Origin: Catenovulum sediminis | GTDB lineage: Bacteria; Pseudomonadota; Gammaproteobacteria; Enterobacterales; Alteromonadaceae | Direction: 5' to 3' | NCBI RefSeq assembly: GCF_007289895.1 | Contig: NZ_CP041660.1 | Location: 1,860,001 to 1,924,000 of the forward strand | DNA length: 64,000 nucleotides | Part shown: positions 1-64,000 of the stretch, piece after piece | Layout of the letters: each line of letters begins with the position of its first letter | How positions within the stretch are numbered: position 1 is the stretch's first letter | Made by a program: the position numbers and the translations under genes | Notes under the pieces: model-generated | Databases searched by the model: none | Told to the model about the DNA's origin: nothing | What the model saw: the letters and a program-made list of their open reading frames with translations, nothing else

Positions 1-729
1 ACCGCGATTAGCGCAGAAACAACGCGGGCAACCGCAGCTGAAGCGGCTATTCAGGCTGATGTTGATGAGAATGAAGAAGATGCTAATGCCGAGATTGCTG
101 CTAATGCCAGTGCGATAAGCGCAGAAACTGCACGAGCAACAGCAGCTGAAGCTGAGATTCAGGCAGACGTTGATCAAAACGAAGCCGATGCAGATACAGC
201 AATTGCGGAGAATGCGACAGCGATTAGCGAAGAAACTGCACGTGCTACAGCGGCAGAAACAGACAACCGTATGAAACTGGCTGCACTTGCTAGCTTCACG
301 ACGGATGAGCAAGGAAACATTACAGAAACACGTATCAATAATACAGTAATGGTTGCTGCAGAGGGCGGAAGCGGTAGCTTGTCTGGATCGATAGCTGATA
401 TCAGTACTAATGCGACTGCGATTGCAAATAATGCAAATGCAGCAGCCGCCGCGCAAAGTACAGCTGATGTTGCTAACGCTAAAGCGAACGCAATTGCAGA
501 ATTCCGAGTGGGTCAAGGCGATACAACAACAGATGCAACAACCGTCACAGAAGTAGAATCGAGTGCAGTGGTACTTAAGGCTGTAGATGCGGGTAGTGCA
601 ACTGTTGGAGATGAAACACTGAATGAACTAGGACAAGATGTTAAAGAAATAAAAGAGGATAGCTCGACTGGCAACGGCTTCTTAGATTTCTTCCGCAAAT
701 TGTTCGGTAATTCAGAATCAGACCAGTAA
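1..729 (+). CDS. C-terminal part of a large Ala-rich repetitive (coiled-coil) surface protein, 5' end missing
   Basis: The frame is open from the first base, so this is the end of a longer protein. Residues 1-90 are imperfect repeats of about 35 residues rich in Ala, Glu, Asp and Thr (units like AISAETARATAAEA and IQADVDQNEADADTAI), as in fibrous coiled-coil adhesins and tail-fibre-like proteins. A less repetitive Ala/Thr-rich stretch follows and it ends in a short aromatic/basic segment (FLDFFRKLFG) and an acidic tail. No PEP-CTERM, LPXTG or beta-barrel is seen in the visible part. SapC and TpsB-type genes downstream suggest an exported surface protein, possibly their cargo (inference). The exact family is not recognised. 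Confidence 0.75.
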   Translation, partial: TAISAETTRATAAEAAIQADVDENEEDANAEIAANASAISAETARATAAEAEIQADVDQNEADADTAIAENATAISEETARATAAETDNRMKLAALASFTTDEQGNITETRINNTVMVAAEGGSGSLSGSIADISTNATAIANNANAAAAAQSTADVANAKANAIAEFRVGQGDTTTDATTVTEVESSAVVLKAVDAGSATVGDETLNELGQDVKEIKEDSSTGNGFLDFFRKLFGNSESDQ

Positions 730-737
730 GATAAATG

Positions 738-757
738 GGTCGGCCTATTGGTCGACC
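738..757 (+). terminator. Hairpin after the repetitive protein gene
   Basis: GGTCGGCC and GGTCGACC pair as an 8-bp stem (one G-T pair) around a TATT loop, 8 bases after the stop codon. The following tract is only moderately T-rich, so termination may be partial, leaving read-through into the SapC gene. Confidence 0.55.
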
Positions 758-821
758 TGTTAATTTACGCTCAAGCAACCCATAAGATGAAAATAAACAA
801 GCCATATCAGAGGAAGGCATA

Positions 822-1526
822 ATGGAATTAGGTATCTACCAAAAAATTGAAATTCTTAGTAAAGATCAACATTTTAATACCAAAATAAGCCCACTTGAAG
901 GATACCAGTTTAGCCAGCAACTTAGAGAGTGCGTAGTGACGGGCGATGAGTTTTTTGAGTGTGCTAAGTCATTGCCTATCTTATTTACCAAAAATCCACA
1001 AGGTCGACTTGTTTCCTTCGCTTTATTAGGCATTCAACCAGAGCAAAACGTTATGTTAGACGAAAACGGACAATGGCGCGCGGGAGAGTATATTCCAGCT
1101 TTTTTACGGCGTTATCCTTTTGTTTTTGTTCAAGAAAAACAGCAGCTTATGTTAGCTTTGGATGCGCAGTCAAAAAGTGTGAATGGTGAAAAGGGCGAAG
1201 CGCTTTTTGAAAAAAATGGTGATGCATCCGAATTTACACTCAATGTAATGAATTTTATGAAGCAATATGAAAATGCTTGCCGAAAAACCGAAAGCATAAT
1301 TGCAAAATTGGATAGTTTAGGGCTGTTGGAGCAAGCAAAAGCAGAAATGACCAGCGGTGGTAAAACCTATGCAATTAAAGGATTTATGCGCGTGAATGAG
1401 AATAAACTCGCAGAGCTGTCAGATGAGGTTAAAATTGAGTTGATTAATACGGGTATCTATAAGCTGATTGTGGCGCATTTAATAAGCCTTTCTAATTTCA
1501 AAAAATTATCTGTATTGGCGAATTAA
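822..1526 (+). CDS. SapC family protein
   Basis: A 234-residue protein matching the SapC family (named for an S-layer protein secretion gene of Campylobacter). Visible family hallmarks: an early P-L-E-G-Y-x-F segment, the LPILFTKNPQGRL block with the following ALLGI, an acidic turn, and the strongly conserved YIPAFLRRYPFVF motif near residues 90-102. No signal peptide or membrane segment, so it is probably cytoplasmic. It sits between a repetitive surface protein and a lipoprotein/TpsB pair, which suggests a role in making or exporting that protein. The biochemical role of SapC is not established. The start is supported by AGAGGAAGG upstream of the ATG. Confidence 0.85.
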   Translation: MELGIYQKIEILSKDQHFNTKISPLEGYQFSQQLRECVVTGDEFFECAKSLPILFTKNPQGRLVSFALLGIQPEQNVMLDENGQWRAGEYIPAFLRRYPFVFVQEKQQLMLALDAQSKSVNGEKGEALFEKNGDASEFTLNVMNFMKQYENACRKTESIIAKLDSLGLLEQAKAEMTSGGKTYAIKGFMRVNENKLAELSDEVKIELINTGIYKLIVAHLISLSNFKKLSVLAN

Positions 1527-1545
1527 GCCAACTAGGAGAGTAAAC

Positions 1546-3006
1546 ATGCAACTGCTTAAATCAGCAAAAACTTGCTTGGTAGTGCTCGCGATCTCAGGCT
1601 TAGCTGCTTGTTCAAGTTCAGAGTCGGCAAAAGAGCAGGTCAAAACGCAATACACTTATGTTGCTGAAGATGCTTTGATAATAGGCATGAAAGTGGAAGA
1701 TGCAGTCGGCAATCAAGCCACCGAAATTTCACCGGGAGAGTATCAATTTGCTTTGGGCGTTGTACCAACACCGCCAGTTGAGTTTCGTAGTCAGAACACC
1801 GATGAAAATCCGTTTGCGACATATCAGGATATAGATGAAAGCGGTGATTTGTCAGAAGCTGATTTGGCATATAGTGTCGGTTTTGACATGCAGTTTGTGC
1901 CACCTGCTAATGAAACTACCGGACAAGCTGCTGTATTTGCAAATCCTATTGCGGCGCTTATTCCAGCCACGGGCGTTCCGGCTAACGGTATCGGCGGAAT
2001 TCCAGCCAATGTGATTAATGAAGCGATTAATAAAGGGGTGAAAGGCGCAGCGACAACCCAAATTCAAATTAATGGTGAAGAGACAACAATCAAAGAAGTT
2101 ATTGCGAAAACTTCGGCAAAAATTACAGCAATACAGGAAGCTCTGGTTGCTAAAAGTGGGCAAAAAGTATCAGGTGGAAATACCGCCTCTATTAAATTAT
2201 TACAAGATGCTAGTCTGAGCTCTGTTGGGAGTTTGACAGATGACACTAAATTTGCTGAGTTTTTTGATGCCGCTATCAACAATAGTGCAACAGATAACGA
2301 TACTAAAGATTTATTGAAACAAGCGGCGATACAGGTCGGTGCTAACATTGCTGCTGTGAAAGCTGCAACTACAGGGACTCAGAAAGTGGTCTTTGAGTCT
2401 ATTATTAAAGTCGTGCAGCAACAAGTTAAAACAACAACAACTTCTTCTCAAGTAGCCAATTTAATCAAATCCAGTACAGTGACCAATTCTGTCAAAGGGA
2501 TCAATACTTCTATCAAATTAGCAGAGGAAGTTAAAAACTCAGGTGGTAAAGCGGCTTTTATTAATTCTTTATTATTAATACCTGTACCGGGTACTGAAGC
2601 GCCTTTGATTGAAGATAATGTCAGTGGATTTGAACTCACTTTTAACGCGACTAATAATCAAATTGCGATGGCAGCGACAGGGGCGTTTTTCGACGGTTTA
2701 AACTTAACTTATGATGCAGCAAGCGCAACTTACTTCGCAGTAACGGGGAGCCAGGCTGTGTTTGTTAGTTTAAGCGCTAATTCGCAGTTTTTACCTGGAG
2801 CAGACATTGGCAATGTGCGTTTAATGGCAACTTGTTCTTTCGATTTCACGACACAAACATGTGGTGCAAATAATCAAGCACTTGGAATTTACACGTTAGC
2901 GACTAAAGCTGAACTTTGTAGTCAATTTGATAATGCACCAGCGAATGAATCTTTTTTACAAAATCTTAATGCCAATTATGGAGATGCATGTAACACAGGA
3001 AATTAA
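1546..3006 (+). CDS. Predicted outer-membrane or periplasmic lipoprotein
   Basis: A 486-residue protein with a clear type II signal peptide: basic start, hydrophobic core and lipobox LAAC with the lipidated Cys near residue 22, then a Ser-rich linker. Around residues 95-108 there is a calcium-loop-like pattern, DIDESGDLSEAD, resembling an EF-hand or dockerin loop. The middle is Ala/Thr/Lys-rich and probably helical; the C-terminus holds four cysteines that may form disulfides. A good Shine-Dalgarno (AGGAGAG) precedes the ATG. It is 19 bases after the SapC gene, so probably co-transcribed. I do not recognise the family; the neighbourhood suggests an accessory of the downstream TpsB transporter. 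Confidence 0.7.
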   Translation: MQLLKSAKTCLVVLAISGLAACSSSESAKEQVKTQYTYVAEDALIIGMKVEDAVGNQATEISPGEYQFALGVVPTPPVEFRSQNTDENPFATYQDIDESGDLSEADLAYSVGFDMQFVPPANETTGQAAVFANPIAALIPATGVPANGIGGIPANVINEAINKGVKGAATTQIQINGEETTIKEVIAKTSAKITAIQEALVAKSGQKVSGGNTASIKLLQDASLSSVGSLTDDTKFAEFFDAAINNSATDNDTKDLLKQAAIQVGANIAAVKAATTGTQKVVFESIIKVVQQQVKTTTTSSQVANLIKSSTVTNSVKGINTSIKLAEEVKNSGGKAAFINSLLLIPVPGTEAPLIEDNVSGFELTFNATNNQIAMAATGAFFDGLNLTYDAASATYFAVTGSQAVFVSLSANSQFLPGADIGNVRLMATCSFDFTTQTCGANNQALGIYTLATKAELCSQFDNAPANESFLQNLNANYGDACNTGN

Positions 3007-3040
3007 ATCTTCAGTTAAATACACATCTTTTTACGAAAAA

Positions 3041-3070
3041 AGCGATTCAGGGCATTGAGCCCTGAGCGCT
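3041..3070 (+). other. Strong intergenic hairpin between lipoprotein and TpsB genes
   Basis: AGCG..TCAGGGC - ATTGA - GCCCTGA..CGCT forms a 7-bp perfect stem with a further outer AGCG/CGCT pairing. No T-run follows, so it is more likely an mRNA-processing or stabilising element, or a weak attenuator, than a full terminator. Confidence 0.5.
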
Positions 3071-3127
3071 AATCTGCTTTACTCATTTCAGCGCATTACC
3101 TACTCATAATAATAAACTGGAAGTTAT

Positions 3128-5026
3128 ATGAATCAGAGATTTACTTTAGCAACGCTTGCTTTAACAAGCTTGTTATTAGCTGTTTCTTCACAGGCAAATA
3201 CATTACAAAAATTAGAAAAAAACCAAATTGAAGATGAAGGAAATACAAAAGGGGTTTTAGATCAGCCAACCAATATAGAAGACATTCAGGTTGATAAAAA
3301 TATTCAACGTCAGGCGGATTCTCAAATTCAGCAAAACATCCGGTTTAAGTTAAATAGTATCAATGTTCAGGGCAATCAAACTTTATCAAATGAAGAAATC
3401 ATTAAAGTGGCGAAACCATATGCAGGGAAAATGGTGACGTCAAACGAGTTAAAATTATTAGCACAGCAGATCACTCAGCTTTTTCATGCAAAAGGATATA
3501 CAACATCTCGTTGTGTGATACCGGCACAGCAGATTAAAAATGGTGTTGTGATGTTGCAAGTAGAAGAAAACAAATTAAATCAGATTCATATCCGCGGTGA
3601 AAACAGCTTTGAATATGATAAGAAATTATTTCTCCGCCATTTAAATGATTTAACCGGTAAAATTATTCATGCGCCTACATTAAAGCAAAGATTAGCCCGA
3701 TTAACCTTTTTGCCTTCTGCACGCATCACACCAAAATTACAAAGTGCAGGTTTTGGCAAAACTGATTTGATATTGCATATTGAAGACGTTAAAGCGACCA
3801 AGTTACTTTCGTTATACAACAATGCATCACGTTTAACAGGCGATCTGCGATTAAATTTAAGTGGATTATTTGTTAATCCTACGGGCAGTGGTGATTATTT
3901 GCAGTTAGGGGCAAGTATCGACCCAGCTGAAAGCAAAAACTTTTCTTCAATTACCGCCAAATATGCAACACCTTTCGGCAATGAAGGGGGGCGAATCAAT
4001 GTGCAATATGCCGATATTCGCTATCGAGTTTCAGATGATATTATTGACTCATCTACCTTTGAAATAGGCGGTTCTAGTCAGTTGCTTAAACTCACATTTA
4101 ATAAACCGCTGGAATATGGCAATGCCGCCCGTTGGGAGGTTGGTGTCGAGCATAAAGTAACGGCTAACGAACAAATTCAGCATGTTAATTTTAACGAATT
4201 GGTACCCGTTGTTAATTTAGACGAGTGCCCAACGGGTGAGATTGTAGAACAGCAAGGTGTGAATTATTGTGTTTTTGATGACGCAAATTTGTTGGCGGGT
4301 TTTAAATGGTTAGATACCGAAGAAACCATTGTGATGCTTTCAGTTGCCGTCAGTGATGAATATAAATATAACTTGTTTGACCGAGCTGCATACACTCAAC
4401 TTTCAGCTAAGTTCAGTAAAGCTTTAGAAGGCGCATTTGGTGGGCTCACTCAAGCACAAATTAATGATAAATTTAAGAATAAAAATGCCCAGACTTCAAA
4501 CAATGAGATCGTGACTTTAACTGGTCCAGTGGGGAATGATGCTCTGATGCAAGCGGATTTCTGGAAGTTATACCTTGATTTAACGCATTACAGCCGCTTA
4601 TCTGAGAATTCAAACTTAATTGTCAGCAGTCATTTTGAATATAGCCCAGAAAAAGCGATACCTGGCTCTTACAAATATGGCGCTGCAGATTCTGGTATCT
4701 GGGGGGGAGATATTGATATTTCCTATCAATATATTTGGAATTCAAATTGGCAAGCCTCTGTTGGTTATCATGTAGAAAGTGCGGTTAACTTTACATCGGA
4801 AAAAGACTATCCAGATGCGGATGGTGATGGCAAGGTGCGACATTTAACCTGTAATTTAAAAGAAGTTGAAGTAAATGCATATTTTGCCTGTACCGTGAAT
4901 TATCCCTATATTCGAACGACTTATGATTCAGGAGCTCATCGTTTGAGCGCAACATTAAGAACACAACCCAAAACGTTTGAATCACGCGAAAATGCGTTAT
5001 CACTGGGTTATGTCTATCGCTTCTGA
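3128..5026 (+). CDS. ShlB/FhaC/HecB-type two-partner secretion outer-membrane transporter (TpsB)
   Basis: A 632-residue protein with a cleavable signal peptide (about residues 1-23), a polar linker, then two POTRA-like domains (about 75-210) containing the typical FKLNSINVQGNQTLS strand and a conserved A-K-G-Y-T-T-S segment. The rest is an Omp85-superfamily 16-strand barrel ending in a terminal aromatic residue (LSLGYVYRF), the usual C-terminal signature. TpsB proteins move a TpsA partner across the outer membrane. No classical TpsA haemagglutination domain is visible here; the truncated repetitive protein at the left edge is the obvious candidate cargo (inference). It is a little longer than typical TpsB proteins (about 550-600). 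Confidence 0.85.
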   Translation: MNQRFTLATLALTSLLLAVSSQANTLQKLEKNQIEDEGNTKGVLDQPTNIEDIQVDKNIQRQADSQIQQNIRFKLNSINVQGNQTLSNEEIIKVAKPYAGKMVTSNELKLLAQQITQLFHAKGYTTSRCVIPAQQIKNGVVMLQVEENKLNQIHIRGENSFEYDKKLFLRHLNDLTGKIIHAPTLKQRLARLTFLPSARITPKLQSAGFGKTDLILHIEDVKATKLLSLYNNASRLTGDLRLNLSGLFVNPTGSGDYLQLGASIDPAESKNFSSITAKYATPFGNEGGRINVQYADIRYRVSDDIIDSSTFEIGGSSQLLKLTFNKPLEYGNAARWEVGVEHKVTANEQIQHVNFNELVPVVNLDECPTGEIVEQQGVNYCVFDDANLLAGFKWLDTEETIVMLSVAVSDEYKYNLFDRAAYTQLSAKFSKALEGAFGGLTQAQINDKFKNKNAQTSNNEIVTLTGPVGNDALMQADFWKLYLDLTHYSRLSENSNLIVSSHFEYSPEKAIPGSYKYGAADSGIWGGDIDISYQYIWNSNWQASVGYHVESAVNFTSEKDYPDADGDGKVRHLTCNLKEVEVNAYFACTVNYPYIRTTYDSGAHRLSATLRTQPKTFESRENALSLGYVYRF

Positions 5027-5037
5027 GCAAGCTGATT

Positions 5038-5685
5038 ATGATCAGTAACAAAATTTTTATTATTGGTTTGCCTCGCACCGCTACAACTAGTGTGTGCTTA
5101 GCGTGCTTAGATCTAGGCTTCAAAACAGCACATACGGCCTATACAGAGCAGGCATTTAATGAAGCTCAGGTAATAGCTGACACACCTGCTTTTAATGACT
5201 ATGCTGTACTGGATAAACACTATGGCGATGCTAAATTTATCTATTTAGAGCGAGACGCATCGCAATGGATACCTTCAGTACAGCAACTTTTGTTACGTAT
5301 GTATGAAAACCTGATGCGCACAGATGGTGGATTTAATCCGCATTTAAAACGTTGTTACAAAAGTGTCTTTGCGCCATTTAATAAAATCAATATTCAATCT
5401 GCAGACTTTCTACATGATTGTTATCTGCGACACCAAACAAGCGTTGAGCAATATTTTTCCGGCCAGCCTGATAAGCTTTTAACTATAGATGTCACTCATC
5501 CATATAGTTATTTAAAGCTCGCAAATTTTTTACAAGTTGAAGCGGGTGAACAGGAAACATTTAAGCATATGAATAAGCGAGGCAAGGTTACGGCTTGGAA
5601 GCAGATAAGCCACCCGTTGAAAATTGAAGCTACACGAAACGGTAAAGTCGACAAATTAAAATTTCTAACTGAATTTTCTGTGTAA
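5038..5685 (+). CDS. Sulfotransferase family protein
   Basis: A 215-residue protein that begins almost at once with the 5'-phosphosulfate-binding loop, GLPRTATTS (residues 9-17), and has a 3'-phosphate-binding-like segment KFIYLERDASQW near residues 63-74, as in PAPS-dependent sulfotransferases. Residues 80-140 are helical and include aromatic and basic residues suitable for an acceptor pocket. It starts 11 bases after the transporter gene on the same strand. Modification of an exported protein or glycan is plausible but not shown. The enzyme is short but contains both PAPS motifs. Confidence 0.75.
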   Translation: MISNKIFIIGLPRTATTSVCLACLDLGFKTAHTAYTEQAFNEAQVIADTPAFNDYAVLDKHYGDAKFIYLERDASQWIPSVQQLLLRMYENLMRTDGGFNPHLKRCYKSVFAPFNKINIQSADFLHDCYLRHQTSVEQYFSGQPDKLLTIDVTHPYSYLKLANFLQVEAGEQETFKHMNKRGKVTAWKQISHPLKIEATRNGKVDKLKFLTEFSV

Positions 5686-5726
5686 ATCCGTATGATAGCG
5701 CAACGATTTATCAATTAACGAATGTC

Positions 5727-6299
5727 ATGTTTGAACTTAAATACCAAACTCCTTTTGCCTGGACTGAAGCTGTATTAGCTGATTTTGATACTTTTTTACA
5801 GGATCACGCCGCCGCAGAGAAAAAAGCCTCCGGTATGGCTTTGTCAATGTTATCCCACTACCCAGACCGGACTAAATTAGTCAGGGCTATGGCAGATTTG
5901 GCAATTGAAGAGCTCATTCATTTTAAAGAAGTTATTAAAATTCTGGAAGAAAGAAAAGTGACTCTCGGGAATGATCAAAAAGATCCATATATTCATGAAA
6001 TTAGAGCCTTGTTTCGCAAGGGGACGGATGTGTTTTTTCTCGATAGGTTATTGGTTGGTGCTGTGATTGAAGCGCGTGGTTATGAGCGTTTTTCGTTAGT
6101 CGCGCAAGCTTTACCAGCAGGCAAAGAACAAGCCTTTTATCAACAAATAGCCGACTCTGAAAACAATCACAAAAATCTATTCGTTGAGTTAGCCTACGAA
6201 TATTTTGAAAAAAGAATAGTTGATCAGCGTCTTGAAGAAATATTGATAGCAGAAGGGGAAATCTGTGCAAGACAACCGTTTAGAGCTGCCTTACATTAA
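5727..6299 (+). CDS. miaE: tRNA 2-methylthio-N6-isopentenyladenosine(37) hydroxylase MiaE
   Basis: A 190-residue ferritin-like non-heme di-iron monooxygenase that hydroxylates the isopentenyl group of ms2i6A37 in tRNAs reading UNN codons, using O2. Visible ligands: Glu in the DHAAAEKKASG helix, the EELIHF motif (E-x-x-H) near residue 72, the EARGYERF motif and the DSENNHKNLF motif. The short length agrees with the compact MiaE form found in many gammaproteobacteria. It stands between the export island and the PEP-CTERM locus and is probably monocistronic housekeeping DNA. Confidence 0.93.
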   Translation: MFELKYQTPFAWTEAVLADFDTFLQDHAAAEKKASGMALSMLSHYPDRTKLVRAMADLAIEELIHFKEVIKILEERKVTLGNDQKDPYIHEIRALFRKGTDVFFLDRLLVGAVIEARGYERFSLVAQALPAGKEQAFYQQIADSENNHKNLFVELAYEYFEKRIVDQRLEEILIAEGEICARQPFRAALH

Positions 6300-6328
6300 A
6301 ACTATAAGTCTTATGTATAGCGCCAACC

Positions 6329-7699
6329 TTAATTGCTGGCGCGAATATCATCCAGATGATATTTGTCGATCAGTGCGTATAAAGTGGGGCGAGTGACTCC
6401 GAGTAACTCGGCTGTTCTAGAGATATTTTGCTCAGCTTGATTATATGCTTGCCTGATCGCTTTAGACTCAGCAATTTCTCGCACTTCTCTTAAGTTCAGC
6501 GATTGGAACTCTTCAACACTTTCACTTTCGCCTGGTAATGAAAATATACCTAAATCATCTGGCGTGATAAAAGGCGTATCCGCCATCACAACCGCTGATT
6601 TTAATTTATTTTGTAATTCTCTAATATTGCCCGGCCATTGATGGCTAAGCAGCGCTTGTTTAGCCTCATCACTAAAGCCTTTTAATGATTTGTTGTATTG
6701 CTCGTTATAAGAATCTAAAAAGGATTTGGCTAATAACAAAACATCGTTTCCACGCTCACGCAAAGGTGGAATGTTAATAATTAATTCGCTGACTCGGTAA
6801 AATAGATCTTCGCGAAAGGTTTCGTCAGCCGACATTTTTTGCAAGTCTCTATGTGTTGCACAGATGACCCGAATATCTACGTTGATTTCTTCCCGTCCGC
6901 CAACGCGCTCTATCACGCGCTCTTGTAAAAAACGCAGCATTTTAGCTTGTAGTGGCAGTGGCATATCGCCTATTTCATCCAGAAATAGGGTGCCTCCTTG
7001 TGCAGTTTCAATCTTGCCTTTAGTGGTTTTTGCAGCGCCAGTAAACGCCCCTTTTTCATAACCAAATAGTTCACTCTCTAGCAAATTTTCCGGAATGGAA
7101 GCACAGTTAATCGCGACAAAAGGTTTGTTGACTCGTTCGCTGTGATTGTGAATTGAGCGCGCAAATACTTCTTTACCTGTACCACTTTCGCCGAGCAATA
7201 AAGTCGTAATTTCTGTTTTAGCGATCTTTTCTGCACGTTTTGTCGCAGCCAGTATCGCAGGGCTATTACCGATTATACTGCCCATTGATGCACTGACTTT
7301 ACTCAGCCTGCGGTTTTCGCTTTCCAATGAAACAAGATTGAACGCGCGTTGAATGATGGTGTTTAAGGTATCTACGTCAACGGGTTTTTGATAGAAATCA
7401 TAAGCGCCTAACTCTACTGATTTTAATGCGTTTTCCTTGTCTGTATTACCCGTTAACACAATGACTTTGGTATTCGGCGCCAGCGAAAGTATTTCGGTTA
7501 ACGTTGCAAGGCCTTCAGAGGCATTTGCTGGATCAGGTGGCAAGCCTAAATCAAGGGTCACGACTTCCGGTTCGAATCTTCGTAATTGCGCGATTGCGCT
7601 GCTGCGATCTTCAGCAAATACGATATCGTAATCCGAAAGTCCCCATTTTAACTGCTTTTGTATGCCTTTATCATCATCAACTACCAGTAATTTTCCCAT
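6329..7699 (-). CDS. prsR: PEP-CTERM system sigma-54-dependent response regulator PrsR
   Basis: A 456-residue NtrC-family activator. Residues 1-120 are a receiver domain with acidic DDD at 8-10 and phosphoacceptor Asp50 (TLDLGLPPDP). The AAA+ domain (about 145-380) has Walker A GESGTGKE, the sigma-54-contacting GAFTGA loop and Walker B GGTLFLDEIGD. The C-terminal Fis-type helix-turn-helix reads NISRTAELLGVTRPTLYALI. Full-length features and the adjacent PrsK gene match the regulator found only with exosortase/PEP-CTERM systems. With RpoN it should activate -24/-12 promoters; such sites lie before three PEP-CTERM genes at 15481, 18423 and 19627. It is last in the minus-strand run and follows prsK by 15 bases. 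Confidence 0.93.
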   Translation of the reverse strand: MGKLLVVDDDKGIQKQLKWGLSDYDIVFAEDRSSAIAQLRRFEPEVVTLDLGLPPDPANASEGLATLTEILSLAPNTKVIVLTGNTDKENALKSVELGAYDFYQKPVDVDTLNTIIQRAFNLVSLESENRRLSKVSASMGSIIGNSPAILAATKRAEKIAKTEITTLLLGESGTGKEVFARSIHNHSERVNKPFVAINCASIPENLLESELFGYEKGAFTGAAKTTKGKIETAQGGTLFLDEIGDMPLPLQAKMLRFLQERVIERVGGREEINVDIRVICATHRDLQKMSADETFREDLFYRVSELIINIPPLRERGNDVLLLAKSFLDSYNEQYNKSLKGFSDEAKQALLSHQWPGNIRELQNKLKSAVVMADTPFITPDDLGIFSLPGESESVEEFQSLNLREVREIAESKAIRQAYNQAEQNISRTAELLGVTRPTLYALIDKYHLDDIRASN

Positions 7700-7714
7700 C
7701 TTTCCTTCCCAATT

Positions 7715-9757
7715 TTAGATCGGTAACTGCAGAGTAAACGTGGTACCGCGGCCTTTTTCGGACTCGACTTGTAAACTGCCGCCAGCACTTTCTGCAAATA
7801 GTTTAGCATCATATGCACCTATGCCCATACCGGCATTGCCTTTTGTCGTTTCAAAAGGTTTAAATAATTTTTCGCGGATAAATTGTCCTGTCATACCCGT
7901 GCCTGTATCGATGATTTTTACAAGCAAGTTTTTTGTATCTGTATCCAGTTCTACAATGACTTGTCCGTCATCAGCGGTTGCTTGCTGTGCATTGTCGATA
8001 AGATGGAACAATACATTTGAAAATTTTTCTGGATCTAAATTGACGGTTGCGGAATTTTTTACCTTTAATACAGGGGTTGGCGTGTTGTTATTGCACCGTT
8101 CTTGGATGATATCAGCGATCGTTGCAGCAATATCAATACTATGTTTGTCTATTTCTTCCTCGTCCATAGATTTATTCATCAGTTGGGCGAGCATTTTTTC
8201 CATCCGTTTTTTGCTATAACACAGGGTTTCAAAAGTATCGTCAATAAACTCTGGGTTGTGCTTATGTTTTTCCGCATTGACTAAAATCATATCAACTTGA
8301 GCTAAAACGTTCTTTAAATCATGGATAACAAAAGCGGACATTCGGTTAAAGGCTGCAAATTGTGCGTTTTCTGTGACGACTTTATTGGCTTCGTGCTGAA
8401 ACAAATAGTGCCCAACCTGTGTTGTTACAACAGACATATAGTCCCTGATTTCCCAGTTAAAGGTGAGCGTTTCGCCCGATTTATTATTTAAGCAAGCCAG
8501 ACCCCATAGTTTATCTTCTTGGTAGATGGGGATGACAACATGAAATGGGCATTCATCTATCGCTGTATAAGGAATGCAGAGTCCGGGGTATTGTTGACTG
8601 TTACTTTGATAATCTCTTAAGTCGATTATCCAATGTGTTTTGTCTATATATTCAACCAGTTCATTAAGGACGCTTTTACTACTTTCAGGTATATTTTGCG
8701 AACTTTTCTTTTCAGGGATTTCGGCGACTAGTGTAAAAGGTTCTGAGGAGCCGAGTTTGATTAATTGACCACAGTCGTAGTTCGCTGCAAATAAAAACGT
8801 TTGTAAGCCTCGTTTATAAAAATCCTCGTTTTCTGCTAATGGTTTATTGATTAAATTGGTTAAATGTAGCCACTGCACGCGATAGTCAAATTGGTTTGCA
8901 AAGAAGTTTTTTTCAAGAAAAACCTTTAAGTTGCGCTTTAAAGTTTCAGAAACAAATAACGCGAATAAAAGTGTGAAAGCCAGTGCAATAAAAATGCTTT
9001 GCACCATACCTGTCCATTGTGACTCAATGCTTTTTATATAGTAACCAGCAAGTGCCATTAAACATAGATAAGCTCCAGCAGCGAGAAGCAGACTACTTTG
9101 AAACACCATTTCGCGTGAAACATATACATTAATGCCCAAACTTTTACTGCGCTTTAGCGACCAAATAATGAGCGGAACCAAGGCGGTATGCAGGTATCCA
9201 CGGGCCAGCCACATATCCGGATTGAGATGGGCAATTAGGCTAGCATCAGCAAAGACAATAAAATCAAATATCATCAATGAACCTAACCCCAGTAGCATGG
9301 GCTTAAGTCCCCATAAAGCTTTGCTTGATTTTCGGTATAAAATTTCCAGTAAAATCAGTGCGCCCAGTGTTAACCCCAAGTAACCAATATAAACCCAAGC
9401 TGGCGGGAGTAAGCTGTATATACTGGTGATAGGCAACAAAATTGAAGGGAAAAAAATCAGTAAAGCAGGTGATGAGGTCAGGTATTTTTTTAACGATTGT
9501 ATATGGCTACACATCGCGCTGTGAATAAACAGGCAAGTTGTAGAAATTCTGAAGGTTTCTGCCCAGTTGATCCAGAGTGACGTCTGTTCAAAATAATTGC
9601 TGTACAACTGAACTGAAGACCAGAATACACCAGTGCCTGCAAAAATAATAAGTGTTTTATGCGGGACATTTTTTTGTTTTGGTAGAAGCGCTAATAACAG
9701 TAAACAGGCGTATGCCAAAAGTGCAGACGCATAACCAAGCCAAGAGAGTATTTCCAT
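7715..9757 (-). CDS. prsK: PEP-CTERM system membrane histidine kinase PrsK
   Basis: A 680-residue sensor kinase. About the first 300 residues hold roughly eight to ten membrane helices; a GAF-like domain follows (about 310-460). The dimerisation/phosphoacceptor helix contains FVIHDLKNVLAQ, and the ATPase domain shows the N box (LFHLIDNAQQA), G1 (DTGTGM) and a G2-like AGMGIGAYDA segment. This polytopic-membrane plus GAF layout is that of PrsK. It should sense a membrane or envelope signal and phosphorylate PrsR at Asp50. The gene begins 2 bases after the nucleotidyltransferase stop codon, so the two are translationally linked. Confidence 0.93.
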   Translation of the reverse strand: MEILSWLGYASALLAYACLLLLALLPKQKNVPHKTLIIFAGTGVFWSSVQLYSNYFEQTSLWINWAETFRISTTCLFIHSAMCSHIQSLKKYLTSSPALLIFFPSILLPITSIYSLLPPAWVYIGYLGLTLGALILLEILYRKSSKALWGLKPMLLGLGSLMIFDFIVFADASLIAHLNPDMWLARGYLHTALVPLIIWSLKRSKSLGINVYVSREMVFQSSLLLAAGAYLCLMALAGYYIKSIESQWTGMVQSIFIALAFTLLFALFVSETLKRNLKVFLEKNFFANQFDYRVQWLHLTNLINKPLAENEDFYKRGLQTFLFAANYDCGQLIKLGSSEPFTLVAEIPEKKSSQNIPESSKSVLNELVEYIDKTHWIIDLRDYQSNSQQYPGLCIPYTAIDECPFHVVIPIYQEDKLWGLACLNNKSGETLTFNWEIRDYMSVVTTQVGHYLFQHEANKVVTENAQFAAFNRMSAFVIHDLKNVLAQVDMILVNAEKHKHNPEFIDDTFETLCYSKKRMEKMLAQLMNKSMDEEEIDKHSIDIAATIADIIQERCNNNTPTPVLKVKNSATVNLDPEKFSNVLFHLIDNAQQATADDGQVIVELDTDTKNLLVKIIDTGTGMTGQFIREKLFKPFETTKGNAGMGIGAYDAKLFAESAGGSLQVESEKGRGTTFTLQLPI

Positions 9758-9759
9758 AG

Positions 9760-10881
9760 TTATTTCATGTTATTTTCTGGTTTATCGAAATGATGTTTGC
9801 CAAACAAAGTATCACGCAAGCTGACATAACTCTGATGGATGAGGTGCGGAATCAATATTTTTATCGGCATTTTAGCCATGTGTCCTTTAATATATGCGGC
9901 AAAATGCCTATAAGTTTTGAAACTGTAACCTATCTTGCTGTGGTTCGGTTGTAACACGTATTGATAAACTTTTTTTATCCAAAATCTATTGTTTTTGGTG
10001 TCAAATTTATTCGCTAACTGCGGCTGAATTTGACGACCAAACTGTTTTCCAAAAAGCATATTTAACAGAGCAAGGGTCAAATATAGTTCTTTAGCAAAGC
10101 TTGTTTCTGTAGCTAGCTGTAACAAATTTTGCCAAAAATCTTGTTGTTGTTGTTCGAACTCTGTAGCCATCCAGTATAAATCAAGCATATCACGGTAGCC
10201 GTTTTTAAAATCTTCGTTGATCAACAGGTGGACCAAGCTATGTAAGAACATGCCATGAGGTGATAATACGGCGTAACCATCAATTATTTGTATTTCATTT
10301 TTTAATACGGAAAAATTGGGTGCCCGGCCACTGACCAACGGAATGATATTGTGGTGCAAATCAATTGTCGTGCCACGGTGGCTGTGGTGCATTGGGGGCA
10401 ACTCGTGCGCCCACTGAATATAATATTTGTTATCGTATTCTGATAGTTGTTTGCTACACCAGCCATTGTTAAATAGCACTTGCTGCGCTTTTTTTAGCTC
10501 TTCTTTACTGACTAACGCATCAATATCTGAAAATACACGGCCTTGACTATTGAGCGTGCCTCTAAGTGCATAGCCCGCTCCTTTCAAAAAAATCGGTTGA
10601 ATACCTTCTTGCGTTAATACATCGTTTATGATGCGGCTTTCAAAATGCACTTGTGCCTTTTGTCTATCCGCATAGGCTTTGCCAGAGTGTAAATGTTTAA
10701 AAGCAAAAGTTGGAACTTGCTCTAGCAATTGGTTGCGATTGAGCACATAAAAAGCACAACCTAATAAACCACATTCTCTCAATATATGAATGATTTCTTG
10801 CCAATCGAGCTGCGCTAGCACTATTTTTTGGGGTTCAGTCAATAATGTGGATAATTGTAATAGTAGGGGGCTTGGGTTCAT
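9760..10881 (-). CDS. Nucleotidyltransferase-fold protein (NTP_transf_5-like), exosortase-locus type
   Basis: A 373-residue protein with the minimal nucleotidyltransferase core: an FLKGAGYALRGTL segment (about residues 98-110) followed by GRVFSDIDALV, which supplies the two-Asp metal-binding D-x-D motif. The rest is helical, with an HELPPMHH/TIDLHHNI segment that may supply further ligands. Proteins of this family recur beside HprK-related kinases and PqqD-like proteins in exosortase gene neighbourhoods. The substrate is unknown. It overlaps the HprK-related gene by 4 bases (ATGA), indicating coupled translation. Confidence 0.8.
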   Translation of the reverse strand: MNPSPLLLQLSTLLTEPQKIVLAQLDWQEIIHILRECGLLGCAFYVLNRNQLLEQVPTFAFKHLHSGKAYADRQKAQVHFESRIINDVLTQEGIQPIFLKGAGYALRGTLNSQGRVFSDIDALVSKEELKKAQQVLFNNGWCSKQLSEYDNKYYIQWAHELPPMHHSHRGTTIDLHHNIIPLVSGRAPNFSVLKNEIQIIDGYAVLSPHGMFLHSLVHLLINEDFKNGYRDMLDLYWMATEFEQQQQDFWQNLLQLATETSFAKELYLTLALLNMLFGKQFGRQIQPQLANKFDTKNNRFWIKKVYQYVLQPNHSKIGYSFKTYRHFAAYIKGHMAKMPIKILIPHLIHQSYVSLRDTLFGKHHFDKPENNMK

Positions 10882-11735
10882 ACAATGATATCTTCTGTTA
10901 GAAAATCATTTACATCTTTTAAGTTATTATATGCAATGTTGAATTGGCTGGTTGTTTCGATAATCTGTTTAACTGTATTAAATGCTTTCAAGGCTAATAT
11001 ATTATAATTAAAAGCGTTGGCCGATAGCTTTCTAAAACCTTCTAATTTTGATAGTTCTGCAATTTCTAATATGTTTTTGTTTGCATCATATTTGGGGAAT
11101 ACAATAGCCTTGATATTTGCCTGATGTAAATTCTGATAGCTATTAGGAGTGTGAACTTTTAAATGAGCAACGCTGCCTTTTTGCGTATCATGCGTTGTTT
11201 TACTAAAACTTGCATTCGAAAACCAAGCTTTAATCAAATTAATAGATTGATTTTTCAAGCACACAGGGCGTAATAGTGGTGATACTGTTATTGATATAGG
11301 ATCTATGATTGCCATTTCATCTGAATATAAATGCCAGCCAGATAATGCTAAATAAGCCGATAGTGTACTTTTACCAGAGCCAGGTGTGGCGGGGAATATA
11401 ATCGCTTGTTGGTTTTTAACAGCAACCGCGGCGTGTATGATTAATTTATTAAATTCATATGCTGCGATACACCAATTCATACCCCATTCTAAAACGGGAT
11501 AGCTTTGCGATATAGGTAAAGGTTTAAAAGGGCTGGTATCACCGCTAAAAAAAGTGACCTGTGGTTTAATAAAACGGCGGATTAAAGAGTCAAATTTGAG
11601 CGATATTTCAAAGTCTACTGGTTTTTCTGTATCTGCAGATTGGGCGGTTCCATACATCTTTTCTAGCGTTGTAAATACTGCTGCTGGTGCATGGGTTAAC
11701 TTAAATTGGTATTCACCGGTATTTATGTATCGCAT
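10878..11735 (-). CDS. HprK-related kinase A
   Basis: A 285-residue protein resembling the C-terminal kinase domain of HPr kinase/phosphorylase. The Walker A loop ATPGSGKST lies near residues 127-135 and is followed by the LYSDEMAIID segment, equivalent to the conserved acidic catalytic region of HprK. No N-terminal HprK domain is present. In the named 'HPr-rel-A' systems this kinase travels with a PqqD-like protein, both of which are here. No HPr-like substrate is coded in the window; the phosphorylation target is unknown. It overlaps the PqqD-like gene by 13 bases. Confidence 0.85.
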   Translation of the reverse strand: MRYINTGEYQFKLTHAPAAVFTTLEKMYGTAQSADTEKPVDFEISLKFDSLIRRFIKPQVTFFSGDTSPFKPLPISQSYPVLEWGMNWCIAAYEFNKLIIHAAVAVKNQQAIIFPATPGSGKSTLSAYLALSGWHLYSDEMAIIDPISITVSPLLRPVCLKNQSINLIKAWFSNASFSKTTHDTQKGSVAHLKVHTPNSYQNLHQANIKAIVFPKYDANKNILEIAELSKLEGFRKLSANAFNYNILALKAFNTVKQIIETTSQFNIAYNNLKDVNDFLTEDIIV

Positions 11736-11986
11736 TGGTTTTTTGTTGTTAATATGTTATGTGCCAATAATTTTTCAATATGAGACTCTGCTAGCCAGTT
11801 GTCACACTCAAAAGCATTTAAGAGCATTTGATGAGAAACTTCTGGTTTAGCTAACAAATTTGGCAAATTGATTGAGGATATATTAAGAAAATAGGTTTCA
11901 GCGCTTTCAACACAAAAAGCGACAACCCCGAGATTGTCGCTTGGAAAATAAAATTGATAGCGGTGGTGGTTTATGCGATAAATCAA
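11723..11986 (-). CDS. PqqD-like (RRE-fold) protein of the HPr-rel-A system
   Basis: About 87 residues from a TTG codon at 11986; an in-frame TTG further upstream at 12043 would overlap the previous gene by 50 bases and looks less likely. There is no good Shine-Dalgarno at either, so the start is uncertain. The pattern (YRINHHRYQFYFPSDN, then a central VESAETYFLNIS segment and a helical C-terminus ending IEKLLAHNILTTK) fits the small winged-helix PqqD fold, which binds peptide leaders in RiPP pathways. Its pairing with HprK-related kinase A supports the call. It may recognise the Tat-signal protein encoded just upstream (inference). Confidence 0.7.
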   Translation of the reverse strand: MIYRINHHRYQFYFPSDNLGVVAFCVESAETYFLNISSINLPNLLAKPEVSHQMLLNAFECDNWLAESHIEKLLAHNILTTKNQCDT

Positions 11987-11993
11987 TTTTATT

Positions 11994-12670
11994 TTAAGTA
12001 CAGCTAGAACTTGGCTGAATACCAGAATAATCTGTAGAGCCATCCGTGTATGATAGGTCTGCTTTGTTGCCTAAATCGTCAATACCATGCACTAATGAAT
12101 AACCATATACATGGCTCATAAATCGCTCGACTGTATCTAGTATCTCACCATTGGGTAAAATTACCGGCAGTGAGTAAAAGCCAAAATAGGCATTTAAATA
12201 CATTGCAGACAGGTGCCACTGTAAACCGCCTGGTGATTCTAAACCGCTTTTAACATTAAATGTGACTGCATCACCATCGCGGTTTGTACCTAATAATACG
12301 TCGACATTTTTAACTGAGTCGATATCATCGCGAAAATTGTTCAACGTACATTCAAATTCTGCATCAGCCTTTTTTATCCCCTGACTAGATAACCATTGCG
12401 AAAGGTAATTGAAGGCATCTTTAACTGCGTTTCCGCTATACATGGCAGAACTCCAGAAACCTGGAGAGCGGCCGTTGGTAACATTGGGCCAATAACAAGT
12501 ATGTTGCATGTGTGATGCATTTCCGGACAATGCACCAGATACACTACATGCCCCCAAACTGATTTAGCGGGCAATGTTGTCAAGGCGGCACCGGTCGCGG
12601 CGGTTTTGATAAACCTTCGTCGGCCGGAGTTTGATTTTCTCTCTGTCACTTTTTCTATTTGTGAATCCAT
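11994..12670 (-). pseudogene. Tat-signal protein of the HprK/PqqD module, interrupted by a -1 frameshift at a G5 run
   Basis: The reading frame from ATG 12670 begins with a twin-arginine leader (SGRRRFIKTAATGAALTTLP) and runs to KSVWG; the rest continues only in the -1 frame as GACSVSGALSGNAS... to 11994. The break falls in a run of five G (12551-12555); one extra G would give an uninterrupted protein of about 225 residues. The mature part has several Cys, a GRSPGFWSSAMYSGN segment and a C-terminus ending SSSCT. I do not recognise a catalytic family. It heads the PqqD/HprK/nucleotidyltransferase/PrsK/PrsR run and could be the substrate of that module (inference). Sequencing error, true mutation or slippage cannot be separated here. 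Confidence 0.7.
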
Positions 12671-12789
12671 TGTTCTCAACCCTACCGTAAGCACTTGTTG
12701 CTGTAAAATTATACAAGCCAAGGCGATTAAGTTAAATCATTAATGCAATAAATGATTAATGACAAATGCAATTACTATAGCATTTTTCA

Positions 12790-12805
12790 TGCAATTTGTA
12801 GGCCT
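12790..12805 (-). promoter_or_regulatory. Possible sigma-54 (-24/-12) promoter for the minus-strand run
   Basis: Read on the minus strand: AGGCCT-ACAAA-TTGCA. The GG and GC dinucleotides are exactly 10 bases apart and the -12 half is consensus; the -24 half departs from TGGCAC. It lies about 120 bases before the Tat-protein start. It would let PrsR control its own operon. Confidence 0.5.
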
Positions 12806-12879
12806 TATCTTAAGACTATGATTTTAATAGGTTAAATTTAACCTCACTTTATCAGTGTAAAGTATTCTGACATATTGAA

Positions 12880-13659
12880 TTATTCCTTTGTCTTCTCTAA
12901 AAGCTCAACTAGATGTTTTACTGGAATCGCATAAGTAATGCCACTGGGCTTACTCAATACAGACTCTTTACTTTCTTTAACGAAAACTTTATTGATAATA
13001 GCAATGACAGTGCCATCATGCTGTAAATAAACTGGACTACCACTGTTACCAGGATACGCAGTTGCGTCTAACTGATAAGTGAAAAAAGGATCTCGCAGGC
13101 GCTTTAGGTTTGCCAAGTTTAGCTGAGCGCTTGTATCAACAGGGATTGCTACAGGTGTCAAAGCAGAAATAATTCCCCTGTGGGTAACCGGATAAAGCCC
13201 TAACACTGCACCGATTGGGTAGCCCGTAAAGGCGATTTCAGTTGCATCTTGAATATATGATTGAGGCTTCTTTTGCAGTTGTAGCGGCTGCAAATTGGCA
13301 TGCGGTACTTTTAATAGAGCGAGATCGTGTTCTTTGTCTTGCGTGATAATAAGTGCATCCATTATTTTGGGCGAGCGACCCGTGCCAACAAATACCACAT
13401 ACTTTTCTTTTTGATTATCTTCGAGTAGCGTACTGATAACATGGTAGTTTGTTGCGATCAGATCTTTTTTAACGGCAAATCCCGTGCCGATTAACCTAGC
13501 TCTTGGCGAGCCCGTTGGGTTGTATATACCAATACCGACAACTGATTTCTTAACAGCAGATACCGTTTTGGGAAGGTCTGAACTATGTGCATGCAAAGTA
13601 GCAGAAAATAATATTGTGATGGGGATCAGCCAAGCTGGTTTAATCTTCATTAGCCACAT
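12880..13659 (-). CDS. Secreted trypsin-like (HtrA/S1-fold) serine protease
   Basis: A 259-residue protein with an N-terminal signal peptide (cleavage probably after LHAHS, about residue 27) and a trypsin-like fold. The catalytic triad is visible: His in ATNYHVI, Asp in EHDLALLKV and Ser in YPGNSGSPV. No PDZ domain follows, so it is shorter than DegP/DegS. The start has AAAAGG upstream of the ATG at 13659; a second Met four codons in is possible. Its placement in the PEP-CTERM region could indicate envelope protein processing, but no specific substrate can be inferred. Confidence 0.85.
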   Translation of the reverse strand: MWLMKIKPAWLIPITILFSATLHAHSSDLPKTVSAVKKSVVGIGIYNPTGSPRARLIGTGFAVKKDLIATNYHVISTLLEDNQKEKYVVFVGTGRSPKIMDALIITQDKEHDLALLKVPHANLQPLQLQKKPQSYIQDATEIAFTGYPIGAVLGLYPVTHRGIISALTPVAIPVDTSAQLNLANLKRLRDPFFTYQLDATAYPGNSGSPVYLQHDGTVIAIINKVFVKESKESVLSKPSGITYAIPVKHLVELLEKTKE

Positions 13660-13701
13660 ACAATGCCTTTTAATCGAGTTTATTTTTTTTAATGGTACCG
13701 C

Positions 13702-14496
13702 ATGGATTTGCTCTTTGCAGTTAAAAAGTTGATTGCCGCTTTTATTGCCCCACTTCCGTTAACGATTGCTTTAATGATAACGGCATACGTTTTACTCCTA
13801 CATATAATGGATAACCACAGTGCTCGTCGGTACGCCAAATATTTTTCATTGGCGAGCATTTTAGTTCTAATGATTGTATCTTTACCCATTACTTCGGATA
13901 TTTTGATTAGACCGTTAGAGCAGTACTCACCGCGCTATCAAGACGCACTTAAACAAGTCGATAATATAGTGGTATTAGGCTGCTACAACACAGAATTTGA
14001 TAGTCGTTCGGATATCGCAAATGTGCGTCCCTGTTCTTTATATCGTTTAAATGAGGCTATTCGGTTGAGTAGAGTGTATCCACAAGCTAAGCTGATATTG
14101 TCAGGTTGGTCAAAAAAAGGTACGACTCGTTTTGACCATTCTGAATTTTTAGCAAAAGTTGCAATTAGTCTTGGCGTCAATCGCGCCAGGTTAGTGCTTT
14201 TGAATGGGAGTAAAGATACAAACCAGGAAGCGAAAAATTTAGCCTCAATTATGCTAAATAAAAATAATTTAGTGGTGAGTTCGGCAAGTCATTTTAAACG
14301 CATAGATGCAATATTTAGCCATTACAATATTCGATATACGGCTGTGCCTGCTGAGTATTTAGCATCTGCCGACACGTTTGTGAGTTGGAAACAGTTAATA
14401 CCTTCTGCTCGCGCATTGCATACGAGTGAAAGGGCCATATATGAGTACTTGGGTAATATTTGGATAAAAATTCGATTTGTATGGAATAATGAATAG
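13702..14496 (+). CDS. YdcF/SanA/ElyC-family membrane protein
   Basis: A 264-residue protein with two N-terminal membrane helices (about residues 15-32 and 48-66) and a DUF218-type Rossmann-like domain. The family core is visible: DNIVVLGC, then RLNEAIRLSRVYPQAKLILSG, the GSKDTNQEAKNLA block carrying the conserved T-x-x-E-A, and VVSSASHFKR. Such proteins act in envelope polysaccharide or undecaprenyl-carrier metabolism (ElyC) and recur in exosortase/EPS loci. It is divergent from the protease gene and 34 bases before the patatin gene, so likely co-transcribed with the latter. Confidence 0.85.
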   Translation: MDLLFAVKKLIAAFIAPLPLTIALMITAYVLLLHIMDNHSARRYAKYFSLASILVLMIVSLPITSDILIRPLEQYSPRYQDALKQVDNIVVLGCYNTEFDSRSDIANVRPCSLYRLNEAIRLSRVYPQAKLILSGWSKKGTTRFDHSEFLAKVAISLGVNRARLVLLNGSKDTNQEAKNLASIMLNKNNLVVSSASHFKRIDAIFSHYNIRYTAVPAEYLASADTFVSWKQLIPSARALHTSERAIYEYLGNIWIKIRFVWNNE

Positions 14497-14530
14497 AATT
14501 CAAAACCAGATAGCCTTGTAGGGATATAAA

Positions 14531-15370
14531 ATGATAGACAATACAATAAAAATAGTTCCGGTCTTTTCTGGTGGTGGAACACGCTTAGCGGCGCATATCG
14601 GTATTCTACAGGCGTTAAAAGAGCTGAAAATTACCTTTAACTGCTTAGTCGGTGTTTCCGGTGGCAGTATTATTGCCTCTTTATACTGTTCGGGAATGTC
14701 GATTGACGAGATAAAAAAGCTAGCATTAGATACTGATTTTAGAAAATTTCGTGGTTATAGTTTGTTTCGTTTGTTTAAAGATGGCGGCTTGAGTTCGGGT
14801 GACAAATTTGAAAAATGGATTGATAAGCAACTGAGTGGAAAAACTTTTTCTGATTTACCGCACGATTTGAATATTCTTGCGACCGATGTGAATGGTGGTG
14901 GGCCTGTTGTTTTTAATAAAAAAACCACGCCAGATCTCAAGGTTTCTACGGCTGTGCGTTTTTCAATGTCGATTCCTTTAATGTTTAGCTTTAAAAAATA
15001 TGATGATTATATACTGACTGATGGTGCAATTTTATCAGAAGATGCATTATTTAATGATTGGTCTGGTGATGGCACGCCAACAATTTGTTTTCGTCTGAAA
15101 AGCCAGCCAACACGAAAAGACGAGCGTAAAACATCAATTTTCCCGCTAAAGCGCTATGTGTTAATGCTAATAAAAACCTTTATGACAGCAATGTCGCGTG
15201 AATATGTCCAAGCAAATCATTGGCATAGCACCATTATTGTAGATACAGGCAATATCTCGCCGGTTGATTTTGCATTGACTAACCAGCAAAAAGAAGAGTT
15301 ATTTAAAGCTGGCTACCTGACTGCTTTGTCGATAATTCCGAAAAAACTGGTACAACCAACCCATGGATAA
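14531..15370 (+). CDS. Patatin-like phospholipase
   Basis: A 279-residue protein with all patatin hallmarks: the oxyanion loop SGGGTRLAAHIG (residues 13-24), the nucleophile elbow GVSGGS with Ser near residue 43, and the catalytic Asp in LTDGAI near residue 163. No signal peptide, so it probably acts on the inner-membrane face as a lipid acyl hydrolase. The YdcF gene precedes it closely. A good GTAGGGAT Shine-Dalgarno is upstream. A role in lipid turnover tied to surface protein sorting is possible but not shown. Confidence 0.9.
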   Translation: MIDNTIKIVPVFSGGGTRLAAHIGILQALKELKITFNCLVGVSGGSIIASLYCSGMSIDEIKKLALDTDFRKFRGYSLFRLFKDGGLSSGDKFEKWIDKQLSGKTFSDLPHDLNILATDVNGGGPVVFNKKTTPDLKVSTAVRFSMSIPLMFSFKKYDDYILTDGAILSEDALFNDWSGDGTPTICFRLKSQPTRKDERKTSIFPLKRYVLMLIKTFMTAMSREYVQANHWHSTIIVDTGNISPVDFALTNQQKEELFKAGYLTALSIIPKKLVQPTHG

Positions 15371-15480
15371 AACTTATGTATATTTAATAAGCTGTACATA
15401 TTGTCAAAAAGTTTTACACTTAAGATGTGATAAATAAAATGAACTGTAATTAGTGCTTGAAAATTAACGGTTTTTTATTG

Positions 15481-15496
15481 TGGCTTATTTATTGCT
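15481..15496 (+). promoter_or_regulatory. Sigma-54 promoter upstream of a PEP-CTERM gene
   Basis: TGGCTT-ATTTA-TTGCT matches the -24/-12 consensus TGGCAC-N5-TTGCA/T with correct GG-N10-GC spacing. It is 52 bases before the ATG at 15548. The preceding AT-rich stretch (15380-15480) has room for a PrsR enhancer site. Confidence 0.75.
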
Positions 15497-15547
15497 TGTA
15501 TATCGCTATGTAGTATTAGATGTTTTTTAATTGACGAGTGGTCGTAT

Positions 15548-16234
15548 ATGAAATTTATTAAACAAGTATCAATTGTATCTGTATTGTCTGTTGTGAGCTT
15601 TTTTTCAATTGCGCAGCCCGTGTCAATTGATTGGAGTGGAACGCCTTATTTTGGTCCCGGCTTGCCTTTGTTTAGTTTTGATAATATTGATAATGTTGAG
15701 GTGTTTGAGTTTGATGGTGATGTTGAATCAGCAACTCATATAGCACTGTTTGATTCAGATCCGCTGTTGTCTACAGATTACGGTTTTATTCCTTTTGATA
15801 TCAGCCCAAATGATTGGTATATCAAAACGACAACTAGCCCTTTGGTGCATGACGGTTCTTTTAACTTAACGTCTGGGACGATATCTTTATCTGCTGTTTC
15901 AAATTTTCTTGGGGTGTTAGCCGATCCCTTGTTAGATTTAAATATTGAACAAACTGAAATAACAGCGAGCGACTTATTGTTTACAGGTTCTATCGCTAAC
16001 GTTTCTAGTACCTTAGATATTTTAGGTATGGCAAGTAACCCACAAAATTGGACTTTTACACTATCTCAAGGTTATTTAGATGTTCCTGCTGATGGTGGTG
16101 GCAACGAGCGAACTTTAGCAGGGAATGCAATGTTAAGTTTCGAATTGGTTGAAATACCGGAGCCAGCTTCAATATTGCTATTTGTATCTGGCCTGATTGG
16201 TCTTTCAGTGGCTGGTCGTAAAAAGCTCAAATAG
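15548..16234 (+). CDS. PEP-CTERM sorting domain protein
   Basis: A 228-residue protein with a signal peptide (about residues 1-23, ending SIAQP) and a canonical C-terminal sorting signal: EIPEPASILLFVSGLIGLSV followed by basic AGRKKLK. The domain between is Asp- and Ser-rich, low in Cys and beta-strand-like, with no recognised enzyme motif. Such proteins are cleaved by an exosortase at the PEP motif and end up in the extracellular matrix or on the surface. A sigma-54 promoter directly upstream (15481) ties expression to PrsR. Confidence 0.88.
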   Translation: MKFIKQVSIVSVLSVVSFFSIAQPVSIDWSGTPYFGPGLPLFSFDNIDNVEVFEFDGDVESATHIALFDSDPLLSTDYGFIPFDISPNDWYIKTTTSPLVHDGSFNLTSGTISLSAVSNFLGVLADPLLDLNIEQTEITASDLLFTGSIANVSSTLDILGMASNPQNWTFTLSQGYLDVPADGGGNERTLAGNAMLSFELVEIPEPASILLFVSGLIGLSVAGRKKLK

Positions 16235-16320
16235 AAAATGTAAAAGCAGCTAAATTAGGCAGCTTGCTTGGCCAATTTCTACTATAATATTGAGATAGTT
16301 AAAATTGAAAAGGTTTCGAG

Positions 16321-17235
16321 ATGAGAGCATTACGGAAATTAGCAGATAAGCCAGTAATAGGACCGATTGTTAAATCGGCTATGCGTTATTTTGCAGACAA
16401 AAAAGTCGACTCCATCTCATCTCACTTTTCGCAGTTTTTAAAGCCTGTTTTTGCCTATACAGATAACCTTAAAGCAGAGACCTTCAAAGTCAGGCACAAT
16501 GTGTATTGCGAAGAGCTGCACTTTTTAGAGTTAAGTGAATCAGGGTTAGAACGTGATGCATTTGACAACCATTCATTGCATTGTGCTATTCAACACAAAC
16601 ATACCAATCAGTTTGCGGGTACAGTGCGCTTGGTTTATTCATCTGATAAAAATGAAAAACTACCCATTGAAGCCTACTGTATTGATTCAATCAAAAATGA
16701 AGAAATTCATCCGAGCGATTTTAGTCGGGATAAAATTTGTGAAATATCCAGATTAGCCATTCCTGCACAGTTTCGTCGCCGTAATGCGGATAAATTTAAA
16801 GGCGCTGCAACCGGTGCAATTAACGAACAAGCTTATTCGGAAGATGAGTTGCGTTGCTTCCCATTTATTGCGGTTGGATTGTATATGTCATGTGCATCGA
16901 TGGCACACCATAATGGCATTAAACACTGTTTTGTTATGATGGAGCCTAGGCTTGCACGGAGTTTACGCTTTGTGGGCATTCCGTTTAAACAAATTGGTCC
17001 AATCGTTGAGTATCATGGCAAGCGAGCACCATACTATATTAGTAATAAGATGTTGATGGATAGCTTGAGTCCTGGTTTTCGAAAATTAATGTTCAAAATT
17101 GAAGATGATTTGGAAGGCCAATTTTTGGCTGCGAAACAGCAAGGTTACATAAACCATAATAAACCTAAAAATATCCTAACTGCCCACAAGAATGCCTTTG
17201 TTTCAACAAACGGCAAAAAATTGTTTCAGCTGTAA
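16321..17235 (+). CDS. PEP-CTERM/exosortase system-associated acyltransferase
   Basis: A 304-residue protein with a GNAT fold related to autoinducer synthases and N-acyl amino acid synthases. Recognisable blocks: KVRHNVYCEELHF (about 60-72), LERDAFDNHSLHC, FAGTVRLVYSSD, and CEISRLAIPAQFRRR (about 140-154), as in the exosortase-associated acyltransferase family. It should transfer an acyl group from an acyl carrier to an amine. It is followed by a ThiF/E1-like gene; the pair may make an acylated small molecule or conjugate (inference). A TATAAT-like -10 (16284-16289) is near, but no convincing sigma-54 site. Confidence 0.85.
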   Translation: MRALRKLADKPVIGPIVKSAMRYFADKKVDSISSHFSQFLKPVFAYTDNLKAETFKVRHNVYCEELHFLELSESGLERDAFDNHSLHCAIQHKHTNQFAGTVRLVYSSDKNEKLPIEAYCIDSIKNEEIHPSDFSRDKICEISRLAIPAQFRRRNADKFKGAATGAINEQAYSEDELRCFPFIAVGLYMSCASMAHHNGIKHCFVMMEPRLARSLRFVGIPFKQIGPIVEYHGKRAPYYISNKMLMDSLSPGFRKLMFKIEDDLEGQFLAAKQQGYINHNKPKNILTAHKNAFVSTNGKKLFQL

Positions 17236-17354
17236 CAATAAATACTTATACTCATTGTTCTAGGTTTTAACTACTTCGGAATAGCCTCTCTCGCTGTATT
17301 TTTAAAAGTGGTAAATTATTGCTGAGATCAGGCGCAATAAGGAGCACTTTCCAC

Positions 17355-18212
17355 ATGTTTAACTATGAAAACGCGTTTTCCAGAAATATTGGTTGGTTGA
17401 CAAAAGAAGAACAACTGAGTCTAAAAGGAAAAAAAGTTGCAACCGCCGGCGCTGGTGGTGTGGGCAGCGAACATATTGTTACTCTAGCCCGTTTAGGAAT
17501 TGGCAAGTTCAACATTTCAGACTTTGACGAATATGAAGTCCACAATTTTAACCGTCAGGCGGGTGCCTTTATGTCAACAATTGGTCGCCCCAAAGTGGAG
17601 GTCATGGAAGAAATTGCGCGTGATATTAACCCCGAATTGGAAATAAAGAGTTTTCCGGAAGGCATCTTTGAACATAATGTAGATGATTTTTTAGAGGGCG
17701 TCGATGTTTATGTGGATAGCTTGGATTTTTTTGCGCTAAGTGCACGTAAGCTGGTTTACCGCAAGTGTTATGAAAAAAATATTCCTGTCGTCACGGCAGC
17801 TCCAATTGGTATGGGGGTTGCTCTATTGTGTTTTACTCCTGACAGCATGTCATATGAAGATTATTTTCGTTTTGAAGACTGCAATAATGAGCAGGAGCAA
17901 TTAGTTAAATTCTTAATCGGTTTAAGCCCTTCTTTAATTCAGCGTAGCTATCTTGTTGATCCCAGCACAAGTGATTTTATAGCGCAAAAAGCACCTTCAT
18001 TGCCTATGGGGGTAAAATTGTGTGGCGGCGCAGCTGCTTCTTATGTCTTAAAATTATTATTGGGCCGAGGTGATTTGGTAAAAGCGCCGTGGGGCATGCA
18101 TTTTGATGCATATAAAAACAAAATGGTTAAAACGTGGCGCCCTTGGGGGAATAGAAACCCGATACAAAAATTGATGTTTAACATAGCGTGTAAGGTTGTC
18201 TTGAAAAAATGA
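17355..18212 (+). CDS. ThiF/E1-like adenylyltransferase
   Basis: About 285 residues from ATG 17355, which has AAGGAG 10 bases upstream; an earlier in-frame start at 17319 is less likely. The ATP-binding loop AGAGGVGSEH lies near residues 32-41, followed by the acidic DFDEYEVHNFNRQAG segment and the second-metal Asp region VDSLDFFALSARK, all typical of E1/ThiF/MoeB adenylation domains. There is no zinc CXXC pair and no clear ThiF catalytic Cys; two Cys (FEDCNN and KLCGGAAAS) remain candidates. It follows the acyltransferase gene by about 120 bases and precedes PEP-CTERM genes. It probably adenylates a carboxyl terminus or free acid; the partner is unknown. Confidence 0.85.
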   Translation: MFNYENAFSRNIGWLTKEEQLSLKGKKVATAGAGGVGSEHIVTLARLGIGKFNISDFDEYEVHNFNRQAGAFMSTIGRPKVEVMEEIARDINPELEIKSFPEGIFEHNVDDFLEGVDVYVDSLDFFALSARKLVYRKCYEKNIPVVTAAPIGMGVALLCFTPDSMSYEDYFRFEDCNNEQEQLVKFLIGLSPSLIQRSYLVDPSTSDFIAQKAPSLPMGVKLCGGAAASYVLKLLLGRGDLVKAPWGMHFDAYKNKMVKTWRPWGNRNPIQKLMFNIACKVVLKK

Positions 18213-18231
18213 CATTAAAACAATGATTTAT

Positions 18232-18258
18232 GGGGCTGAAACGCCCCCGTTTTATTTG
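18232..18258 (+). terminator. Probable terminator after the ThiF-like gene
   Basis: A GGGGC-TGAAAC-GCCCC hairpin is followed by a T-rich tract (CGTTTTATTTGTTTT). The stem is short (5 bp) but GC-only. Confidence 0.6.
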
Positions 18259-18422
18259 TTTTCCAAGCAATCTTTAAATTGATTATAACTCGCCTTTAAT
18301 CTGCTTTTTTTGATTACTTTCGTAAAATATACATTTTTAAAATTGTCTGATTTTTTTACACATTTAATTTTTAGTTAAAATTAATTTTTTTATGTTATTG
18401 AAAATATTGGTTATTTTGTTTT

Positions 18423-18438
18423 TGGCACATGGTTTGCT
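18423..18438 (+). promoter_or_regulatory. Consensus sigma-54 promoter for the first THxN-like PEP-CTERM gene
   Basis: TGGCAC-ATGGT-TTGCT is a full match to the -24/-12 consensus, 48 bases before the ATG at 18486. The preceding 100 bases are very AT-rich (18290-18420), a suitable place for activator and IHF binding. Confidence 0.85.
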
Positions 18439-18485
18439 TTGTATAAACTAAATCAATCGTAAACCGTTAGAAACAGGACGCTTAT

Positions 18486-19487
18486 ATGAAAAACTTAACT
18501 AAATTGTCAGTCGCATTAATGATGAGTGCTGTTTCATCATTAGCGCATGCAGGCACGGTCATTTCAAATTGGACTTATATTAATGAAGCTGGTTTTATCA
18601 ATGCAACAACTGGTAAAAATGTAAAAGTAAGTGGTGCGGATACTACTTTAGATCCAAATACGCTTCAGCCTTTAGCTTCAACAGGTAGAGTAACACCTAA
18701 CAACAGTAACGATTGGGTCTATAACCCATCTACCGGCTTACACTATGATTTAGGTGCGAGCGGTTATGAAGCTGGACAATCAATTACTGGTGTTAGTGCA
18801 GGTGCAAGTGGTGAATTCATTGGTACTTCGATTCTTTCTAGTGGTAATTTAATTGACGAAATTTGTTGGGGTAATGGCCCTAGCTGTTTGTCGTTTTCAG
18901 GTGCTAGTGGCGAAGATTTGTCACGAGTTGAGGGTGTTGCCAACTTAGGGCAGTGGAATCAAGGCACAAACATGTCACACGACAATCGCCCGACAGGGTC
19001 ACCTTCACTCACGTCAATCGATGTTGTAGATGGCTTAAAATTATTCAGTGATGAGTTACTGTTTGACCTTCCGACTTTGGAGTTAGGGTTTGACGTAATT
19101 TTCAACGAAACTTATGCAAATGCCGGTAGCTTATGGCCTTATGCGCCAGATGACGCTTTCATTATCACTTTGAATTCAGATCTTTCTTCTTCAATTAGTA
19201 ATTTTGGGCCAGATTTTATCGATATTACAGTTGAATTAGATTTAACAGGTTTGGTTGATGCTGGTTATCATACTGAATATGCAGTGGTTACTCGATTGCA
19301 AGGTCTTGAACTAGTATCGACACCAGCGGGTAATACGTTTGGTTTTGTAACCCCAGAAGGTTCAAACAATGAGTTACAAGCAAGTTTTGCAATTCGTGCA
19401 GTAGGTATTCCTGAGCCAGCTTCAATTGCAGTATTTGGTTTAGGTTTATTAGGTTTAGCGAGTGCACGTCGTCGCACTGCTAAATAA
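18486..19487 (+). CDS. PEP-CTERM protein, THxN-like family (first copy)
   Basis: A 333-residue secreted protein: signal peptide of about 22 residues (ending SLAHA), a long beta-rich domain and a canonical sorting tail IPEPASIAVFGLGLLGLASA followed by RRRTAK. The block NMSHDNRPTGSP contains the H-x-N element that names the THxN group (here S-H-D-N). Two Cys in EICWGNGPSCLSF could form a disulfide. It is strongly similar along its length to the next gene, including IDVVDGLKL, ELGFDVIFNETYANA and APDDAFIITL, so the pair arose by tandem duplication. Expression should be PrsR/RpoN-driven. Confidence 0.88.
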   Translation: MKNLTKLSVALMMSAVSSLAHAGTVISNWTYINEAGFINATTGKNVKVSGADTTLDPNTLQPLASTGRVTPNNSNDWVYNPSTGLHYDLGASGYEAGQSITGVSAGASGEFIGTSILSSGNLIDEICWGNGPSCLSFSGASGEDLSRVEGVANLGQWNQGTNMSHDNRPTGSPSLTSIDVVDGLKLFSDELLFDLPTLELGFDVIFNETYANAGSLWPYAPDDAFIITLNSDLSSSISNFGPDFIDITVELDLTGLVDAGYHTEYAVVTRLQGLELVSTPAGNTFGFVTPEGSNNELQASFAIRAVGIPEPASIAVFGLGLLGLASARRRTAK

Positions 19488-19530
19488 GCTAAAGTAATAA
19501 AAACTTTAGTCAATAAAATGTATTATTCTT

Positions 19531-19560
19531 AAAAAAGGTGGCCTAGTGTCACCTTTTTTT
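19531..19560 (+). terminator. Intrinsic terminator after the first THxN-like gene
   Basis: AAAAAAGGTGGC-CTAGT-GTCACCTTTTTTT: a GC-centred stem with A/T arms and a run of seven T. Confidence 0.9.
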
Positions 19561-19626
19561 ACACCTACCATTTACGCTTGACTTTTAAAAATCCTAACCA
19601 CCTGAAAAACTGATTATTTTTTGACC

Positions 19627-19642
19627 TGGTTCAAGTTATGCA
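19627..19642 (+). promoter_or_regulatory. Probable sigma-54 promoter for the second THxN-like PEP-CTERM gene
   Basis: TGGTTC-AAGTT-ATGCA keeps the GG-N10-GC core of -24/-12 promoters, 50 bases before the ATG at 19692, the same distance as in the first copy. The match is weaker than at 18423. Confidence 0.65.
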
Positions 19643-19691
19643 TTGTATTAAATCACCCATATGGGCTTTTTAATTTAATGAGGACAGGTTT

Positions 19692-20690
19692 ATGAACAAG
19701 CTACTGACTGGATTAGTGATGAGTTGTATCCCTATTGTCTCACAAGCAGCATCGGTTATTTCAAGCTGGGACTATATCAACGAAGCAGGTTTTTCAAATG
19801 CGCAAACAGGTTATGCCGTTACACACTCTAGCGGTGTAAAAACTACCTTGGATCCCAATACTTTGGCACCTATGGATTCTACGGGCCAATCTACAAGCGG
19901 TGGTGCGACTTGGTTTCAAAATGATGTTGACAATTTATATTATGATTTTGGTAGTCTCGGTTCGGTATCAGGTGATTCGAAAACGGGTGTAACTGCAGGA
20001 GCGAGTGGCCAGTCTATTGGTACGTCGATACTCTCAACAGGCTCTTTAGCAGACGAGTTATGCTGGGGTAATGGTCCAAGCTGTATCGCCTTTAAAGACT
20101 CATCTGGCGGTGATTCTTCTCGAGTTGAAGGGACTGCAACGACTACAACTTGGGGGCCTTTATCGTGGAACCAAGGTACTGCGATGGAACACTCAAATTT
20201 ACCAACTGGTGATCCATCACTGACATTTGTTGAAATTATCGACGGCCTAAAACTTTATAGCCCAGATCTGTTGTTTGATTTGCCGCCAATTGAGTTGGGT
20301 ATTGATGTCATCTTTAATGAAACTTATGCAAACGCGACTAATTTATGGTCCTATGCACCAGATGATGCGTTTATTGTAACCTTAGATCCACTGTTAGCTG
20401 CTATTACCTCTGTTGGTCCTGGATTTATTGACTTTACTGTTAATTTAGATCTAACTGGCTTTGTTAGCGCAGGTGCACATACTCAGTATCAAGTGATTAC
20501 ACGCTTAAGCGGCTTAGAGCCAGTACCTATTCCGGGAGATACCACTTTTGGCTTGTTAACGACTGAAAACTCGGTAAATATGTTGGACGCTCAGTTTGCT
20601 ATCCGTGCGGTTGGTGTACCGGCCCCTAGCACAGTTGCGCTGTTTGGTTTAAGTTTGATTCTCATTGCGGCGCTGAGACGTAAAAGATAG
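19692..20690 (+). CDS. PEP-CTERM protein, THxN-like family (second copy, PAP variant)
   Basis: A 332-residue paralogue of the upstream gene. Signal peptide of about 20 residues (ending SQA), shared blocks ELCWGNGPSC, AMEHSNLPTGDPS (H-x-N element), IELGIDVIFNETYANA and APDDAFIVTL. The sorting tail is VPAPSTVALFGLSLILIAAL with RRKR, so the middle Glu of the PEP motif is Ala. The transmembrane and basic parts are intact. Whether exosortase still accepts PAP is unclear. It has its own -24/-12 promoter and terminator, so the copies are independently transcribed. Confidence 0.85.
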   Translation: MNKLLTGLVMSCIPIVSQAASVISSWDYINEAGFSNAQTGYAVTHSSGVKTTLDPNTLAPMDSTGQSTSGGATWFQNDVDNLYYDFGSLGSVSGDSKTGVTAGASGQSIGTSILSTGSLADELCWGNGPSCIAFKDSSGGDSSRVEGTATTTTWGPLSWNQGTAMEHSNLPTGDPSLTFVEIIDGLKLYSPDLLFDLPPIELGIDVIFNETYANATNLWSYAPDDAFIVTLDPLLAAITSVGPGFIDFTVNLDLTGFVSAGAHTQYQVITRLSGLEPVPIPGDTTFGLLTTENSVNMLDAQFAIRAVGVPAPSTVALFGLSLILIAALRRKR

Positions 20691-20720
20691 GTAGTATTAC
20701 CATTGATCTTAAATATACTG

Positions 20721-20750
20721 AAAAAGCCTCTTTTTGAGGCTTTTTCTTTT
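20721..20750 (+). terminator. Intrinsic terminator after the second THxN-like gene
   Basis: AAAAAGCCTC-TTTTT-GAGGCTTTTTC followed by TTTT: a 10-bp perfect stem with a T-run. Confidence 0.93.
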
Positions 20751-20830
20751 GTAGCTGAGCTTGCCGAGTGGGTCTGTCTGGGTTAACCTTGTGTAAAAAA
20801 ATAACGCTAAAGATTACAAGGTCGGAATCT

Positions 20831-23608
20831 ATGTATAAACAGGTAAAGTTAGTAGCTTTTTTGCTTGCCGCTTCGTTTTTGAGTGGGTGTATTGATACTC
20901 GGACAGCGGATGAGTATGTCGCCGAATCGAAACAACATATTGAGCAGAACGACACTGCAACTGCAATTATTAAATTGAAAAATGCCTTATCTAAATATCC
21001 CGAGCATGCTGAGTCGAGACATTTATTGGGGAGCGTTTATTTCTCACAGGGGCAATTTGCTGAAGCTGCTAAAGAGTTTGAACGCGCTTACCGTTATTCT
21101 GAAAAATTTGATCGTTATGCTATCGATTATGCAAAAGCGCTATATTATCAAGAAAACTATATTGATAGTTTAGAGATTTTATCTGATTTAGGTTCTGACC
21201 TATCAACCGTACTTTTATCTGAAACTTATTATTATCAATACCTCAATTTATTTGCTCAAAAAGAAGAAGCTCAGGCTTTTGAGGTTCTTCAACAGGCATT
21301 AGATTCTAACTTATCTCAACCGTATAAGACTCTATTTCAAGTGGTGAGCTTGTTACGTGATGAAAAGCTTGAGCAGAGTGTTGCATTGATGGCAGAACAA
21401 TATGAAGCGCTCAAAACCTATCCCGAATTTCTAAAAAGCCACGCTCGGGTCAATATGTTAATGCAAAATTATGCTGAAGCCGTTAAGTCTTATTCTGCTT
21501 TAGTTGAACAAATGCCAGATTACCATTTGTATCGCTTAACTTTGGCGGACGCGCAAATTAAAAATCAAGATTTTTCTAATGCAGAAAAAACCATTGATTT
21601 TTTACTTAGTCGTTACCCGAAGCAGGCGTATGCAAATTTATATAAATCGATTGTCAGATTTCAGCAGCAAGATTGTGACAATGGCAAGATGTTTTCTGAA
21701 AGAGCAATTCAGGCAGGCCTGTCAACGACAATGAGCCGCTTAGTTGCGGGAGTGTGTTCGTTTAGATTAGAAAAGTTTGAGCAGAGCTATCAGCATTTAT
21801 TGGCTTTAAAGCAGATGGTTACTTTGCCTACAGAAATTGAACGTATATTTTCTGCAGTGCAGCTGCAGCTGGGTTATGATGACGGTGCTGTAGATAGTTT
21901 ATTATCTTTACAAGATAGCTCGGATAAAGACGCAGCTCTATTTATTGAAGCGGGGATTCAAGCGCAAAAATCTGGCAACATAGAATCTGCCCAAAAAATG
22001 TTAACAAAAGCCAGTGAGATTGAGTCGCTTTCGGTTAATGAACTTGCACGTCTGGGGATGTTGGACTTTTCAATTAACCAAAACACAAAAAAACTGGAGC
22101 AAGCTGCTCAATCAGCCGAAGCTAAGACTGAAACTAAATTTGCTTTAGCCATCGCTTACTTAAGTTCTGGCGATGTCGATAAAGCGCAAGACTACGCTAA
22201 AAGTTGGTTACAAAGTGAACCAGACAATTTAGCAGCACTTAACATAGCGGCTTATAGTGCATTGCAATTGGGAGATGTCGCTAGTGCAACTGACTATTTT
22301 GAAAGAAGTTTAGAAGTAAAACCTGGCAACATGCTGGCCTTAGTGCATCTTGCTGAGCAAGCGATTAAAGCGGGTAATACAAGTGAAGCTCGTGCTCATC
22401 TAGAGCAGCTGATTAAAAGCAATTCGGGTTTAGCGCAAAGCATGGTTTATTATTATAAAGGTATGCGTCAGCTTGAGTTAGCAAAGCCTGCATTGGAGAA
22501 GCTAGCGTCAATGTATAAGCAAAATCTAAAGGAACCGGCCTTTTCATTAGTCTACAGCCAGATATTGTTTGCCGAGAACCAATATGATGAAGTGATATCT
22601 ATATTGGAAGGGCATGACATTAAAGCCGCTTTAAATGGTGCCGAGATGCCAGAAACAATGCTTAGTTTGTTGGCGCATAGTCACTGGAATTTGAAAAATA
22701 TTGAACGTGCTGAGAGTCACTTTATCACGCTTACCCGTCGCTTTGAAAATAATGAAAGACACTGGTTTAGACTTTTGATGTTTTATGACCAATTGAATAT
22801 CAATAAAAAGGGACTTGAAGTTTCTAATCGCGCGCTATCAAAATTTAAGGATAATGTGGCACTGTTAGTATATAACATTGACTTTTCTTTAAAAGAAAAG
22901 CAGTTATCCCGTATTCAGCGGAAGATAGCTCGATTGAAAGAGCAAGATCCTAACTTTTTGGGGATAAGTCGTTTCGAGGGACAACTGGCATTAGCAGAGG
23001 GGCGCTCGAAAGACGCGGTTCGTCATTTCAAGAATTATCATGATAAAAAACAAGACCAGCAAAGTGCTTTAATGTATTTCCAAGCATTGAAACAAGATGG
23101 ACAAGAGGAAGCTGCAATACAGCACTTAGAAGACTATTCTCAATCAGCAAATGACCTCAATACCTTATTGTTGGTTGCTAATGAGCAAATTTCGATCGCG
23201 CCGTTAGATGCCATTAGAACCTATGAAAAATTGGTCCAAAGTCAACCAGAACATGTTGTGGCAAACAACAATTTAGCCTGGTTATATATGCAACAAGCGC
23301 AATATGCAAAGGCTTTACAGTTTGCTGAAAAAAGTTTGAGTAAGGCACCTGAAAGCCCTCAGATAATAGATACTTACGCGTTAATTTTATTTAAAGCAGG
23401 TCAATTAGCTGAAGCCAATACACATATTGAAAAAGCTTATACACTCGCACCCAATAGTTCAGAAATCGCGATAAACTACCTGAACATTAAACAAGCTGTA
23501 TCATCAAAATCCGAGCTTCAATCTGCGATTGAGACGGTTGAGCAATCTGTCGCCAACAAAAGTTCGGAGTTATCTGATTTATTATCTAAACTGAAAGAAA
23601 ACACTTAG
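20831..23608 (+). CDS. prsT: PEP-CTERM system TPR-repeat lipoprotein PrsT
   Basis: About 925 residues from ATG 20831 (AAGG upstream); a start at 20768 would put extra residues before the signal peptide. The type II signal peptide ends in LSGC (Cys at about residue 20). The remainder is a long array of about 20 tetratricopeptide repeats, typical of PrsT, which is coded beside PrsK/PrsR in exosortase A systems. It is probably anchored in the outer membrane facing the periplasm and acts as a scaffold for export or EPS assembly. The GNAT/FemAB-like gene follows 6 bases after the stop codon. Confidence 0.9.
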   Translation: MYKQVKLVAFLLAASFLSGCIDTRTADEYVAESKQHIEQNDTATAIIKLKNALSKYPEHAESRHLLGSVYFSQGQFAEAAKEFERAYRYSEKFDRYAIDYAKALYYQENYIDSLEILSDLGSDLSTVLLSETYYYQYLNLFAQKEEAQAFEVLQQALDSNLSQPYKTLFQVVSLLRDEKLEQSVALMAEQYEALKTYPEFLKSHARVNMLMQNYAEAVKSYSALVEQMPDYHLYRLTLADAQIKNQDFSNAEKTIDFLLSRYPKQAYANLYKSIVRFQQQDCDNGKMFSERAIQAGLSTTMSRLVAGVCSFRLEKFEQSYQHLLALKQMVTLPTEIERIFSAVQLQLGYDDGAVDSLLSLQDSSDKDAALFIEAGIQAQKSGNIESAQKMLTKASEIESLSVNELARLGMLDFSINQNTKKLEQAAQSAEAKTETKFALAIAYLSSGDVDKAQDYAKSWLQSEPDNLAALNIAAYSALQLGDVASATDYFERSLEVKPGNMLALVHLAEQAIKAGNTSEARAHLEQLIKSNSGLAQSMVYYYKGMRQLELAKPALEKLASMYKQNLKEPAFSLVYSQILFAENQYDEVISILEGHDIKAALNGAEMPETMLSLLAHSHWNLKNIERAESHFITLTRRFENNERHWFRLLMFYDQLNINKKGLEVSNRALSKFKDNVALLVYNIDFSLKEKQLSRIQRKIARLKEQDPNFLGISRFEGQLALAEGRSKDAVRHFKNYHDKKQDQQSALMYFQALKQDGQEEAAIQHLEDYSQSANDLNTLLLVANEQISIAPLDAIRTYEKLVQSQPEHVVANNNLAWLYMQQAQYAKALQFAEKSLSKAPESPQIIDTYALILFKAGQLAEANTHIEKAYTLAPNSSEIAINYLNIKQAVSSKSELQSAIETVEQSVANKSSELSDLLSKLKENT

Positions 23609-23614
23609 TTATTT

Positions 23615-24754
23615 GTGGGGGCTATTAAATTTAGCGATTTGCCATCCTTATCAAATCATCATGTAGATTTGGTAAGGATGACTGATGAAAACATTGCAGA
23701 TACTATTTCTCAATGGTTGGTGCTTGAAAGAGAGTCTCAAGGAAGCTTTTTCACTTCTGTTTGTTGGCTTAAACATTTTGTGAGTACAAGCCAAACGCCC
23801 CCCTATTTGGCGCGAATTTTTGGGGCTGGTCAATTAACAGGGCTTGCATTTGTTTTTTTTCGACAAAAAAAGTTTATTAAGCAAGCTTGGATCAATCGCA
23901 GTGGCGATCCGCGAGAAGATCAAGTATGGCTTGAATACAATCAAGTTTTAACAACTGAAGACCCTCGAACGCAGCTGGCGATTTTGAGTGACTATTTATG
24001 CAGGGTGCACTCTGTTGATGAAATAAATATAGGGACATCAACAAAAGCGCAACTAATGAATCATCAGAGTAATGTCTGGTCTAAAGTTTTATGGCAAGCC
24101 AAAGGGTATAGTTGTACCTTGGATGCTAGCAAGTCTAATTTATCTGGCCTATTATCACATTTTTCGAAGAACACTCGCAGTCAAATTAAACGCTCGATCA
24201 AATTGTTGAATGGGATGGGAAACGTTTCTTTGCGTCGAGCAAGTCAAGTTGACGAAGCACTTATGGCATTTGAAGAAGCGGGTAAACTCCATAAGCTCAA
24301 ATGGCAAGATAAAAGTGGATTCGTTAATCCATTTTTTCAAACATTTCATGTTCAATTGATAAAAGGTGCTTTTCCGCACAACATAGATTTTTGGATTCTA
24401 CGAGTTGGCGAAACAGATTGTGCCTATGTATATAATTTTATCTATCGCAAGACAGCCTATTTTTATTTAGCGGGTTTTCAAACATTTTCTGATAATAAGA
24501 TCAAAATTGGATTAGTGAGTCACGTATTGATTATGCTGGAATATGCCAGGCTAGGTTTTACTTGCTATGACTTTATGGCTGGTGATGATAGATATAAAAA
24601 ATCATTAAGTGACAAAGTTGATGAGCAGTTTATTGTGAGTTATAGAGTCAAAAATGGTTTTAATTTGGTCCGCTACTTTTATAGTAAGATAAAAACACAG
24701 GCTGTTAATTTTTGTAGGGGTGTTCATTTTTCTAAACAAAACAGGATAAAATAA
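23615..24754 (+). CDS. GNAT/FemAB-like acyl- or aminoacyltransferase of the PEP-CTERM locus
   Basis: A 379-residue protein starting at GTG 23615, 6 bases after prsT. The C-terminal half matches the BioF2-like/FemAB-like acetyltransferase fold: FSKNTRSQIKRSIKLL, EAGKLHKLKWQDKSGF, then YVYNFIYRKTAYFYLAGFQ and FTCYDFMAGDDRYKKSLSD, which is the usual ending of this group. No signal peptide, so it is cytoplasmic. FemAB- and GNAT-like proteins recur in exosortase loci with unknown acceptors. Translational coupling to PrsT suggests a shared pathway. Confidence 0.8.
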   Translation: MGAIKFSDLPSLSNHHVDLVRMTDENIADTISQWLVLERESQGSFFTSVCWLKHFVSTSQTPPYLARIFGAGQLTGLAFVFFRQKKFIKQAWINRSGDPREDQVWLEYNQVLTTEDPRTQLAILSDYLCRVHSVDEINIGTSTKAQLMNHQSNVWSKVLWQAKGYSCTLDASKSNLSGLLSHFSKNTRSQIKRSIKLLNGMGNVSLRRASQVDEALMAFEEAGKLHKLKWQDKSGFVNPFFQTFHVQLIKGAFPHNIDFWILRVGETDCAYVYNFIYRKTAYFYLAGFQTFSDNKIKIGLVSHVLIMLEYARLGFTCYDFMAGDDRYKKSLSDKVDEQFIVSYRVKNGFNLVRYFYSKIKTQAVNFCRGVHFSKQNRIK

Positions 24755-24848
24755 TGCTCGGTTTTTACTTGCGCTCTTGTTTATCTCTTCCTAGACTCAT
24801 GGCGTGGTTTGAGACCACGTTCACATATCCTGGTATTAAGTCGTAACC

Positions 24849-27397
24849 ATGAAGGTAAAAATTATGAGCTGTTGTACGTCGTTCAAAATGACGGTGCTCG
24901 CTACGAGTGCGTTAATGAGTTTTGGTGTGTTTGGGCAAAATATACTTAAAGTTGGTCCAGAACAAAGTTTAAAACTTCCCTCTGAAGCAGCTGCCATAGC
25001 ACAAAATGGTGATATTATAGAAATAGAGGCCGCCAAATATAGTTGTGATGCAGGTGTTAAATGGAAAGCGAATGATTTGGTTATTCGCGGCGTAAATGGA
25101 CGTGCACATATCACTTGGCAAGATTGTGGCGGTAATTTGCCCGGTGGTAAGGGCCTTTGGAATACCATTGGCTATAATGTGCGTATTGAAAATATCGAGT
25201 TTTCCTTTGCAAAAGTTTCGGATAATAACGGTGCGGGTATTCGCCACGATGGGGGGGTAATCTAGTTATCAAAAACAGTTATTTCCATCACAACCAAAAT
25301 GGTATTTTGGTGACCCCTTATACGCCTAAGTACCCAGTTGAAAATAATCACGTATTTATTGTCGATTCAGAATTTGCCTTTAACGGACATAATTCAGGCC
25401 GCTCTCACAACATGTATATAACCAACACAAATACTTTTAGTATTTTTAACAGTTACAGTCATGATGCGGACACTGGGCATTTAATTAAAACGATTGCGCG
25501 TGAAAACTATATTATTGGTAACAAGTTAGAAGATGGTTTGACGGGCACATCTAGCTACCACATTGATATTACCGGTGGTGGTCCAACATTTATTCACGGT
25601 AATGTGCTGGTACAAACGCAGAATAGCCCAAATTATGTAATGGTTGCTTATGCAGCGGAAAGTAAAGAAGGTAGCCGAAATAACCCTAACAAACATTTAT
25701 TTATGTCGCACAATACGATTGTCAATTACCATGATAGAGGTAAATTCTTAAAAATTTACGACAACATGAATGATTTTGAAGAAGGGTATGTTGCGAATAA
25801 CCTAGTCTATGGGTTGAGTGAAGCAAATTTTGTTACTTTTAGTAAAAGTGCGACCAGTAATCTGGTATCGATACAAAATAATATCATTACAGACGGCTCA
25901 GATTTTGAAAGTTTAGAAAATGAAAGTTACTATCTGGCTAAACATTCTGTAGCGATTGATGCGGCAATCGATGTTGAGGGTTTCGAATTATCAAAATTTA
26001 AACATCAACTCACCGAGTTTAATCGTTCTGGCCCTGCAAATATCCGGTTGATAGATGGTAAGTTAGATGTTGGGGCTTTTGAATATGATGGTTTAATACA
26101 CCCCGTTCCATCTGTTGAATTGATCGCAAACCAGACGACCATTGATTATTTAGGCTCTGTAGAACTAGCTTGGACGGCGCAAAATGCTCATGTTTGTGAC
26201 TTTTCAGGTGGTCTAGACAAGCGCGTGAGCGCTTCCGGCAGTTTACACGTTGACGAATTGTCTCGTAACACAGACTTTATTTTGACCTGTTATGGCGATG
26301 CAGGTAAAAATCAGTCAATAGTATCAATAAATGTAAATGAATCACCCAAAGCCGATTTGTTGCCTGAAACGACAGTCGATACCTTGTTAAACACCAGAAT
26401 TAGTGATTATTTGACATCAAATGACCCATACGTAAGTGGTGTTATGAAATATTGGCCCGGTGGCACTATCAGTAGTGTTTATGTACCTGAAAAAAATGTT
26501 GTGTATATCAATGGCGGCGGGATGCGTACTTATTTTGGCAACGAATTATTTGCGTTTGATGTAACGACACAAACACTGCAACAAATTCATCAGAGAACCG
26601 ATATCACGCAATTGGATATTTTTGAAGCTGGGGATAACAATTATTGGGATGTCTTTAATTATCCATGCTCCGGCATCTGGACAACCGTCTCTGGTGAGAT
26701 GACAGCAGCCCCGAGAAACTTGAAAAATTCACTGACCTTTGATTACAAAACTGACTCACTGTTTTTCCAAGGCGGTTATGTTGCATGTAGTTCAAATTAT
26801 GAAACGTCAGATGGCTGGTTGTTTGCGCCGGATACAGGGGAGTGGACTTTATTGCATGCCGAAAATAGTGACTTTAAAGGCACTACATCGCGAATTGTTA
26901 CACTTGATAAAGTTTCTGGTTTGCAAATTATTGCGCACAATCAAGGTTTGCATGTTTATAACGCCGAGACTGCAGAAAGTCGGAAGTTGGTGAATTCTGT
27001 TCATACAGCTGGTGTTAGCGGCATTATCGATGAGGCGAGCAATACCTTATTTTATATCGGTAATGGTCGGGTTATTAGTACTTCGTTAGATGGCTTAGCA
27101 ACGGCTGAAGCCTTGTCATTTAAAACAGATTGGCAGATTATTGGTGACGATTACTTGTTAAACTCTGGTTCACCTAAACTGACTTACCATACTGAAGCTG
27201 AAAAAATAGTTGGCTGGAATGGACAAGATCGTTTGTATTATTTGTACATTGACCATGAAAACTCAACGATTGAAATCGTGGCTAAAAACACTCCTGAATT
27301 AAACGGCAGTCGCTTTGAATATATACAAGCCTTAGGGGGCTATTTAGTGATTGATGATAGTCGCAGTAACTTTAGTTTATTGCGTGAAGTACAATAA
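24849..27397 (+). pseudogene. Secreted right-handed beta-helix protein with Ig-like and propeller-like domains, interrupted at a G7 run
   Basis: The frame from ATG 24849 (or 24864, which has AAGG upstream) reads a signal peptide (ending GVFGQ) and the start of a parallel beta-helix (VIRGVNGRAHITW, VRIENIEFSF) and stops at 25265. The same protein continues in the -1 frame: ...HDGG-GNLVIKNSYFHHNQNG... to 27397. The switch falls in seven G (25251-25257); one more G gives about 849 residues. After the helix (to about residue 410) comes an Ig-like segment (VELAWTAQNAHVCDFSG), then a Kelch/propeller-like region. It resembles polysaccharide lyase-type or carbohydrate-binding beta-helix proteins. No PEP-CTERM tail. 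Translation of the two parts separately is unlikely to give a working protein. Confidence 0.75.
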
Positions 27398-27464
27398 ATG
27401 TAACTTAGTAATCATAAACATGAGTTAACCCTATATTCAAACACGCCAAATCACTAAAATAACC

Positions 27465-27494
27465 AAAAGGAGTCCTCGTGACTCCTTTTTATAT
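27465..27494 (+). terminator. Intrinsic terminator after the beta-helix gene
   Basis: AAAAGGAGTC-CTCGT-GACTCCTTTTT: a 10-bp perfect stem running into a T-run. Confidence 0.93.
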
Positions 27495-27574
27495 CCGATC
27501 GATTTGTGTACTTCTGCCGCTATTTACGCCTTTTAACCATTGCATATAACAAAATCAATTATTATTGAGGTTTG

Positions 27575-27630
27575 TTATATTAGTAAAGTCTAATGTATCT
27601 TCTTGTTATATTAGTTGTTCCTAATATAAT
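27575..27630 (+). promoter_or_regulatory. Promoter with two inverted-repeat operators for the sulfide operon
   Basis: Two dyads share the same arms: ATATTAG-N6-CTAATGT (27577-27596, one mismatch) and TTATATTAG-N6-CTAATATAA (27606-27629, perfect 9-bp arms), 31 bp centre to centre (about three helical turns). TATAAT at 27625-27630 with TTGTTA at 27603-27608 (16-bp spacer) makes a sigma-70 promoter that the second dyad covers. This is the layout of ArsR-family persulfide-sensing repression (BigR/SqrR type) upstream of TauE/persulfide-dioxygenase/YeeE operons. No such repressor gene is in the window. Confidence 0.75.
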
Positions 27631-27658
27631 AGTTGTACGCATCGGCAAAGGTATATTT

Positions 27659-28498
27659 ATGTTAGAGATTTTAATTGGCGCCGTGATTGGATTGGTACTT
27701 GGCCTGACAGGGGCCGGGGGATCTATTTTTGCCGTTCCATTGCTTATATTGTTATTGGATATTCCCGTACAACAAGCAATCGGTGTTTCTTTAGCGACGG
27801 TTGCTTTTAGTTCGTTATTTGGTGTGTTAATTAGATTCACACAAAGACAAATTATATGGATACCCGCTGTAATATTCGCTCTTTTGGGCGCCATTTTTGC
27901 GCCTTTAGGTAATTGGCTAAATCATCAATTGCCGACGTCTTTTATTATCATTGGCTTTGTTATGCTGACGGTACTGATAGCTTACAAAATGTGGCAGTCG
28001 GCACCAGTCAGCACTTTAAAAAATAACGATGTCCGCGCAAAGTTCTCTATTGAAAATAAAAGTAGTGATTTGCCATGCCAATCTAAGCAATCTAAGCAAG
28101 CGCAAGGCCAAGCGTTTTCAATTTCTGCAAAATCTACTTTAGGTTTGAGCTTAGCTGCTGCAACTACAGGGATAATGTCTGGATTGTTTGGGGTTGGAGG
28201 GGGCTTTTTGATAGTGCCTTCTTTGTTGTTGTTAACCCGAATGAAGTTCTCTGCAGCAATTGCTACGTCGTTATTTGTCATTGCTGTGATTAGCAGCAGC
28301 GGTTTTATTTCGTTTGCACAAAATTCAGCTTATATGGATTGGTCGTTGATATTGTTAATTTCGCTTGGTGGCATAACAGGTATGCTGTTAGGCTTTTTTC
28401 TTAGCCGTCACCTTACAACCGCCAAGTTACAACAAAGTTTTTCAGTCGCCATGTGTATTATGGCGCTGGTCATGTTGATTAAACATTTTGGAGGATAG
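27659..28498 (+). CDS. TauE/SafE-family sulfite/sulfur anion exporter
   Basis: About 279 residues from ATG 27659; an upstream in-frame ATG at 27593 would lie inside the operator region and is rejected. It has about eight membrane helices in two related halves, each opening with the family glycine motif (GLTGAGGSIFAVPLL and GLFGVGGGFLIVPSL). A soluble loop of about 35 residues between halves contains a short repeat (QSKQSKQ). Its place at the head of a persulfide dioxygenase/YeeE operon suggests export of sulfite or thiosulfate made by persulfide oxidation. Confidence 0.88.
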   Translation: MLEILIGAVIGLVLGLTGAGGSIFAVPLLILLLDIPVQQAIGVSLATVAFSSLFGVLIRFTQRQIIWIPAVIFALLGAIFAPLGNWLNHQLPTSFIIIGFVMLTVLIAYKMWQSAPVSTLKNNDVRAKFSIENKSSDLPCQSKQSKQAQGQAFSISAKSTLGLSLAAATTGIMSGLFGVGGGFLIVPSLLLLTRMKFSAAIATSLFVIAVISSSGFISFAQNSAYMDWSLILLISLGGITGMLLGFFLSRHLTTAKLQQSFSVAMCIMALVMLIKHFGG

Positions 28499-28502
28499 GT
28501 TT

Positions 28503-29201
28503 ATGATTCGCCAGTTATATGATCGTGACAGTTACACCTACACTTATCTGCTGGTTTGTGACAAAACAGGTCAAGCGGCTTTAATTGACCCAGTCAAAGA
28601 CAATGTGACTCAGTATGTACAATTGCTAAAAGAATTAAACCTTAAACTTGTTTACGCGCTAGATACTCATATACATGCAGATCACATCACCGCTTTATCT
28701 GTGCTTAGAAAGGCTACCGGATGTAGCACTTTAGTGAGCAGTCAAGGTAAGGTTAATTGCGCGTCTGGTGGATTAACCAACAATGCTTGCCTTACGATTG
28801 GCCTGTTGTCTTTACGAGCCATCTATACCCCAGGGCATACTGATGACTCATATAGCTTCTATTTACAAGAGGGCGCGAACGGGTATTTATTTACCGGAGA
28901 TACCTTACTCATTCGTGGAACGGGTCGAACGGATTTCCAAAATGGCAGCGCGAGTGATTTGTATGAGAGTTTGCATAACAAACTATTGCAGTATCCAGAC
29001 AACACCATTGTCTACCCAGCGCATGACTATAATGGTTTTACACAAAGCACAATTTTTGAAGAAAAATATTTCAATCCGCGAGTTAAAATTAAAGACAAAG
29101 GCGCGTTTATTCAGTTTATGGCAGAGTTGAATTTGCCGAAACCAAAGCATATTGAGATCGCTGTGCCTGCGAACCAGCAATGTGGTGAGCTAGACGTATA
29201 A
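28503..29201 (+). CDS. ETHE1/Blh-type persulfide dioxygenase (MBL fold)
   Basis: About 232 residues from ATG 28503, which has GGAGGA at 28489-28494; the SD overlaps the stop region of the exporter gene. Metallo-beta-lactamase fold with HIHADH (H-x-H-x-D-H), the PGHTDDS motif, and GDTLLIRGTGRTDFQ plus PAHDY, the signature of mononuclear-iron persulfide dioxygenases. It should oxidise glutathione persulfide to sulfite and GSH. The N-terminal IRQLYDRDSYTYTYL start also matches the ETHE1 family. Confidence 0.92.
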   Translation: MIRQLYDRDSYTYTYLLVCDKTGQAALIDPVKDNVTQYVQLLKELNLKLVYALDTHIHADHITALSVLRKATGCSTLVSSQGKVNCASGGLTNNACLTIGLLSLRAIYTPGHTDDSYSFYLQEGANGYLFTGDTLLIRGTGRTDFQNGSASDLYESLHNKLLQYPDNTIVYPAHDYNGFTQSTIFEEKYFNPRVKIKDKGAFIQFMAELNLPKPKHIEIAVPANQQCGELDV

Positions 29202-29255
29202 GTAAATACAAGGCAAGCATATATGTAGAAAATTTAGCAATCAGTGAGGTGTAAA

Positions 29256-29663
29256 ATGAACGAATATTTAATGGCCGTTGTGGGGGGGATCTTGATTGGT
29301 CTATCCGCTCTAATATTGTTGCTGTTCAATGGCCGTATAGCCGGAATTAGCGGTATTGCTTGGCGTAGCTGGCAAAGCTCTGTTGAACAGAAATGGCAAT
29401 GGTTATTTATTATCGGACTACTACTGGGGACATGGCTAGCGCACTCTCAGTTGAATATTACCGTGCCCCAATTACCAGATAACAATGTTGGCTGGATTGT
29501 TTTAGCCGGTTTTTTAGTCGGTTTTGGGGCTAAATTAGGCAGTGGTTGTACAAGTGGACATGGCATTTGTGGTATTGGCCGTCTGTCGAAGCGCTCTTTT
29601 ATTGCGACTAGCATTTTTATGTCAACAGGCATTTTATCGGTTTTTCTAAGTCATTTTATCTAA
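29256..29663 (+). CDS. YeeE/YedE-family membrane protein (first half)
   Basis: About 135 residues from ATG 29256 (GAGG upstream), with four membrane helices. The segment FGAKLGSGCTSGHGICGIGRLSKRSF carries the conserved Cys of YeeE/YedE (DUF395) sulfur transporters. Two half-size YeeE proteins in tandem after a TauE and a persulfide dioxygenase is the common BigR-type operon composition. It probably works with the next protein in moving a sulfur species such as thiosulfate. Confidence 0.9.
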   Translation: MNEYLMAVVGGILIGLSALILLLFNGRIAGISGIAWRSWQSSVEQKWQWLFIIGLLLGTWLAHSQLNITVPQLPDNNVGWIVLAGFLVGFGAKLGSGCTSGHGICGIGRLSKRSFIATSIFMSTGILSVFLSHFI

Positions 29664-29690
29664 CTCAGTTTATTTAATACCGGGGGCATT

Positions 29691-30104
29691 ATGTTGCAGT
29701 TTAAAACTTCAATCGTTGGTTTATCTTCAGGTGTGTTATTTGGCTTGGGGCTGGCGGTTTCAGGTATGACAGATACGCAAAAAGTAAAAGGTTTTTTAGA
29801 TGTTTTTGGCAACTGGGATATCACTTTAGCTTTTGTGATGGCCTCTGCTTTGCTCATCACCATACCGTCATTTTACTTCATTCAAAAACGTAAAGCGCCA
29901 CTTTGTAATCTAGAGTTTAGCGTACCTAAAAATAACAAAACAGATAACAAATTAATTTTCGGCGCAGCTTTATTTGGGATTGGTTGGGGCATGGTTGGTT
30001 GGTGTCCAGGCCCAGCTATCGCATCACTTGTTTACTTAGACCTGACCGTTGTGTATTTTTTACTGGCAATGTTTGTGGGTATGGCAATCGCAAACAAAGT
30101 TTAA
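29691..30104 (+). CDS. YeeE/YedE-family membrane protein (second half)
   Basis: A 137-residue protein with four membrane helices. GLGLAVSGMTDTQKVKGFLD and GIGWGMVGWCPGPAIASL are the characteristic blocks of the partner half of YeeE/YedE proteins, with the second conserved Cys in WCPGPA. GGGGGCATT precedes the ATG. It is last in the operon; its stop is 6 bases from the end of the convergent YheU-family gene. Confidence 0.9.
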   Translation: MLQFKTSIVGLSSGVLFGLGLAVSGMTDTQKVKGFLDVFGNWDITLAFVMASALLITIPSFYFIQKRKAPLCNLEFSVPKNNKTDNKLIFGAALFGIGWGMVGWCPGPAIASLVYLDLTVVYFLLAMFVGMAIANKV

Positions 30105-30110
30105 AAGTGG

Positions 30111-30350
30111 TCAATCAGGCCACATTTCTTGTGGTTTGACCGCAATGCTGTCAGCGCTAACGATGCCTATGCTTTCATCTTGCTCTGAGTAACTGACCAG
30201 CAGCTCTTTTTTAAAAAGCTGCTGTTTTACTTTTTGAACATATTCGGCTTGATACTCAAAACCATCATCAAAAGACCCCATTTGCAGTAAGAACTCTTTG
30301 ATCAGATTGTCGAGCTGATCATCTGGTATCAGCTTTACGTCAACTAACAT
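30111..30350 (-). CDS. YheU (UPF0270) family protein
   Basis: About 79 residues from ATG 30350; a TTG five codons earlier is possible. The pattern IPDDQLDNLIKEFLLQMGSF, then VQKVKQQLFKKELLVSYSEQDESIGIV matches the small YheU family (I-P-x-x-x-L-x-N-L-I-x-x-F and K-V-x-x-Q-L blocks). The usual G-T-D-Y-G turn is replaced by a divergent MGSFDDGFEY. Function of the family is unknown. It has a slightly longer C-terminus than usual. Confidence 0.75.
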   Translation of the reverse strand: MLVDVKLIPDDQLDNLIKEFLLQMGSFDDGFEYQAEYVQKVKQQLFKKELLVSYSEQDESIGIVSADSIAVKPQEMWPD

Positions 30351-30422
30351 GCTTGCGCCACCCAACTATTAATTAGCTCATATTCTAACTCAATCCTGCT
30401 ATTTAATCTCGTTGCAGCGAGT

Positions 30423-32417
30423 TTATCTTTGCATAATCTGGTAAATTTCTGTCTCCACTTCAGCGATGAGTTTCTCAGCTTCCGCTTTTTCAAGCATGCC
30501 TTGAAATTGCATATCCAGTAGTTTTTGCCGACGTTTATTTAACAATACCCGAGTTGCAATTAAGGTTTGAATTTCTTGGACTTTTGTCGGCTCGTATTGG
30601 CTAATTTCGGTCAAATAGTGCTGCATTTGCTGCAGGTTTTTATCGATCTCGTACACTATTTTATGTTGAAATGAAATTGGGGCTGATAGGTCTTTTAAAT
30701 TTTGTTTGCTGGCTTTTTGTGCCTGTATAAAACCGTGCGCAATGTAAAATGCCTGAGCAAAATTTGTATCATCAATTTGATTAAAATATAGGTCTTCGCG
30801 CGGATAAATAATCGGTTCACCGTCTAGCGCTTTTTCTACCGCTTTGTTGAGTAGCTGGATAGATTTTACATTCAACATTCCTTGGTCAAACAATTGCCAG
30901 TAAAATTGTTTTTCGGATTCTAATAAACGGCGTTTATAGGCGATAATGAGCTCTTCTTCTGACGTTTTCAAATGTGCCAGCTCTTCTTCAGCCATCTCTT
31001 GGTAGATGTATTCATGCTGTTTGATTTTTTGCCAATCAGTGTGTGCAAAATTTTCATCTTTTTGCATTTTGGCTATGTCTTCTTGTAATGATTGTTGTAT
31101 TTTCAGTTCAGCTTTGTCGACGGTTTTTTGTTTTGCGGCGGGTAATTCACTTAACCCCAATTTTTTTAATAAATAACGCATGCTGCCGCCATTAACTACT
31201 ATGGTTAATACGACAATGCCGGCGCATAAAAATAAAATTTGCTCACCCGTTTGCTGTGGAAAGTTTTCATTTTGTGTAACCGACAAAGCTAACGCTAGCG
31301 CAACGGCACCGCGCAGTCCTCCCCAAATCAACACTATGGTTTTTTCTTTCGACAAACCGACACCAATTTTGTCCAATATGGGTCTGAGTACGCTGATAGC
31401 TATTGCTCTAATCAGTAGAATCGCAACGTATAAAATGGCCAACATTAACCAAGCCTGGGGGTCATTCAATTGAATCTTTACCGCGACAATGATGCCAACC
31501 ACAACAAAGATTAAAGTATTGGCAAGATAAGCCATCATTTGCCAAAAATGATGTAGAAAACCTTTTACTTCTGGTGAAATTCGCGTGCGCCCTTGGCTGG
31601 CTAATAAAACGCCTAAGGTGACGACTGCAACGACCCCTGATACGTGGAAAAAACCTTCAGCAAAATAGAAGACCAGATAAGCTGTAGCGATAGAAGTTGT
31701 GATTTCAATCAGTGGATCGTTAAATATTCTGCCAATCCACAAAATCATTAGCCAGCCACCTAACAGACCGATTAAGAACCCAAAGCTAACGACCCAGCTA
31801 AAATCGAGTAAAACTGATAAGACAGCTAATTCACCGCCATTTGTCGCCACCAACATACTATAAAATAGCGTAAATAATACGATTGCAGTGCCGTCGTTGA
31901 GCAGCGATTCGCCTTCTATCAATGTTTCTAAGCGTTTTCGAGAGCTGAGTTCTTTTAACAATGCAACAACAGCTACCGGATCGGTTGCACTGATTAAAGC
32001 GCCAAACATAAAACACACGGTCCAGCTCCAATCCCAAGGAAAAACATATTTTACAAAAGCAGCGGTTAATGTGGTGCTGATGATGAGTCCGGGCACCGCC
32101 AATAGCGATATTTGATTAAAAGTACGTTTAAACAAATGAGTTTCAATTGAATAAGCGGATTCGAAAATTAAAGTTGGCAAAAATAAAAACAGAATTAAAT
32201 GTGGGTCAATATCAGCGACTAATTGTACGGTTTGATTATAAACATCGGGCAGCCATGCTGCTTCAAAGCGTTGCAGTAAACCGATTAAAATCCCCATGCT
32301 CAACAATGCAATGGTATAAGGGACTTGAGTTTTTTTTAGTAAATCACGCAAAAAAACACCTAGCAGTAAGGTGAGGCTTACGAATAGCAAGATTTGCACA
32401 CCAATGTGATACTGCAT
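30423..32417 (-). CDS. CPA1-family Na+(K+)/H+ antiporter
   Basis: A 664-residue protein: 12-13 membrane helices in the first 420 residues, then a long cytoplasmic region. The ion-binding region reads ISATDPVAVVALLKEL, followed by IEGESLLNDGTAIVLF, both diagnostic of CPA1/NhaP-type exchangers. The cytoplasmic tail (about 425-664) is helical and charged, likely a regulatory coiled coil. It is preceded by about 140 bases shared with the divergent GbsR-type gene. Role: pH and sodium homeostasis, expected in a marine bacterium. Confidence 0.9.
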   Translation of the reverse strand: MQYHIGVQILLFVSLTLLLGVFLRDLLKKTQVPYTIALLSMGILIGLLQRFEAAWLPDVYNQTVQLVADIDPHLILFLFLPTLIFESAYSIETHLFKRTFNQISLLAVPGLIISTTLTAAFVKYVFPWDWSWTVCFMFGALISATDPVAVVALLKELSSRKRLETLIEGESLLNDGTAIVLFTLFYSMLVATNGGELAVLSVLLDFSWVVSFGFLIGLLGGWLMILWIGRIFNDPLIEITTSIATAYLVFYFAEGFFHVSGVVAVVTLGVLLASQGRTRISPEVKGFLHHFWQMMAYLANTLIFVVVGIIVAVKIQLNDPQAWLMLAILYVAILLIRAIAISVLRPILDKIGVGLSKEKTIVLIWGGLRGAVALALALSVTQNENFPQQTGEQILFLCAGIVVLTIVVNGGSMRYLLKKLGLSELPAAKQKTVDKAELKIQQSLQEDIAKMQKDENFAHTDWQKIKQHEYIYQEMAEEELAHLKTSEEELIIAYKRRLLESEKQFYWQLFDQGMLNVKSIQLLNKAVEKALDGEPIIYPREDLYFNQIDDTNFAQAFYIAHGFIQAQKASKQNLKDLSAPISFQHKIVYEIDKNLQQMQHYLTEISQYEPTKVQEIQTLIATRVLLNKRRQKLLDMQFQGMLEKAEAEKLIAEVETEIYQIMQR

Positions 32418-32557
32418 AATCCAATCGTCCTAATTATTTATACTCGTTAACTATAGCCAACAATCTTTGCGTGCGTTGTTAAAAGCACAAGAATTGATTG
32501 AAATTTTGATTTTTATGTTTTAAAGTTTCAGTAATTTCTGAAACTTTGGTAATTAAT

Positions 32558-33103
32558 ATGAACTCAAAAATTGAAGCGTTCGTTTTACACTGTGGTGAAA
32601 TGGGAAGTCGTTGGGGATTTAACCGCACAATTGGCCAGATGTGTGGGTTGATTGTGATTTCAGACCAGCCATTAACGGCTAATCAAATATCTGAAACCTT
32701 AAATATATCACGAGGGAATGTCAGTATGGGGATTAAAGAGCTGCAAGCATGGCGTTTAATTCAGGTACAACATAAACCTGGTGACCGTAAAGAATATTAT
32801 GCTCCGGCTGGTGATATTTGGCAGATGGCTATTAGAGTTTTTGAAGAACGGCGAAAGCGTGAGGTTGACCCGACTTTAAGTCTATTACGCGACAACTTAT
32901 TAGATGAACCTGCCAATGCCCAAGAAGTATTTGCGCATAATAAAATGCGAGAAATTCATGATTTATTGGACGCTGTCACGCTTTGGACATCTGAATTGCC
33001 AAAAATGGGACCTGAAAAATTAAATAAACTGATGCAACTCGGTAGTGGTGTTGGCAAAGTGCTGGACATGAAAGAAAAATTTTTAGGCTCGGCTAAGCGC
33101 TAG
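32558..33103 (+). CDS. GbsR/MarR-type winged-helix regulator
   Basis: About 181 residues from ATG 32558; an earlier TTG at 32546 is weaker. The HTH region LTANQISETLNISRGNVSMGIKEL and the wing VQHKPGDRKEYYAPAGD match the GbsR subgroup of MarR-like regulators. The C-terminus is helical, for dimerisation. It is 72 bases before the cytochrome oxidase genes on the same strand, so it may regulate them or the divergent antiporter. Confidence 0.85.
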   Translation: MNSKIEAFVLHCGEMGSRWGFNRTIGQMCGLIVISDQPLTANQISETLNISRGNVSMGIKELQAWRLIQVQHKPGDRKEYYAPAGDIWQMAIRVFEERRKREVDPTLSLLRDNLLDEPANAQEVFAHNKMREIHDLLDAVTLWTSELPKMGPEKLNKLMQLGSGVGKVLDMKEKFLGSAKR

Positions 33104-33175
33104 TTTATTACCCGGGATTGGCCAGCTCCCTCAGAAAAATTAACAGACTCTTAAACGCCTTGTAAGGAGGCATTT

Positions 33176-34549
33176 ATGTTAGATACCTTGATACTGTCAC
33201 GCATTCAGTTCGCAGCCAACATTAGTTTCCATATTTTATTTCCGACGATTACCATTGCACTGGCTTGGTTTTTGTTTTATTTCAAACTTCGCTTTAACTT
33301 GTCAGGCGATCCTGTCTGGATGCGCGTGTATCGTTTTTGGGTTAAAATTTTTGCGTTAACCTTCGCGTTAGGTGTGGTTAGTGGTATTACCATGTCTTTT
33401 CAATTTGGCACTAATTGGCCTGGCTTTATGGAAACGGTTGGCAATATAGCTGGACCATTATTGGGTTATGAAGTACTTACCGCTTTCTTTTTAGAGGCAA
33501 CGTTTCTAGGGATTATGCTGTTTGGCATTCATCGCGTCGCACCTTGGGTGCACACGTTTGCAACTTTAGTGGTTGCAGTTGGCACCAGCTTGTCCGCATT
33601 TTGGATTTTGTCATTAAACTCTTGGATGCACACCCCCTCTGGCTACCAGATGATTGATGGCGTTGCTCATGTAACCAGTTGGTTTGACGTGGTATTCAAT
33701 CCATCCTTTCCCTACCGTTTTACCCATATGCTATTCGCTTCATTCTTAACGGCTTCTTTTGTTATAGCGGGGTTAAGTGCTTATCGTATATTGCGCGGTG
33801 ATAACAAGCGAGCGCCTAAACTCGCGTTAAAAACCGCATTAACGGTGGCCGCGCTAGTCACCCCGTTGCAAATATTTGTAGGTGACATGCATGGCTTAAA
33901 TACACTTGAACATCAGCCACAAAAAATTGCTGCGATGGAAGGGGTATGGCAAACAGAAACGCATGCGCCATTGCTGTTGTTCGCAATACCAGATGAAAGT
34001 AAGCGGACTAATCATTTTGAATTAGGGATTCCAGGCTTAGCGAGTTTGATATTAACGCATGATTTCGCAGGGGAAATTAAAGGGTTAGACGAATTTTTTG
34101 GTAAACATCCTCCTGTTTTTGCCGTCTTTTGGGCGTTTAGAGTTATGCTCCTAATAGGGATGTTAATGCTGCTAATATCCTGGTTATGTCGCTGGCAATT
34201 ATCGTGCAAAGGTGAGTTATCAGCTGGTTTATTAAAAATTCTCACTGCTATGACTTTTTCAGGTTGGATAGCAACGCTGGCCGGGTGGTATGTTACCGAA
34301 ATCGGTCGTCAGCCTTATTTGGTTTCTGGCGTATTAACCGTTGAACAAGCTGCAACTGATATTGCACCGGGCAATGTTGCGATATCATTGAGTTTATATT
34401 TGTTGGTTTATGCCATTCTAATGCTTGCTTATTTACATACGGTTTTTTTGATGGCAAGGCGCGCTGTAGAAATAGAAGAGATCAGTCAGGCCGAACTAGA
34501 AGAAAACAATTTATCAAACCGTCAAGATATGGAGGCTCGCAATGTTTAG
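33176..34549 (+). CDS. cioA: Cytochrome bd-type ubiquinol oxidase subunit I (CioA-like)
   Basis: A 457-residue membrane protein preceded by a perfect Shine-Dalgarno (AAGGAGG). Visible: the N-terminal RIQFAANISFHILFP with the heme b595-type His, GYEVLTAFFLEATFLGIMLFG, the quinol loop region QKIAAMEGVWQTE and GWYVTEIGRQPYLVSG. The Q loop is short, as in the cyanide-insensitive CIO group rather than long-loop E. coli CydA. It reduces O2 to water with quinol electrons, without proton pumping. Confidence 0.93.
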   Translation: MLDTLILSRIQFAANISFHILFPTITIALAWFLFYFKLRFNLSGDPVWMRVYRFWVKIFALTFALGVVSGITMSFQFGTNWPGFMETVGNIAGPLLGYEVLTAFFLEATFLGIMLFGIHRVAPWVHTFATLVVAVGTSLSAFWILSLNSWMHTPSGYQMIDGVAHVTSWFDVVFNPSFPYRFTHMLFASFLTASFVIAGLSAYRILRGDNKRAPKLALKTALTVAALVTPLQIFVGDMHGLNTLEHQPQKIAAMEGVWQTETHAPLLLFAIPDESKRTNHFELGIPGLASLILTHDFAGEIKGLDEFFGKHPPVFAVFWAFRVMLLIGMLMLLISWLCRWQLSCKGELSAGLLKILTAMTFSGWIATLAGWYVTEIGRQPYLVSGVLTVEQAATDIAPGNVAISLSLYLLVYAILMLAYLHTVFLMARRAVEIEEISQAELEENNLSNRQDMEARNV

Positions 34550-35540
34550 TGCAGAGATGCTGGCAATAATATTTGTCGGCTTGATGGGGTTTGCAATACT
34601 TTTATACGCTATTTTAGATGGTTACGATTTGGGTGTGGGTATTTTATTGCCGCTACAAGAGCAAGCGCAAAGTGATAGCATGATAGCTTCAATTGGACCA
34701 TTTTGGGATGCGAATGAGACCTGGTTAGTGTTAGCCGTTGGTATTTTATTAATCGCTTTCCCTGCTGCGCACAGCTTGATTCTTAGAGAGCTATATTTAC
34801 CCGCAGCTGTACTATTGATTGCTCTAATAATGCGAGGCGTCGCATTTGATTTTAGAGTTAAAGCTGCGTTTAGTCATAGAGCTGGCTGGAATCGCATTTT
34901 TAAATTGGGCTCATTATTGGCAGCGCTTAGCCAGGGTTATATGCTGGGTATGTATGTTATGGGATTTCAGTCTACATTAGCGGCTTATGTCTTTAGTGTG
35001 ATAAGCGCTTTTGGCGTAGCGGCAGCTTATAGCTATATTGGTGCTTGCTGGTTGGTGATGAAAACAGAAGGAGAGTTGCAGAAAAAATCGACAATGTGGG
35101 CTAGAAAAGCGGGGCGTTTATGTTTTGTCGGCGTTTTTGCGGTTTCTATCGTTAATCCGATGATTAATTCGGACGTATATGAGCGCTGGTTTAGCCTACC
35201 GAATGCCCTGTTATTAATGCCATTGCCATTATTTTGTTTTGTTCTGTTTCTGATTGTTGATCGTCTATTGAAAAGAATGCCGTTTAAAGGTGATGTAAGT
35301 TGCTGGATCCCTTTTGTTGCCTGTACTATGATATTTTTCTTATGTTTTAACGGTCTAGCATTTAGCTATTTTCCGGATATTGTACCGGGTCGGCTAAGTA
35401 TATTTCAGGCCGCATCATCGGCTGAATCCTTAAGTTTTATTCTGTGGGGTGTGATAATTGTGGTGCCGAGTATTCTTGCATACACGGTTTTTTCATATCG
35501 GGTATTTTGGGGGAAAGTGAGAGCGCTGAGGTATTATTGA
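34542..35540 (+). CDS. cioB: Cytochrome bd-type ubiquinol oxidase subunit II (CioB-like)
   Basis: A 332-residue protein with about eight membrane helices; it overlaps cioA by 8 bases. Family blocks: AILDGYDLGVGILLP, GPFWDANETWLVLAVG and RGVAFDFRVKA. It forms the heterodimer with subunit I. No CydX-like third subunit follows. Confidence 0.93.
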   Translation: MFSAEMLAIIFVGLMGFAILLYAILDGYDLGVGILLPLQEQAQSDSMIASIGPFWDANETWLVLAVGILLIAFPAAHSLILRELYLPAAVLLIALIMRGVAFDFRVKAAFSHRAGWNRIFKLGSLLAALSQGYMLGMYVMGFQSTLAAYVFSVISAFGVAAAYSYIGACWLVMKTEGELQKKSTMWARKAGRLCFVGVFAVSIVNPMINSDVYERWFSLPNALLLMPLPLFCFVLFLIVDRLLKRMPFKGDVSCWIPFVACTMIFFLCFNGLAFSYFPDIVPGRLSIFQAASSAESLSFILWGVIIVVPSILAYTVFSYRVFWGKVRALRYY

Positions 35541-35577
35541 TATGGCTGATACAAAGCGAAGTTTCAGTGCTTTAAAT

Positions 35578-35604
35578 CGCCTGCATTAAAAGTAAATGCA
35601 GGCG
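35578..35604. terminator. Perfect hairpin after cioB, possibly bidirectional
   Basis: CGCCTGCATT-AAAAGTA-AATGCAGGCG: 10-bp perfect stem between convergent cioB and the choice-of-anchor-A gene. No clean T-run on either side, so termination efficiency is uncertain. Confidence 0.6.
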
Positions 35605-35642
35605 TGATGATGGCTTTTGCTATTTATTATGTGGCTTTAGTT

Positions 35643-36773
35643 TTAACGGCACTGAACAGCAGCGAGAGGATTCGAGAGGGTTAATGCTGTATACGACCTG
35701 CGCTGAAAGCTCAGCATCGCCAGTATTGCCAACAAAAATAGTGCAATGCTTGTTGGTTCGGCTATTTCAACATTTGCTCTTTCGCCTTCAGCACTGGGGT
35801 ACAAGCCGTTCCATAAATTGGCTTGAGCACCACTGTTGCTGGTCCAGCTTTTTGCTATCACCTGACCACTGAGATCGCCTGATAAAAACTCGAAATCCGC
35901 AGTAGGCGCGAGGATATTGCCGTAGAATCCACCCGAGGTCATTGCTAAATGTTCAGCTTCGTAAAAGTTAAACAATATATTGTTCGGCATTTTTTTCTTG
36001 CCACCTACATAACTTAAATCACCCGCGTACTCTTGCGCCAGATCGCCAAAATAGTCTATTGAATCAAAACTTATGTCAGTGCCGCTGATGTTAATGATAA
36101 TAGGCATGTTGGCGTCTAAGCCAGTTGCGGTAAAGCTCGTTACTTCTTGTAAATTAGCTCCGTCAAAATCCATGACTAAGACACCTTGTTCATTCATCAG
36201 GGTGTTATTAGGCGTAAAGATAAATTCTTGGGTGCTCTGCCACCACTGATTACCTTTTGCTACAATCTCGCCAGTATTGGTGAGCTGCGCTAAATCAGAA
36301 GATAATTGTGTCAGGTAGCTAAACGCCGAATCAAAATCAAGAGGTCGGTCAGTAAAATTGAATACCTCACCCAATACAGGGTCATTGCCGGGCACAAGCG
36401 AATTAGGGGCGTTTACTGTCGTACCATTTTTTATCAATTCGCCTCCCAAAACCAAGTTACCTTTGATGTTGTCGGCGCGATTGACACTGAGATTACCTTG
36501 CACGACTAAGACATCAGAATAGCCTGATTCTCTCTCCCAAAACTGGACACCCGGTAGGTTGGTATTTGGGTTGTAGTTAATGCCAACGTCATATTGATCG
36601 ACTGATGCATTGCCGCCAACAGCGATTTTACCTTGAGAGTCAGAAGTGCCGGTATGGGTAAAATCATTTTGGACAAAGATATTGTATTCTGCCGCTGAGC
36701 CGAGATCGATTTCCCATGCAGATAAATTAAATGAGGTAAATAGAGCAACAATAGGTAACAGCTTAGACTTCAT
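35643..36773 (-). CDS. Choice-of-anchor A domain protein with a divergent PEP-CTERM-like tail
   Basis: About 376 residues from ATG 36773 (AAGG upstream). Signal peptide of about 18 residues, then the choice-of-anchor A domain: DLGSAAEYNIFVQNDF, GKIAVGGNASVDQYDVG, a beta-rich middle and a C-terminal NLWNGLYP block. The tail IAEPTSIALFLLAILAMLSF with QRRS resembles a PEP-CTERM signal with AEP for PEP, but about 16 further residues follow the basic cluster, unlike canonical signals. Function is probably structural at the cell surface. No sigma-54 site is seen upstream; only 71 bases separate it from the upstream TPR gene, so they may form an operon. Confidence 0.8.
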   Translation of the reverse strand: MKSKLLPIVALFTSFNLSAWEIDLGSAAEYNIFVQNDFTHTGTSDSQGKIAVGGNASVDQYDVGINYNPNTNLPGVQFWERESGYSDVLVVQGNLSVNRADNIKGNLVLGGELIKNGTTVNAPNSLVPGNDPVLGEVFNFTDRPLDFDSAFSYLTQLSSDLAQLTNTGEIVAKGNQWWQSTQEFIFTPNNTLMNEQGVLVMDFDGANLQEVTSFTATGLDANMPIIINISGTDISFDSIDYFGDLAQEYAGDLSYVGGKKKMPNNILFNFYEAEHLAMTSGGFYGNILAPTADFEFLSGDLSGQVIAKSWTSNSGAQANLWNGLYPSAEGERANVEIAEPTSIALFLLAILAMLSFQRRSYTALTLSNPLAAVQCR

Positions 36774-36844
36774 AGCAACAACAACCTTACAACTTATTAG
36801 ACTCGAAATAATAGAGTGTTTTTTATACAAAATCAACTGAAAAG

Positions 36845-39622
36845 CTATTTTCCTTTTAGTTTGTTATATAATTTTAAGGCTTTATCTCTACTTTTAAAGT
36901 TAGTGTCTTGAAAATTTAACTTTTCTAAAGCCGTAATGGCTTCGGAAGGGCGATTTAATTTTTCTAATGTTGCCGCAAGGTGATAAATTAATTCAGATTG
37001 TTGACCGGCCGTAGCCATAGCGACTCTAAAGTGTTCTAACGCTTTTTCGTAGTTTTGTGCCTGATATAAGTACCAACCATAAGTATCATTAAAAGCTGGG
37101 TTTTGACTGTCAAGTTGAACTGCTATTTGTGCATGAGATAGTGCTTTATTCAGGTTCTTTTCAGCGTATAAATGCGCGAGTTTATGATGAGTAAAGGCGT
37201 TTTCGCTCACTTGCAGTGAATTTTCTAATAAAAGAATACTTTGCTGCGGAGCATTTTGCTGCTGATGTAATTTTGCAAGCAGATAGGTTGCTGGCAGGTC
37301 TTGTGGATATTTAGTCAACCAACTTTGTAACAGGGTTATTGCTGCGCTTGTGTCTTGAGTTTGCAATAACAGGCCTAAATATGATTTAAAGTGCGCGACA
37401 GAGCGGCTTGCCTCGTACAGGTTCTTGATTAATTGTTTAGCTTGCTGGTGTTTGTTTTGACTATTCAACAAATTAAATTCGAGCTCTTGTACACTAATTG
37501 GATCGATTGCATCAATTGCATCGTGAGCGTGGTTTTTTAACCATTCAAGCTGAGCTTGGGCTAATTCAAATTCTTTATTTTTAATATGTAACTGGACTTT
37601 TAAAAAGGCGAGTTGTTCGCTAGGTTCCTCCAGTTGTTGTAATCTTTTTATAATTTTCATTTGCCCATCAGTACGTGTTGTACTGGCTTCGAGTGTAAAT
37701 AAAGCCTTAAGTTGCTTAGGATCATCATAATACAAGGCAAATAAAGTATTTAGATCTTTTAGCGCAATGGCTTGATCGCTTTGCAGTGCGAGCTTTATTT
37801 TAAAGTGTAACAGTTCGGCATCGAGCTTGTAGTCCTCTATATAACGACTTAGCAGCCCTTGAGCGGCAGCAAACTGACCGGTTCGGTCGTACAATTCTAT
37901 GAGTGCTTTTGCCGTTTTAAGAGATGGCTGTGTTTGATAAACGGTATCTAAATAGTCTATCGCGCTATGGTATTTTCTCTGTTCAATTGCAACTGCTGCT
38001 TTTAATTCTAATGCTTCGACAGATTGAGTCTTCAGTTTTTTAAGTAAGTCTTCAACTTGCCCGTAGTCTTGTTTTTTATAGGCTAAGCTGGCAAGTTTGA
38101 GTACCGCAGGTGTATAGTTAGCTTGTAATTTCAGTGCTTGTTGGTAGTAAACTGTTGCTTTGGTTGGTTGCTGCGCCGCTAAATAAATATCTCCGGCTAA
38201 TTGATGGCTATTGGGGTTCTGGGGCTGTTGAATTAACAGTTTGGAAGCGATTTTTCCAGCTTGTTCTAGTTCATGTAAACTGATCAATAAACGAGCAAGC
38301 TGAATATCAAGCAGGTATATATTACTTTGTGCCGTTCCTTCTAATAAAGTGCGGGCTTTGTTTTGTTCGCCAGAAACCAAGTAGATGGCTGCCAAGTGAT
38401 TGCGAAATGATGCATTCTGTGGAAACTTTTCATGTGCAGAGATTAACATTGAACGGTAGTTCTCAGTACTTTCCAGTTTTTTCGCCAAGCTCAGTAATTT
38501 AGCCAGAGCGTGCTCGTCAGCTGGCTGGCGTTTGTTATATTCGCGGTAATAGATGAATGCTTGTTGGTCATCAGATAATTTTATAGAGGTTTCAGCCAAC
38601 AGTTTGTAAACGGTGGCATCACTGGTGTGTTTATTCTGATAATTTAAAAATTCGCGGCGTGCAGATTGGTAATTTTGTGTTAAATAATGCACATAGCCAG
38701 ATAAAAGGTTGAGTTGTCCACCCGGAACCTTATTCAAATCCACCAAAGACAACTGATTATTGATATCGTTTAAGGTTTCCTTAACTTCTCGTTGAGGAAT
38801 TTCATTGGCCCCCGAAATAACGGCAAATAAAAGCTTAGCAAACGGGTTATCCGGAAATTGTTCTCTTAACTGAACACTGATTTTTAGAGCTTCATCACCT
38901 CTATCCAGTTTTTGCAGTAAGGATGCTTTGGCAAATAAGGCCAGTGTATTGTTATTTTCGAGTTCTAAAATACGATTATATAACTCAAGTGCAGCTTCCA
39001 AGTTTTGTCGTAGTTCGAGTACTCTAGCTTTGAGTTGTAAAGCAGGGACTGAATTTGGACGTTGCTGTAAAGCTGTACTCAAGATGTTGATAGCGTCTTG
39101 ATATTGATTTTGAGTGACCAGTACTTCAGCCATTATCAATTGGGCGTTTAAGTCTTGTTTGTCGAGTTTTAGAGCCTGACTGGCAAATTGTTGAGCTTGG
39201 CCAAATTGTTCTTGTTGCAAGGCTAATTTGGCCCGGATAATCAGTAGTTCACTAACCTGTTGATATGGGTACTGTTCTATAAAATAAATCGCTGATTCAG
39301 TATTGTGTAGTTGTAATTGACAGTTTAATAGTGGTGGGAGTACTTGCTGCCAGTCACCTCTTTCTTGCAGTGCCACTGTCAGTTCTTTTTCGGCCGATAG
39401 GCAATTTTCTTGTAACGCGTAAACTTTTCCTAACAGGATACGCGCTGGGGTAAATTCGGGAAATTCTTTTAGGTTATTTTTCAGATGGATAATCGCATTG
39501 TCTAGTTCATTGCTTTGATAGGCCTGTATAGCTTCTTCGTATAAATAACCGCGTTGCTCGGCGGCGAAAGTTGCATGACTGAATAAGACGAATATCGGGA
39601 TTAGTATAATTAAAAAACGCAT
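36845..39622 (-). CDS. Large TPR-repeat protein, PrsT-like paralogue
   Basis: A 925-residue protein made almost entirely of tetratricopeptide repeats, close in length and layout to PrsT at 20831. It carries a type I-looking signal peptide (ending ATFAAEQR, about residue 21) with no lipobox Cys, so it is probably free in the periplasm. It is followed on the same strand by the choice-of-anchor A/PEP-CTERM-like gene, suggesting a dedicated scaffold for that protein. It is far from PrsK/PrsR, so probably not the system's primary PrsT. Confidence 0.8.
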   Translation of the reverse strand: MRFLIILIPIFVLFSHATFAAEQRGYLYEEAIQAYQSNELDNAIIHLKNNLKEFPEFTPARILLGKVYALQENCLSAEKELTVALQERGDWQQVLPPLLNCQLQLHNTESAIYFIEQYPYQQVSELLIIRAKLALQQEQFGQAQQFASQALKLDKQDLNAQLIMAEVLVTQNQYQDAINILSTALQQRPNSVPALQLKARVLELRQNLEAALELYNRILELENNNTLALFAKASLLQKLDRGDEALKISVQLREQFPDNPFAKLLFAVISGANEIPQREVKETLNDINNQLSLVDLNKVPGGQLNLLSGYVHYLTQNYQSARREFLNYQNKHTSDATVYKLLAETSIKLSDDQQAFIYYREYNKRQPADEHALAKLLSLAKKLESTENYRSMLISAHEKFPQNASFRNHLAAIYLVSGEQNKARTLLEGTAQSNIYLLDIQLARLLISLHELEQAGKIASKLLIQQPQNPNSHQLAGDIYLAAQQPTKATVYYQQALKLQANYTPAVLKLASLAYKKQDYGQVEDLLKKLKTQSVEALELKAAVAIEQRKYHSAIDYLDTVYQTQPSLKTAKALIELYDRTGQFAAAQGLLSRYIEDYKLDAELLHFKIKLALQSDQAIALKDLNTLFALYYDDPKQLKALFTLEASTTRTDGQMKIIKRLQQLEEPSEQLAFLKVQLHIKNKEFELAQAQLEWLKNHAHDAIDAIDPISVQELEFNLLNSQNKHQQAKQLIKNLYEASRSVAHFKSYLGLLLQTQDTSAAITLLQSWLTKYPQDLPATYLLAKLHQQQNAPQQSILLLENSLQVSENAFTHHKLAHLYAEKNLNKALSHAQIAVQLDSQNPAFNDTYGWYLYQAQNYEKALEHFRVAMATAGQQSELIYHLAATLEKLNRPSEAITALEKLNFQDTNFKSRDKALKLYNKLKGK

Positions 39623-39672
39623 AAAAATAATAAAAAATAATAGCTGCTGAATTACATCAAGTATTAAGTATA

Positions 39673-39683
39673 CACCTTAGGTG
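39673..39683. promoter_or_regulatory. Short palindrome in a divergent promoter region
   Basis: CACCT-T-AGGTG, an 11-base perfect palindrome, between the TPR gene (minus) and the sugar kinase gene (plus). It could be an operator; too short to be sure. Confidence 0.3.
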
Positions 39684-39821
39684 CAAGCAATTATTTTACT
39701 TTTATATATTTATTTTAATTATTCTTCATATCGCTTTAAAGCATCGATGGCTATTGGTAATTTAGGGTATAAGGCGTTAACATTCAGCTCACTATCTGTA
39801 CAATTTTTAGAGGACTGGATT

Positions 39822-40718
39822 GTGGCATCTTTGATATCAATTGGCGAATGTATGATGGAGTTAAATGCAACGGATACATTAAACTTCAAACGCTCATATG
39901 CGGGCGATACTTATAATACAGCGGTATATGCAAAACGCTGGCAGCCTCAGTTGCCGGTTTATTATTTATCTGCTGTGGGGACCGATAATTTAAGTCAGGA
40001 AATGCTTTCACAATGGAGAGCTGAAGGTTTAAATACGCAATATGTATTACAAACGCCAGATGCGCAACTGGGTATTTATGCGATTAGTAAAGACTCTGCC
40101 GGTAAACGCTGTTTGTCTTATTGGCGTAAAGGCTCGGCAGCCAGTCAATTGATGCAATTAATGCACGCGCAAGGTGTTGCCGAAACATTACCGCATTTTG
40201 ATTATGTGTATTTTACCGGTATTAGTTTAGGTATTTTCAGTGATGATGATAAGCAAGCGTTACTTGATTTGGTAAGTGATTTACGCAATAAAGGTGCAAC
40301 TGTTGTTTTTGATCCGAATTATCGACCATTATTGTGGGAATCTAAAGAAGATGCTATTAAGTGGTTGACCTTAGCGTATCAAGTAACGGATCTGGCTTTA
40401 CCCGGAATGACGGATCACAAAGCTTTATTTGGTCATGCTAATCACACCGAAGTCGTTGAGTTTGTTAGAGCTTTGGGATGCCATGAAATTGTCGTGAAAA
40501 GTTCACAAGACGGTATTTACGCATACGATGCTCATGCTGAATATTATTGTGCAATCGATGGCAATTCTCCCTGTATCGATACGACTGCCGCTGGAGATTC
40601 TTTTGCTGGCACATATTTAGCCTCGCGAATGGCCGGGTCTGATATTTTAACAGCCGTTGAAGCGGCCGCCGATGTCGCAACCAATGTGGTTAAACACGTT
40701 GGCGCTATTGTTGATTAG
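39822..40718 (+). CDS. kdgK: PfkB-family sugar kinase, probable 2-dehydro-3-deoxygluconokinase
   Basis: About 298 residues from GTG 39822, chosen because AGAGGA lies 7 bases upstream and the family N-terminus (SLISIGECMMEL) follows at once. Earlier in-frame codons extend into non-family sequence. PfkB motifs: the SYAGDTYNTAVYAKR sugar-binding region and DTTAAGDSFAGTYLA with the catalytic Asp. The GECMMEL start and Y-W-R-K-G-S-A-A segment favour KDG kinase. It would phosphorylate KDG from alginate, pectin or uronate breakdown. It stands alone here. Confidence 0.85.
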   Translation: MASLISIGECMMELNATDTLNFKRSYAGDTYNTAVYAKRWQPQLPVYYLSAVGTDNLSQEMLSQWRAEGLNTQYVLQTPDAQLGIYAISKDSAGKRCLSYWRKGSAASQLMQLMHAQGVAETLPHFDYVYFTGISLGIFSDDDKQALLDLVSDLRNKGATVVFDPNYRPLLWESKEDAIKWLTLAYQVTDLALPGMTDHKALFGHANHTEVVEFVRALGCHEIVVKSSQDGIYAYDAHAEYYCAIDGNSPCIDTTAAGDSFAGTYLASRMAGSDILTAVEAAADVATNVVKHVGAIVD

Positions 40719-40829
40719 AGCTATTCTTGATTAAAGCGATTAGCAGCCGAGTGCACCCTTAAGCATGTTGACCTTAGTACTATAATGTTTTGCGCTTCGA
40801 CGTATTTATTATAGGCAAGGTCAATGGCT

Positions 40830-42122
40830 TTAAGATTGATACACCGTCACTTTGTTGCGACCCGTTTTTTTGGATTGATACAGAGCTAAGTCAGCTTGTT
40901 TGAAAAGCTCATCAAAACTTTGCGTTGTTTTCTCTGCCACCCCGATGCTGCAGGTAATACGACGGCCAATGGTAAATTGGGTTTGACTAATCTCTAGTCG
41001 CAACTTGTTTGCTAATAATTCTGCTTGGTGTATATCTGTGTTTCTGCATAAGATTAAAAACTCTTCTCCTCCCCAGCGGACAACCAAGTCGGATTCTCGA
41101 CAACGAGTTTTTAATACTGAAGCGAGCTGTTTTAACACACTGTCACCGACATCATGGCCTAGTTCGTCATTAATGGATTTAAAATGATCTATATCTAAAA
41201 TGAGTAATGAAAATTGGTTGTTAGCTAGGTTATCTAGTGCATTGTACAAGCCACTGCGATTGTATAAACCTGTTAGTTGGTCATGATGCGCTTGCTCTTG
41301 TAATACTCTACTTTTGTTATCGAGTGCTTTATTTTTCTTTAACAAGTTGCGAGAGTGTTTTTGTAATTGCCTCTGCTCATTGGCCAGTTGATATATTTTC
41401 CAGCTTAGACCACTGACGATCCAAACGATCCATATATATAATAACCCCTGATACAAATTACTTTCTTCAATCCACTTACCTCTAAGCGCTATTTTGAATA
41501 TTTTTATCTCTGTATCACGCGGTTTGGTCGATTCACCGGTCGAAAACATGATGTTTTTAACATTTGAAAATTCACTGTGCGCGCTGTCCACTTTATTGGC
41601 ACAAATCCACCAAAATGGAACAACAAAATCACTTAGCTGAATACGATAAGTGGCAATTTTGTTTTCGGCGTTAAAGCGATATAAATTCATTTTAAAAGGA
41701 TAGGTGGTTGTAGTTTGCTGGTTGTCAAAAACATGGTTTAAATAAATACGTATCTTATCTGGGGCGGTTGATTGATATTGCATAGTGACAAATAGCTGAT
41801 TGTATTTTGTCAGATCAAGCCCCGGCTTTTCTGTCAACTCAACGATCAGGTTACAATATGGATATTGGTAGGTTTGACTGCGACGAATGGTACAGCGCAT
41901 TATTAACGCGTTATCCTTTACAAAGCTCACACGCGATTGACCGCCTTCATTCATATCACTTTCCACGCGAGCGGTTGCATTGTTGGCATCAATGACTAAA
42001 TCACGATTCATACCCAATTGATACCAGAGCATGATGCAAGCTGTTAAAATTGCGAGCAAAAAGGTTAAAACATCAAATGCATTTGTCTTCTTGTGTTTGT
42101 CTATTTTAATTTTGCTAAACAT
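40830..42122 (-). CDS. Membrane diguanylate cyclase (GGDEF)
   Basis: About 430 residues from ATG 42122. One N-terminal membrane helix (about 15-35), a periplasmic domain of about 190 residues, a second helix (about 220-238), a coiled coil and a GGDEF domain. The active site reads RWGGEEF, and the product-inhibition I-site R-E-S-D precedes it at the normal spacing. It should make c-di-GMP from GTP in response to a periplasmic signal. No EAL domain. The periplasmic domain is not of a family I recognise. Confidence 0.92.
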   Translation of the reverse strand: MFSKIKIDKHKKTNAFDVLTFLLAILTACIMLWYQLGMNRDLVIDANNATARVESDMNEGGQSRVSFVKDNALIMRCTIRRSQTYQYPYCNLIVELTEKPGLDLTKYNQLFVTMQYQSTAPDKIRIYLNHVFDNQQTTTTYPFKMNLYRFNAENKIATYRIQLSDFVVPFWWICANKVDSAHSEFSNVKNIMFSTGESTKPRDTEIKIFKIALRGKWIEESNLYQGLLYIWIVWIVSGLSWKIYQLANEQRQLQKHSRNLLKKNKALDNKSRVLQEQAHHDQLTGLYNRSGLYNALDNLANNQFSLLILDIDHFKSINDELGHDVGDSVLKQLASVLKTRCRESDLVVRWGGEEFLILCRNTDIHQAELLANKLRLEISQTQFTIGRRITCSIGVAEKTTQSFDELFKQADLALYQSKKTGRNKVTVYQS

Positions 42123-42263
42123 TATTGCGCGCACCAAATAGGAAAGTAGGCTGTGTTTTGTTAAACAGTCAAAAAGTTGGTATATCTTGGATGTTTGTTA
42201 AATGTGTGGAATGTAACACAATTGTGACAAGTTGGGCTAGTAGAAGATGGGGAAGGCGGAAAC

Positions 42264-42293
42264 AAAAAAGGCAATTCAAAAGAATTGCCTTTT
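42264..42293 (-). terminator. Intrinsic terminator of the cold-shock gene
   Basis: On the minus strand: AAAAGGCAATTC-TTTT-GAATTGCC followed by six T. The stem is 12 bp counting the A-T arms. Confidence 0.92.
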
Positions 42294-42318
42294 AGATATT
42301 CAAACTACTAATTTAAAA

Positions 42319-42528
42319 TTAGATAGCTTGGATATTTTCAGCTTGTGGACCTTTAGGACCTTGAGCTACTTGGAATTGAACTTGTTGGCCTTCAGCTAAA
42401 GTTTTGAAACCGTCGCTTACGATAGCACTGAAATGTGCGAAAACATCTGGGCCAGACTCTTGCTCGATGAAACCAAAACCTTTAGATTCGTTGAACCACT
42501 TAACTGTGCCTTTAACTGTATTAGACAT
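42319..42528 (-). CDS. CspA-family cold-shock protein
   Basis: A 69-residue single OB-fold RNA/DNA-binding protein. RNP1 KGFGFIEQ and RNP2 VFAHFSAI are clear, and the first strand is [11 protein letters not shown]. It melts RNA structure as a chaperone. AGGATATAT lies before the ATG. The upstream 290 bases (to 42820) are not coding and probably include a long 5' leader as in other csp genes. It has its own terminator. Confidence 0.95.
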
Positions 42529-42820
42529 AATATATATCCTGAAATTTTAAAATTAAATTGTGTTGCCTCAAGAGGCTTCTCTAGCGTGGAAATAGACTGA
42601 AACTTAGAAACATCAGGACGGTGATTTATAAATAAAACAACGAAGTGAAGATTTTTTAAGGTAAGACATACTTTCTAGCTGACGGTTATAGTACAGGGTT
42701 TATAGCTGGAGTCAATCAAAGTTTGTTTGGTTTTTAAACAATTTTCGTTTTTTTTGTATTTTGCTGATTTAATACTTCTAACCTAAGCTTGTAAAAAGAC
42801 TAACTAATGACACACCTTAT
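42529..42820 (-). promoter_or_regulatory. Noncoding leader and promoter region of the cold-shock gene
   Basis: A 292-base gap between the csp gene and the divergent solute-binding-like gene. It has AT-rich promoter-like sequence and a short hairpin TTGCCTCAAGAGGCTTC near 42561. A long structured, temperature-sensitive leader is common for csp genes, but neither a cold box nor a start site can be proved by eye. Confidence 0.4.
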
Positions 42821-43741
42821 ATGCTTCGACTATTGCTGTTTTCACACCATGTACCACTTGCTTGGATAGTTGCTCTGGCAGTCGCGCTTATCTTGACTAA
42901 GCCAAGTCTCGCGCAAGATAAATTTATTAAAGTGATGCAGCCTAGCTCGCAAAACCAGATGGGAGAGCGATTTTTAGTTGATGTGGTTAATTTGGCAGTA
43001 CGTAAAGCCAATAAAACGCATTTTGTTAAACATCGCCTCAAATTTGTACCTTTGGAAGAAAGGCAATTATTGAGTTTTGAAAGCTACTTAGAGCGCGGTA
43101 TTTTTGATGTGACTTACTTTGGTACAAGTATCGCGTTAGAAGAAAAATTTTTACCTGTTCGCATTCCTTTATTCTCAGGTTTATTGGGCTACCGTTTGTC
43201 GATTGTTAAATCAAAAAATTTGGCCATGCTTAAAAACGCATCGCTTGAAGAGTTAAAACAGTTACCTGTATGTCAGGGCAGTATTTGGGCTGACTCAGAT
43301 ATATTGGAACATAATAACTTTAATGTTGTACGTGTCAGCCACTATGAGTTTATCGTTAAAATGCTGGACAAAGATCGTTGTTTATTATTTCCAAGGGGGC
43401 TTTTTGAAGGGCATTTTGAGGTTGCTAACTTGCGCAAACAGGGTCTGAATGTTGAGTTAATGGATCAGATCTTGTTCTACTATCCTTTACCGGCGTATCT
43501 GTTTGTCAAAAAAGGCAATAAAGCACTGGCTGATTATTTGGAAATTGGCTTAAAAATGGCGATTGCGGATGGTAGTTACCAACAATTATTACAAGAGCAT
43601 GCTCTAACACGCGCCATTTTTCCGCTGGAAAAATGGCGTGATAGTCGAATCATCGAATTGGAAAATCCTTATTTGCCGAAGAATACACCGCTGGATAGAA
43701 AAGAGTATTGGATAAAATTGCAAAATAAGACAGTTGATTAA
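42821..43741 (+). CDS. Periplasmic solute-binding-like protein (family 3 type)
   Basis: A 306-residue protein with a signal peptide (about residues 1-31, ending PSLAQ). The body has the two-lobe pattern of extracellular solute-binding domains: KFIKVMQPSSQNQM, a FDVTYFGTSIALEE segment, FSGLLGYRLSIVKSKN and LPAYLFVKKGNKALADYLEIGLKMAI near the end. It lacks transporter partners, so it may be a stand-alone sensor or scavenger. Ligand unknown. Confidence 0.65.
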   Translation: MLRLLLFSHHVPLAWIVALAVALILTKPSLAQDKFIKVMQPSSQNQMGERFLVDVVNLAVRKANKTHFVKHRLKFVPLEERQLLSFESYLERGIFDVTYFGTSIALEEKFLPVRIPLFSGLLGYRLSIVKSKNLAMLKNASLEELKQLPVCQGSIWADSDILEHNNFNVVRVSHYEFIVKMLDKDRCLLFPRGLFEGHFEVANLRKQGLNVELMDQILFYYPLPAYLFVKKGNKALADYLEIGLKMAIADGSYQQLLQEHALTRAIFPLEKWRDSRIIELENPYLPKNTPLDRKEYWIKLQNKTVD

Positions 43742-43799
43742 CAGTAACTTTTTTACTGAATGCCACGGGTCGCTACATTTTGTCTTGTGAGGTTATTCT

Positions 43800-45311
43800 T
43801 TAGCCTTGATATTTGCCTGCATGCGTTTCATTAACTGTTACCAGTAATTCATTTTGTATCAACCAGTTGAGAATGTACTTTGCTTTATCTGGTACTGTAT
43901 GTATAGAGAGTTGAGCGTACAATTGTGCGGCAGCAAGCGCTTGATCAGGTAATTTTTTTAAGAATGAAGCGATCGCAAAATCGGCTATAAAACTAAATGC
44001 TTGGGTAAAATTGGGGTGTTGGATTGCATCTACTGCCTCAATAAACTGACCGGTGAGCGCCGCGGTTTGTATATATCGGATTTTCGTTGATTTAATTAAC
44101 ATACTATTCGCGGTAATTCTTTCAGGCTCTAACCTGTTTTTATCTATGTTATCTATGTTATCTATGTTATCTGATTTTTTAGGTAATTGTTTTACTTTGA
44201 CTCTGTTGTCAGCATCACGTTGCCAAAATCCAGTTTGAAAGTAAGGCGCGCCTTGTGCATAAAAATCGTCTGCCCATTGTTGATGTTGCCGAGCGGATTG
44301 GGTGATCAGTTGTTGATAATAGTCTTTTGCCAGTTGGGTATTGTGTGGCTTTTTAAGTAAAGTATTAACCACAATGGCTGCCGATATTGAGGTTTGTAAG
44401 GCTTTTTCCACACCAGATGAAGATAAAGGGTCTAAAGCTAATGCGCTTTCACCAATCATTATCAGTTGGTCGGATATTGCCTGCGTGCTGTAGTAACTTG
44501 TCGCATCTACGACAGATATTTTTTTGATTGCCTGCAGATTACATATCAGTTGTTTAAGTGCCGGTTGTGTCTTAGCTAAATCGAGCAATAAATCATTTAC
44601 CACGCGTGAGAAGTAATTTTTTTGCTGCGTAGCGATATGTTTTTGATAGTAACTTGCATCAACAAATAGCATCAGGTTGAAGCGCTTATCAGGTAATGCC
44701 ATACCCCACAGCCAACCATGCGAGAAAGCTTTGATAAAGGGCACTGCGTTTTCGTTAAAGGGTAAGTAGCTTACGAGGCATAAGGTTTTGCGCGTATTTT
44801 TTTGCACTGTTCCGCGGCAAGCTCGGGCACGTCCACTCGCATCAATTAGCCATTTGCAATTGATTTGTTGCGTTTGGGATTGATGCAAGACCGTCAGTGA
44901 CCAGCAGGAATCCGTTAATTTCGCTTGAGATAATAATCTATGCTCTAACTTTAATTGCACACCGGCAGCGACAGCATGATTTAACAATAAATAATCGAAA
45001 TCTGAGCGTTTTATGATGATCCCCGGTTTTCCTGCCAGCTCGCGCCGTTGTATTTTGCTGCCGGGCCAGTGAATTTCGATTGACTGGCAGATAAATTTTT
45101 TACTTGCCTGAAGCGCTTCTGTTAAGCCAAGTGTTTGCATATGGTGCCAGATACCCGGGCTCAATGACTCGCCAATATGTTCTCTTGGAAATTTTTGACT
45201 GTCGATAACACAAACTCGATGGCCATATTTTTGCAGTTGCGCAGCGCATACCGAGCCAGCTGGTCCTGCGCCGACTACCACAATATCAAAATTTTGGTTT
45301 TGCACTGTCAT
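43800..45311 (-). CDS. FAD-dependent monooxygenase (LodB/QhpG-like), quinocofactor maturation candidate
   Basis: A 503-residue flavoprotein. The dinucleotide fold is VVGAGPAGSVCAAQL (about 11-25), then FPREHIGESLSPG, and the C-terminal FAD site around MIGESALALDPLSSSGVEKAL. This layout matches the tryptophan-halogenase/geranylgeranyl-reductase-like group that includes LodB and QhpG, which hydroxylate the Trp precursor of cysteine tryptophylquinone. It is about 130 residues longer than LodB, with a helical C-terminus. A 9-bp tandem repeat gives DNIDNIDNID near residues 380-390. It overlaps the radical SAM gene by 4 bases (ATGA). Confidence 0.82.
   Translation of the reverse strand: MTVQNQNFDIVVVGAGPAGSVCAAQLQKYGHRVCVIDSQKFPREHIGESLSPGIWHHMQTLGLTEALQASKKFICQSIEIHWPGSKIQRRELAGKPGIIIKRSDFDYLLLNHAVAAGVQLKLEHRLLSQAKLTDSCWSLTVLHQSQTQQINCKWLIDASGRARACRGTVQKNTRKTLCLVSYLPFNENAVPFIKAFSHGWLWGMALPDKRFNLMLFVDASYYQKHIATQQKNYFSRVVNDLLLDLAKTQPALKQLICNLQAIKKISVVDATSYYSTQAISDQLIMIGESALALDPLSSSGVEKALQTSISAAIVVNTLLKKPHNTQLAKDYYQQLITQSARQHQQWADDFYAQGAPYFQTGFWQRDADNRVKVKQLPKKSDNIDNIDNIDKNRLEPERITANSMLIKSTKIRYIQTAALTGQFIEAVDAIQHPNFTQAFSFIADFAIASFLKKLPDQALAAAQLYAQLSIHTVPDKAKYILNWLIQNELLVTVNETHAGKYQG
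44141..44172. repeat. 9-bp tandem repeat, about 3.5 copies, inside the flavoprotein gene
   Basis: TATCTATGT repeats from 44141. In the flavoprotein frame it codes D-N-I units (DNIDNIDNID) in a linker. Because the unit is 9 bp, copy changes keep the frame. Confidence 0.9.
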
Positions 45312-46672
45312 ATTAAACGTTCGGCTTTAACGCTGCTTAATTTAACGTAAACTTCCATACAGTACTGTAGCCAACCACGCACAAAATCACAGGCAACACG
45401 TTCACCGTTTAGTACTTCATGGTGGCACCCTCCGCCACATTGATATCTTGCCCAGCAAGTATTGCAAGGGGATTGTTGATGCACATGGCGTTGTTGTAGC
45501 CACTTGTTTTGCTGCAGAATATCAACGCCCAATTCAAGTTCACCCATCGCGGCTTGTGGTTCATCGACAAAGCGGTGGCAGGCAAATAAATTCCCCTCAG
45601 CTGATACCCCTAAGTAACCGGCACCAGCGCCGCAAGGGTAAGGCCTGTGCGTACCTTTAGATATTTCTTTCATTGCATTTAATATGTTGGCAAATGCATA
45701 TCTTTCACCGGCGAGTGTTTTTTCGACAAAAGCGTCGCCGCATTCAATCATTTGACTGAGCATATATTGAAGTTCAGCAGTATGCATTTCATCTTGTCCG
45801 GTCGGAGACTTCAACATGGGAGAAAATCCGACTGAATGAAACCCTAATGCTAGGAAGTCATCTAAATATTCTTTTAGCTGCAGGTTTCTGGGGGTGACAG
45901 TGACACGTACCGAAACCTGCATTTTGTTTTGTATGTTAAGTAGCGGTTGTACATTTTTTATAATAAGGGCAAAACTGCCCTTCCCACTTTTAAGCGGGCG
46001 CAGGCTGTTATGGGTTTGTTCGGTACCATCTAAACTCAATGTGACCGCAAAGCCATACTGTTCAAAAAAGGCGGCATCTGCTGCGGTTAACAGTGTGCCG
46101 TTTGTGGTAACAGCAAAACTAAAGCAAACACCTTTTTCTTTAGCCCGACGGTTCGCATACTGTGTTGTTGCGTACAAGACCTGACGGTTTGCCAATGGTT
46201 CTCCGCCCATAAAGGCTAAGTTGAGTTTTTCGCCTTGACTGCTATTTGCCAACAAGCGATCAACTGCTTTTTTCGCGGTTAACAAAGTCATATTTTTTGC
46301 ACTTCCACCAAAATCGCCTTGTTGGGCATAACAATATGTGCAACCTAAATTACATTTTTGTGCGATTGCCAAAGATAAAGCTTTTAGTGGCGGAGATTGA
46401 ACTGGTTGGTCATCAATAAAAACGCTTTTGTGCAGACCTAATTGATTGAATAATTGTGTCTCTTGGCCCTGTCGCACTGCGTTTTGCAACGCATGGTATA
46501 GCTGTTGGTCAATATCAAATAGCTGACTGCCATTAACCACAAATAAATGATTTTTATTGTGGCTTTGCCATGTATGTAAGTGACTGGACTGTGGTGCTGA
46601 AAGCTGCATATAACTTTCACCTGCACTGCTGTTTTGCGTTTTGGGATAAAACTTAATCGGTACATTAGACAT
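45308..46672 (-). CDS. Radical SAM/SPASM peptide-modifying enzyme (QhpD/PeaB-like candidate)
   Basis: A 454-residue protein with an N-terminal domain of about 95 residues, then the radical SAM cluster Cys107-x3-Cys111-x2-Cys114 (KCNLGCTYCYA). The SAM glycine motif FMGGEPL follows. The C-terminal SPASM region supplies many Cys: PCGAGAGYLG, LFACHRF, CNTCWARYQCGGGCHHE, CDF and YCME, for two auxiliary Fe-S clusters. This matches maturases that build thioether links in peptides, such as QhpD of quinohemoprotein amine dehydrogenase. It lies 20 bases after the LodA-like gene. The natural substrate is unproven: LodA-like protein or the small protein at 50466 are candidates. Confidence 0.85.
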   Translation of the reverse strand: MSNVPIKFYPKTQNSSAGESYMQLSAPQSSHLHTWQSHNKNHLFVVNGSQLFDIDQQLYHALQNAVRQGQETQLFNQLGLHKSVFIDDQPVQSPPLKALSLAIAQKCNLGCTYCYAQQGDFGGSAKNMTLLTAKKAVDRLLANSSQGEKLNLAFMGGEPLANRQVLYATTQYANRRAKEKGVCFSFAVTTNGTLLTAADAAFFEQYGFAVTLSLDGTEQTHNSLRPLKSGKGSFALIIKNVQPLLNIQNKMQVSVRVTVTPRNLQLKEYLDDFLALGFHSVGFSPMLKSPTGQDEMHTAELQYMLSQMIECGDAFVEKTLAGERYAFANILNAMKEISKGTHRPYPCGAGAGYLGVSAEGNLFACHRFVDEPQAAMGELELGVDILQQNKWLQQRHVHQQSPCNTCWARYQCGGGCHHEVLNGERVACDFVRGWLQYCMEVYVKLSSVKAERLI

Positions 46673-46692
46673 GCTTGACTCTTTTATTTTTA

Positions 46693-48972
46693 TTATTCGG
46701 CGTCACGCCCGCCAATTTGAAATTTAAGTAACGCTTCCCAATCCATAAACAGATCTTGATAGTTAATTAAGCGGTTGTCTTTATAATCGTCGACAACATA
46801 TTGACCGGTTCGCTTTTTCTGCATCCAGTTGTCACCTTGACTCCCACCATTGGGAGCAGGTTCGACATTGACGTAATCAGGTCGACTGGAAGCCCAGTAA
46901 TAACATACACATTCGCGAAAATCATTTTGCCAGGGAGAGCATAACCCTTGGGTGAGTTCTCCCGGTTCTGCTAATGCTTCGTTAATAAGGGTCGAACCTT
47001 CCTCGAAAAAATTCCTAACTTCCAGTTCTTTAGTTATGATTTGATCTGCTGGTAAGTTAGCGAGTACTTGCTTATTCAGCATTTTTTCTTTCGTAAAGTA
47101 ACACTTTAGTTTTTGACCGGCATGTTTCCAGATATAAGCCAGTGTATTTGACCATTCTAAGCTGACCACACCATCTGGATTATCATCTGTTCTTAAGGGT
47201 TCGGTGCTGGTTCCATCCGCTGAAGGGCCAATTGCTTGTACGACAACAGGCCAATTTGTGATTTCGCCATCTTTTTCAATGTCAAAACTCAATAGCCGGC
47301 GACCTTGTAGATCCGCATATTCAGCGTCGGCTTGTAAAACATAATTATCATGTTCTACTAATGTGATACCAACAAAAGCGCGTTTCCAGACACTTCGAAA
47401 GTCAAATTCTAAACCGGGACAACAGTTACCAACCGATGAATTTATATGCGTGTTTGGCGGGTTGCTTTGTCCGCGATAGTGCAGATGTGCGGTTAAGTTT
47501 TTGGGGGTTAATTGGCCTGTATTTTCAACAGGGAAATCACCGAACATAGCGTCTTTACCGGCATTTTTGATTAAGTCTATTTGCCGGTAGGTTAGCGCTA
47601 AATAACGAGCATCGGCACCCGACATCATGGCAGGCATCTTGCGTCGTCCTTTGTCTGTTAAATCGGCTACTTCATCGGGTTTGCGTAACAAATCATAAAA
47701 CCAAGGCGGTATACCTGCTTCCATCGCAGTATAGAGTTGTTGATGTAATGCGGTAATTGATAAAGTATCAAGTGAGTGAGGTGCCATGATGGGTTGAAAA
47801 GCACGACCGAGATCTTCAGAGTCGTTTCCAACCATAGTATCCGCGTGGTTTGGTCGTCCTTTAACTGGATCGCCATTTAATACAGATAGATTCATAAATC
47901 GGACGGTTTCATAGGCGCGGCGCACTATGTCCTGCGCTAATGACAAAGCCGCACTTTGCTGGTTTTCAATATCCGGACCTAATAACACTTGCTCTAAATC
48001 ATCTTGTACCGTGCGCACAAACTCGGAATCAGGTGCAAATATTGGCGGTGACGAGCAAAAGCGGGCTTTCGCAGAGTAAGCGACATGACCTGCTTGATCA
48101 GTCAGCTCTATCGTAATGATGCCATCACATGCATCATCTAAATAACCACGAGCAGGTTGTGGTTCTTGATAATAATTAAAGTAAGGTGCTTTTCCGTAAG
48201 CAGCATACAAGCCTTGTGCCAGTGTGTTTAATGTTGAGTCGTTGTCTGTATATTTTCCGTTCCACAATCCTTTTTCACTGTCGTATACGATGCGTTCGGG
48301 TGGGATTTCAATGCCTGAATAAGCAACCCCCCCCATTTCTTGCGGTTGAAAAACATTCGGTAGCTCTTTTGTCGGTGTGCTACCGTATACTAAACCTTTA
48401 CCAGGTGTGTATCTAAGTCTTATTTCTGGGTGTGTTTTGTTTGGTTTGATAAATTGAATTTTGCCGAAAGGTATTGATTTGGGCAGACCATTTTCATCCT
48501 TAATGAAATGTGGGCTGTAGCCATTTAATGCGTATTGTTTATGATCGCTAATATCGGTTAATTCGGCGGTTACTTTGTCATTTTCATCTGTCGTTCGGCG
48601 GTATACTTTATAATTGCCAGCTTTAACATGCCACTTTACCGCTAGTGAAAAGTGTTTTAGCAGGTGCGTATCAAGCGGGGATAGCTTTTCTTCTCCATTT
48701 TCTTCGATAACCGCAAAGACTTCGAGAAACGGAGCAACGGGCCTTATTTTATTATTGTCTTTAAAGTTTGGTGGTTCGTCTGATGCAGGCAGCGTTTCTG
48801 TTATTTCACCTGTTTGAGTATCTACAATAAAGGTTTCAGCACGTTTTATTTTACGAAAATCGAGCGGTGCTTTGGGATCATGCTTTATTTCATAGTTATC
48901 TAATGGTTTTTCGGAAGAGCCCATCCGAGCAATTGCCATCGCCGGCAGAATAACAATTTTATTTAATTTCAT
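46693..48972 (-). CDS. LodA/GoxA-like quinoprotein (CTQ) amino-acid or amine oxidase
   Basis: About 759 residues from ATG 48972, which overlaps the ferritin-like gene stop (ATGA). It opens with MKLNKIVILPAMAIARMGSS, the LodA-family start, and continues with blocks such as VAPFLEVFAVIEENG, SGIEIPPERIVYD and GYLDDACDGIITIEL. The motif PWQNDFREC (Cys688, with Asp684 four residues before) has the Asp-x3-Cys spacing of the CTQ cysteine in LodA. The Trp partner may be Trp693, Trp716 or Trp745. A CCPGLEFDFR block is also present. Such enzymes make H2O2 and are often antimicrobial. No Sec signal. Substrate is not predictable. Confidence 0.88.
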   Translation of the reverse strand: MKLNKIVILPAMAIARMGSSEKPLDNYEIKHDPKAPLDFRKIKRAETFIVDTQTGEITETLPASDEPPNFKDNNKIRPVAPFLEVFAVIEENGEEKLSPLDTHLLKHFSLAVKWHVKAGNYKVYRRTTDENDKVTAELTDISDHKQYALNGYSPHFIKDENGLPKSIPFGKIQFIKPNKTHPEIRLRYTPGKGLVYGSTPTKELPNVFQPQEMGGVAYSGIEIPPERIVYDSEKGLWNGKYTDNDSTLNTLAQGLYAAYGKAPYFNYYQEPQPARGYLDDACDGIITIELTDQAGHVAYSAKARFCSSPPIFAPDSEFVRTVQDDLEQVLLGPDIENQQSAALSLAQDIVRRAYETVRFMNLSVLNGDPVKGRPNHADTMVGNDSEDLGRAFQPIMAPHSLDTLSITALHQQLYTAMEAGIPPWFYDLLRKPDEVADLTDKGRRKMPAMMSGADARYLALTYRQIDLIKNAGKDAMFGDFPVENTGQLTPKNLTAHLHYRGQSNPPNTHINSSVGNCCPGLEFDFRSVWKRAFVGITLVEHDNYVLQADAEYADLQGRRLLSFDIEKDGEITNWPVVVQAIGPSADGTSTEPLRTDDNPDGVVSLEWSNTLAYIWKHAGQKLKCYFTKEKMLNKQVLANLPADQIITKELEVRNFFEEGSTLINEALAEPGELTQGLCSPWQNDFRECVCYYWASSRPDYVNVEPAPNGGSQGDNWMQKKRTGQYVVDDYKDNRLINYQDLFMDWEALLKFQIGGRDAE

Positions 48973-50435
48973 GAACGCATGCTCCGTGCTAATTTGTGTG
49001 CTTCTATGACGGTATCCAGCCAATGCAAGGTTTCGTTGTCTATATTTTCCATCGCATGTAGATAATTTATTTGTTGTTGATCTTTTTCGTCGAGCCAGTC
49101 GAACAACCAAGCTCTAATTTCTTTGCACGCGGCAAAAATATCGCGATATTGTAACCAGCAACTAAGTTCACTGGCGGGCAACTCTAAACTGTATGGCATT
49201 TGAAATGTAGGGCCGGCGGGTCTGAACGTGTCTTCATTATCCATGCCTGTATGCAGCGGACTACGCGTAAGAATATCTGAAATGCTTTTCAGATTATACA
49301 TTTCTTTAAAGGCATTGTGCATGACGGCCTGATAATTACCCGCTCCATTGTTGGCATTTACACCTCGAGCTAGACGAAATGTGTGGGTTAAAAAAGTTAA
49401 TAAAAGGCGATAGCGCAAATCGAATAAGTTGGCCCACTTAATACTAATCGGATGTGTTATCTGGGTACTAGTGCCAGATAAATCGCCACTTTGTTGTTGA
49501 ATATGATCAAAGGTTGTCGGGTTGACGGGCAGTGCTTTGTAGGGTTTTATCGGGCTGTTTTCTGGAAAGTGTTGTTTATATTCTTGGTAAATTTTTAAAA
49601 AGCGGTGAAAGTGAGATTCTTCAGTCGCGGATTTAGGCGCTTCACCTTGTTCTGCGACTTGCTCTAATGCTTCTATCATGTCATCTCGTGTGGCGACCGG
49701 AACAATAATGACATCTGCCGTTGTTGGGCAGGTTTTTACCGTTTTGCTTTTACTGCCTTGTAATTGGTTTGACGCTTGTTCGCCACTGGGCATACCATGA
49801 TTACAAGACCATGCTGCCCATTCTGCTTGATAGGCGTATGTCTCAGGATGAAAATCGTCTTCCGTAATACGGTTGGGATCTTTTAAGATTGCCAGAATTG
49901 TCTTAAATAATGCTCCAACGGATTTAACTTTATCTTTTGGGGGCGTGGGCCCGTGCTGCAATTTGTCACAAATTTCTCGGCAATAGTGTGCTTCATTCCA
50001 CTCTTCGGGGGCTTCTGCATAAACATATTTGGCCAGTGAATTAAGCGTGAGGGGCTCGAGTTCAAAAGGAAATGGATAAAACTCATGATCCCACGGATAG
50101 TCATTGCGTTCCATGCTGATAACACCGCCCATCAGGGTTATCGCGTTTTGTACTGTAATTAAGTGGCCCATTTCTTCTTTGGCGATGCTGAGAATGGTTT
50201 GCTGCCAACGCCGTACCATCTCTCTTTTGTCTGGTGGTACTTGTGGCCCGCCCAATGAGTATGCCGCATATAGATACTGCACCATCAGTGCATGCTCGAT
50301 ACCTGCATCAATATCGAGCAACATAAGCAAATAGTCACGCCAGGTAAATTGTCCCGGTTTGCCCAGGTTGATGGGGAGTTTTTCGTTACGCATATCTGGA
50401 AAATTCAACAAATGTTTGCTGTGTTGGCTGGCCAC
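48969..50435 (-). CDS. Ferritin-like (VioB N-terminal-type) protein
   Basis: A 488-residue protein starting at GTG 50435 with AAGGAG 7 bases upstream. The four-helix ferritin-like part has E-x-x-H ligands: GIEHALMVQYLYAAYS and KEEMGHLITVQNAITLMGG (about 40-105). This is the fold of the iminophenylpyruvate dimer synthase (VioB) N-terminal group. The rest (about 190-488) includes DLRYRLLLTFLTHTFRL, MHNAFKEMYNL and helical segments that may supply further metal ligands. Translational overlap with the LodA-like gene suggests a functional pair. Its reaction here is unknown. Confidence 0.78.
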   Translation of the reverse strand: MASQHSKHLLNFPDMRNEKLPINLGKPGQFTWRDYLLMLLDIDAGIEHALMVQYLYAAYSLGGPQVPPDKREMVRRWQQTILSIAKEEMGHLITVQNAITLMGGVISMERNDYPWDHEFYPFPFELEPLTLNSLAKYVYAEAPEEWNEAHYCREICDKLQHGPTPPKDKVKSVGALFKTILAILKDPNRITEDDFHPETYAYQAEWAAWSCNHGMPSGEQASNQLQGSKSKTVKTCPTTADVIIVPVATRDDMIEALEQVAEQGEAPKSATEESHFHRFLKIYQEYKQHFPENSPIKPYKALPVNPTTFDHIQQQSGDLSGTSTQITHPISIKWANLFDLRYRLLLTFLTHTFRLARGVNANNGAGNYQAVMHNAFKEMYNLKSISDILTRSPLHTGMDNEDTFRPAGPTFQMPYSLELPASELSCWLQYRDIFAACKEIRAWLFDWLDEKDQQQINYLHAMENIDNETLHWLDTVIEAHKLARSMRS

Positions 50436-50465
50436 TTAATGCTCCTTGTTTTTATTTTTTATTTT

Positions 50466-50825
50466 TTATTGAGTGTTGATGGAGAATGACTTTAATTCGC
50501 ATAGCATGGCTTCACCTTTTTGTTCGATTAATCCTGTATGCGGACGATTCGGATCGACAAAAGTGGCAAGGTATTTGACTCTTGTTTCAAAGTCACATAA
50601 AAAACTGATCGACATTTGTTCATTCGGTTTTAAATACACATTATTTGGGTTTGCTCTGACTTCTGTATTACGCCATTTATTTTTGTACCAAATTTTAAAT
50701 GAAGTCAGTGTGTGGGTTTTAGATGCATTAATTAATGCTAACCGCCCTTCATTAAAAAATGTATTGGTAAGCATATCCAATGAGACAAAGTATGATATTG
50801 CGGTATTCCGTGGATTAACATTCAT
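50466..50825 (-). CDS. Small protein at the head of the LodA-like cluster
   Basis: A 119-residue protein with AAAAGGA before the ATG. It looks beta-rich: TAISYFVSLDMLTNTFF, FKIWYKNKWRNTEVRANPNN, FLCDFETRVKYLATFVDPNR. It has no signal peptide and only two Cys (FLCDF and MLCEL). I do not recognise the family. It is 30 bases before the ferritin-like gene on the same strand. It could be a chaperone or a small subunit like that of quinohemoprotein dehydrogenases, but it lacks their Cys-rich composition. Confidence 0.65.
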   Translation of the reverse strand: MNVNPRNTAISYFVSLDMLTNTFFNEGRLALINASKTHTLTSFKIWYKNKWRNTEVRANPNNVYLKPNEQMSISFLCDFETRVKYLATFVDPNRPHTGLIEQKGEAMLCELKSFSINTQ

Positions 50826-50949
50826 GATCCGGCTTCCTTTTAAACTTATTAAATTAAGCGGTGCGTTAAAACCGTAAATACAACACGCCCTGTGTTAAGT
50901 TAATTGATGATAAAAACAGCGTCAATAAGATGTTGTCCTGTTCTGAGTA

Positions 50950-53304
50950 TTAAATCCCAAATTGATAGGTAAAATTTATGCCTGCCGTTCTCGGTGGTGC
51001 GTAGGATAAAAATGAATAACCAAATACGCCGGAAGCATCAAAGCCATAGGTTGCATATTTTTCATTGCTGATATTTTTTAGCCAGAATGAGGCGCTCCAG
51101 CCTGCATGGTACTGCTCATATGTGAGTCTTGCATTGAACACTTGATAACCATTTTCGTAAGTTGTTGGGTGGTTTGCTAACGAATAGTATTGTTCATCGG
51201 TTAGAGAATAATCCAAACTGGCGCGGATATCAGCCGCGCGGCTGATTTGCCAAGACTTTTGTAGCATCGCGTTGAAAGTGTAGGCGGGTGCTTGTGGGAG
51301 TTTGGTATCCATAGTGCTGCCATCTGGCAAAATATAATCTTGCATTTTTGCATCGAGTAGCGCTATTCCAATATTCAGTGACCAACTATCAGCAGGTAGC
51401 CATAGTGCTTCAAATTCAGTCCCTCGCAAATAAGCCTGTTGATTGGTAATTACCTGAGTTAAACCCTGCAAATCAAACGCCTGATAGTCGTTATAGTCTG
51501 CATAAAAAACCGCACTGTTTAATCTGAGCGTGTGATTGGCAAGCCAGCTTTTAAAACCAATTTCGTAATTATCAATAATTTCATGCTGGTATGGGAGTTG
51601 TTCTACTTTTAAAATTGCTTCAAATGGTGCCGAATAGCCTCCTCCTTTTACCCCGCGTGAATAAGATGCATACCACATCATATTGTCTTTCGGGTGATAA
51701 TTCAGTGCAGTTTTATAAGACCAGAAAGATTCACCGCTTGACCTATCAATAATACCGGTTTTGTCACAGATACCTCCAAAATCCGCAGTCAGCTCATCTT
51801 CAGTGTATTGACCGCCCATTTGTTGGCACTCAGTTTGCTCGGTTAGGCGATCAAATATTCGCTGGTCATCGTATTGTAATAAGATATTTTTAGCGGGGGA
51901 GTGCCGATCGCCTTCAGCTAATAATCGATTGGTGTATGCCATATCACGTGAATCTTTCGTTATCCGCGCCCCTAAGGTAAACACAAGATTGTGGTGAATG
52001 TCATATTCTAATTGGCCAAACAGAGCTTTCGATTCTGTCGTTAAGCTATAAACACTGGAGGGGTAATAATCTGCAATTTCAACCCATAAATGATTTTCAT
52101 AATCGCCCGTTATTTTTAAGTAATTGGCACCTAATAACCATCTAAACGCGCCTGTCTGTTCAGAAAGCCTGAATTCGTGGCTAAATTGATTAGAATCTTG
52201 ATATGTACCAAACCCACATACTGGGTTCGGTGAACCATCACAATCTTCTTCGTAAGTTTTTTCCAACGATTGATAATCAGATAAACTGATGAATTCGAAT
52301 TCTCGCATTTGCCAGCTCAGTTTAATTGTATGTTGCCACATATCGCGCTCAGTTTTGCTATCAGTACGGTCAATATCACTGCTCCATACGTCAAAACCGT
52401 CGGGATCTTTATATCCAAACATGTCGCAGCCTGCACAAGTGTCATACAGGTTATCCTGAGCATTCAGATAATGTCCGCGATTATGATCTTGCGCTTTCAC
52501 ATAAGCCGCTCGGTGTTCGTAAGTTGAGCCCGGTTTGTCATTGGTTTGGTTTAGGCTGGTGGCAAATAAAATATTGAAATCCTCATGTGGGGTCACTAAT
52601 ACTTGTCCACGGATAGCCAATCGATCTGCGCTGATCATATCTTCGCCTATTCTGTTTTTAATATAGCCATCTTGTTTAAGTATCTGACCTGCAATTCTTG
52701 CTGCGATCGTCGAGTTACCACCTCCGATTGCCCCTTCAATTAACTGACGATTAAATGAGCCAACTTCGGCTTCTAAATAACCGGATAAGTTTTGACTTGG
52801 TTTTTGTGTAATAAGATGGACTAACCCCCCAGTTGCATTGCGACCAAACAAGGTACCTTGTGGGCCGCGCAGAATCTCTATCTGTTGGAGATCGTACAGC
52901 TGACTGCCAATTCCCCCCAGTGCACTGATATAAACCTCGTCAACATACACGGCATTTGGTGATTCATTGTGATCTGCAAAGTCATTTTGTGAAGCGCCGC
53001 GGATTGAAATTAAAATATTGTTTGGTGTGCCTGCAATGTCGCTAATATTGACCCCAGGTATTTGATTTGCAATTTGCGCGGCATTATCGTAACCAAGTGT
53101 CTGGATGGCGTCATTACTTAAAGCGGATAAAGAAACCGATACTTCTTGTGGGTTTTGCCGGTTTTTTTGTGCGTTGACTTCTATCACCTCAAAAATCGTT
53201 TCAGATTGCTTTGTTTGTGCAATATTTTCTGCTGCGTTGAGGGGGACGGACATTAAAAAATAGACGATGCTGCCGATAACTTGAGTGGGTTTTAGTGAAT
53301 TCAT
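50950..53304 (-). CDS. TonB-dependent outer-membrane receptor
   Basis: About 784 residues from ATG 53304; earlier in-frame starts would place residues before the signal peptide (VIGSIVYFLMSVPLNA). A TonB-box-like segment IFEVIEVNAQK follows, then a plug domain (IPGVNISDIAGTPNNILISIRG, YVDEVYI, IEILRGPQGTLFGRNATGG) and a 22-strand barrel ending in an aromatic residue (TAGINFTYQFGI). It belongs to the iron-complex/other-substrate receptor group. It lies 125 bases before the LodA-like cluster on the same strand and may be co-expressed. Ligand unknown. Confidence 0.9.
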   Translation of the reverse strand: MNSLKPTQVIGSIVYFLMSVPLNAAENIAQTKQSETIFEVIEVNAQKNRQNPQEVSVSLSALSNDAIQTLGYDNAAQIANQIPGVNISDIAGTPNNILISIRGASQNDFADHNESPNAVYVDEVYISALGGIGSQLYDLQQIEILRGPQGTLFGRNATGGLVHLITQKPSQNLSGYLEAEVGSFNRQLIEGAIGGGNSTIAARIAGQILKQDGYIKNRIGEDMISADRLAIRGQVLVTPHEDFNILFATSLNQTNDKPGSTYEHRAAYVKAQDHNRGHYLNAQDNLYDTCAGCDMFGYKDPDGFDVWSSDIDRTDSKTERDMWQHTIKLSWQMREFEFISLSDYQSLEKTYEEDCDGSPNPVCGFGTYQDSNQFSHEFRLSEQTGAFRWLLGANYLKITGDYENHLWVEIADYYPSSVYSLTTESKALFGQLEYDIHHNLVFTLGARITKDSRDMAYTNRLLAEGDRHSPAKNILLQYDDQRIFDRLTEQTECQQMGGQYTEDELTADFGGICDKTGIIDRSSGESFWSYKTALNYHPKDNMMWYASYSRGVKGGGYSAPFEAILKVEQLPYQHEIIDNYEIGFKSWLANHTLRLNSAVFYADYNDYQAFDLQGLTQVITNQQAYLRGTEFEALWLPADSWSLNIGIALLDAKMQDYILPDGSTMDTKLPQAPAYTFNAMLQKSWQISRAADIRASLDYSLTDEQYYSLANHPTTYENGYQVFNARLTYEQYHAGWSASFWLKNISNEKYATYGFDASGVFGYSFLSYAPPRTAGINFTYQFGI

Positions 53305-53476
53305 AATATTCCATTCTGCCGTGTATTCGCATATCAACCAATATACTTGTTTATGAACTTGTTTATTTAGATTGCTATTTACACACTGGTTGGATTGCTG
53401 TGATAAACTCAAATTACAGTATAGTTAAAAAATGACAGTTACAAAGTGAGTTGGTTTGGGGCGATAGGATCAAAAT

Positions 53477-56400
53477 ATGAAGGCTATGGACAATAACAGG
53501 ATAAAGGGCTCTCTTGCGCGCTCGACTTTGTTGCAGATGACACTGCGAGTGGCACCCATTGTCTTCATTATGTCTATTATGAGTTACTGGCATATAGTTT
53601 CGACATTAGAAGAGCAAACCGTTGATAAACTTGCGAAATATATTGCAGAGAGGGGAGAGAAGGAAAACGAAATCTTTCAATTGGCCAAACAAAACCATCT
53701 TATTTTTAAAAATCAATTTATTCAGTCCTATCAAACAGCAGATAAACAAAAGTTAGTTAAAAACTTCGATTATTTTTATTTTCAGCCGGGAGATGGCACA
53801 ACACGTTCTAAATCTGAGTTTTTTAATGGAATTGAATTAGCAAGTGGTTTGCCGGTTGATTCGTTCAATTCATTTATTCCGCGAGCCGAGCATCCGGTGT
53901 CAGATGATTTAAAAGCGCGTTTAGTGGTCGCTTTTCGGTTGTTAACCCGCTATGGCCCGAGTTGGAATCATTTGGCTGCCAATACTTACATCACCACGCC
54001 AGAGGGCGCAATGATAGGTTATTGGCAGGGGGTGCATTGGTCTGCAGCGGCACCGGCTGATTTAGATATTCGAAATGAAGAGTGGGTGTATGTCGCAACC
54101 GAACAAAATAACCCTTCGCGAAAGCCGATTTGGACTGGGTTATATCATGACCCAACAGCGGATGAGTGGATGGTGACGTTAAAAACACCGGTTATGGACT
54201 ACAACGGACAGACTTTGTTAGATGTCGGGCATGATATCTTGCTGAATGATTTATTTAATAGTGTATTTAATGACAAGTTGGAAGGTGCTTACAATTTTAT
54301 TATTCGTAAAGATCAAAGGTTAATCGCCCACCCAAATCATGTCGACGGTTTATTAAAACAAAAAGGTGTTTTGTCGGTTGCTCAAACACAAGACAGAGCG
54401 TTACTAAACCAAACTCAACTGATACTGGATTGGGCTGAGCAAGATACTGCGCGCTATACCGTTTTACTGGATAAAATGACAGATAGTTTTATTGCCGTCG
54501 CTAAAATGCCAGCAACTGAATGGTTGTTTGTCACTGTTTTTCCGAAAAGTTTATTGTCTGACAGCGCTTTTTATGCCGCTCGATTTATTTTGGTTTTAGG
54601 GTTGGGTTCATTGATATTTGAGTTATGGGCTTTGTTTTTAGTTTTACGAAGTAAAGTGATTCGCCCTGTAAATTCGTTTATCGATGCATCAGCTGGTATG
54701 GCACAAGGCGCTCGTTTTGTTGATCAGGGCCGCAACCCGTTGCCTGTTCATCGCACGGATGAAATTGGTCAACTGGCCAACACCTTTACCGCTATGGCGA
54801 ATACGATATTTGAAGCACATGAAGGTTTAGAGCAAAAAGTCGAACAGCGCACAGAGCAACTGAGAATTGCAAGCCAAGAAGCACAAAGTGCTAACTTGGC
54901 TAAGTCTGAATTTTTAGCAAAAATGAGCCATGAAATACGCACCCCAATGAATGCTGTTATTGGCTTAAGTCAGCTTGCTCTAAAGTCTAATTTGACTGTT
55001 GAACAGCGTGACTTTCTAACAAAAATTAATAGTTCGGCAAATGTTTTGCTGGGTATCATTAATGACGTTTTAGACTATTCAAAAGTTGAAGCGGGCAAGC
55101 TAAACATTGAAAAAGTGCAGTTTAACCTAGAAAAAATAATAGAACGTTCGGTTAATATTTGTGCCATTAAAGCGCACTCTAAAGGTATTGAATTGATATT
55201 GGATTTAAAGCCGAGTGTGCCCAAGTTTATCGAAAGTGATCCACTGAGATTACAACAGGTTTTGGTCAATTTAATCTCCAATGCCATTAAATTTACAGAG
55301 ACGGGACATGTAAATGTATTAGTCGATGCAAAACGCCATGAAAAAGGTTTCTATCAACTCGATTTTGCCGTCATAGATACAGGTGTTGGGATGGACGACG
55401 CGCAGCTGTCTAAGCTATTTAAATCTTTTTCGCAGGCTGATGAGTCGGTCACCCGAAAATATGGTGGGACGGGACTCGGCTTGGCTATCAGCAAAGAGCT
55501 GGTGGGATTGATGGGCGGCGATATTTCTGTCAAAAGTAAAAAAGGACAGGGTTCTACTTTCAGGTTTTCAATTGAATGTGCGGGCAACAACAATAATCAA
55601 ACTATCAAAGACGTAACCATAAATGGACGGCCGCTAAGGGTGTTAATTGTTGACGATAATTCGATATCCCGCACGGTTCTGAAAGATTTGTTTGTTTTAT
55701 ACAAAGCTTCTATTGTTGAAGCCGTGAACGGGATTCAGGCAATTGATGCAGTGCAAGCGGCTCAAAATAGTGGCCAGCAATTCGATTTAATCGTGATGGA
55801 TTGGCGAATGCCAGAAATGAATGGTATTGAGGCATCCCAAATTATAAAAACAGAAATGGGGAAAGATACATTGCCGGCCATTTTAATGATCTCTTCGTAT
55901 GATAAAGATGATGCTAAAAAACAAGCAGCAGAAAACCAGGTGCAGTTAGATGCATTTTTAGAAAAGCCGGTCAGTCAGTCGGGGTTATTTGATGCGTTAA
56001 TTCAATGTTTACCGGTTGATGTGAGTCGCTCGGAGCATGATGTGACTGAATTACCGGTAGAAACTACGATTGATTTATCTGAAGCCAATATCCTGCTGGT
56101 AGAAGACAATAAATTAAATCGCCAAGTTGCAATTGGCTTTTTAAAAGAAACGGGCGTGCAAATTGATATTGCTGAGAATGGCATTCAGGCAATTGATAAA
56201 GTGTTACATAACAATTATGACTTAGTTTTGATGGATATTCAGATGCCTGATATGGATGGTTTAACGGCCACTCGTGAGATCAGAAGTATATTAGGAGCTG
56301 ATGTTTTGCCTATCATCGCGATGACCGCACATGCGATGGTTGGGGATGCAGAAAAAAGCTTAAATGCAGGGATGAATGCTCATATTATAAAACCGATTGA

Positions 56401-57097
56401 TCCTAACGAGTTATATTCCATGTTACACAGGTGGATTGATAAATCTAAAGTGAAGCGCAAAAACAAGGTAGAGACGCGCGCGAGTGAATTTGAAGAGTTG
56501 CTGGCTTTACCCATGCTGGATATCAGTGAAGCGATCGCGAAGATGCAAGGCAGAGAAAATTTGTATCTCAGTTTAATCGAGACCTTTTATCAGGACAATC
56601 TGACAGTGGCGGATGCTATGTTGCAGCTAAGCAATCAGCACGCATTGGATAAATTGCATATTAAAGCGCACTCGTTGAAGTCAAACGCAGCGTACATTGG
56701 TGCCAATGAGTTGGCCCGGTTTGCTCACAAACTGGAAGTTGCCATCGAAAACAAAGACCCTTACGAAGAGTTAGTGGATGTAGTGGTGCACAAACTAAAG
56801 GCTTTGTTGTTGGCACTGAAACCATTTATTGAACGATTTGGTGAACAGGAAGTAGAGCCGGGTGAATTTGATCAGCAAACAGTAGATGGGTTGCTTCAGC
56901 AATTAGCCGGTTATTTAAGTCAATCCGATGCTAAAGCAGAAGATTTAGTGCCCGAGTTGAAGCAGCTCAGGCATCATATCAAAGCCGTTGATATTGTTGA
57001 TCAGCTTATTACTTGTATCGATGAAATCGAGTATGAAGAAGCGCTAGAAATATTACAAGCGAACCCGGATGCTTTTCTTTTGTGCTCGCATGATTAG
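53477..57097 (+). CDS. Hybrid sensor histidine kinase with two receiver domains and Hpt
   Basis: A 1206-residue protein. Membrane helices at about 25-45 and 365-390 bracket a Cache-like extracytoplasmic sensor domain; HAMP follows, then HisKA with phospho-His485 ([14 protein letters not shown]), HATPase ([28 protein letters not shown]), a first receiver with Asp775 ([11 protein letters not shown]), a second with Asp920 ([11 protein letters not shown]) and a C-terminal Hpt with His1065 ([14 protein letters not shown]). This is a full phosphorelay in one chain; a separate response regulator should exist elsewhere. It is divergent from the TonB receptor (172-base gap). Confidence 0.92.
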
Positions 57098-57120
57098 CTA
57101 AACCCATGATTAGCGAAACC
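57089..57120. repeat. 16-bp tandem duplication at the convergent gene ends
   Basis: CATGATTAGCTAAACC (57089-57104) is followed directly by CATGATTAGCGAAACC, one mismatch. The first copy holds the stop of the hybrid kinase; the second, read on the other strand, holds the stop of the MukF-like gene. Confidence 0.9.
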
Positions 57121-58327
57121 ATAGTTGCACGTCTTCGATAATTTTATTGCCACTGTATAGCGGGTGGTCACGGAGTGATTTTTCAACACTAAAGTAAGCC
57201 TTATCACTCGCAGATAGGGCTTCAAAACCGCCTATAACTTGGTAAAGCCAAGCTTCAGTATCAAATTCTAAATTATGTTGTAGATGATAATCTAACGCTG
57301 AGATTCGTTCACCGGTATCTATAATATGACAAAAATAGGCTTCGACGGCTTTTTTAATTTTATTATCCGTCAGCTCTAAGGTTTCATTGTCTTCTACCAC
57401 AACAACCTGTGCTGGCATAATGGGTTTAGGTTTATGTAAATGTTGAATCGCTTTTATACGGGCGACTATTTCACTCAATTCAGCTTCGTGTTCTGTTTGA
57501 TTGACATTAATCGCAGCAGGTTTTAACAGATCGCTTGCCAAATTAAATAAATTGGGCACTTGACGATGTCGAGTGTATTGCGCGGGCTGATAATTTGGCT
57601 TTTGCTCTAAATGTAAAATAAAACCTTTTAGTAAACGGGTTTTGCCTTGGAATTCTCTAAAGCGACCTAACAACTCGATTAATCTGGCTTGGACTAGGCT
57701 CAACTCTTGTGCTACCAGTGAAAAATTAGACTGCAAGGTCACCACTAATAAGCGCCGTAGATCACGATTGCTGCCTGCCTCTTGTGCGAGTTTGTCAAAC
57801 TCAAACATTTCCAATTGAGTCAGTAAATCTGTAACCTGTTGCTGAGCCAGTTGGTTTTCTCTAATTTTGGCATCAATTGACGCGACATAACCAAATTCTT
57901 TATGAATGCGACTCCACAATCCACGTACACCTTGTTTAAGCGTGTCAATCATCGCGTAAGTTAATTCTGTCAAGTCGGCTAAATGAGCTTCTGCTTCAAT
58001 AAACTTGTGTTTATCACATGCCTCTTTATAGTGCGCGACCAGTGTATACAGTTTGCTGAGTGCGGATGCGATATTAGCGTCAACCTGACGGTTTCGTTCA
58101 TCACTTAAACCTGCTTCTAAAATTGCCCGCACAACGCGTCGCAAGCGTAAATCAGATTCCGCATCCGGTCGCCATAGTAGGCCTAACTGTTGTAAATTTT
58201 CCAATACTTGAGGTGAATGTTGGCTTTCATCAACTGTACCTTCAATATAGGCTTGCATGATTAACTCAGAGTGCCTGCCCAGCGCTCTAAGAATTTTTTG
58301 TCCACTTTGTGTGATGTTCTGCTTCAC
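57110..58327 (-). CDS. MukF/MksF/JetA-like kleisin-type subunit of an SMC complex
   Basis: A 405-residue protein starting at GTG 58327 (GTGA overlap with the preceding gene). The N-terminal part (about 1-90) looks like a winged-helix domain, the middle is helical (about 90-260, coiled-coil-like), and a C-terminal winged-helix part ends in VQLWFR. It matches the kleisin-like subunits of the MksBEF/Jet type; genes of this type are often mis-annotated because similarity is low. With the next two genes it forms a B-E-F operon. The call rests mainly on context and layout. Confidence 0.65.
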   Translation of the reverse strand: MKQNITQSGQKILRALGRHSELIMQAYIEGTVDESQHSPQVLENLQQLGLLWRPDAESDLRLRRVVRAILEAGLSDERNRQVDANIASALSKLYTLVAHYKEACDKHKFIEAEAHLADLTELTYAMIDTLKQGVRGLWSRIHKEFGYVASIDAKIRENQLAQQQVTDLLTQLEMFEFDKLAQEAGSNRDLRRLLVVTLQSNFSLVAQELSLVQARLIELLGRFREFQGKTRLLKGFILHLEQKPNYQPAQYTRHRQVPNLFNLASDLLKPAAINVNQTEHEAELSEIVARIKAIQHLHKPKPIMPAQVVVVEDNETLELTDNKIKKAVEAYFCHIIDTGERISALDYHLQHNLEFDTEAWLYQVIGGFEALSASDKAYFSVEKSLRDHPLYSGNKIIEDVQLWFR

Positions 58328-58959
58328 AATAAAACACCCTGTTGCATTGCTGCTGCGGCCTGCTCTGTCAATGATAAGGCTTCAGTTTCGTCAATAAAGC
58401 GCAGTACTTCATACAAGTATTCGATTTTACCTGTTGCAATATATATTTGTTTTTCGCTATTGGGTTTAACCAAATAACCCAATTCCGTCAGGCGTTTAAA
58501 TATTTGTTTTAATTGCCCATCCGCTGTTTTACTGAGTGAGCCAAACAAGGGGTATGCGGATATCTTACTTAACTGCTCTAAAAAAGCGGGTGTATCTTCA
58601 ATCGTGCTTTGTATTTCATTCAAACGAATGGCTGCACCTTGGGTTAAAGGGGTGTCTTGAGCAGAGCTTTCTTGAATCAATAATAACCACTCAACTAGCG
58701 GTAATAAGTTACTGCTGATTTCTTTAAATTGACGTTCTAAAATCGTACGTTCTTTGTCATGTAACGTTAAATAGCTGGCGTAAAATACTTCACCATCTGC
58801 TGCGCTTGAGAGTGTACGATTTAAAATATTCAACTGTTGCTCTATCTGATTAAGATGGTTTTCGTGTTGTAAATACAAAAAAGCTTCTTCGTCACTCACC
58901 CGACAAATAAAATGTCCTGATAATAATATTTCCAGCACACGGCCTTGTTGCGTCATCAT
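58324..58959 (-). CDS. MukE/MksE/JetB-like subunit of an SMC complex
   Basis: A 211-residue helical protein with a C-terminal winged-helix-like region (LKQIFKRLTELGYLVKPNSEKQIYIATGKI), as in MukE/MksE-type (KITE) proteins. It begins with EILLSGHFICRVSDEEAFLYL. It overlaps the SMC gene stop (ATGA) and the MukF-like start (GTGA), so all three subunits are coupled in translation. Family assignment is from size, fold pattern and neighbours. Confidence 0.65.
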   Translation of the reverse strand: MMTQQGRVLEILLSGHFICRVSDEEAFLYLQHENHLNQIEQQLNILNRTLSSAADGEVFYASYLTLHDKERTILERQFKEISSNLLPLVEWLLLIQESSAQDTPLTQGAAIRLNEIQSTIEDTPAFLEQLSKISAYPLFGSLSKTADGQLKQIFKRLTELGYLVKPNSEKQIYIATGKIEYLYEVLRFIDETEALSLTEQAAAAMQQGVLL

Positions 58960-61900
58960 ACGACTGCCCCTTTTTCTGTCTGAGCTTGTTTTTTGGCTTG
59001 TAAGCGTTGTGAAATCGCATTGATTCTGGGTTGTACAATTTGTAATCTGCGCGTTTTTTTGTCGATTAAATAGCGGTTATCAAACAAGCTTAGGATATCG
59101 GATTCTGGGTTAGGAAATGCGCCTACGATACTGATGTTGTTATGTTCACATGCTTCAAATATCTTTTTGATATTGCTTTGGTGTAAGGTGCCTAGCTCAT
59201 CAATTGGCCAGTGAATAGTCGCTTGTGAGTGGCCGCGCAGCAAGCGGGTGAACGCCAGCAAAAATTTACACAGGATTAGGTAGGCCATTCCATGACTGGA
59301 AGATTCGTTTAATTGCCTGTCAGTGCGGATGACCAGTTCACTATTTCCTTCTTTTATACGCAGTTCAATGTCCAATAATTTACTAATGCCTCCGGTGACA
59401 GCGGCGCGACCTAGAATGTCTAACACTCGGCGCATGCTGGCGGCATATTCTGCAGACGGCAGTTGATGTGCACCCTTGTCTAACCAATCCAGATATAATT
59501 GGTGAAAGTGTTTCAGTTCTGGCCAAAATTCCAGATCGCTAATTTTGGAACGAATGCGAACGGCAGAGTCGGATATTCCATCTAAATAGAGCTCGGCATC
59601 GACCTCTTTACTGATACGTTTGCTTTGACTGGATATGTGTTTATCTATATCAGCAAGTACCTGATAATAGCTGGTTAAGCCTGTGCCAAATATTTTGCCT
59701 TGTTCGCACAAGCCTTGCAGTTTTTGGGGCACAAATACGTTTAACAGTTCGGACAGTTTGTTTACGAGTTTATGATTGTCTACTTGCTTTATCCCTTTGT
59801 GATTGACAAAACTGGATTCTTCACGTGATCTGTCCCAAATTTCGGCTAACCCAGTACCGGATTGTGCGGCAATTAAACTATCAAAATGCTCTAACTGTGT
59901 TTTTATTTCTGCCATGAGTCGATCGCGTTCGGCCAATAACTCTCTACTTTCATTTATTCTTTGGGTTAGCTTGTTGTTTTCTTTAGTTAATTCAACAAAG
60001 GGGAGTTTAAGTTTATTGAGTTCTTTGGATATCGATTGCAGCTCACTTTCATGATGTTTGTTTTCACGTAAAACCTGCTCTGCCAAGCTTTGTTGTTCTT
60101 TTAACTGATTACGGTTTTGCTGGTATTGCTGGCTGGCCATGGTTAAATTGCGCTCAGTCTCTGCATGTTGTTGTTTTGCTTTGGCCAAAGCGGTTTGCCA
60201 CTTGATTTTATGGCCATTAAAAACGGTGTCGTACCAATGCAGGTAGTCATTTACTAGGCTGCGTTTTTGCTCTGTTGATTTAATATCCTGTGTTAATTTT
60301 TGAATGGCTTTTTTGAGCTTACTGATTTCATCAACATCTAAACCTCGTTTGGCCATTTCATTTTGTAACCAGCTTTCACACTCTTGCTTGTCTTGTTTCA
60401 GGCTGAGTTGATTTTGGCGGATACGCTGCTCAATTTGCTCAATTTGTTGTTGTATATCAGCCAATAGTTGCTGCCAGTGCGCTTGATGTTCTAACTCAGC
60501 TTCTGCTTTTTGCTCTTTGATGTTATCTATACTGGCCTGCTTTTCGGCTTCTAAGCGTTTTTGCGCATGAATATTGTCCTGCAGTTGTTTTGTCAGGCGC
60601 GAGCGTCGTTCGTTTAAAGCGGTTTTGAACTCGTGTTGCAGAGTCTGTTTGTCTAGCTGGTATCGCTTTCTTTGTTGAGCCTTGTGCTCGCAATCGCTTT
60701 TTTGCTGGCTGAGTTGCGTTTGCGCTTGCTGTACTTGCGCGTTTGCTTCAGCCAACGCTTGTTGTGCTTGTGCAACATCTTTCTCTGCTTGTTTGAGCTC
60801 GGCTTGTGCTGTCGCTTGTTTATCTTTTAAGGTTTGTTCAGCTTCAGCATATTGAGGTAATTCTAGCGCTGTTAAATCCAGTTCGATACCATACACACTC
60901 GTGTCTGATTGTGTCACCTTACTTGGTTTAAGGTCTGTGCGTTGCAGCAAGCTAGGATGAATGATTTTGCCTAAATTTTGTTCCCAGTTGTCACATTCTA
61001 AACGCAGAAATTCCATTAGAGTATTTTGCCCGGGGTACAAGAGTTTTTCTATTTGGCTCAGTGCATGCTGTTGTTTGTCTTGATGCTTACGTGTCTGATT
61101 TAGCTGCTCATCCGCTTTGCGGCGTTGTTGTTGCAATTTATTCAGTGTTTGTTCCGCTTGTTGTACGCTTTGGCGACTGAGATCTTCTTCTTCAACTGCT
61201 TCACGTATTTGCGCATCAAAGAGGTCTAATTCCTCTTGCTCTTGGGCATTGTAGCCAGCATGTTGCAATATGCTGTTGATCTCAGTTTGATGTTTTTGTA
61301 ATTCGTGCAAACGCTCTTTGAATTCACGCTCAATAGTTTGCAATTGATCTTGGTAATCGTGCCGCAGGTTTAATAATTGCTGTTGTTCTGTGCTTTTTTG
61401 CTCATTCAGTATTTCTTTTTTGGCTTCTTTTTCTGCGCGATAAATTTCGATTTCAATAGCATACTTTTCGCTGATTTGTGCCAATCTTTTGTTGTAAGCA
61501 GATTCAATATCTGAGTGTTGCTCAGTTAATAGCGCATATCTAGAGCTCAGTGTTTCTAACTCACTTTGCCATTGTGGTAATTGTGTCAGTTGATGCTGAA
61601 TCGCTTCAATATCTTTATCTTGCCATTGTAAAAAAGCAATTTCGACTTGTTCAAGGTCGGCTTCATGTTGTTGAATATCAGAGCGCGCTGCAGATAACAA
61701 TTGGTTGAGTTTATCTTGTTGGTAAGTCCACTCAGAGTTGAGCTTTTTCAGCGCCAACTGAGCCTCTTCTAAGGCGCCTTGCTGCTCGATAATTTCCTTG
61801 CTGATGAGCGACTGATCTAATGCAAAGTGTTGTTTTAACTGGCTCAAGCGTTTTTCATATTGAGTTACACTGCGATGGTTTTGCTCAAGCTGAAGAAACT

Positions 61901-62642
61901 CTGGCTTAATTTTATTAAAGCCTTGAATGAGCTGGCATTCTTTAATCCAGTGATCGACTTTAGCGATATTAAGATTGGTTTTTGGCGGACTGACGCCATC
62001 TTCTTCCAAAATAGCTGACACCATGGCTTTGATGGTTTCCATCTTACCTTCTTTGGAGTGTACTGCTTTTGCCAGTTTTTCAATATGGCGCAAATTGCCA
62101 TCATTTTCACATAAGCTAAATTGCCGTGCGTAGGCAAGTAATTCACGACTCATTGCACTTTGATTTAACTGGCTTCTGTCGTTTTGGATAATTGCTCGAT
62201 ATTGACTGGTATTTAATAGACTGCTTTGGCTGATGCCGGCTCGTTTGAAATTACGTCCTAGTTCAACCATTGGAATGGCTTTGTAATCGCCGCTAAGTTG
62301 CGCTTGTAGGTAATCTTCCAGTTCAAATCCTTTGGCCACCAAACGATAATTTACGCCTGAGCCTGTCGATGCTAAGACAGTTTGACAAAGTTGTTGATTA
62401 TCTTTTTGATATTCGTAGATGATATAACTTGATTCTCTGGGTAGATACCAACGCTCGAAGCTATCTCGTGTCGCCGGGACAACGCGGCTTGGAAATTCAC
62501 CATAAAATACTGGGATTAATCTTTGCAATGTCGTTTTACCGGATGCGTTTGTACCGCAAATGTTCGTATGGCCGTTTAATTTTAATTCGACGACGCCAGG
62601 CAAATGAGTGTCTATTAGTATGATGCGCTGCAAACTTGGCAT
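58956..62642 (-). CDS. SMC/MukB-MksB/JetC-like ATPase
   Basis: A 1228-residue protein. Walker A is CGTNASGKTT (about residues 29-38), after the RIILIDTHLPG strand. Two long coiled-coil arms (about 240-530 and 650-960) enclose a hinge-like region (HPSLLQRTDLKPSK, VYGIELDLTALELP, about 570-620). The C-terminal head has a signature-like SSSHGMAYLILC and Walker B ATIHWPIDELGTL. It is shorter than MukB (about 1480) and nearer JetC/MksB. It should close DNA loops with ATP. It is first in the operon, an order opposite to mukFEB and jetABCD. Confidence 0.85.
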   Translation of the reverse strand: MPSLQRIILIDTHLPGVVELKLNGHTNICGTNASGKTTLQRLIPVFYGEFPSRVVPATRDSFERWYLPRESSYIIYEYQKDNQQLCQTVLASTGSGVNYRLVAKGFELEDYLQAQLSGDYKAIPMVELGRNFKRAGISQSSLLNTSQYRAIIQNDRSQLNQSAMSRELLAYARQFSLCENDGNLRHIEKLAKAVHSKEGKMETIKAMVSAILEEDGVSPPKTNLNIAKVDHWIKECQLIQGFNKIKPEFLQLEQNHRSVTQYEKRLSQLKQHFALDQSLISKEIIEQQGALEEAQLALKKLNSEWTYQQDKLNQLLSAARSDIQQHEADLEQVEIAFLQWQDKDIEAIQHQLTQLPQWQSELETLSSRYALLTEQHSDIESAYNKRLAQISEKYAIEIEIYRAEKEAKKEILNEQKSTEQQQLLNLRHDYQDQLQTIEREFKERLHELQKHQTEINSILQHAGYNAQEQEELDLFDAQIREAVEEEDLSRQSVQQAEQTLNKLQQQRRKADEQLNQTRKHQDKQQHALSQIEKLLYPGQNTLMEFLRLECDNWEQNLGKIIHPSLLQRTDLKPSKVTQSDTSVYGIELDLTALELPQYAEAEQTLKDKQATAQAELKQAEKDVAQAQQALAEANAQVQQAQTQLSQQKSDCEHKAQQRKRYQLDKQTLQHEFKTALNERRSRLTKQLQDNIHAQKRLEAEKQASIDNIKEQKAEAELEHQAHWQQLLADIQQQIEQIEQRIRQNQLSLKQDKQECESWLQNEMAKRGLDVDEISKLKKAIQKLTQDIKSTEQKRSLVNDYLHWYDTVFNGHKIKWQTALAKAKQQHAETERNLTMASQQYQQNRNQLKEQQSLAEQVLRENKHHESELQSISKELNKLKLPFVELTKENNKLTQRINESRELLAERDRLMAEIKTQLEHFDSLIAAQSGTGLAEIWDRSREESSFVNHKGIKQVDNHKLVNKLSELLNVFVPQKLQGLCEQGKIFGTGLTSYYQVLADIDKHISSQSKRISKEVDAELYLDGISDSAVRIRSKISDLEFWPELKHFHQLYLDWLDKGAHQLPSAEYAASMRRVLDILGRAAVTGGISKLLDIELRIKEGNSELVIRTDRQLNESSSHGMAYLILCKFLLAFTRLLRGHSQATIHWPIDELGTLHQSNIKKIFEACEHNNISIVGAFPNPESDILSLFDNRYLIDKKTRRLQIVQPRINAISQRLQAKKQAQTEKGAVV

Positions 62643-62793
62643 TACAACCCTTTTGAATAGATGAACTGAGGTTGCTAATTATGCGGATTCAGCAGGCAAA
62701 GGCAATTCTTTGCCACTATTAATCCATGTGTCAACCGACAAGAATTTGATATTATGTTGGTTAAGGTGGTTTTTAGTTTAGTAGGATGAATTC

Positions 62794-63267
62794 GTGATAT
62801 TAGTTGGTGCCGCATTTGCTATTTTGATTTTAGCAATTTTTTATTTCGCCTTTAAAGCAGAGTCTGTTAAAAAAGAATTACACTTGTATCAAGGTAAATT
62901 GACGACTGTAACGAATACGAGCAAACAACATGTAGAAATGATTAATTTGTTAAGTGAAGCGTATCAAAAGAGTTTGCTGGATAAACTCGCGTTTGTTAAA
63001 CAAACGCGGCCGGATATGCAAAACATTAAATGTGTTGACGCTATTATCATGCAAACGGTACAGATTACCAATGACATGTTATTAAAAAATATGACGGTTA
63101 AGCAAGCTGTAGAGCATAACATCGGTCGAGTGTCTGACATTAGCCATGAGGAGCTACAGAATTTTTTCGTGGATCAACCGAATGCCATTAAACAAGCATG
63201 GAACGGCATACACTACCGTCAATATATGTCACTGTGTGAGCAGTTACTGGAGGCAATTGACGCTTAA
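62794..63267 (+). CDS. Small single-pass membrane protein with a helical cytoplasmic domain
   Basis: A 157-residue protein starting at GTG 62794 (AGGA upstream). One N-terminal membrane helix (about 2-20), then a helical region (KELHLYQGKLTTVTNTSKQH) and a C-terminal domain with HEELQNFFVDQPNAIKQAW. Family not recognised. It is divergent from the SMC operon across a 151-base gap. Nothing shows it belongs to that complex. Confidence 0.65.
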   Translation: MILVGAAFAILILAIFYFAFKAESVKKELHLYQGKLTTVTNTSKQHVEMINLLSEAYQKSLLDKLAFVKQTRPDMQNIKCVDAIIMQTVQITNDMLLKNMTVKQAVEHNIGRVSDISHEELQNFFVDQPNAIKQAWNGIHYRQYMSLCEQLLEAIDA

Positions 63268-63315
63268 GCTCTAATTCTCTGCTATATTTTAATGAGTTTG
63301 TTTTAGGGGGAATAT

Positions 63316-63609
63316 ATGGGTGTCAGTGAGCTAGATTTACTATTGTATATCGCGGGGATTTGTTTTTTTCTTATGCCTATCGCTTTGGTTGCCGGCGATA
63401 AAAGATCGGTCGGTCAATCGAAAAATATTTGGTTGTTGGCAACTTTGTTTTTATCTTGGCTTGGTTGGTTAGTCTACATCTCAACCGTTCAGGCGGATGA
63501 AGAGAAAAAACTCGAAAAAGAACGACGTTCTAAAAAGCATGCGGAAGCACAATCAAGAGCTAAAAAGCTTCAACAGCAAGGTGCGGCGGCGGCTAAAAAA
63601 CAAAAATAG
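63316..63609 (+). CDS. Small two-helix membrane protein with a Lys-rich tail (paralogue A)
   Basis: A 97-residue protein with AGGGGGAA before the ATG. Two membrane helices (about 8-26 and 37-55) flank a short charged loop DKRSVGQSKNIWL; a highly basic cytoplasmic tail follows (KLEKERRSKKHAEAQSRAKK). The segment KNIWLLATLFLSWLGWLVY closely matches the next gene. Family unknown; resembles small cytoplasmic-membrane proteins found in tandem. Confidence 0.65.
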   Translation: MGVSELDLLLYIAGICFFLMPIALVAGDKRSVGQSKNIWLLATLFLSWLGWLVYISTVQADEEKKLEKERRSKKHAEAQSRAKKLQQQGAAAAKKQK

Positions 63610-63676
63610 CTCAAGTAAAATTTTGACATGGCGATAAATAGTGGAAGCCTATTTATTGGGGTGTGTCTTGAGCGAT

Positions 63677-63898
63677 ATGCAACTGCTGTCAAACATCGGG
63701 CTAATCGTAGCCTATTTATTTCCTGTCTTTTTTATTTTAAAAGATAATTCAACAAAAGGGCATGAAAAAAACATCTGGTTGATTGGTGTCATGCTTTTTT
63801 CTTGGTTTATTTTTGCAGTCTATCTGCTGGTGGTGCCAAAGGTGCTAGATAACTTGTTAAACAGAGCCTTTCCGGATTATTTGTATCGTAAACCGTAA
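63677..63898 (+). CDS. Small two-helix membrane protein (paralogue B)
   Basis: About 73 residues from ATG 63677, which has GAG a few bases before; a GTG at 63641 is an alternative with no Shine-Dalgarno. Two helices with KNIWLIGVMLFSWFIFAVYL, clearly related to KNIWLLATLFLSWLGWLVY in the preceding gene. It lacks the basic tail of that protein. The two genes probably arose by duplication. Confidence 0.6.
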   Translation: MQLLSNIGLIVAYLFPVFFILKDNSTKGHEKNIWLIGVMLFSWFIFAVYLLVVPKVLDNLLNRAFPDYLYRKP

Positions 63899-63927
63899 AA
63901 AATATTAACTTGTATGAAGAGTCCGTA

Positions 63928-64000
63928 TTAGGTGCGCAAAATAATACTAGGCTCTGAATCAATATCACCTTCTTCAGATAACGTCACTATATCATCCTCA
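63928..64000 (-). CDS. Acidic C-terminal tail of a minus-strand protein, 5' part beyond the window
   Basis: On the minus strand the frame from 63999 reads EDDIVTLSEEGDIDSEPSI and ends ILRT with TAA at 63928-63930. Only about 23 residues are visible, but the acidic, low-complexity tail and clean stop look like a real gene end, convergent with the plus-strand gene before it. Family cannot be named. Confidence 0.4.
   Translation of the reverse strand, partial: EDDIVTLSEEGDIDSEPSIILRT

Follow-up and report, generated by a model that had tools for sequence, protein, structure and literature searches.

A conserved operon encoding a probable oxidase of predicted LodA/GoxA fold together with QhpD-like and QhpG-like proteins

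What would a radical SAM/SPASM enzyme do next to an oxidase of the LodA type, given that the Cys-Trp bond of classic LodA is, to our knowledge, made without a radical SAM enzyme? The question is raised by a gene cluster of Catenovulum sediminis, situated in a stretch of 64,000 nucleotides that is here called the window. We consider it probable that the operon encodes a cysteine tryptophylquinone (CTQ) amine or amino-acid oxidase, its cofactor formed from a tryptophan and a cysteine of the chain itself, which combines the LodA/GoxA fold with a maturation of the quinohemoprotein amine dehydrogenase (QHNDH) type, including two Cys-Asp thioethers. What was computed is the fold family, the conservation of the operon, the cofactor motif and the likeness of the maturases to QhpD and QhpG. 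The operon is apparently undescribed, though widespread.

Gene organization and distribution

The cluster consists of five open reading frames, all on the minus strand and compactly arranged according to the ORF list:

43800-45311, minus strand: QhpG-like flavoprotein (503 aa; FAD monooxygenase)
45308-46672, minus strand: QhpD-like radical SAM/SPASM enzyme (454 aa)
46693-48972, minus strand: oxidase of predicted LodA/GoxA fold, fused form (759 aa from ATG)
46876-46941, minus strand: cofactor motif of the oxidase (C678, W681, D684, C688, C690, W693, D699)
48969-50435, minus strand: PF12902 ferritin-like protein (488 aa; GTG start)
50466-50825, minus strand: small protein (119 aa; 30 bases upstream of the ferritin-like gene; outside the conserved unit)

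Overlaps of 4 bases were found at the ferritin-like/LodA-like and the radical SAM/flavoprotein junctions, while 20 bases separate the LodA-like gene from the radical SAM gene, all of which agrees with the close packing of five minus-strand genes described in an earlier note on this DNA. The longest ORF of the oxidase gene begins further upstream, at a TTG. The earlier note had also counted the small protein as a cluster member, and this could not be upheld: neither Pfam nor NCBIfam models matched it at E ≤ 0.1, and tblastn at E ≤ 1 found no counterpart of it in 151 loci, the window itself serving as the positive control. As the small protein lacks matches in the relatives, the conserved unit comprises four genes, or five where the oxidase is split. 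Promoter and terminator scans returned fewer sites than were found in shuffles.

The family was first reached through tblastn of plasmids. No close relatives turned up when single proteins were scanned against genome contigs and viral contigs, and one genome scan contained 210 relatives. The oxidase of Nitrincola alkalilacustris is 70% identical in its C-part to that of the window; Dyadobacter and Flavobacterium are further hosts of the operon. We then considered 80 related genome loci, fetched with patterns that covered parts of the motif (C688 and D699 lay outside these patterns; C678 and C690 were each covered by one of them). The radical SAM gene was present at all 80 loci, within 6 kb at 79 and about 8 kb off at one, and the flavoprotein and ferritin-like genes at 77 and 74 of them, respectively. 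Gene order is mostly one and the same, and the operon is found across several phyla. Such conservation excludes a mere chance neighborhood of the radical SAM and ferritin-like genes, which would have refuted the original proposal, and it supports the idea that a QhpD-type radical SAM enzyme and a flavoprotein act for a LodA-type oxidase, although no chemistry has been shown.

Searches led by the radical SAM protein, and hence not motif-selected, gave 19 matches in 1099 genomes. Either the new motif or the QhpC motif adjoins the radical SAM gene at 18 of these loci, the remaining one being a short contig. Eight matches belonged to the new family: four were search centers, one was already known and three were new, all three with the motif. 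The first two of these searches recovered no member of the new family beyond their own center genomes, and so provide no independent test; the Dyadobacter family search likewise found only its center.

Family and fold of the oxidase

By sequence, the oxidase remains below the thresholds of the known families. It scores 22-24.3 bits against the LodA_C domain (PF18417; 24.3 on the C-part, cut-off 25), 19.8 bits against the LodA equivalog NF038172 (cut-off 600) and 23.1 bits against the GoxA equivalog NF038173 (cut-off 750), and a search of the PDB with its sequence alone gave nothing at E ≤ 0.001. Several relatives reach 25-28 bits with PF18417, in matches confined to roughly the final third of the profile. 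Over 45 genomes, the window family scores 23-28 bits, as against 108-154 bits for classic-type matches. The AF2 model has a pLDDT of 83 overall. All 50 Foldseek matches in the PDB with E up to 0.001 were LodA or GoxA (3weu, E 2.6e-11), and VIA gave LodA/GoxA a Z of 14.3-15.6 over 423-443 residues, with the next unrelated row at 7.5. The oxidase, as modeled, has the LodA/GoxA fold.

Besides the predicted fold, which extends over the whole chain, the window family shares with classic LodA/GoxA the motif PG[ED]LT...PWQxD...C, the CTQ Cys and Trp and a flavoprotein partner. It differs in having two additional cysteines, a flavoprotein that is QhpG-like, a radical SAM gene at 80/80 loci and an oxidase that is often in two chains, i.e. 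one fused chain in the window and two adjacent genes in many relatives. A likeness of the N-terminal part to the QHNDH alpha subunit (Z 7.0) was rejected, being no better than that to antibody or T-cell-receptor domains. The oxidase does not match the QHNDH gamma subunit (PF08992), which was also absent from the window's genome; the control genomes were silent too, though the same model matched in other genomes.

The radical SAM enzyme and the flavoprotein

Both putative maturases match the models of the QHNDH system best. For the radical SAM protein, the best NCBIfam model is QhpD (TIGR03906), with 307 bits and an unmet cut-off of 453, and the best PDB sequence match is 5wgg. All 20 relatives scanned match TIGR03906; the PapB, SCIFF and nif11 maturase models are matched as well, but their best E-values are weaker. 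C107, C111 and C114, together with eight more cysteines, are invariant in 20 radical SAM sequences. The protein is predicted to be a Cys-Asp thioether synthase acting on the oxidase, without chemical evidence so far. The flavoprotein exceeds the QhpG cut-off (NF049967; 275 bits, cut-off 240) and stays below those of LodB (159 bits, cut-off 400) and GoxB (129 bits), both of which are named as modifying enzymes in the discussion section of PMC7876137, the part of that source relied on here. Its relatives behave alike, as 18/18 scanned match QhpG, and LodB and GoxB with weaker best E-values. The prediction for this FAD monooxygenase, equally without demonstrated chemistry, is that it hydroxylates W693.

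The earlier note had suggested profile searches for these families and a union of both maturase classes with the oxidase. Of the profiles, QhpG is met, QhpD is the best model while under its cut-off, and LodA is sub-threshold with a matching fold. A QhpD-like radical SAM enzyme plus a flavoprotein are indeed present, but there is a single flavoprotein, QhpG-like rather than LodB-like, which means that LodB is not joined here with QhpD and QhpG.

The cofactor segment and its likeness to QhpC

The pattern C.PW..D...C.C..W.....D was present in 95/95 C-parts of the family, which thereby keep the LodA-type CTQ pair C688/W693 and two extra Cys/Asp pairs, C678/D684 and C690/D699. The CTQ cysteine of LodA is C516 according to the available part of PMC4417212. 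The LodA sequence PWQAD...C aligns with PWQND...C of the window, albeit with weak scores (E 0.02-0.3), and by this alignment and residue counting C516 falls on C688. In a classic relative the Cys and Trp are likewise 5 apart, which places the CTQ Trp on W693. Among classic LodA relatives, a cysteine was found at the C678 position in 0/24 and at the C690 position in 0/22. Another candidate for the CTQ cysteine, C517 (N-C-x-PGLE), has a Cys in 90/95 members and was rejected, because both Embleya sequences have Ser and Mesorhizobium has Phe at this position, and because the PDB alignment puts LodA C516 on C688. The AF2 model is unreliable at residues 684-696 (pLDDT under 50), largely covering the motif, and the geometry could not be read from it.

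In QhpC, as stated in the accessible portion of PMC8172795, thioethers connect Cys27-Asp33 and Cys41-Asp49, and CTQ is formed by Cys37-Trp43. The two extra pairs of the window family correspond to two of the three Cys-Asp/Glu thioethers made by QhpD in QHNDH: common to both is a Cys-x5-Asp pair and a Cys...Trp-x5-Asp pair around the CTQ segment. The spacing of the second pair is off by one, with Cys41 of QhpC two residues before the CTQ Trp and C690 three before W693. A counterpart of QhpC Cys7-Glu16 is absent, as the upstream stretch of 40 residues has no Cys at a fixed position, and a leader peptide was not identified in the window family. Unlike QHNDH, the window family thus has the CTQ segment inside a LodA-type chain, no small leader-bearing gamma subunit, no PF08992 match and no third crosslink. 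None of qhpA, qhpB, qhpE and qhpF is among the genes identified at the window cluster, where they were not sought with models. The possibility of a QhpE-like protease was rejected: C25 peptidases lie near four loci and S1 peptidases near two, all plasmid, and the 80 genome loci gave no match to these queries, so that the peptidases are not part of the unit.

One looser pattern matched the window family and QhpC only (152 records; 4.05 million six-frame residues), but it was drafted after seeing both. Compared directly by hhalign, QhpC and the window family scored 18.4, which is not above the column-shuffle null (maximum 25.2), and their profile link is significant only via classic LodA. We regard it as an even question whether LodA-type oxidases and the QHNDH gamma subunit inherited their CTQ segments from a common ancestor, in which case the window family would be a living intermediate, with the body of LodA, a thioether cage like that of QhpC and a maturation of the QhpD/QhpG kind.

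A proposed maturation and its alternatives

The chemical steps, crosslinks included, and the substrate are inferred. The radical SAM/SPASM enzyme would make the C678-D684 and C690-D699 thioethers in the cofactor segment, whereupon the QhpG-like flavoprotein would dihydroxylate W693, C688 would join W693, and oxidation would yield CTQ. The mature enzyme may then oxidize a primary amine or amino acid, releasing ammonia and H2O2.

Alternatively, the radical SAM enzyme could itself form the Cys-Trp bond of CTQ, or a different thioether, e.g. from C688 or C690 to W693, and none of Cys-Asp type. It is true that the 15 residues preceding W693 contain three cysteines in every one of the 95 members, and that thioethers of several kinds are made by SPASM relatives of QhpD (PMC8172795, as far as the source was available). 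We nevertheless find this unlikely, as the Asp partners D684 and D699 are invariant (95/95) with QhpC-like spacing. Furthermore, classic LodA makes its Cys-Trp bond without any radical SAM enzyme that we know of.

Less credible still is a separate ribosomal peptide as the target of the radical SAM enzyme, with the oxidase as a tailoring enzyme or simply a neighbor. The PapB and SCIFF maturases, whose models are also matched, act on peptides, and the 119-residue protein lies upstream in the window; this protein is, however, not found in the relatives, the core genes of the window overlap or sit within 20 bases of each other, and the radical SAM gene adjoins a Cys/Asp motif in all but one of the radical-SAM-led matches. 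The search did not extend to small ORFs that might be conserved in other parts of the related loci. The earlier note had left the choice between an extra crosslink and a modified peptide undecided. The crosslink is favored here, since two QhpC-type Cys/Asp pairs are conserved whose cysteines are both missing in classic LodA relatives, and since the core-gene junctions, in the window only, leave no room for a precursor peptide. Finally, a LodA relative that lacks CTQ and is degenerate or regulatory, its crosslinks purely structural, would fit equivalog scores far under cut-off, but it is scarcely tenable with the LodA-type Cys and Trp, and the Asp conserved in tryptophylquinone enzymes, present in 95/95 and the QhpG-like flavoprotein kept in all but three loci.

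Should the proposed CTQ maturation hold, radical SAM thioether chemistry would be at work close to the end of a roughly 760-residue oxidase chain, and it would do so without a small, leader-bearing substrate of the kind that QhpC represents. Classic LodA, the window family and QHNDH would then form a natural series for mutational tests of whether the crosslinks are needed in building a tryptophylquinone. The window family also makes it possible to test for a link between two CTQ systems that have been described as convergent; if common ancestry is true, that published view is wrong for these two. The oxidase family, presumably unassayed, is hidden in the annotated plasmid records consulted behind the gene names "hypothetical protein", "radical SAM protein", "tryptophan 7-halogenase" or "FAD-dependent monooxygenase".

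The ferritin-like protein

The fourth member of the unit carries a PF12902 domain (100 bits, cut-off 22). This is all it has in common with VioB, for which it had been named in the earlier note: the ferritin-like part of that description stood, but the VioB model TIGR04492 gave only 15.4 bits against a cut-off of 1250. Its profile had no PDB sequence match. The closest fold was 3hl1 (weak, E 1.6e-3), followed by ferritins, and E47, E87, E88, H91, E141, E265 and H275 are identical in 79/79 ferritin-like sequences. Its role is inferred: the protein, probably dimetal, may act next to the oxidase, be it on H2O2, on the product or in maturation. In fungi, PF12902 ferritin-like genes are found beside lodA/lodB-like genes (PMC4417212, consulted in part); for these clusters lodB-like and ferritin-like genes are mentioned, and the term "radical SAM" is absent from the paper's main text, to which this statement is confined. 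In five divergent plasmid clusters, the PF12902 domain and the CTQ-bearing part are found on one chain.

Gene content of the cluster

The cluster consists of four tightly packed genes and a small fifth, all on the minus strand.

Genes of the cluster in transcription order (window positions)
50466-50825, minus strand, small protein of 119 aa
48969-50435, minus strand, ferritin-like protein (PF12902 in Pfam, 100 bits)
46693-48972, minus strand, LodA-like protein, 759 aa (in Pfam/NCBIfam nothing beyond sub-threshold matches to LodA_C, LodA and GoxA)
45308-46672, minus strand, radical SAM/SPASM protein (best full model QhpD, 307 bits against a cut-off of 453)
43800-45311, minus strand, flavoprotein (QhpG, 275 bits against a cut-off of 240)

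Two of the junctions are 4-base overlaps and one is a 20-base gap, with the small protein 30 bases off. The cluster described in the earlier note is confirmed, except for the small gene and the label VioB-like for the ferritin partner. A TonB-dependent receptor gene (50950-53412) lies upstream on the same strand, its end separated from the small protein by 124 bases.

Fold and cofactor motif of the oxidase

The oxidase has the LodA fold according to an AF2 model that combined the window protein with 45 fused homologs (mean pLDDT 83, pTM 0.89). In the PDB, Foldseek gave 50 matches at E <=0.001, every one of them LodA or GoxA (E 2.6e-11 to 4.1e-8); by VIA-align, LodA and most GoxA entries have Z 15.0-15.6, a single GoxA mutant has 14.3 and the next row 7.5. 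The model pLDDT is below 50 at residues 684-686 and 689-696.

The motif C.PW..D...C.C..W.....D, in the window C678, W681, D684, C688, C690, W693 and D699, was found in 95 out of 95 C-parts of the new family (80 genome loci, 14 plasmid loci and the window). As the patterns used for fetching genome loci covered only [GS]LC[SA]PW..D[FY] or C[YF]YWA....P, C688 and D699 are free of selection, while selection for C678 and for C690 came from a single pattern in each case. In a weakly scoring alignment of LodA to the window protein, CEPGDLTKRMACPWQADFFNC, LodA D512 and C516 land by residue count on D684 and C688; C516 forms the cysteine tryptophylquinone (CTQ) of LodA together with W581, as stated in PMC4417212. 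In one classic LodA relative (L108), the second W of WWPAQRP lies at +5 from the cysteine at the CTQ position, which is the spacing of C688 to W693. No cysteine was found at the C678 position in 24 classic LodA relatives (near-identical pairs included), nor at the C690 position in the 22 of these that could be parsed. The classic loci, of about 3.4 kb, showed no radical SAM gene of the new-family kind, which is only weak evidence of absence because the flanks are short.

Comparison with quinohemoprotein amine dehydrogenase

PMC8172795 gives the thioethers of QhpC, the gamma subunit, as Cys7-Glu16, Cys27-Asp33 and Cys41-Asp49, and the CTQ as Cys37-Trp43; according to PMC7876137, QhpD forms the three thioethers and QhpG afterwards dihydroxylates Trp43. 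QhpC sequences from six genome loci (two of them, L098 and L101, near-identical) and two PDB chains show LC-x-PME[AS]D-LYGC-xD[PA]C-WWPAQ-xx-D. The spacing of C678-D684 in the new family is identical to that of Cys27-Asp33, and W693 to D699 equals Trp43 to Asp49, whereas C690-D699, the counterpart of Cys41-Asp49, is one residue longer, and Cys7-Glu16 has no counterpart. A joint pattern, composed after both families had been seen, gave 123 matches in 4.05 million six-frame residues from 152 records, i.e. 110 in the new family and 13 in QhpC, with none elsewhere in these records, classic LodA loci included. Some genes present in several records were counted repeatedly, e.g. the window gene, which is also in L001, L109 and L142.

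By employing the radical SAM profile, and not the motif, as the lead, we searched 369, 385, 150 and 195 genomes (1099 in total; E limits 1e-80 and 1e-60), scoring only the best few candidates per genome. The 19 hits fell into two clearly separate tiers. The new motif adjoins the radical SAM gene in all eight hits of the upper tier (706-803 bits), namely four search centres, a repeat of L084 and three newly found loci (L153, L156 and L157), each with the motif. In the lower tier (272-325 bits), the QhpC motif adjoins the gene in 10 of 11 hits; the remaining one (L148) is a short contig from a genome with QhpC on another contig. The closest relatives in these searches are therefore QhpD, and a Cys/Asp-rich CTQ segment adjoins the radical SAM gene wherever this could be assessed. 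The 20 radical SAM members that were scanned all matched the QhpD model, but also PapB, SCIFF and other peptide-maturase models at weaker best E-values; the 18 flavoproteins likewise all matched QhpG, and less strongly, by best E-value, LodB and GoxB. The ranking of models for individual members was shown only for the two window proteins. The earlier note took the gene set to suggest either an extra crosslink in the oxidase or a modified peptide; of these, the crosslink version is supported.

Profile comparison joined the new family to classic LodA (96.7%, E 3.8e-10), and QhpC both to classic LodA (score 38.7, 80.5%, E 1.3e-5) and to LodA plus the new family (score 42.0, 90.4%, E 1.4e-6), with none of 200 column shuffles scoring as high in either case. 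QhpC against the new family alone was negative, since its score of 18.4 was exceeded by at least 5 of 100 shuffles (maximum 25.2). PMC7876137 describes the cofactor as reached convergently through divergent strategies, although it already treats QhpC Asp33 and GoxA Asp678 as corresponding. Whether the CTQ segment has a common origin is, in our judgment, evenly balanced.

Among the open-access matches listed, no title or abstract beginning reported a radical SAM maturase together with a protein of LodA type, subscription papers and preprints being largely outside this scope. New here are the family, the exact bonds predicted for it and the link it makes from one CTQ system to the other.

Distribution and conservation of the operon

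As a unit, the cluster is widespread. Among 72,556 plasmid records searched by tblastn, 20 contained relatives, with at least 80% of the query covered in one place in 14, the genera including Rhizobium, Bradyrhizobium, Mesorhizobium, Novosphingobium, Mycetohabitans, Embleya, Streptomyces and Nostoc. When a single genome was scanned for each species, 217 pattern matches resulted, of which 210 were relatives by tblastn, and the best 80 were kept; by record title they include Proteobacteria, Bacteroidota, Planctomycetota, Verrucomicrobiota, Acidobacteriota, Gemmatimonadota and myxobacteria. With profiles based on the proteins of the window and the plasmids, the radical SAM gene was found within 6 kb of the oxidase in 79 of the 80 loci (about 8 kb off in L050), the flavoprotein in 77 and the ferritin-like gene in 74. 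Two flavoprotein misses are at contig ends, and L050 has none in the stretch examined; five ferritin-like misses (L019, L025, L029, L036 and L041) have little or no upstream sequence, an explanation that does not apply to L028. In 68 of 72 complete loci, the genes run from ferritin through oxidase and radical SAM to flavoprotein. The apparent misorder in L084 and L094 comes only from the counting of a long stop-to-stop frame, and the flavoprotein lies upstream in L018 (divergent) and L038. The oxidase was scored as fused in 51 of the 80 loci, a count that takes in loci cut at contig ends, and is otherwise two genes or broken up.

Among relatives of the window genome, only 2 of 147 genomes matched, its own and one that is N-terminal only and 31% identical; none of the seven listed same-genus genomes matched in this search. 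With the gene absent from most of these relatives, the cluster looks horizontally acquired.

In Azospirillum argentinense (L014:9434-11504), a short radical SAM ORF (263 aa) is followed by an IS3 transposase, and the CTQ-bearing part was not found in this stretch; it is apparently a broken cluster. Ordinary LodA/GoxA-type genes occur a few kilobases from the new cluster in L006:1-1400 and L049:15132-18221, so both oxidase kinds can sit near each other. Rhizobial clusters are followed by a tyrosinase gene in L008 (13880-15361) and by tyrosinase and multicopper oxidase genes in L010 (13346-17271). Four plasmid clusters of alphaproteobacteria (L004, L005, L007 and L017) have C25-type cysteine peptidases nearby, and two of them S1 serine peptidases as well, possibly in a QhpE-like processing role.

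The ferritin-like protein and divergent clusters

Residues E47, E87, E88, H91, E141, E265 and H275 of the ferritin-like protein are identical in 79 of 79 sequences, which suggests a putative dimetal site. Its model (pLDDT 86) is closest in fold to the ferritin-like 3hl1, with a weak E of 1.6e-3, followed by ferritins and a manganese catalase. The ferritin-like part is tied to the oxidase by single chains with both PF12902 and a LodA_C match, found in divergent plasmid clusters (type C) of Streptomyces, Rhizobium etli and two Nostoc (LodA_C over its cut-off in one of the four), and by a chain with PF12902 and the motif in R. sophoriradicis. It may handle H2O2, use the product or help in maturation. 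Ferritin-like genes adjoining lodA/lodB-like genes in fungi have already been published (PMC4417212).

The divergent arrangement on Streptomyces, Rhizobium and Nostoc plasmids (L011:10921-12810, L012:10967-12742, L013:9962-11758, L015:7407-9302 and L017:10938-12692) has the LodA N-part, the radical SAM gene and then a chain uniting the CTQ-bearing C-part with the ferritin-like domain, and a flavoprotein with a weak match nearby. In Nostoc L015, the LodA N-part is present only within a ferritin-like frame at 4461-6095, which scores 226 bits with the profile of that part and precedes the radical SAM gene; this is possibly a second fusion.
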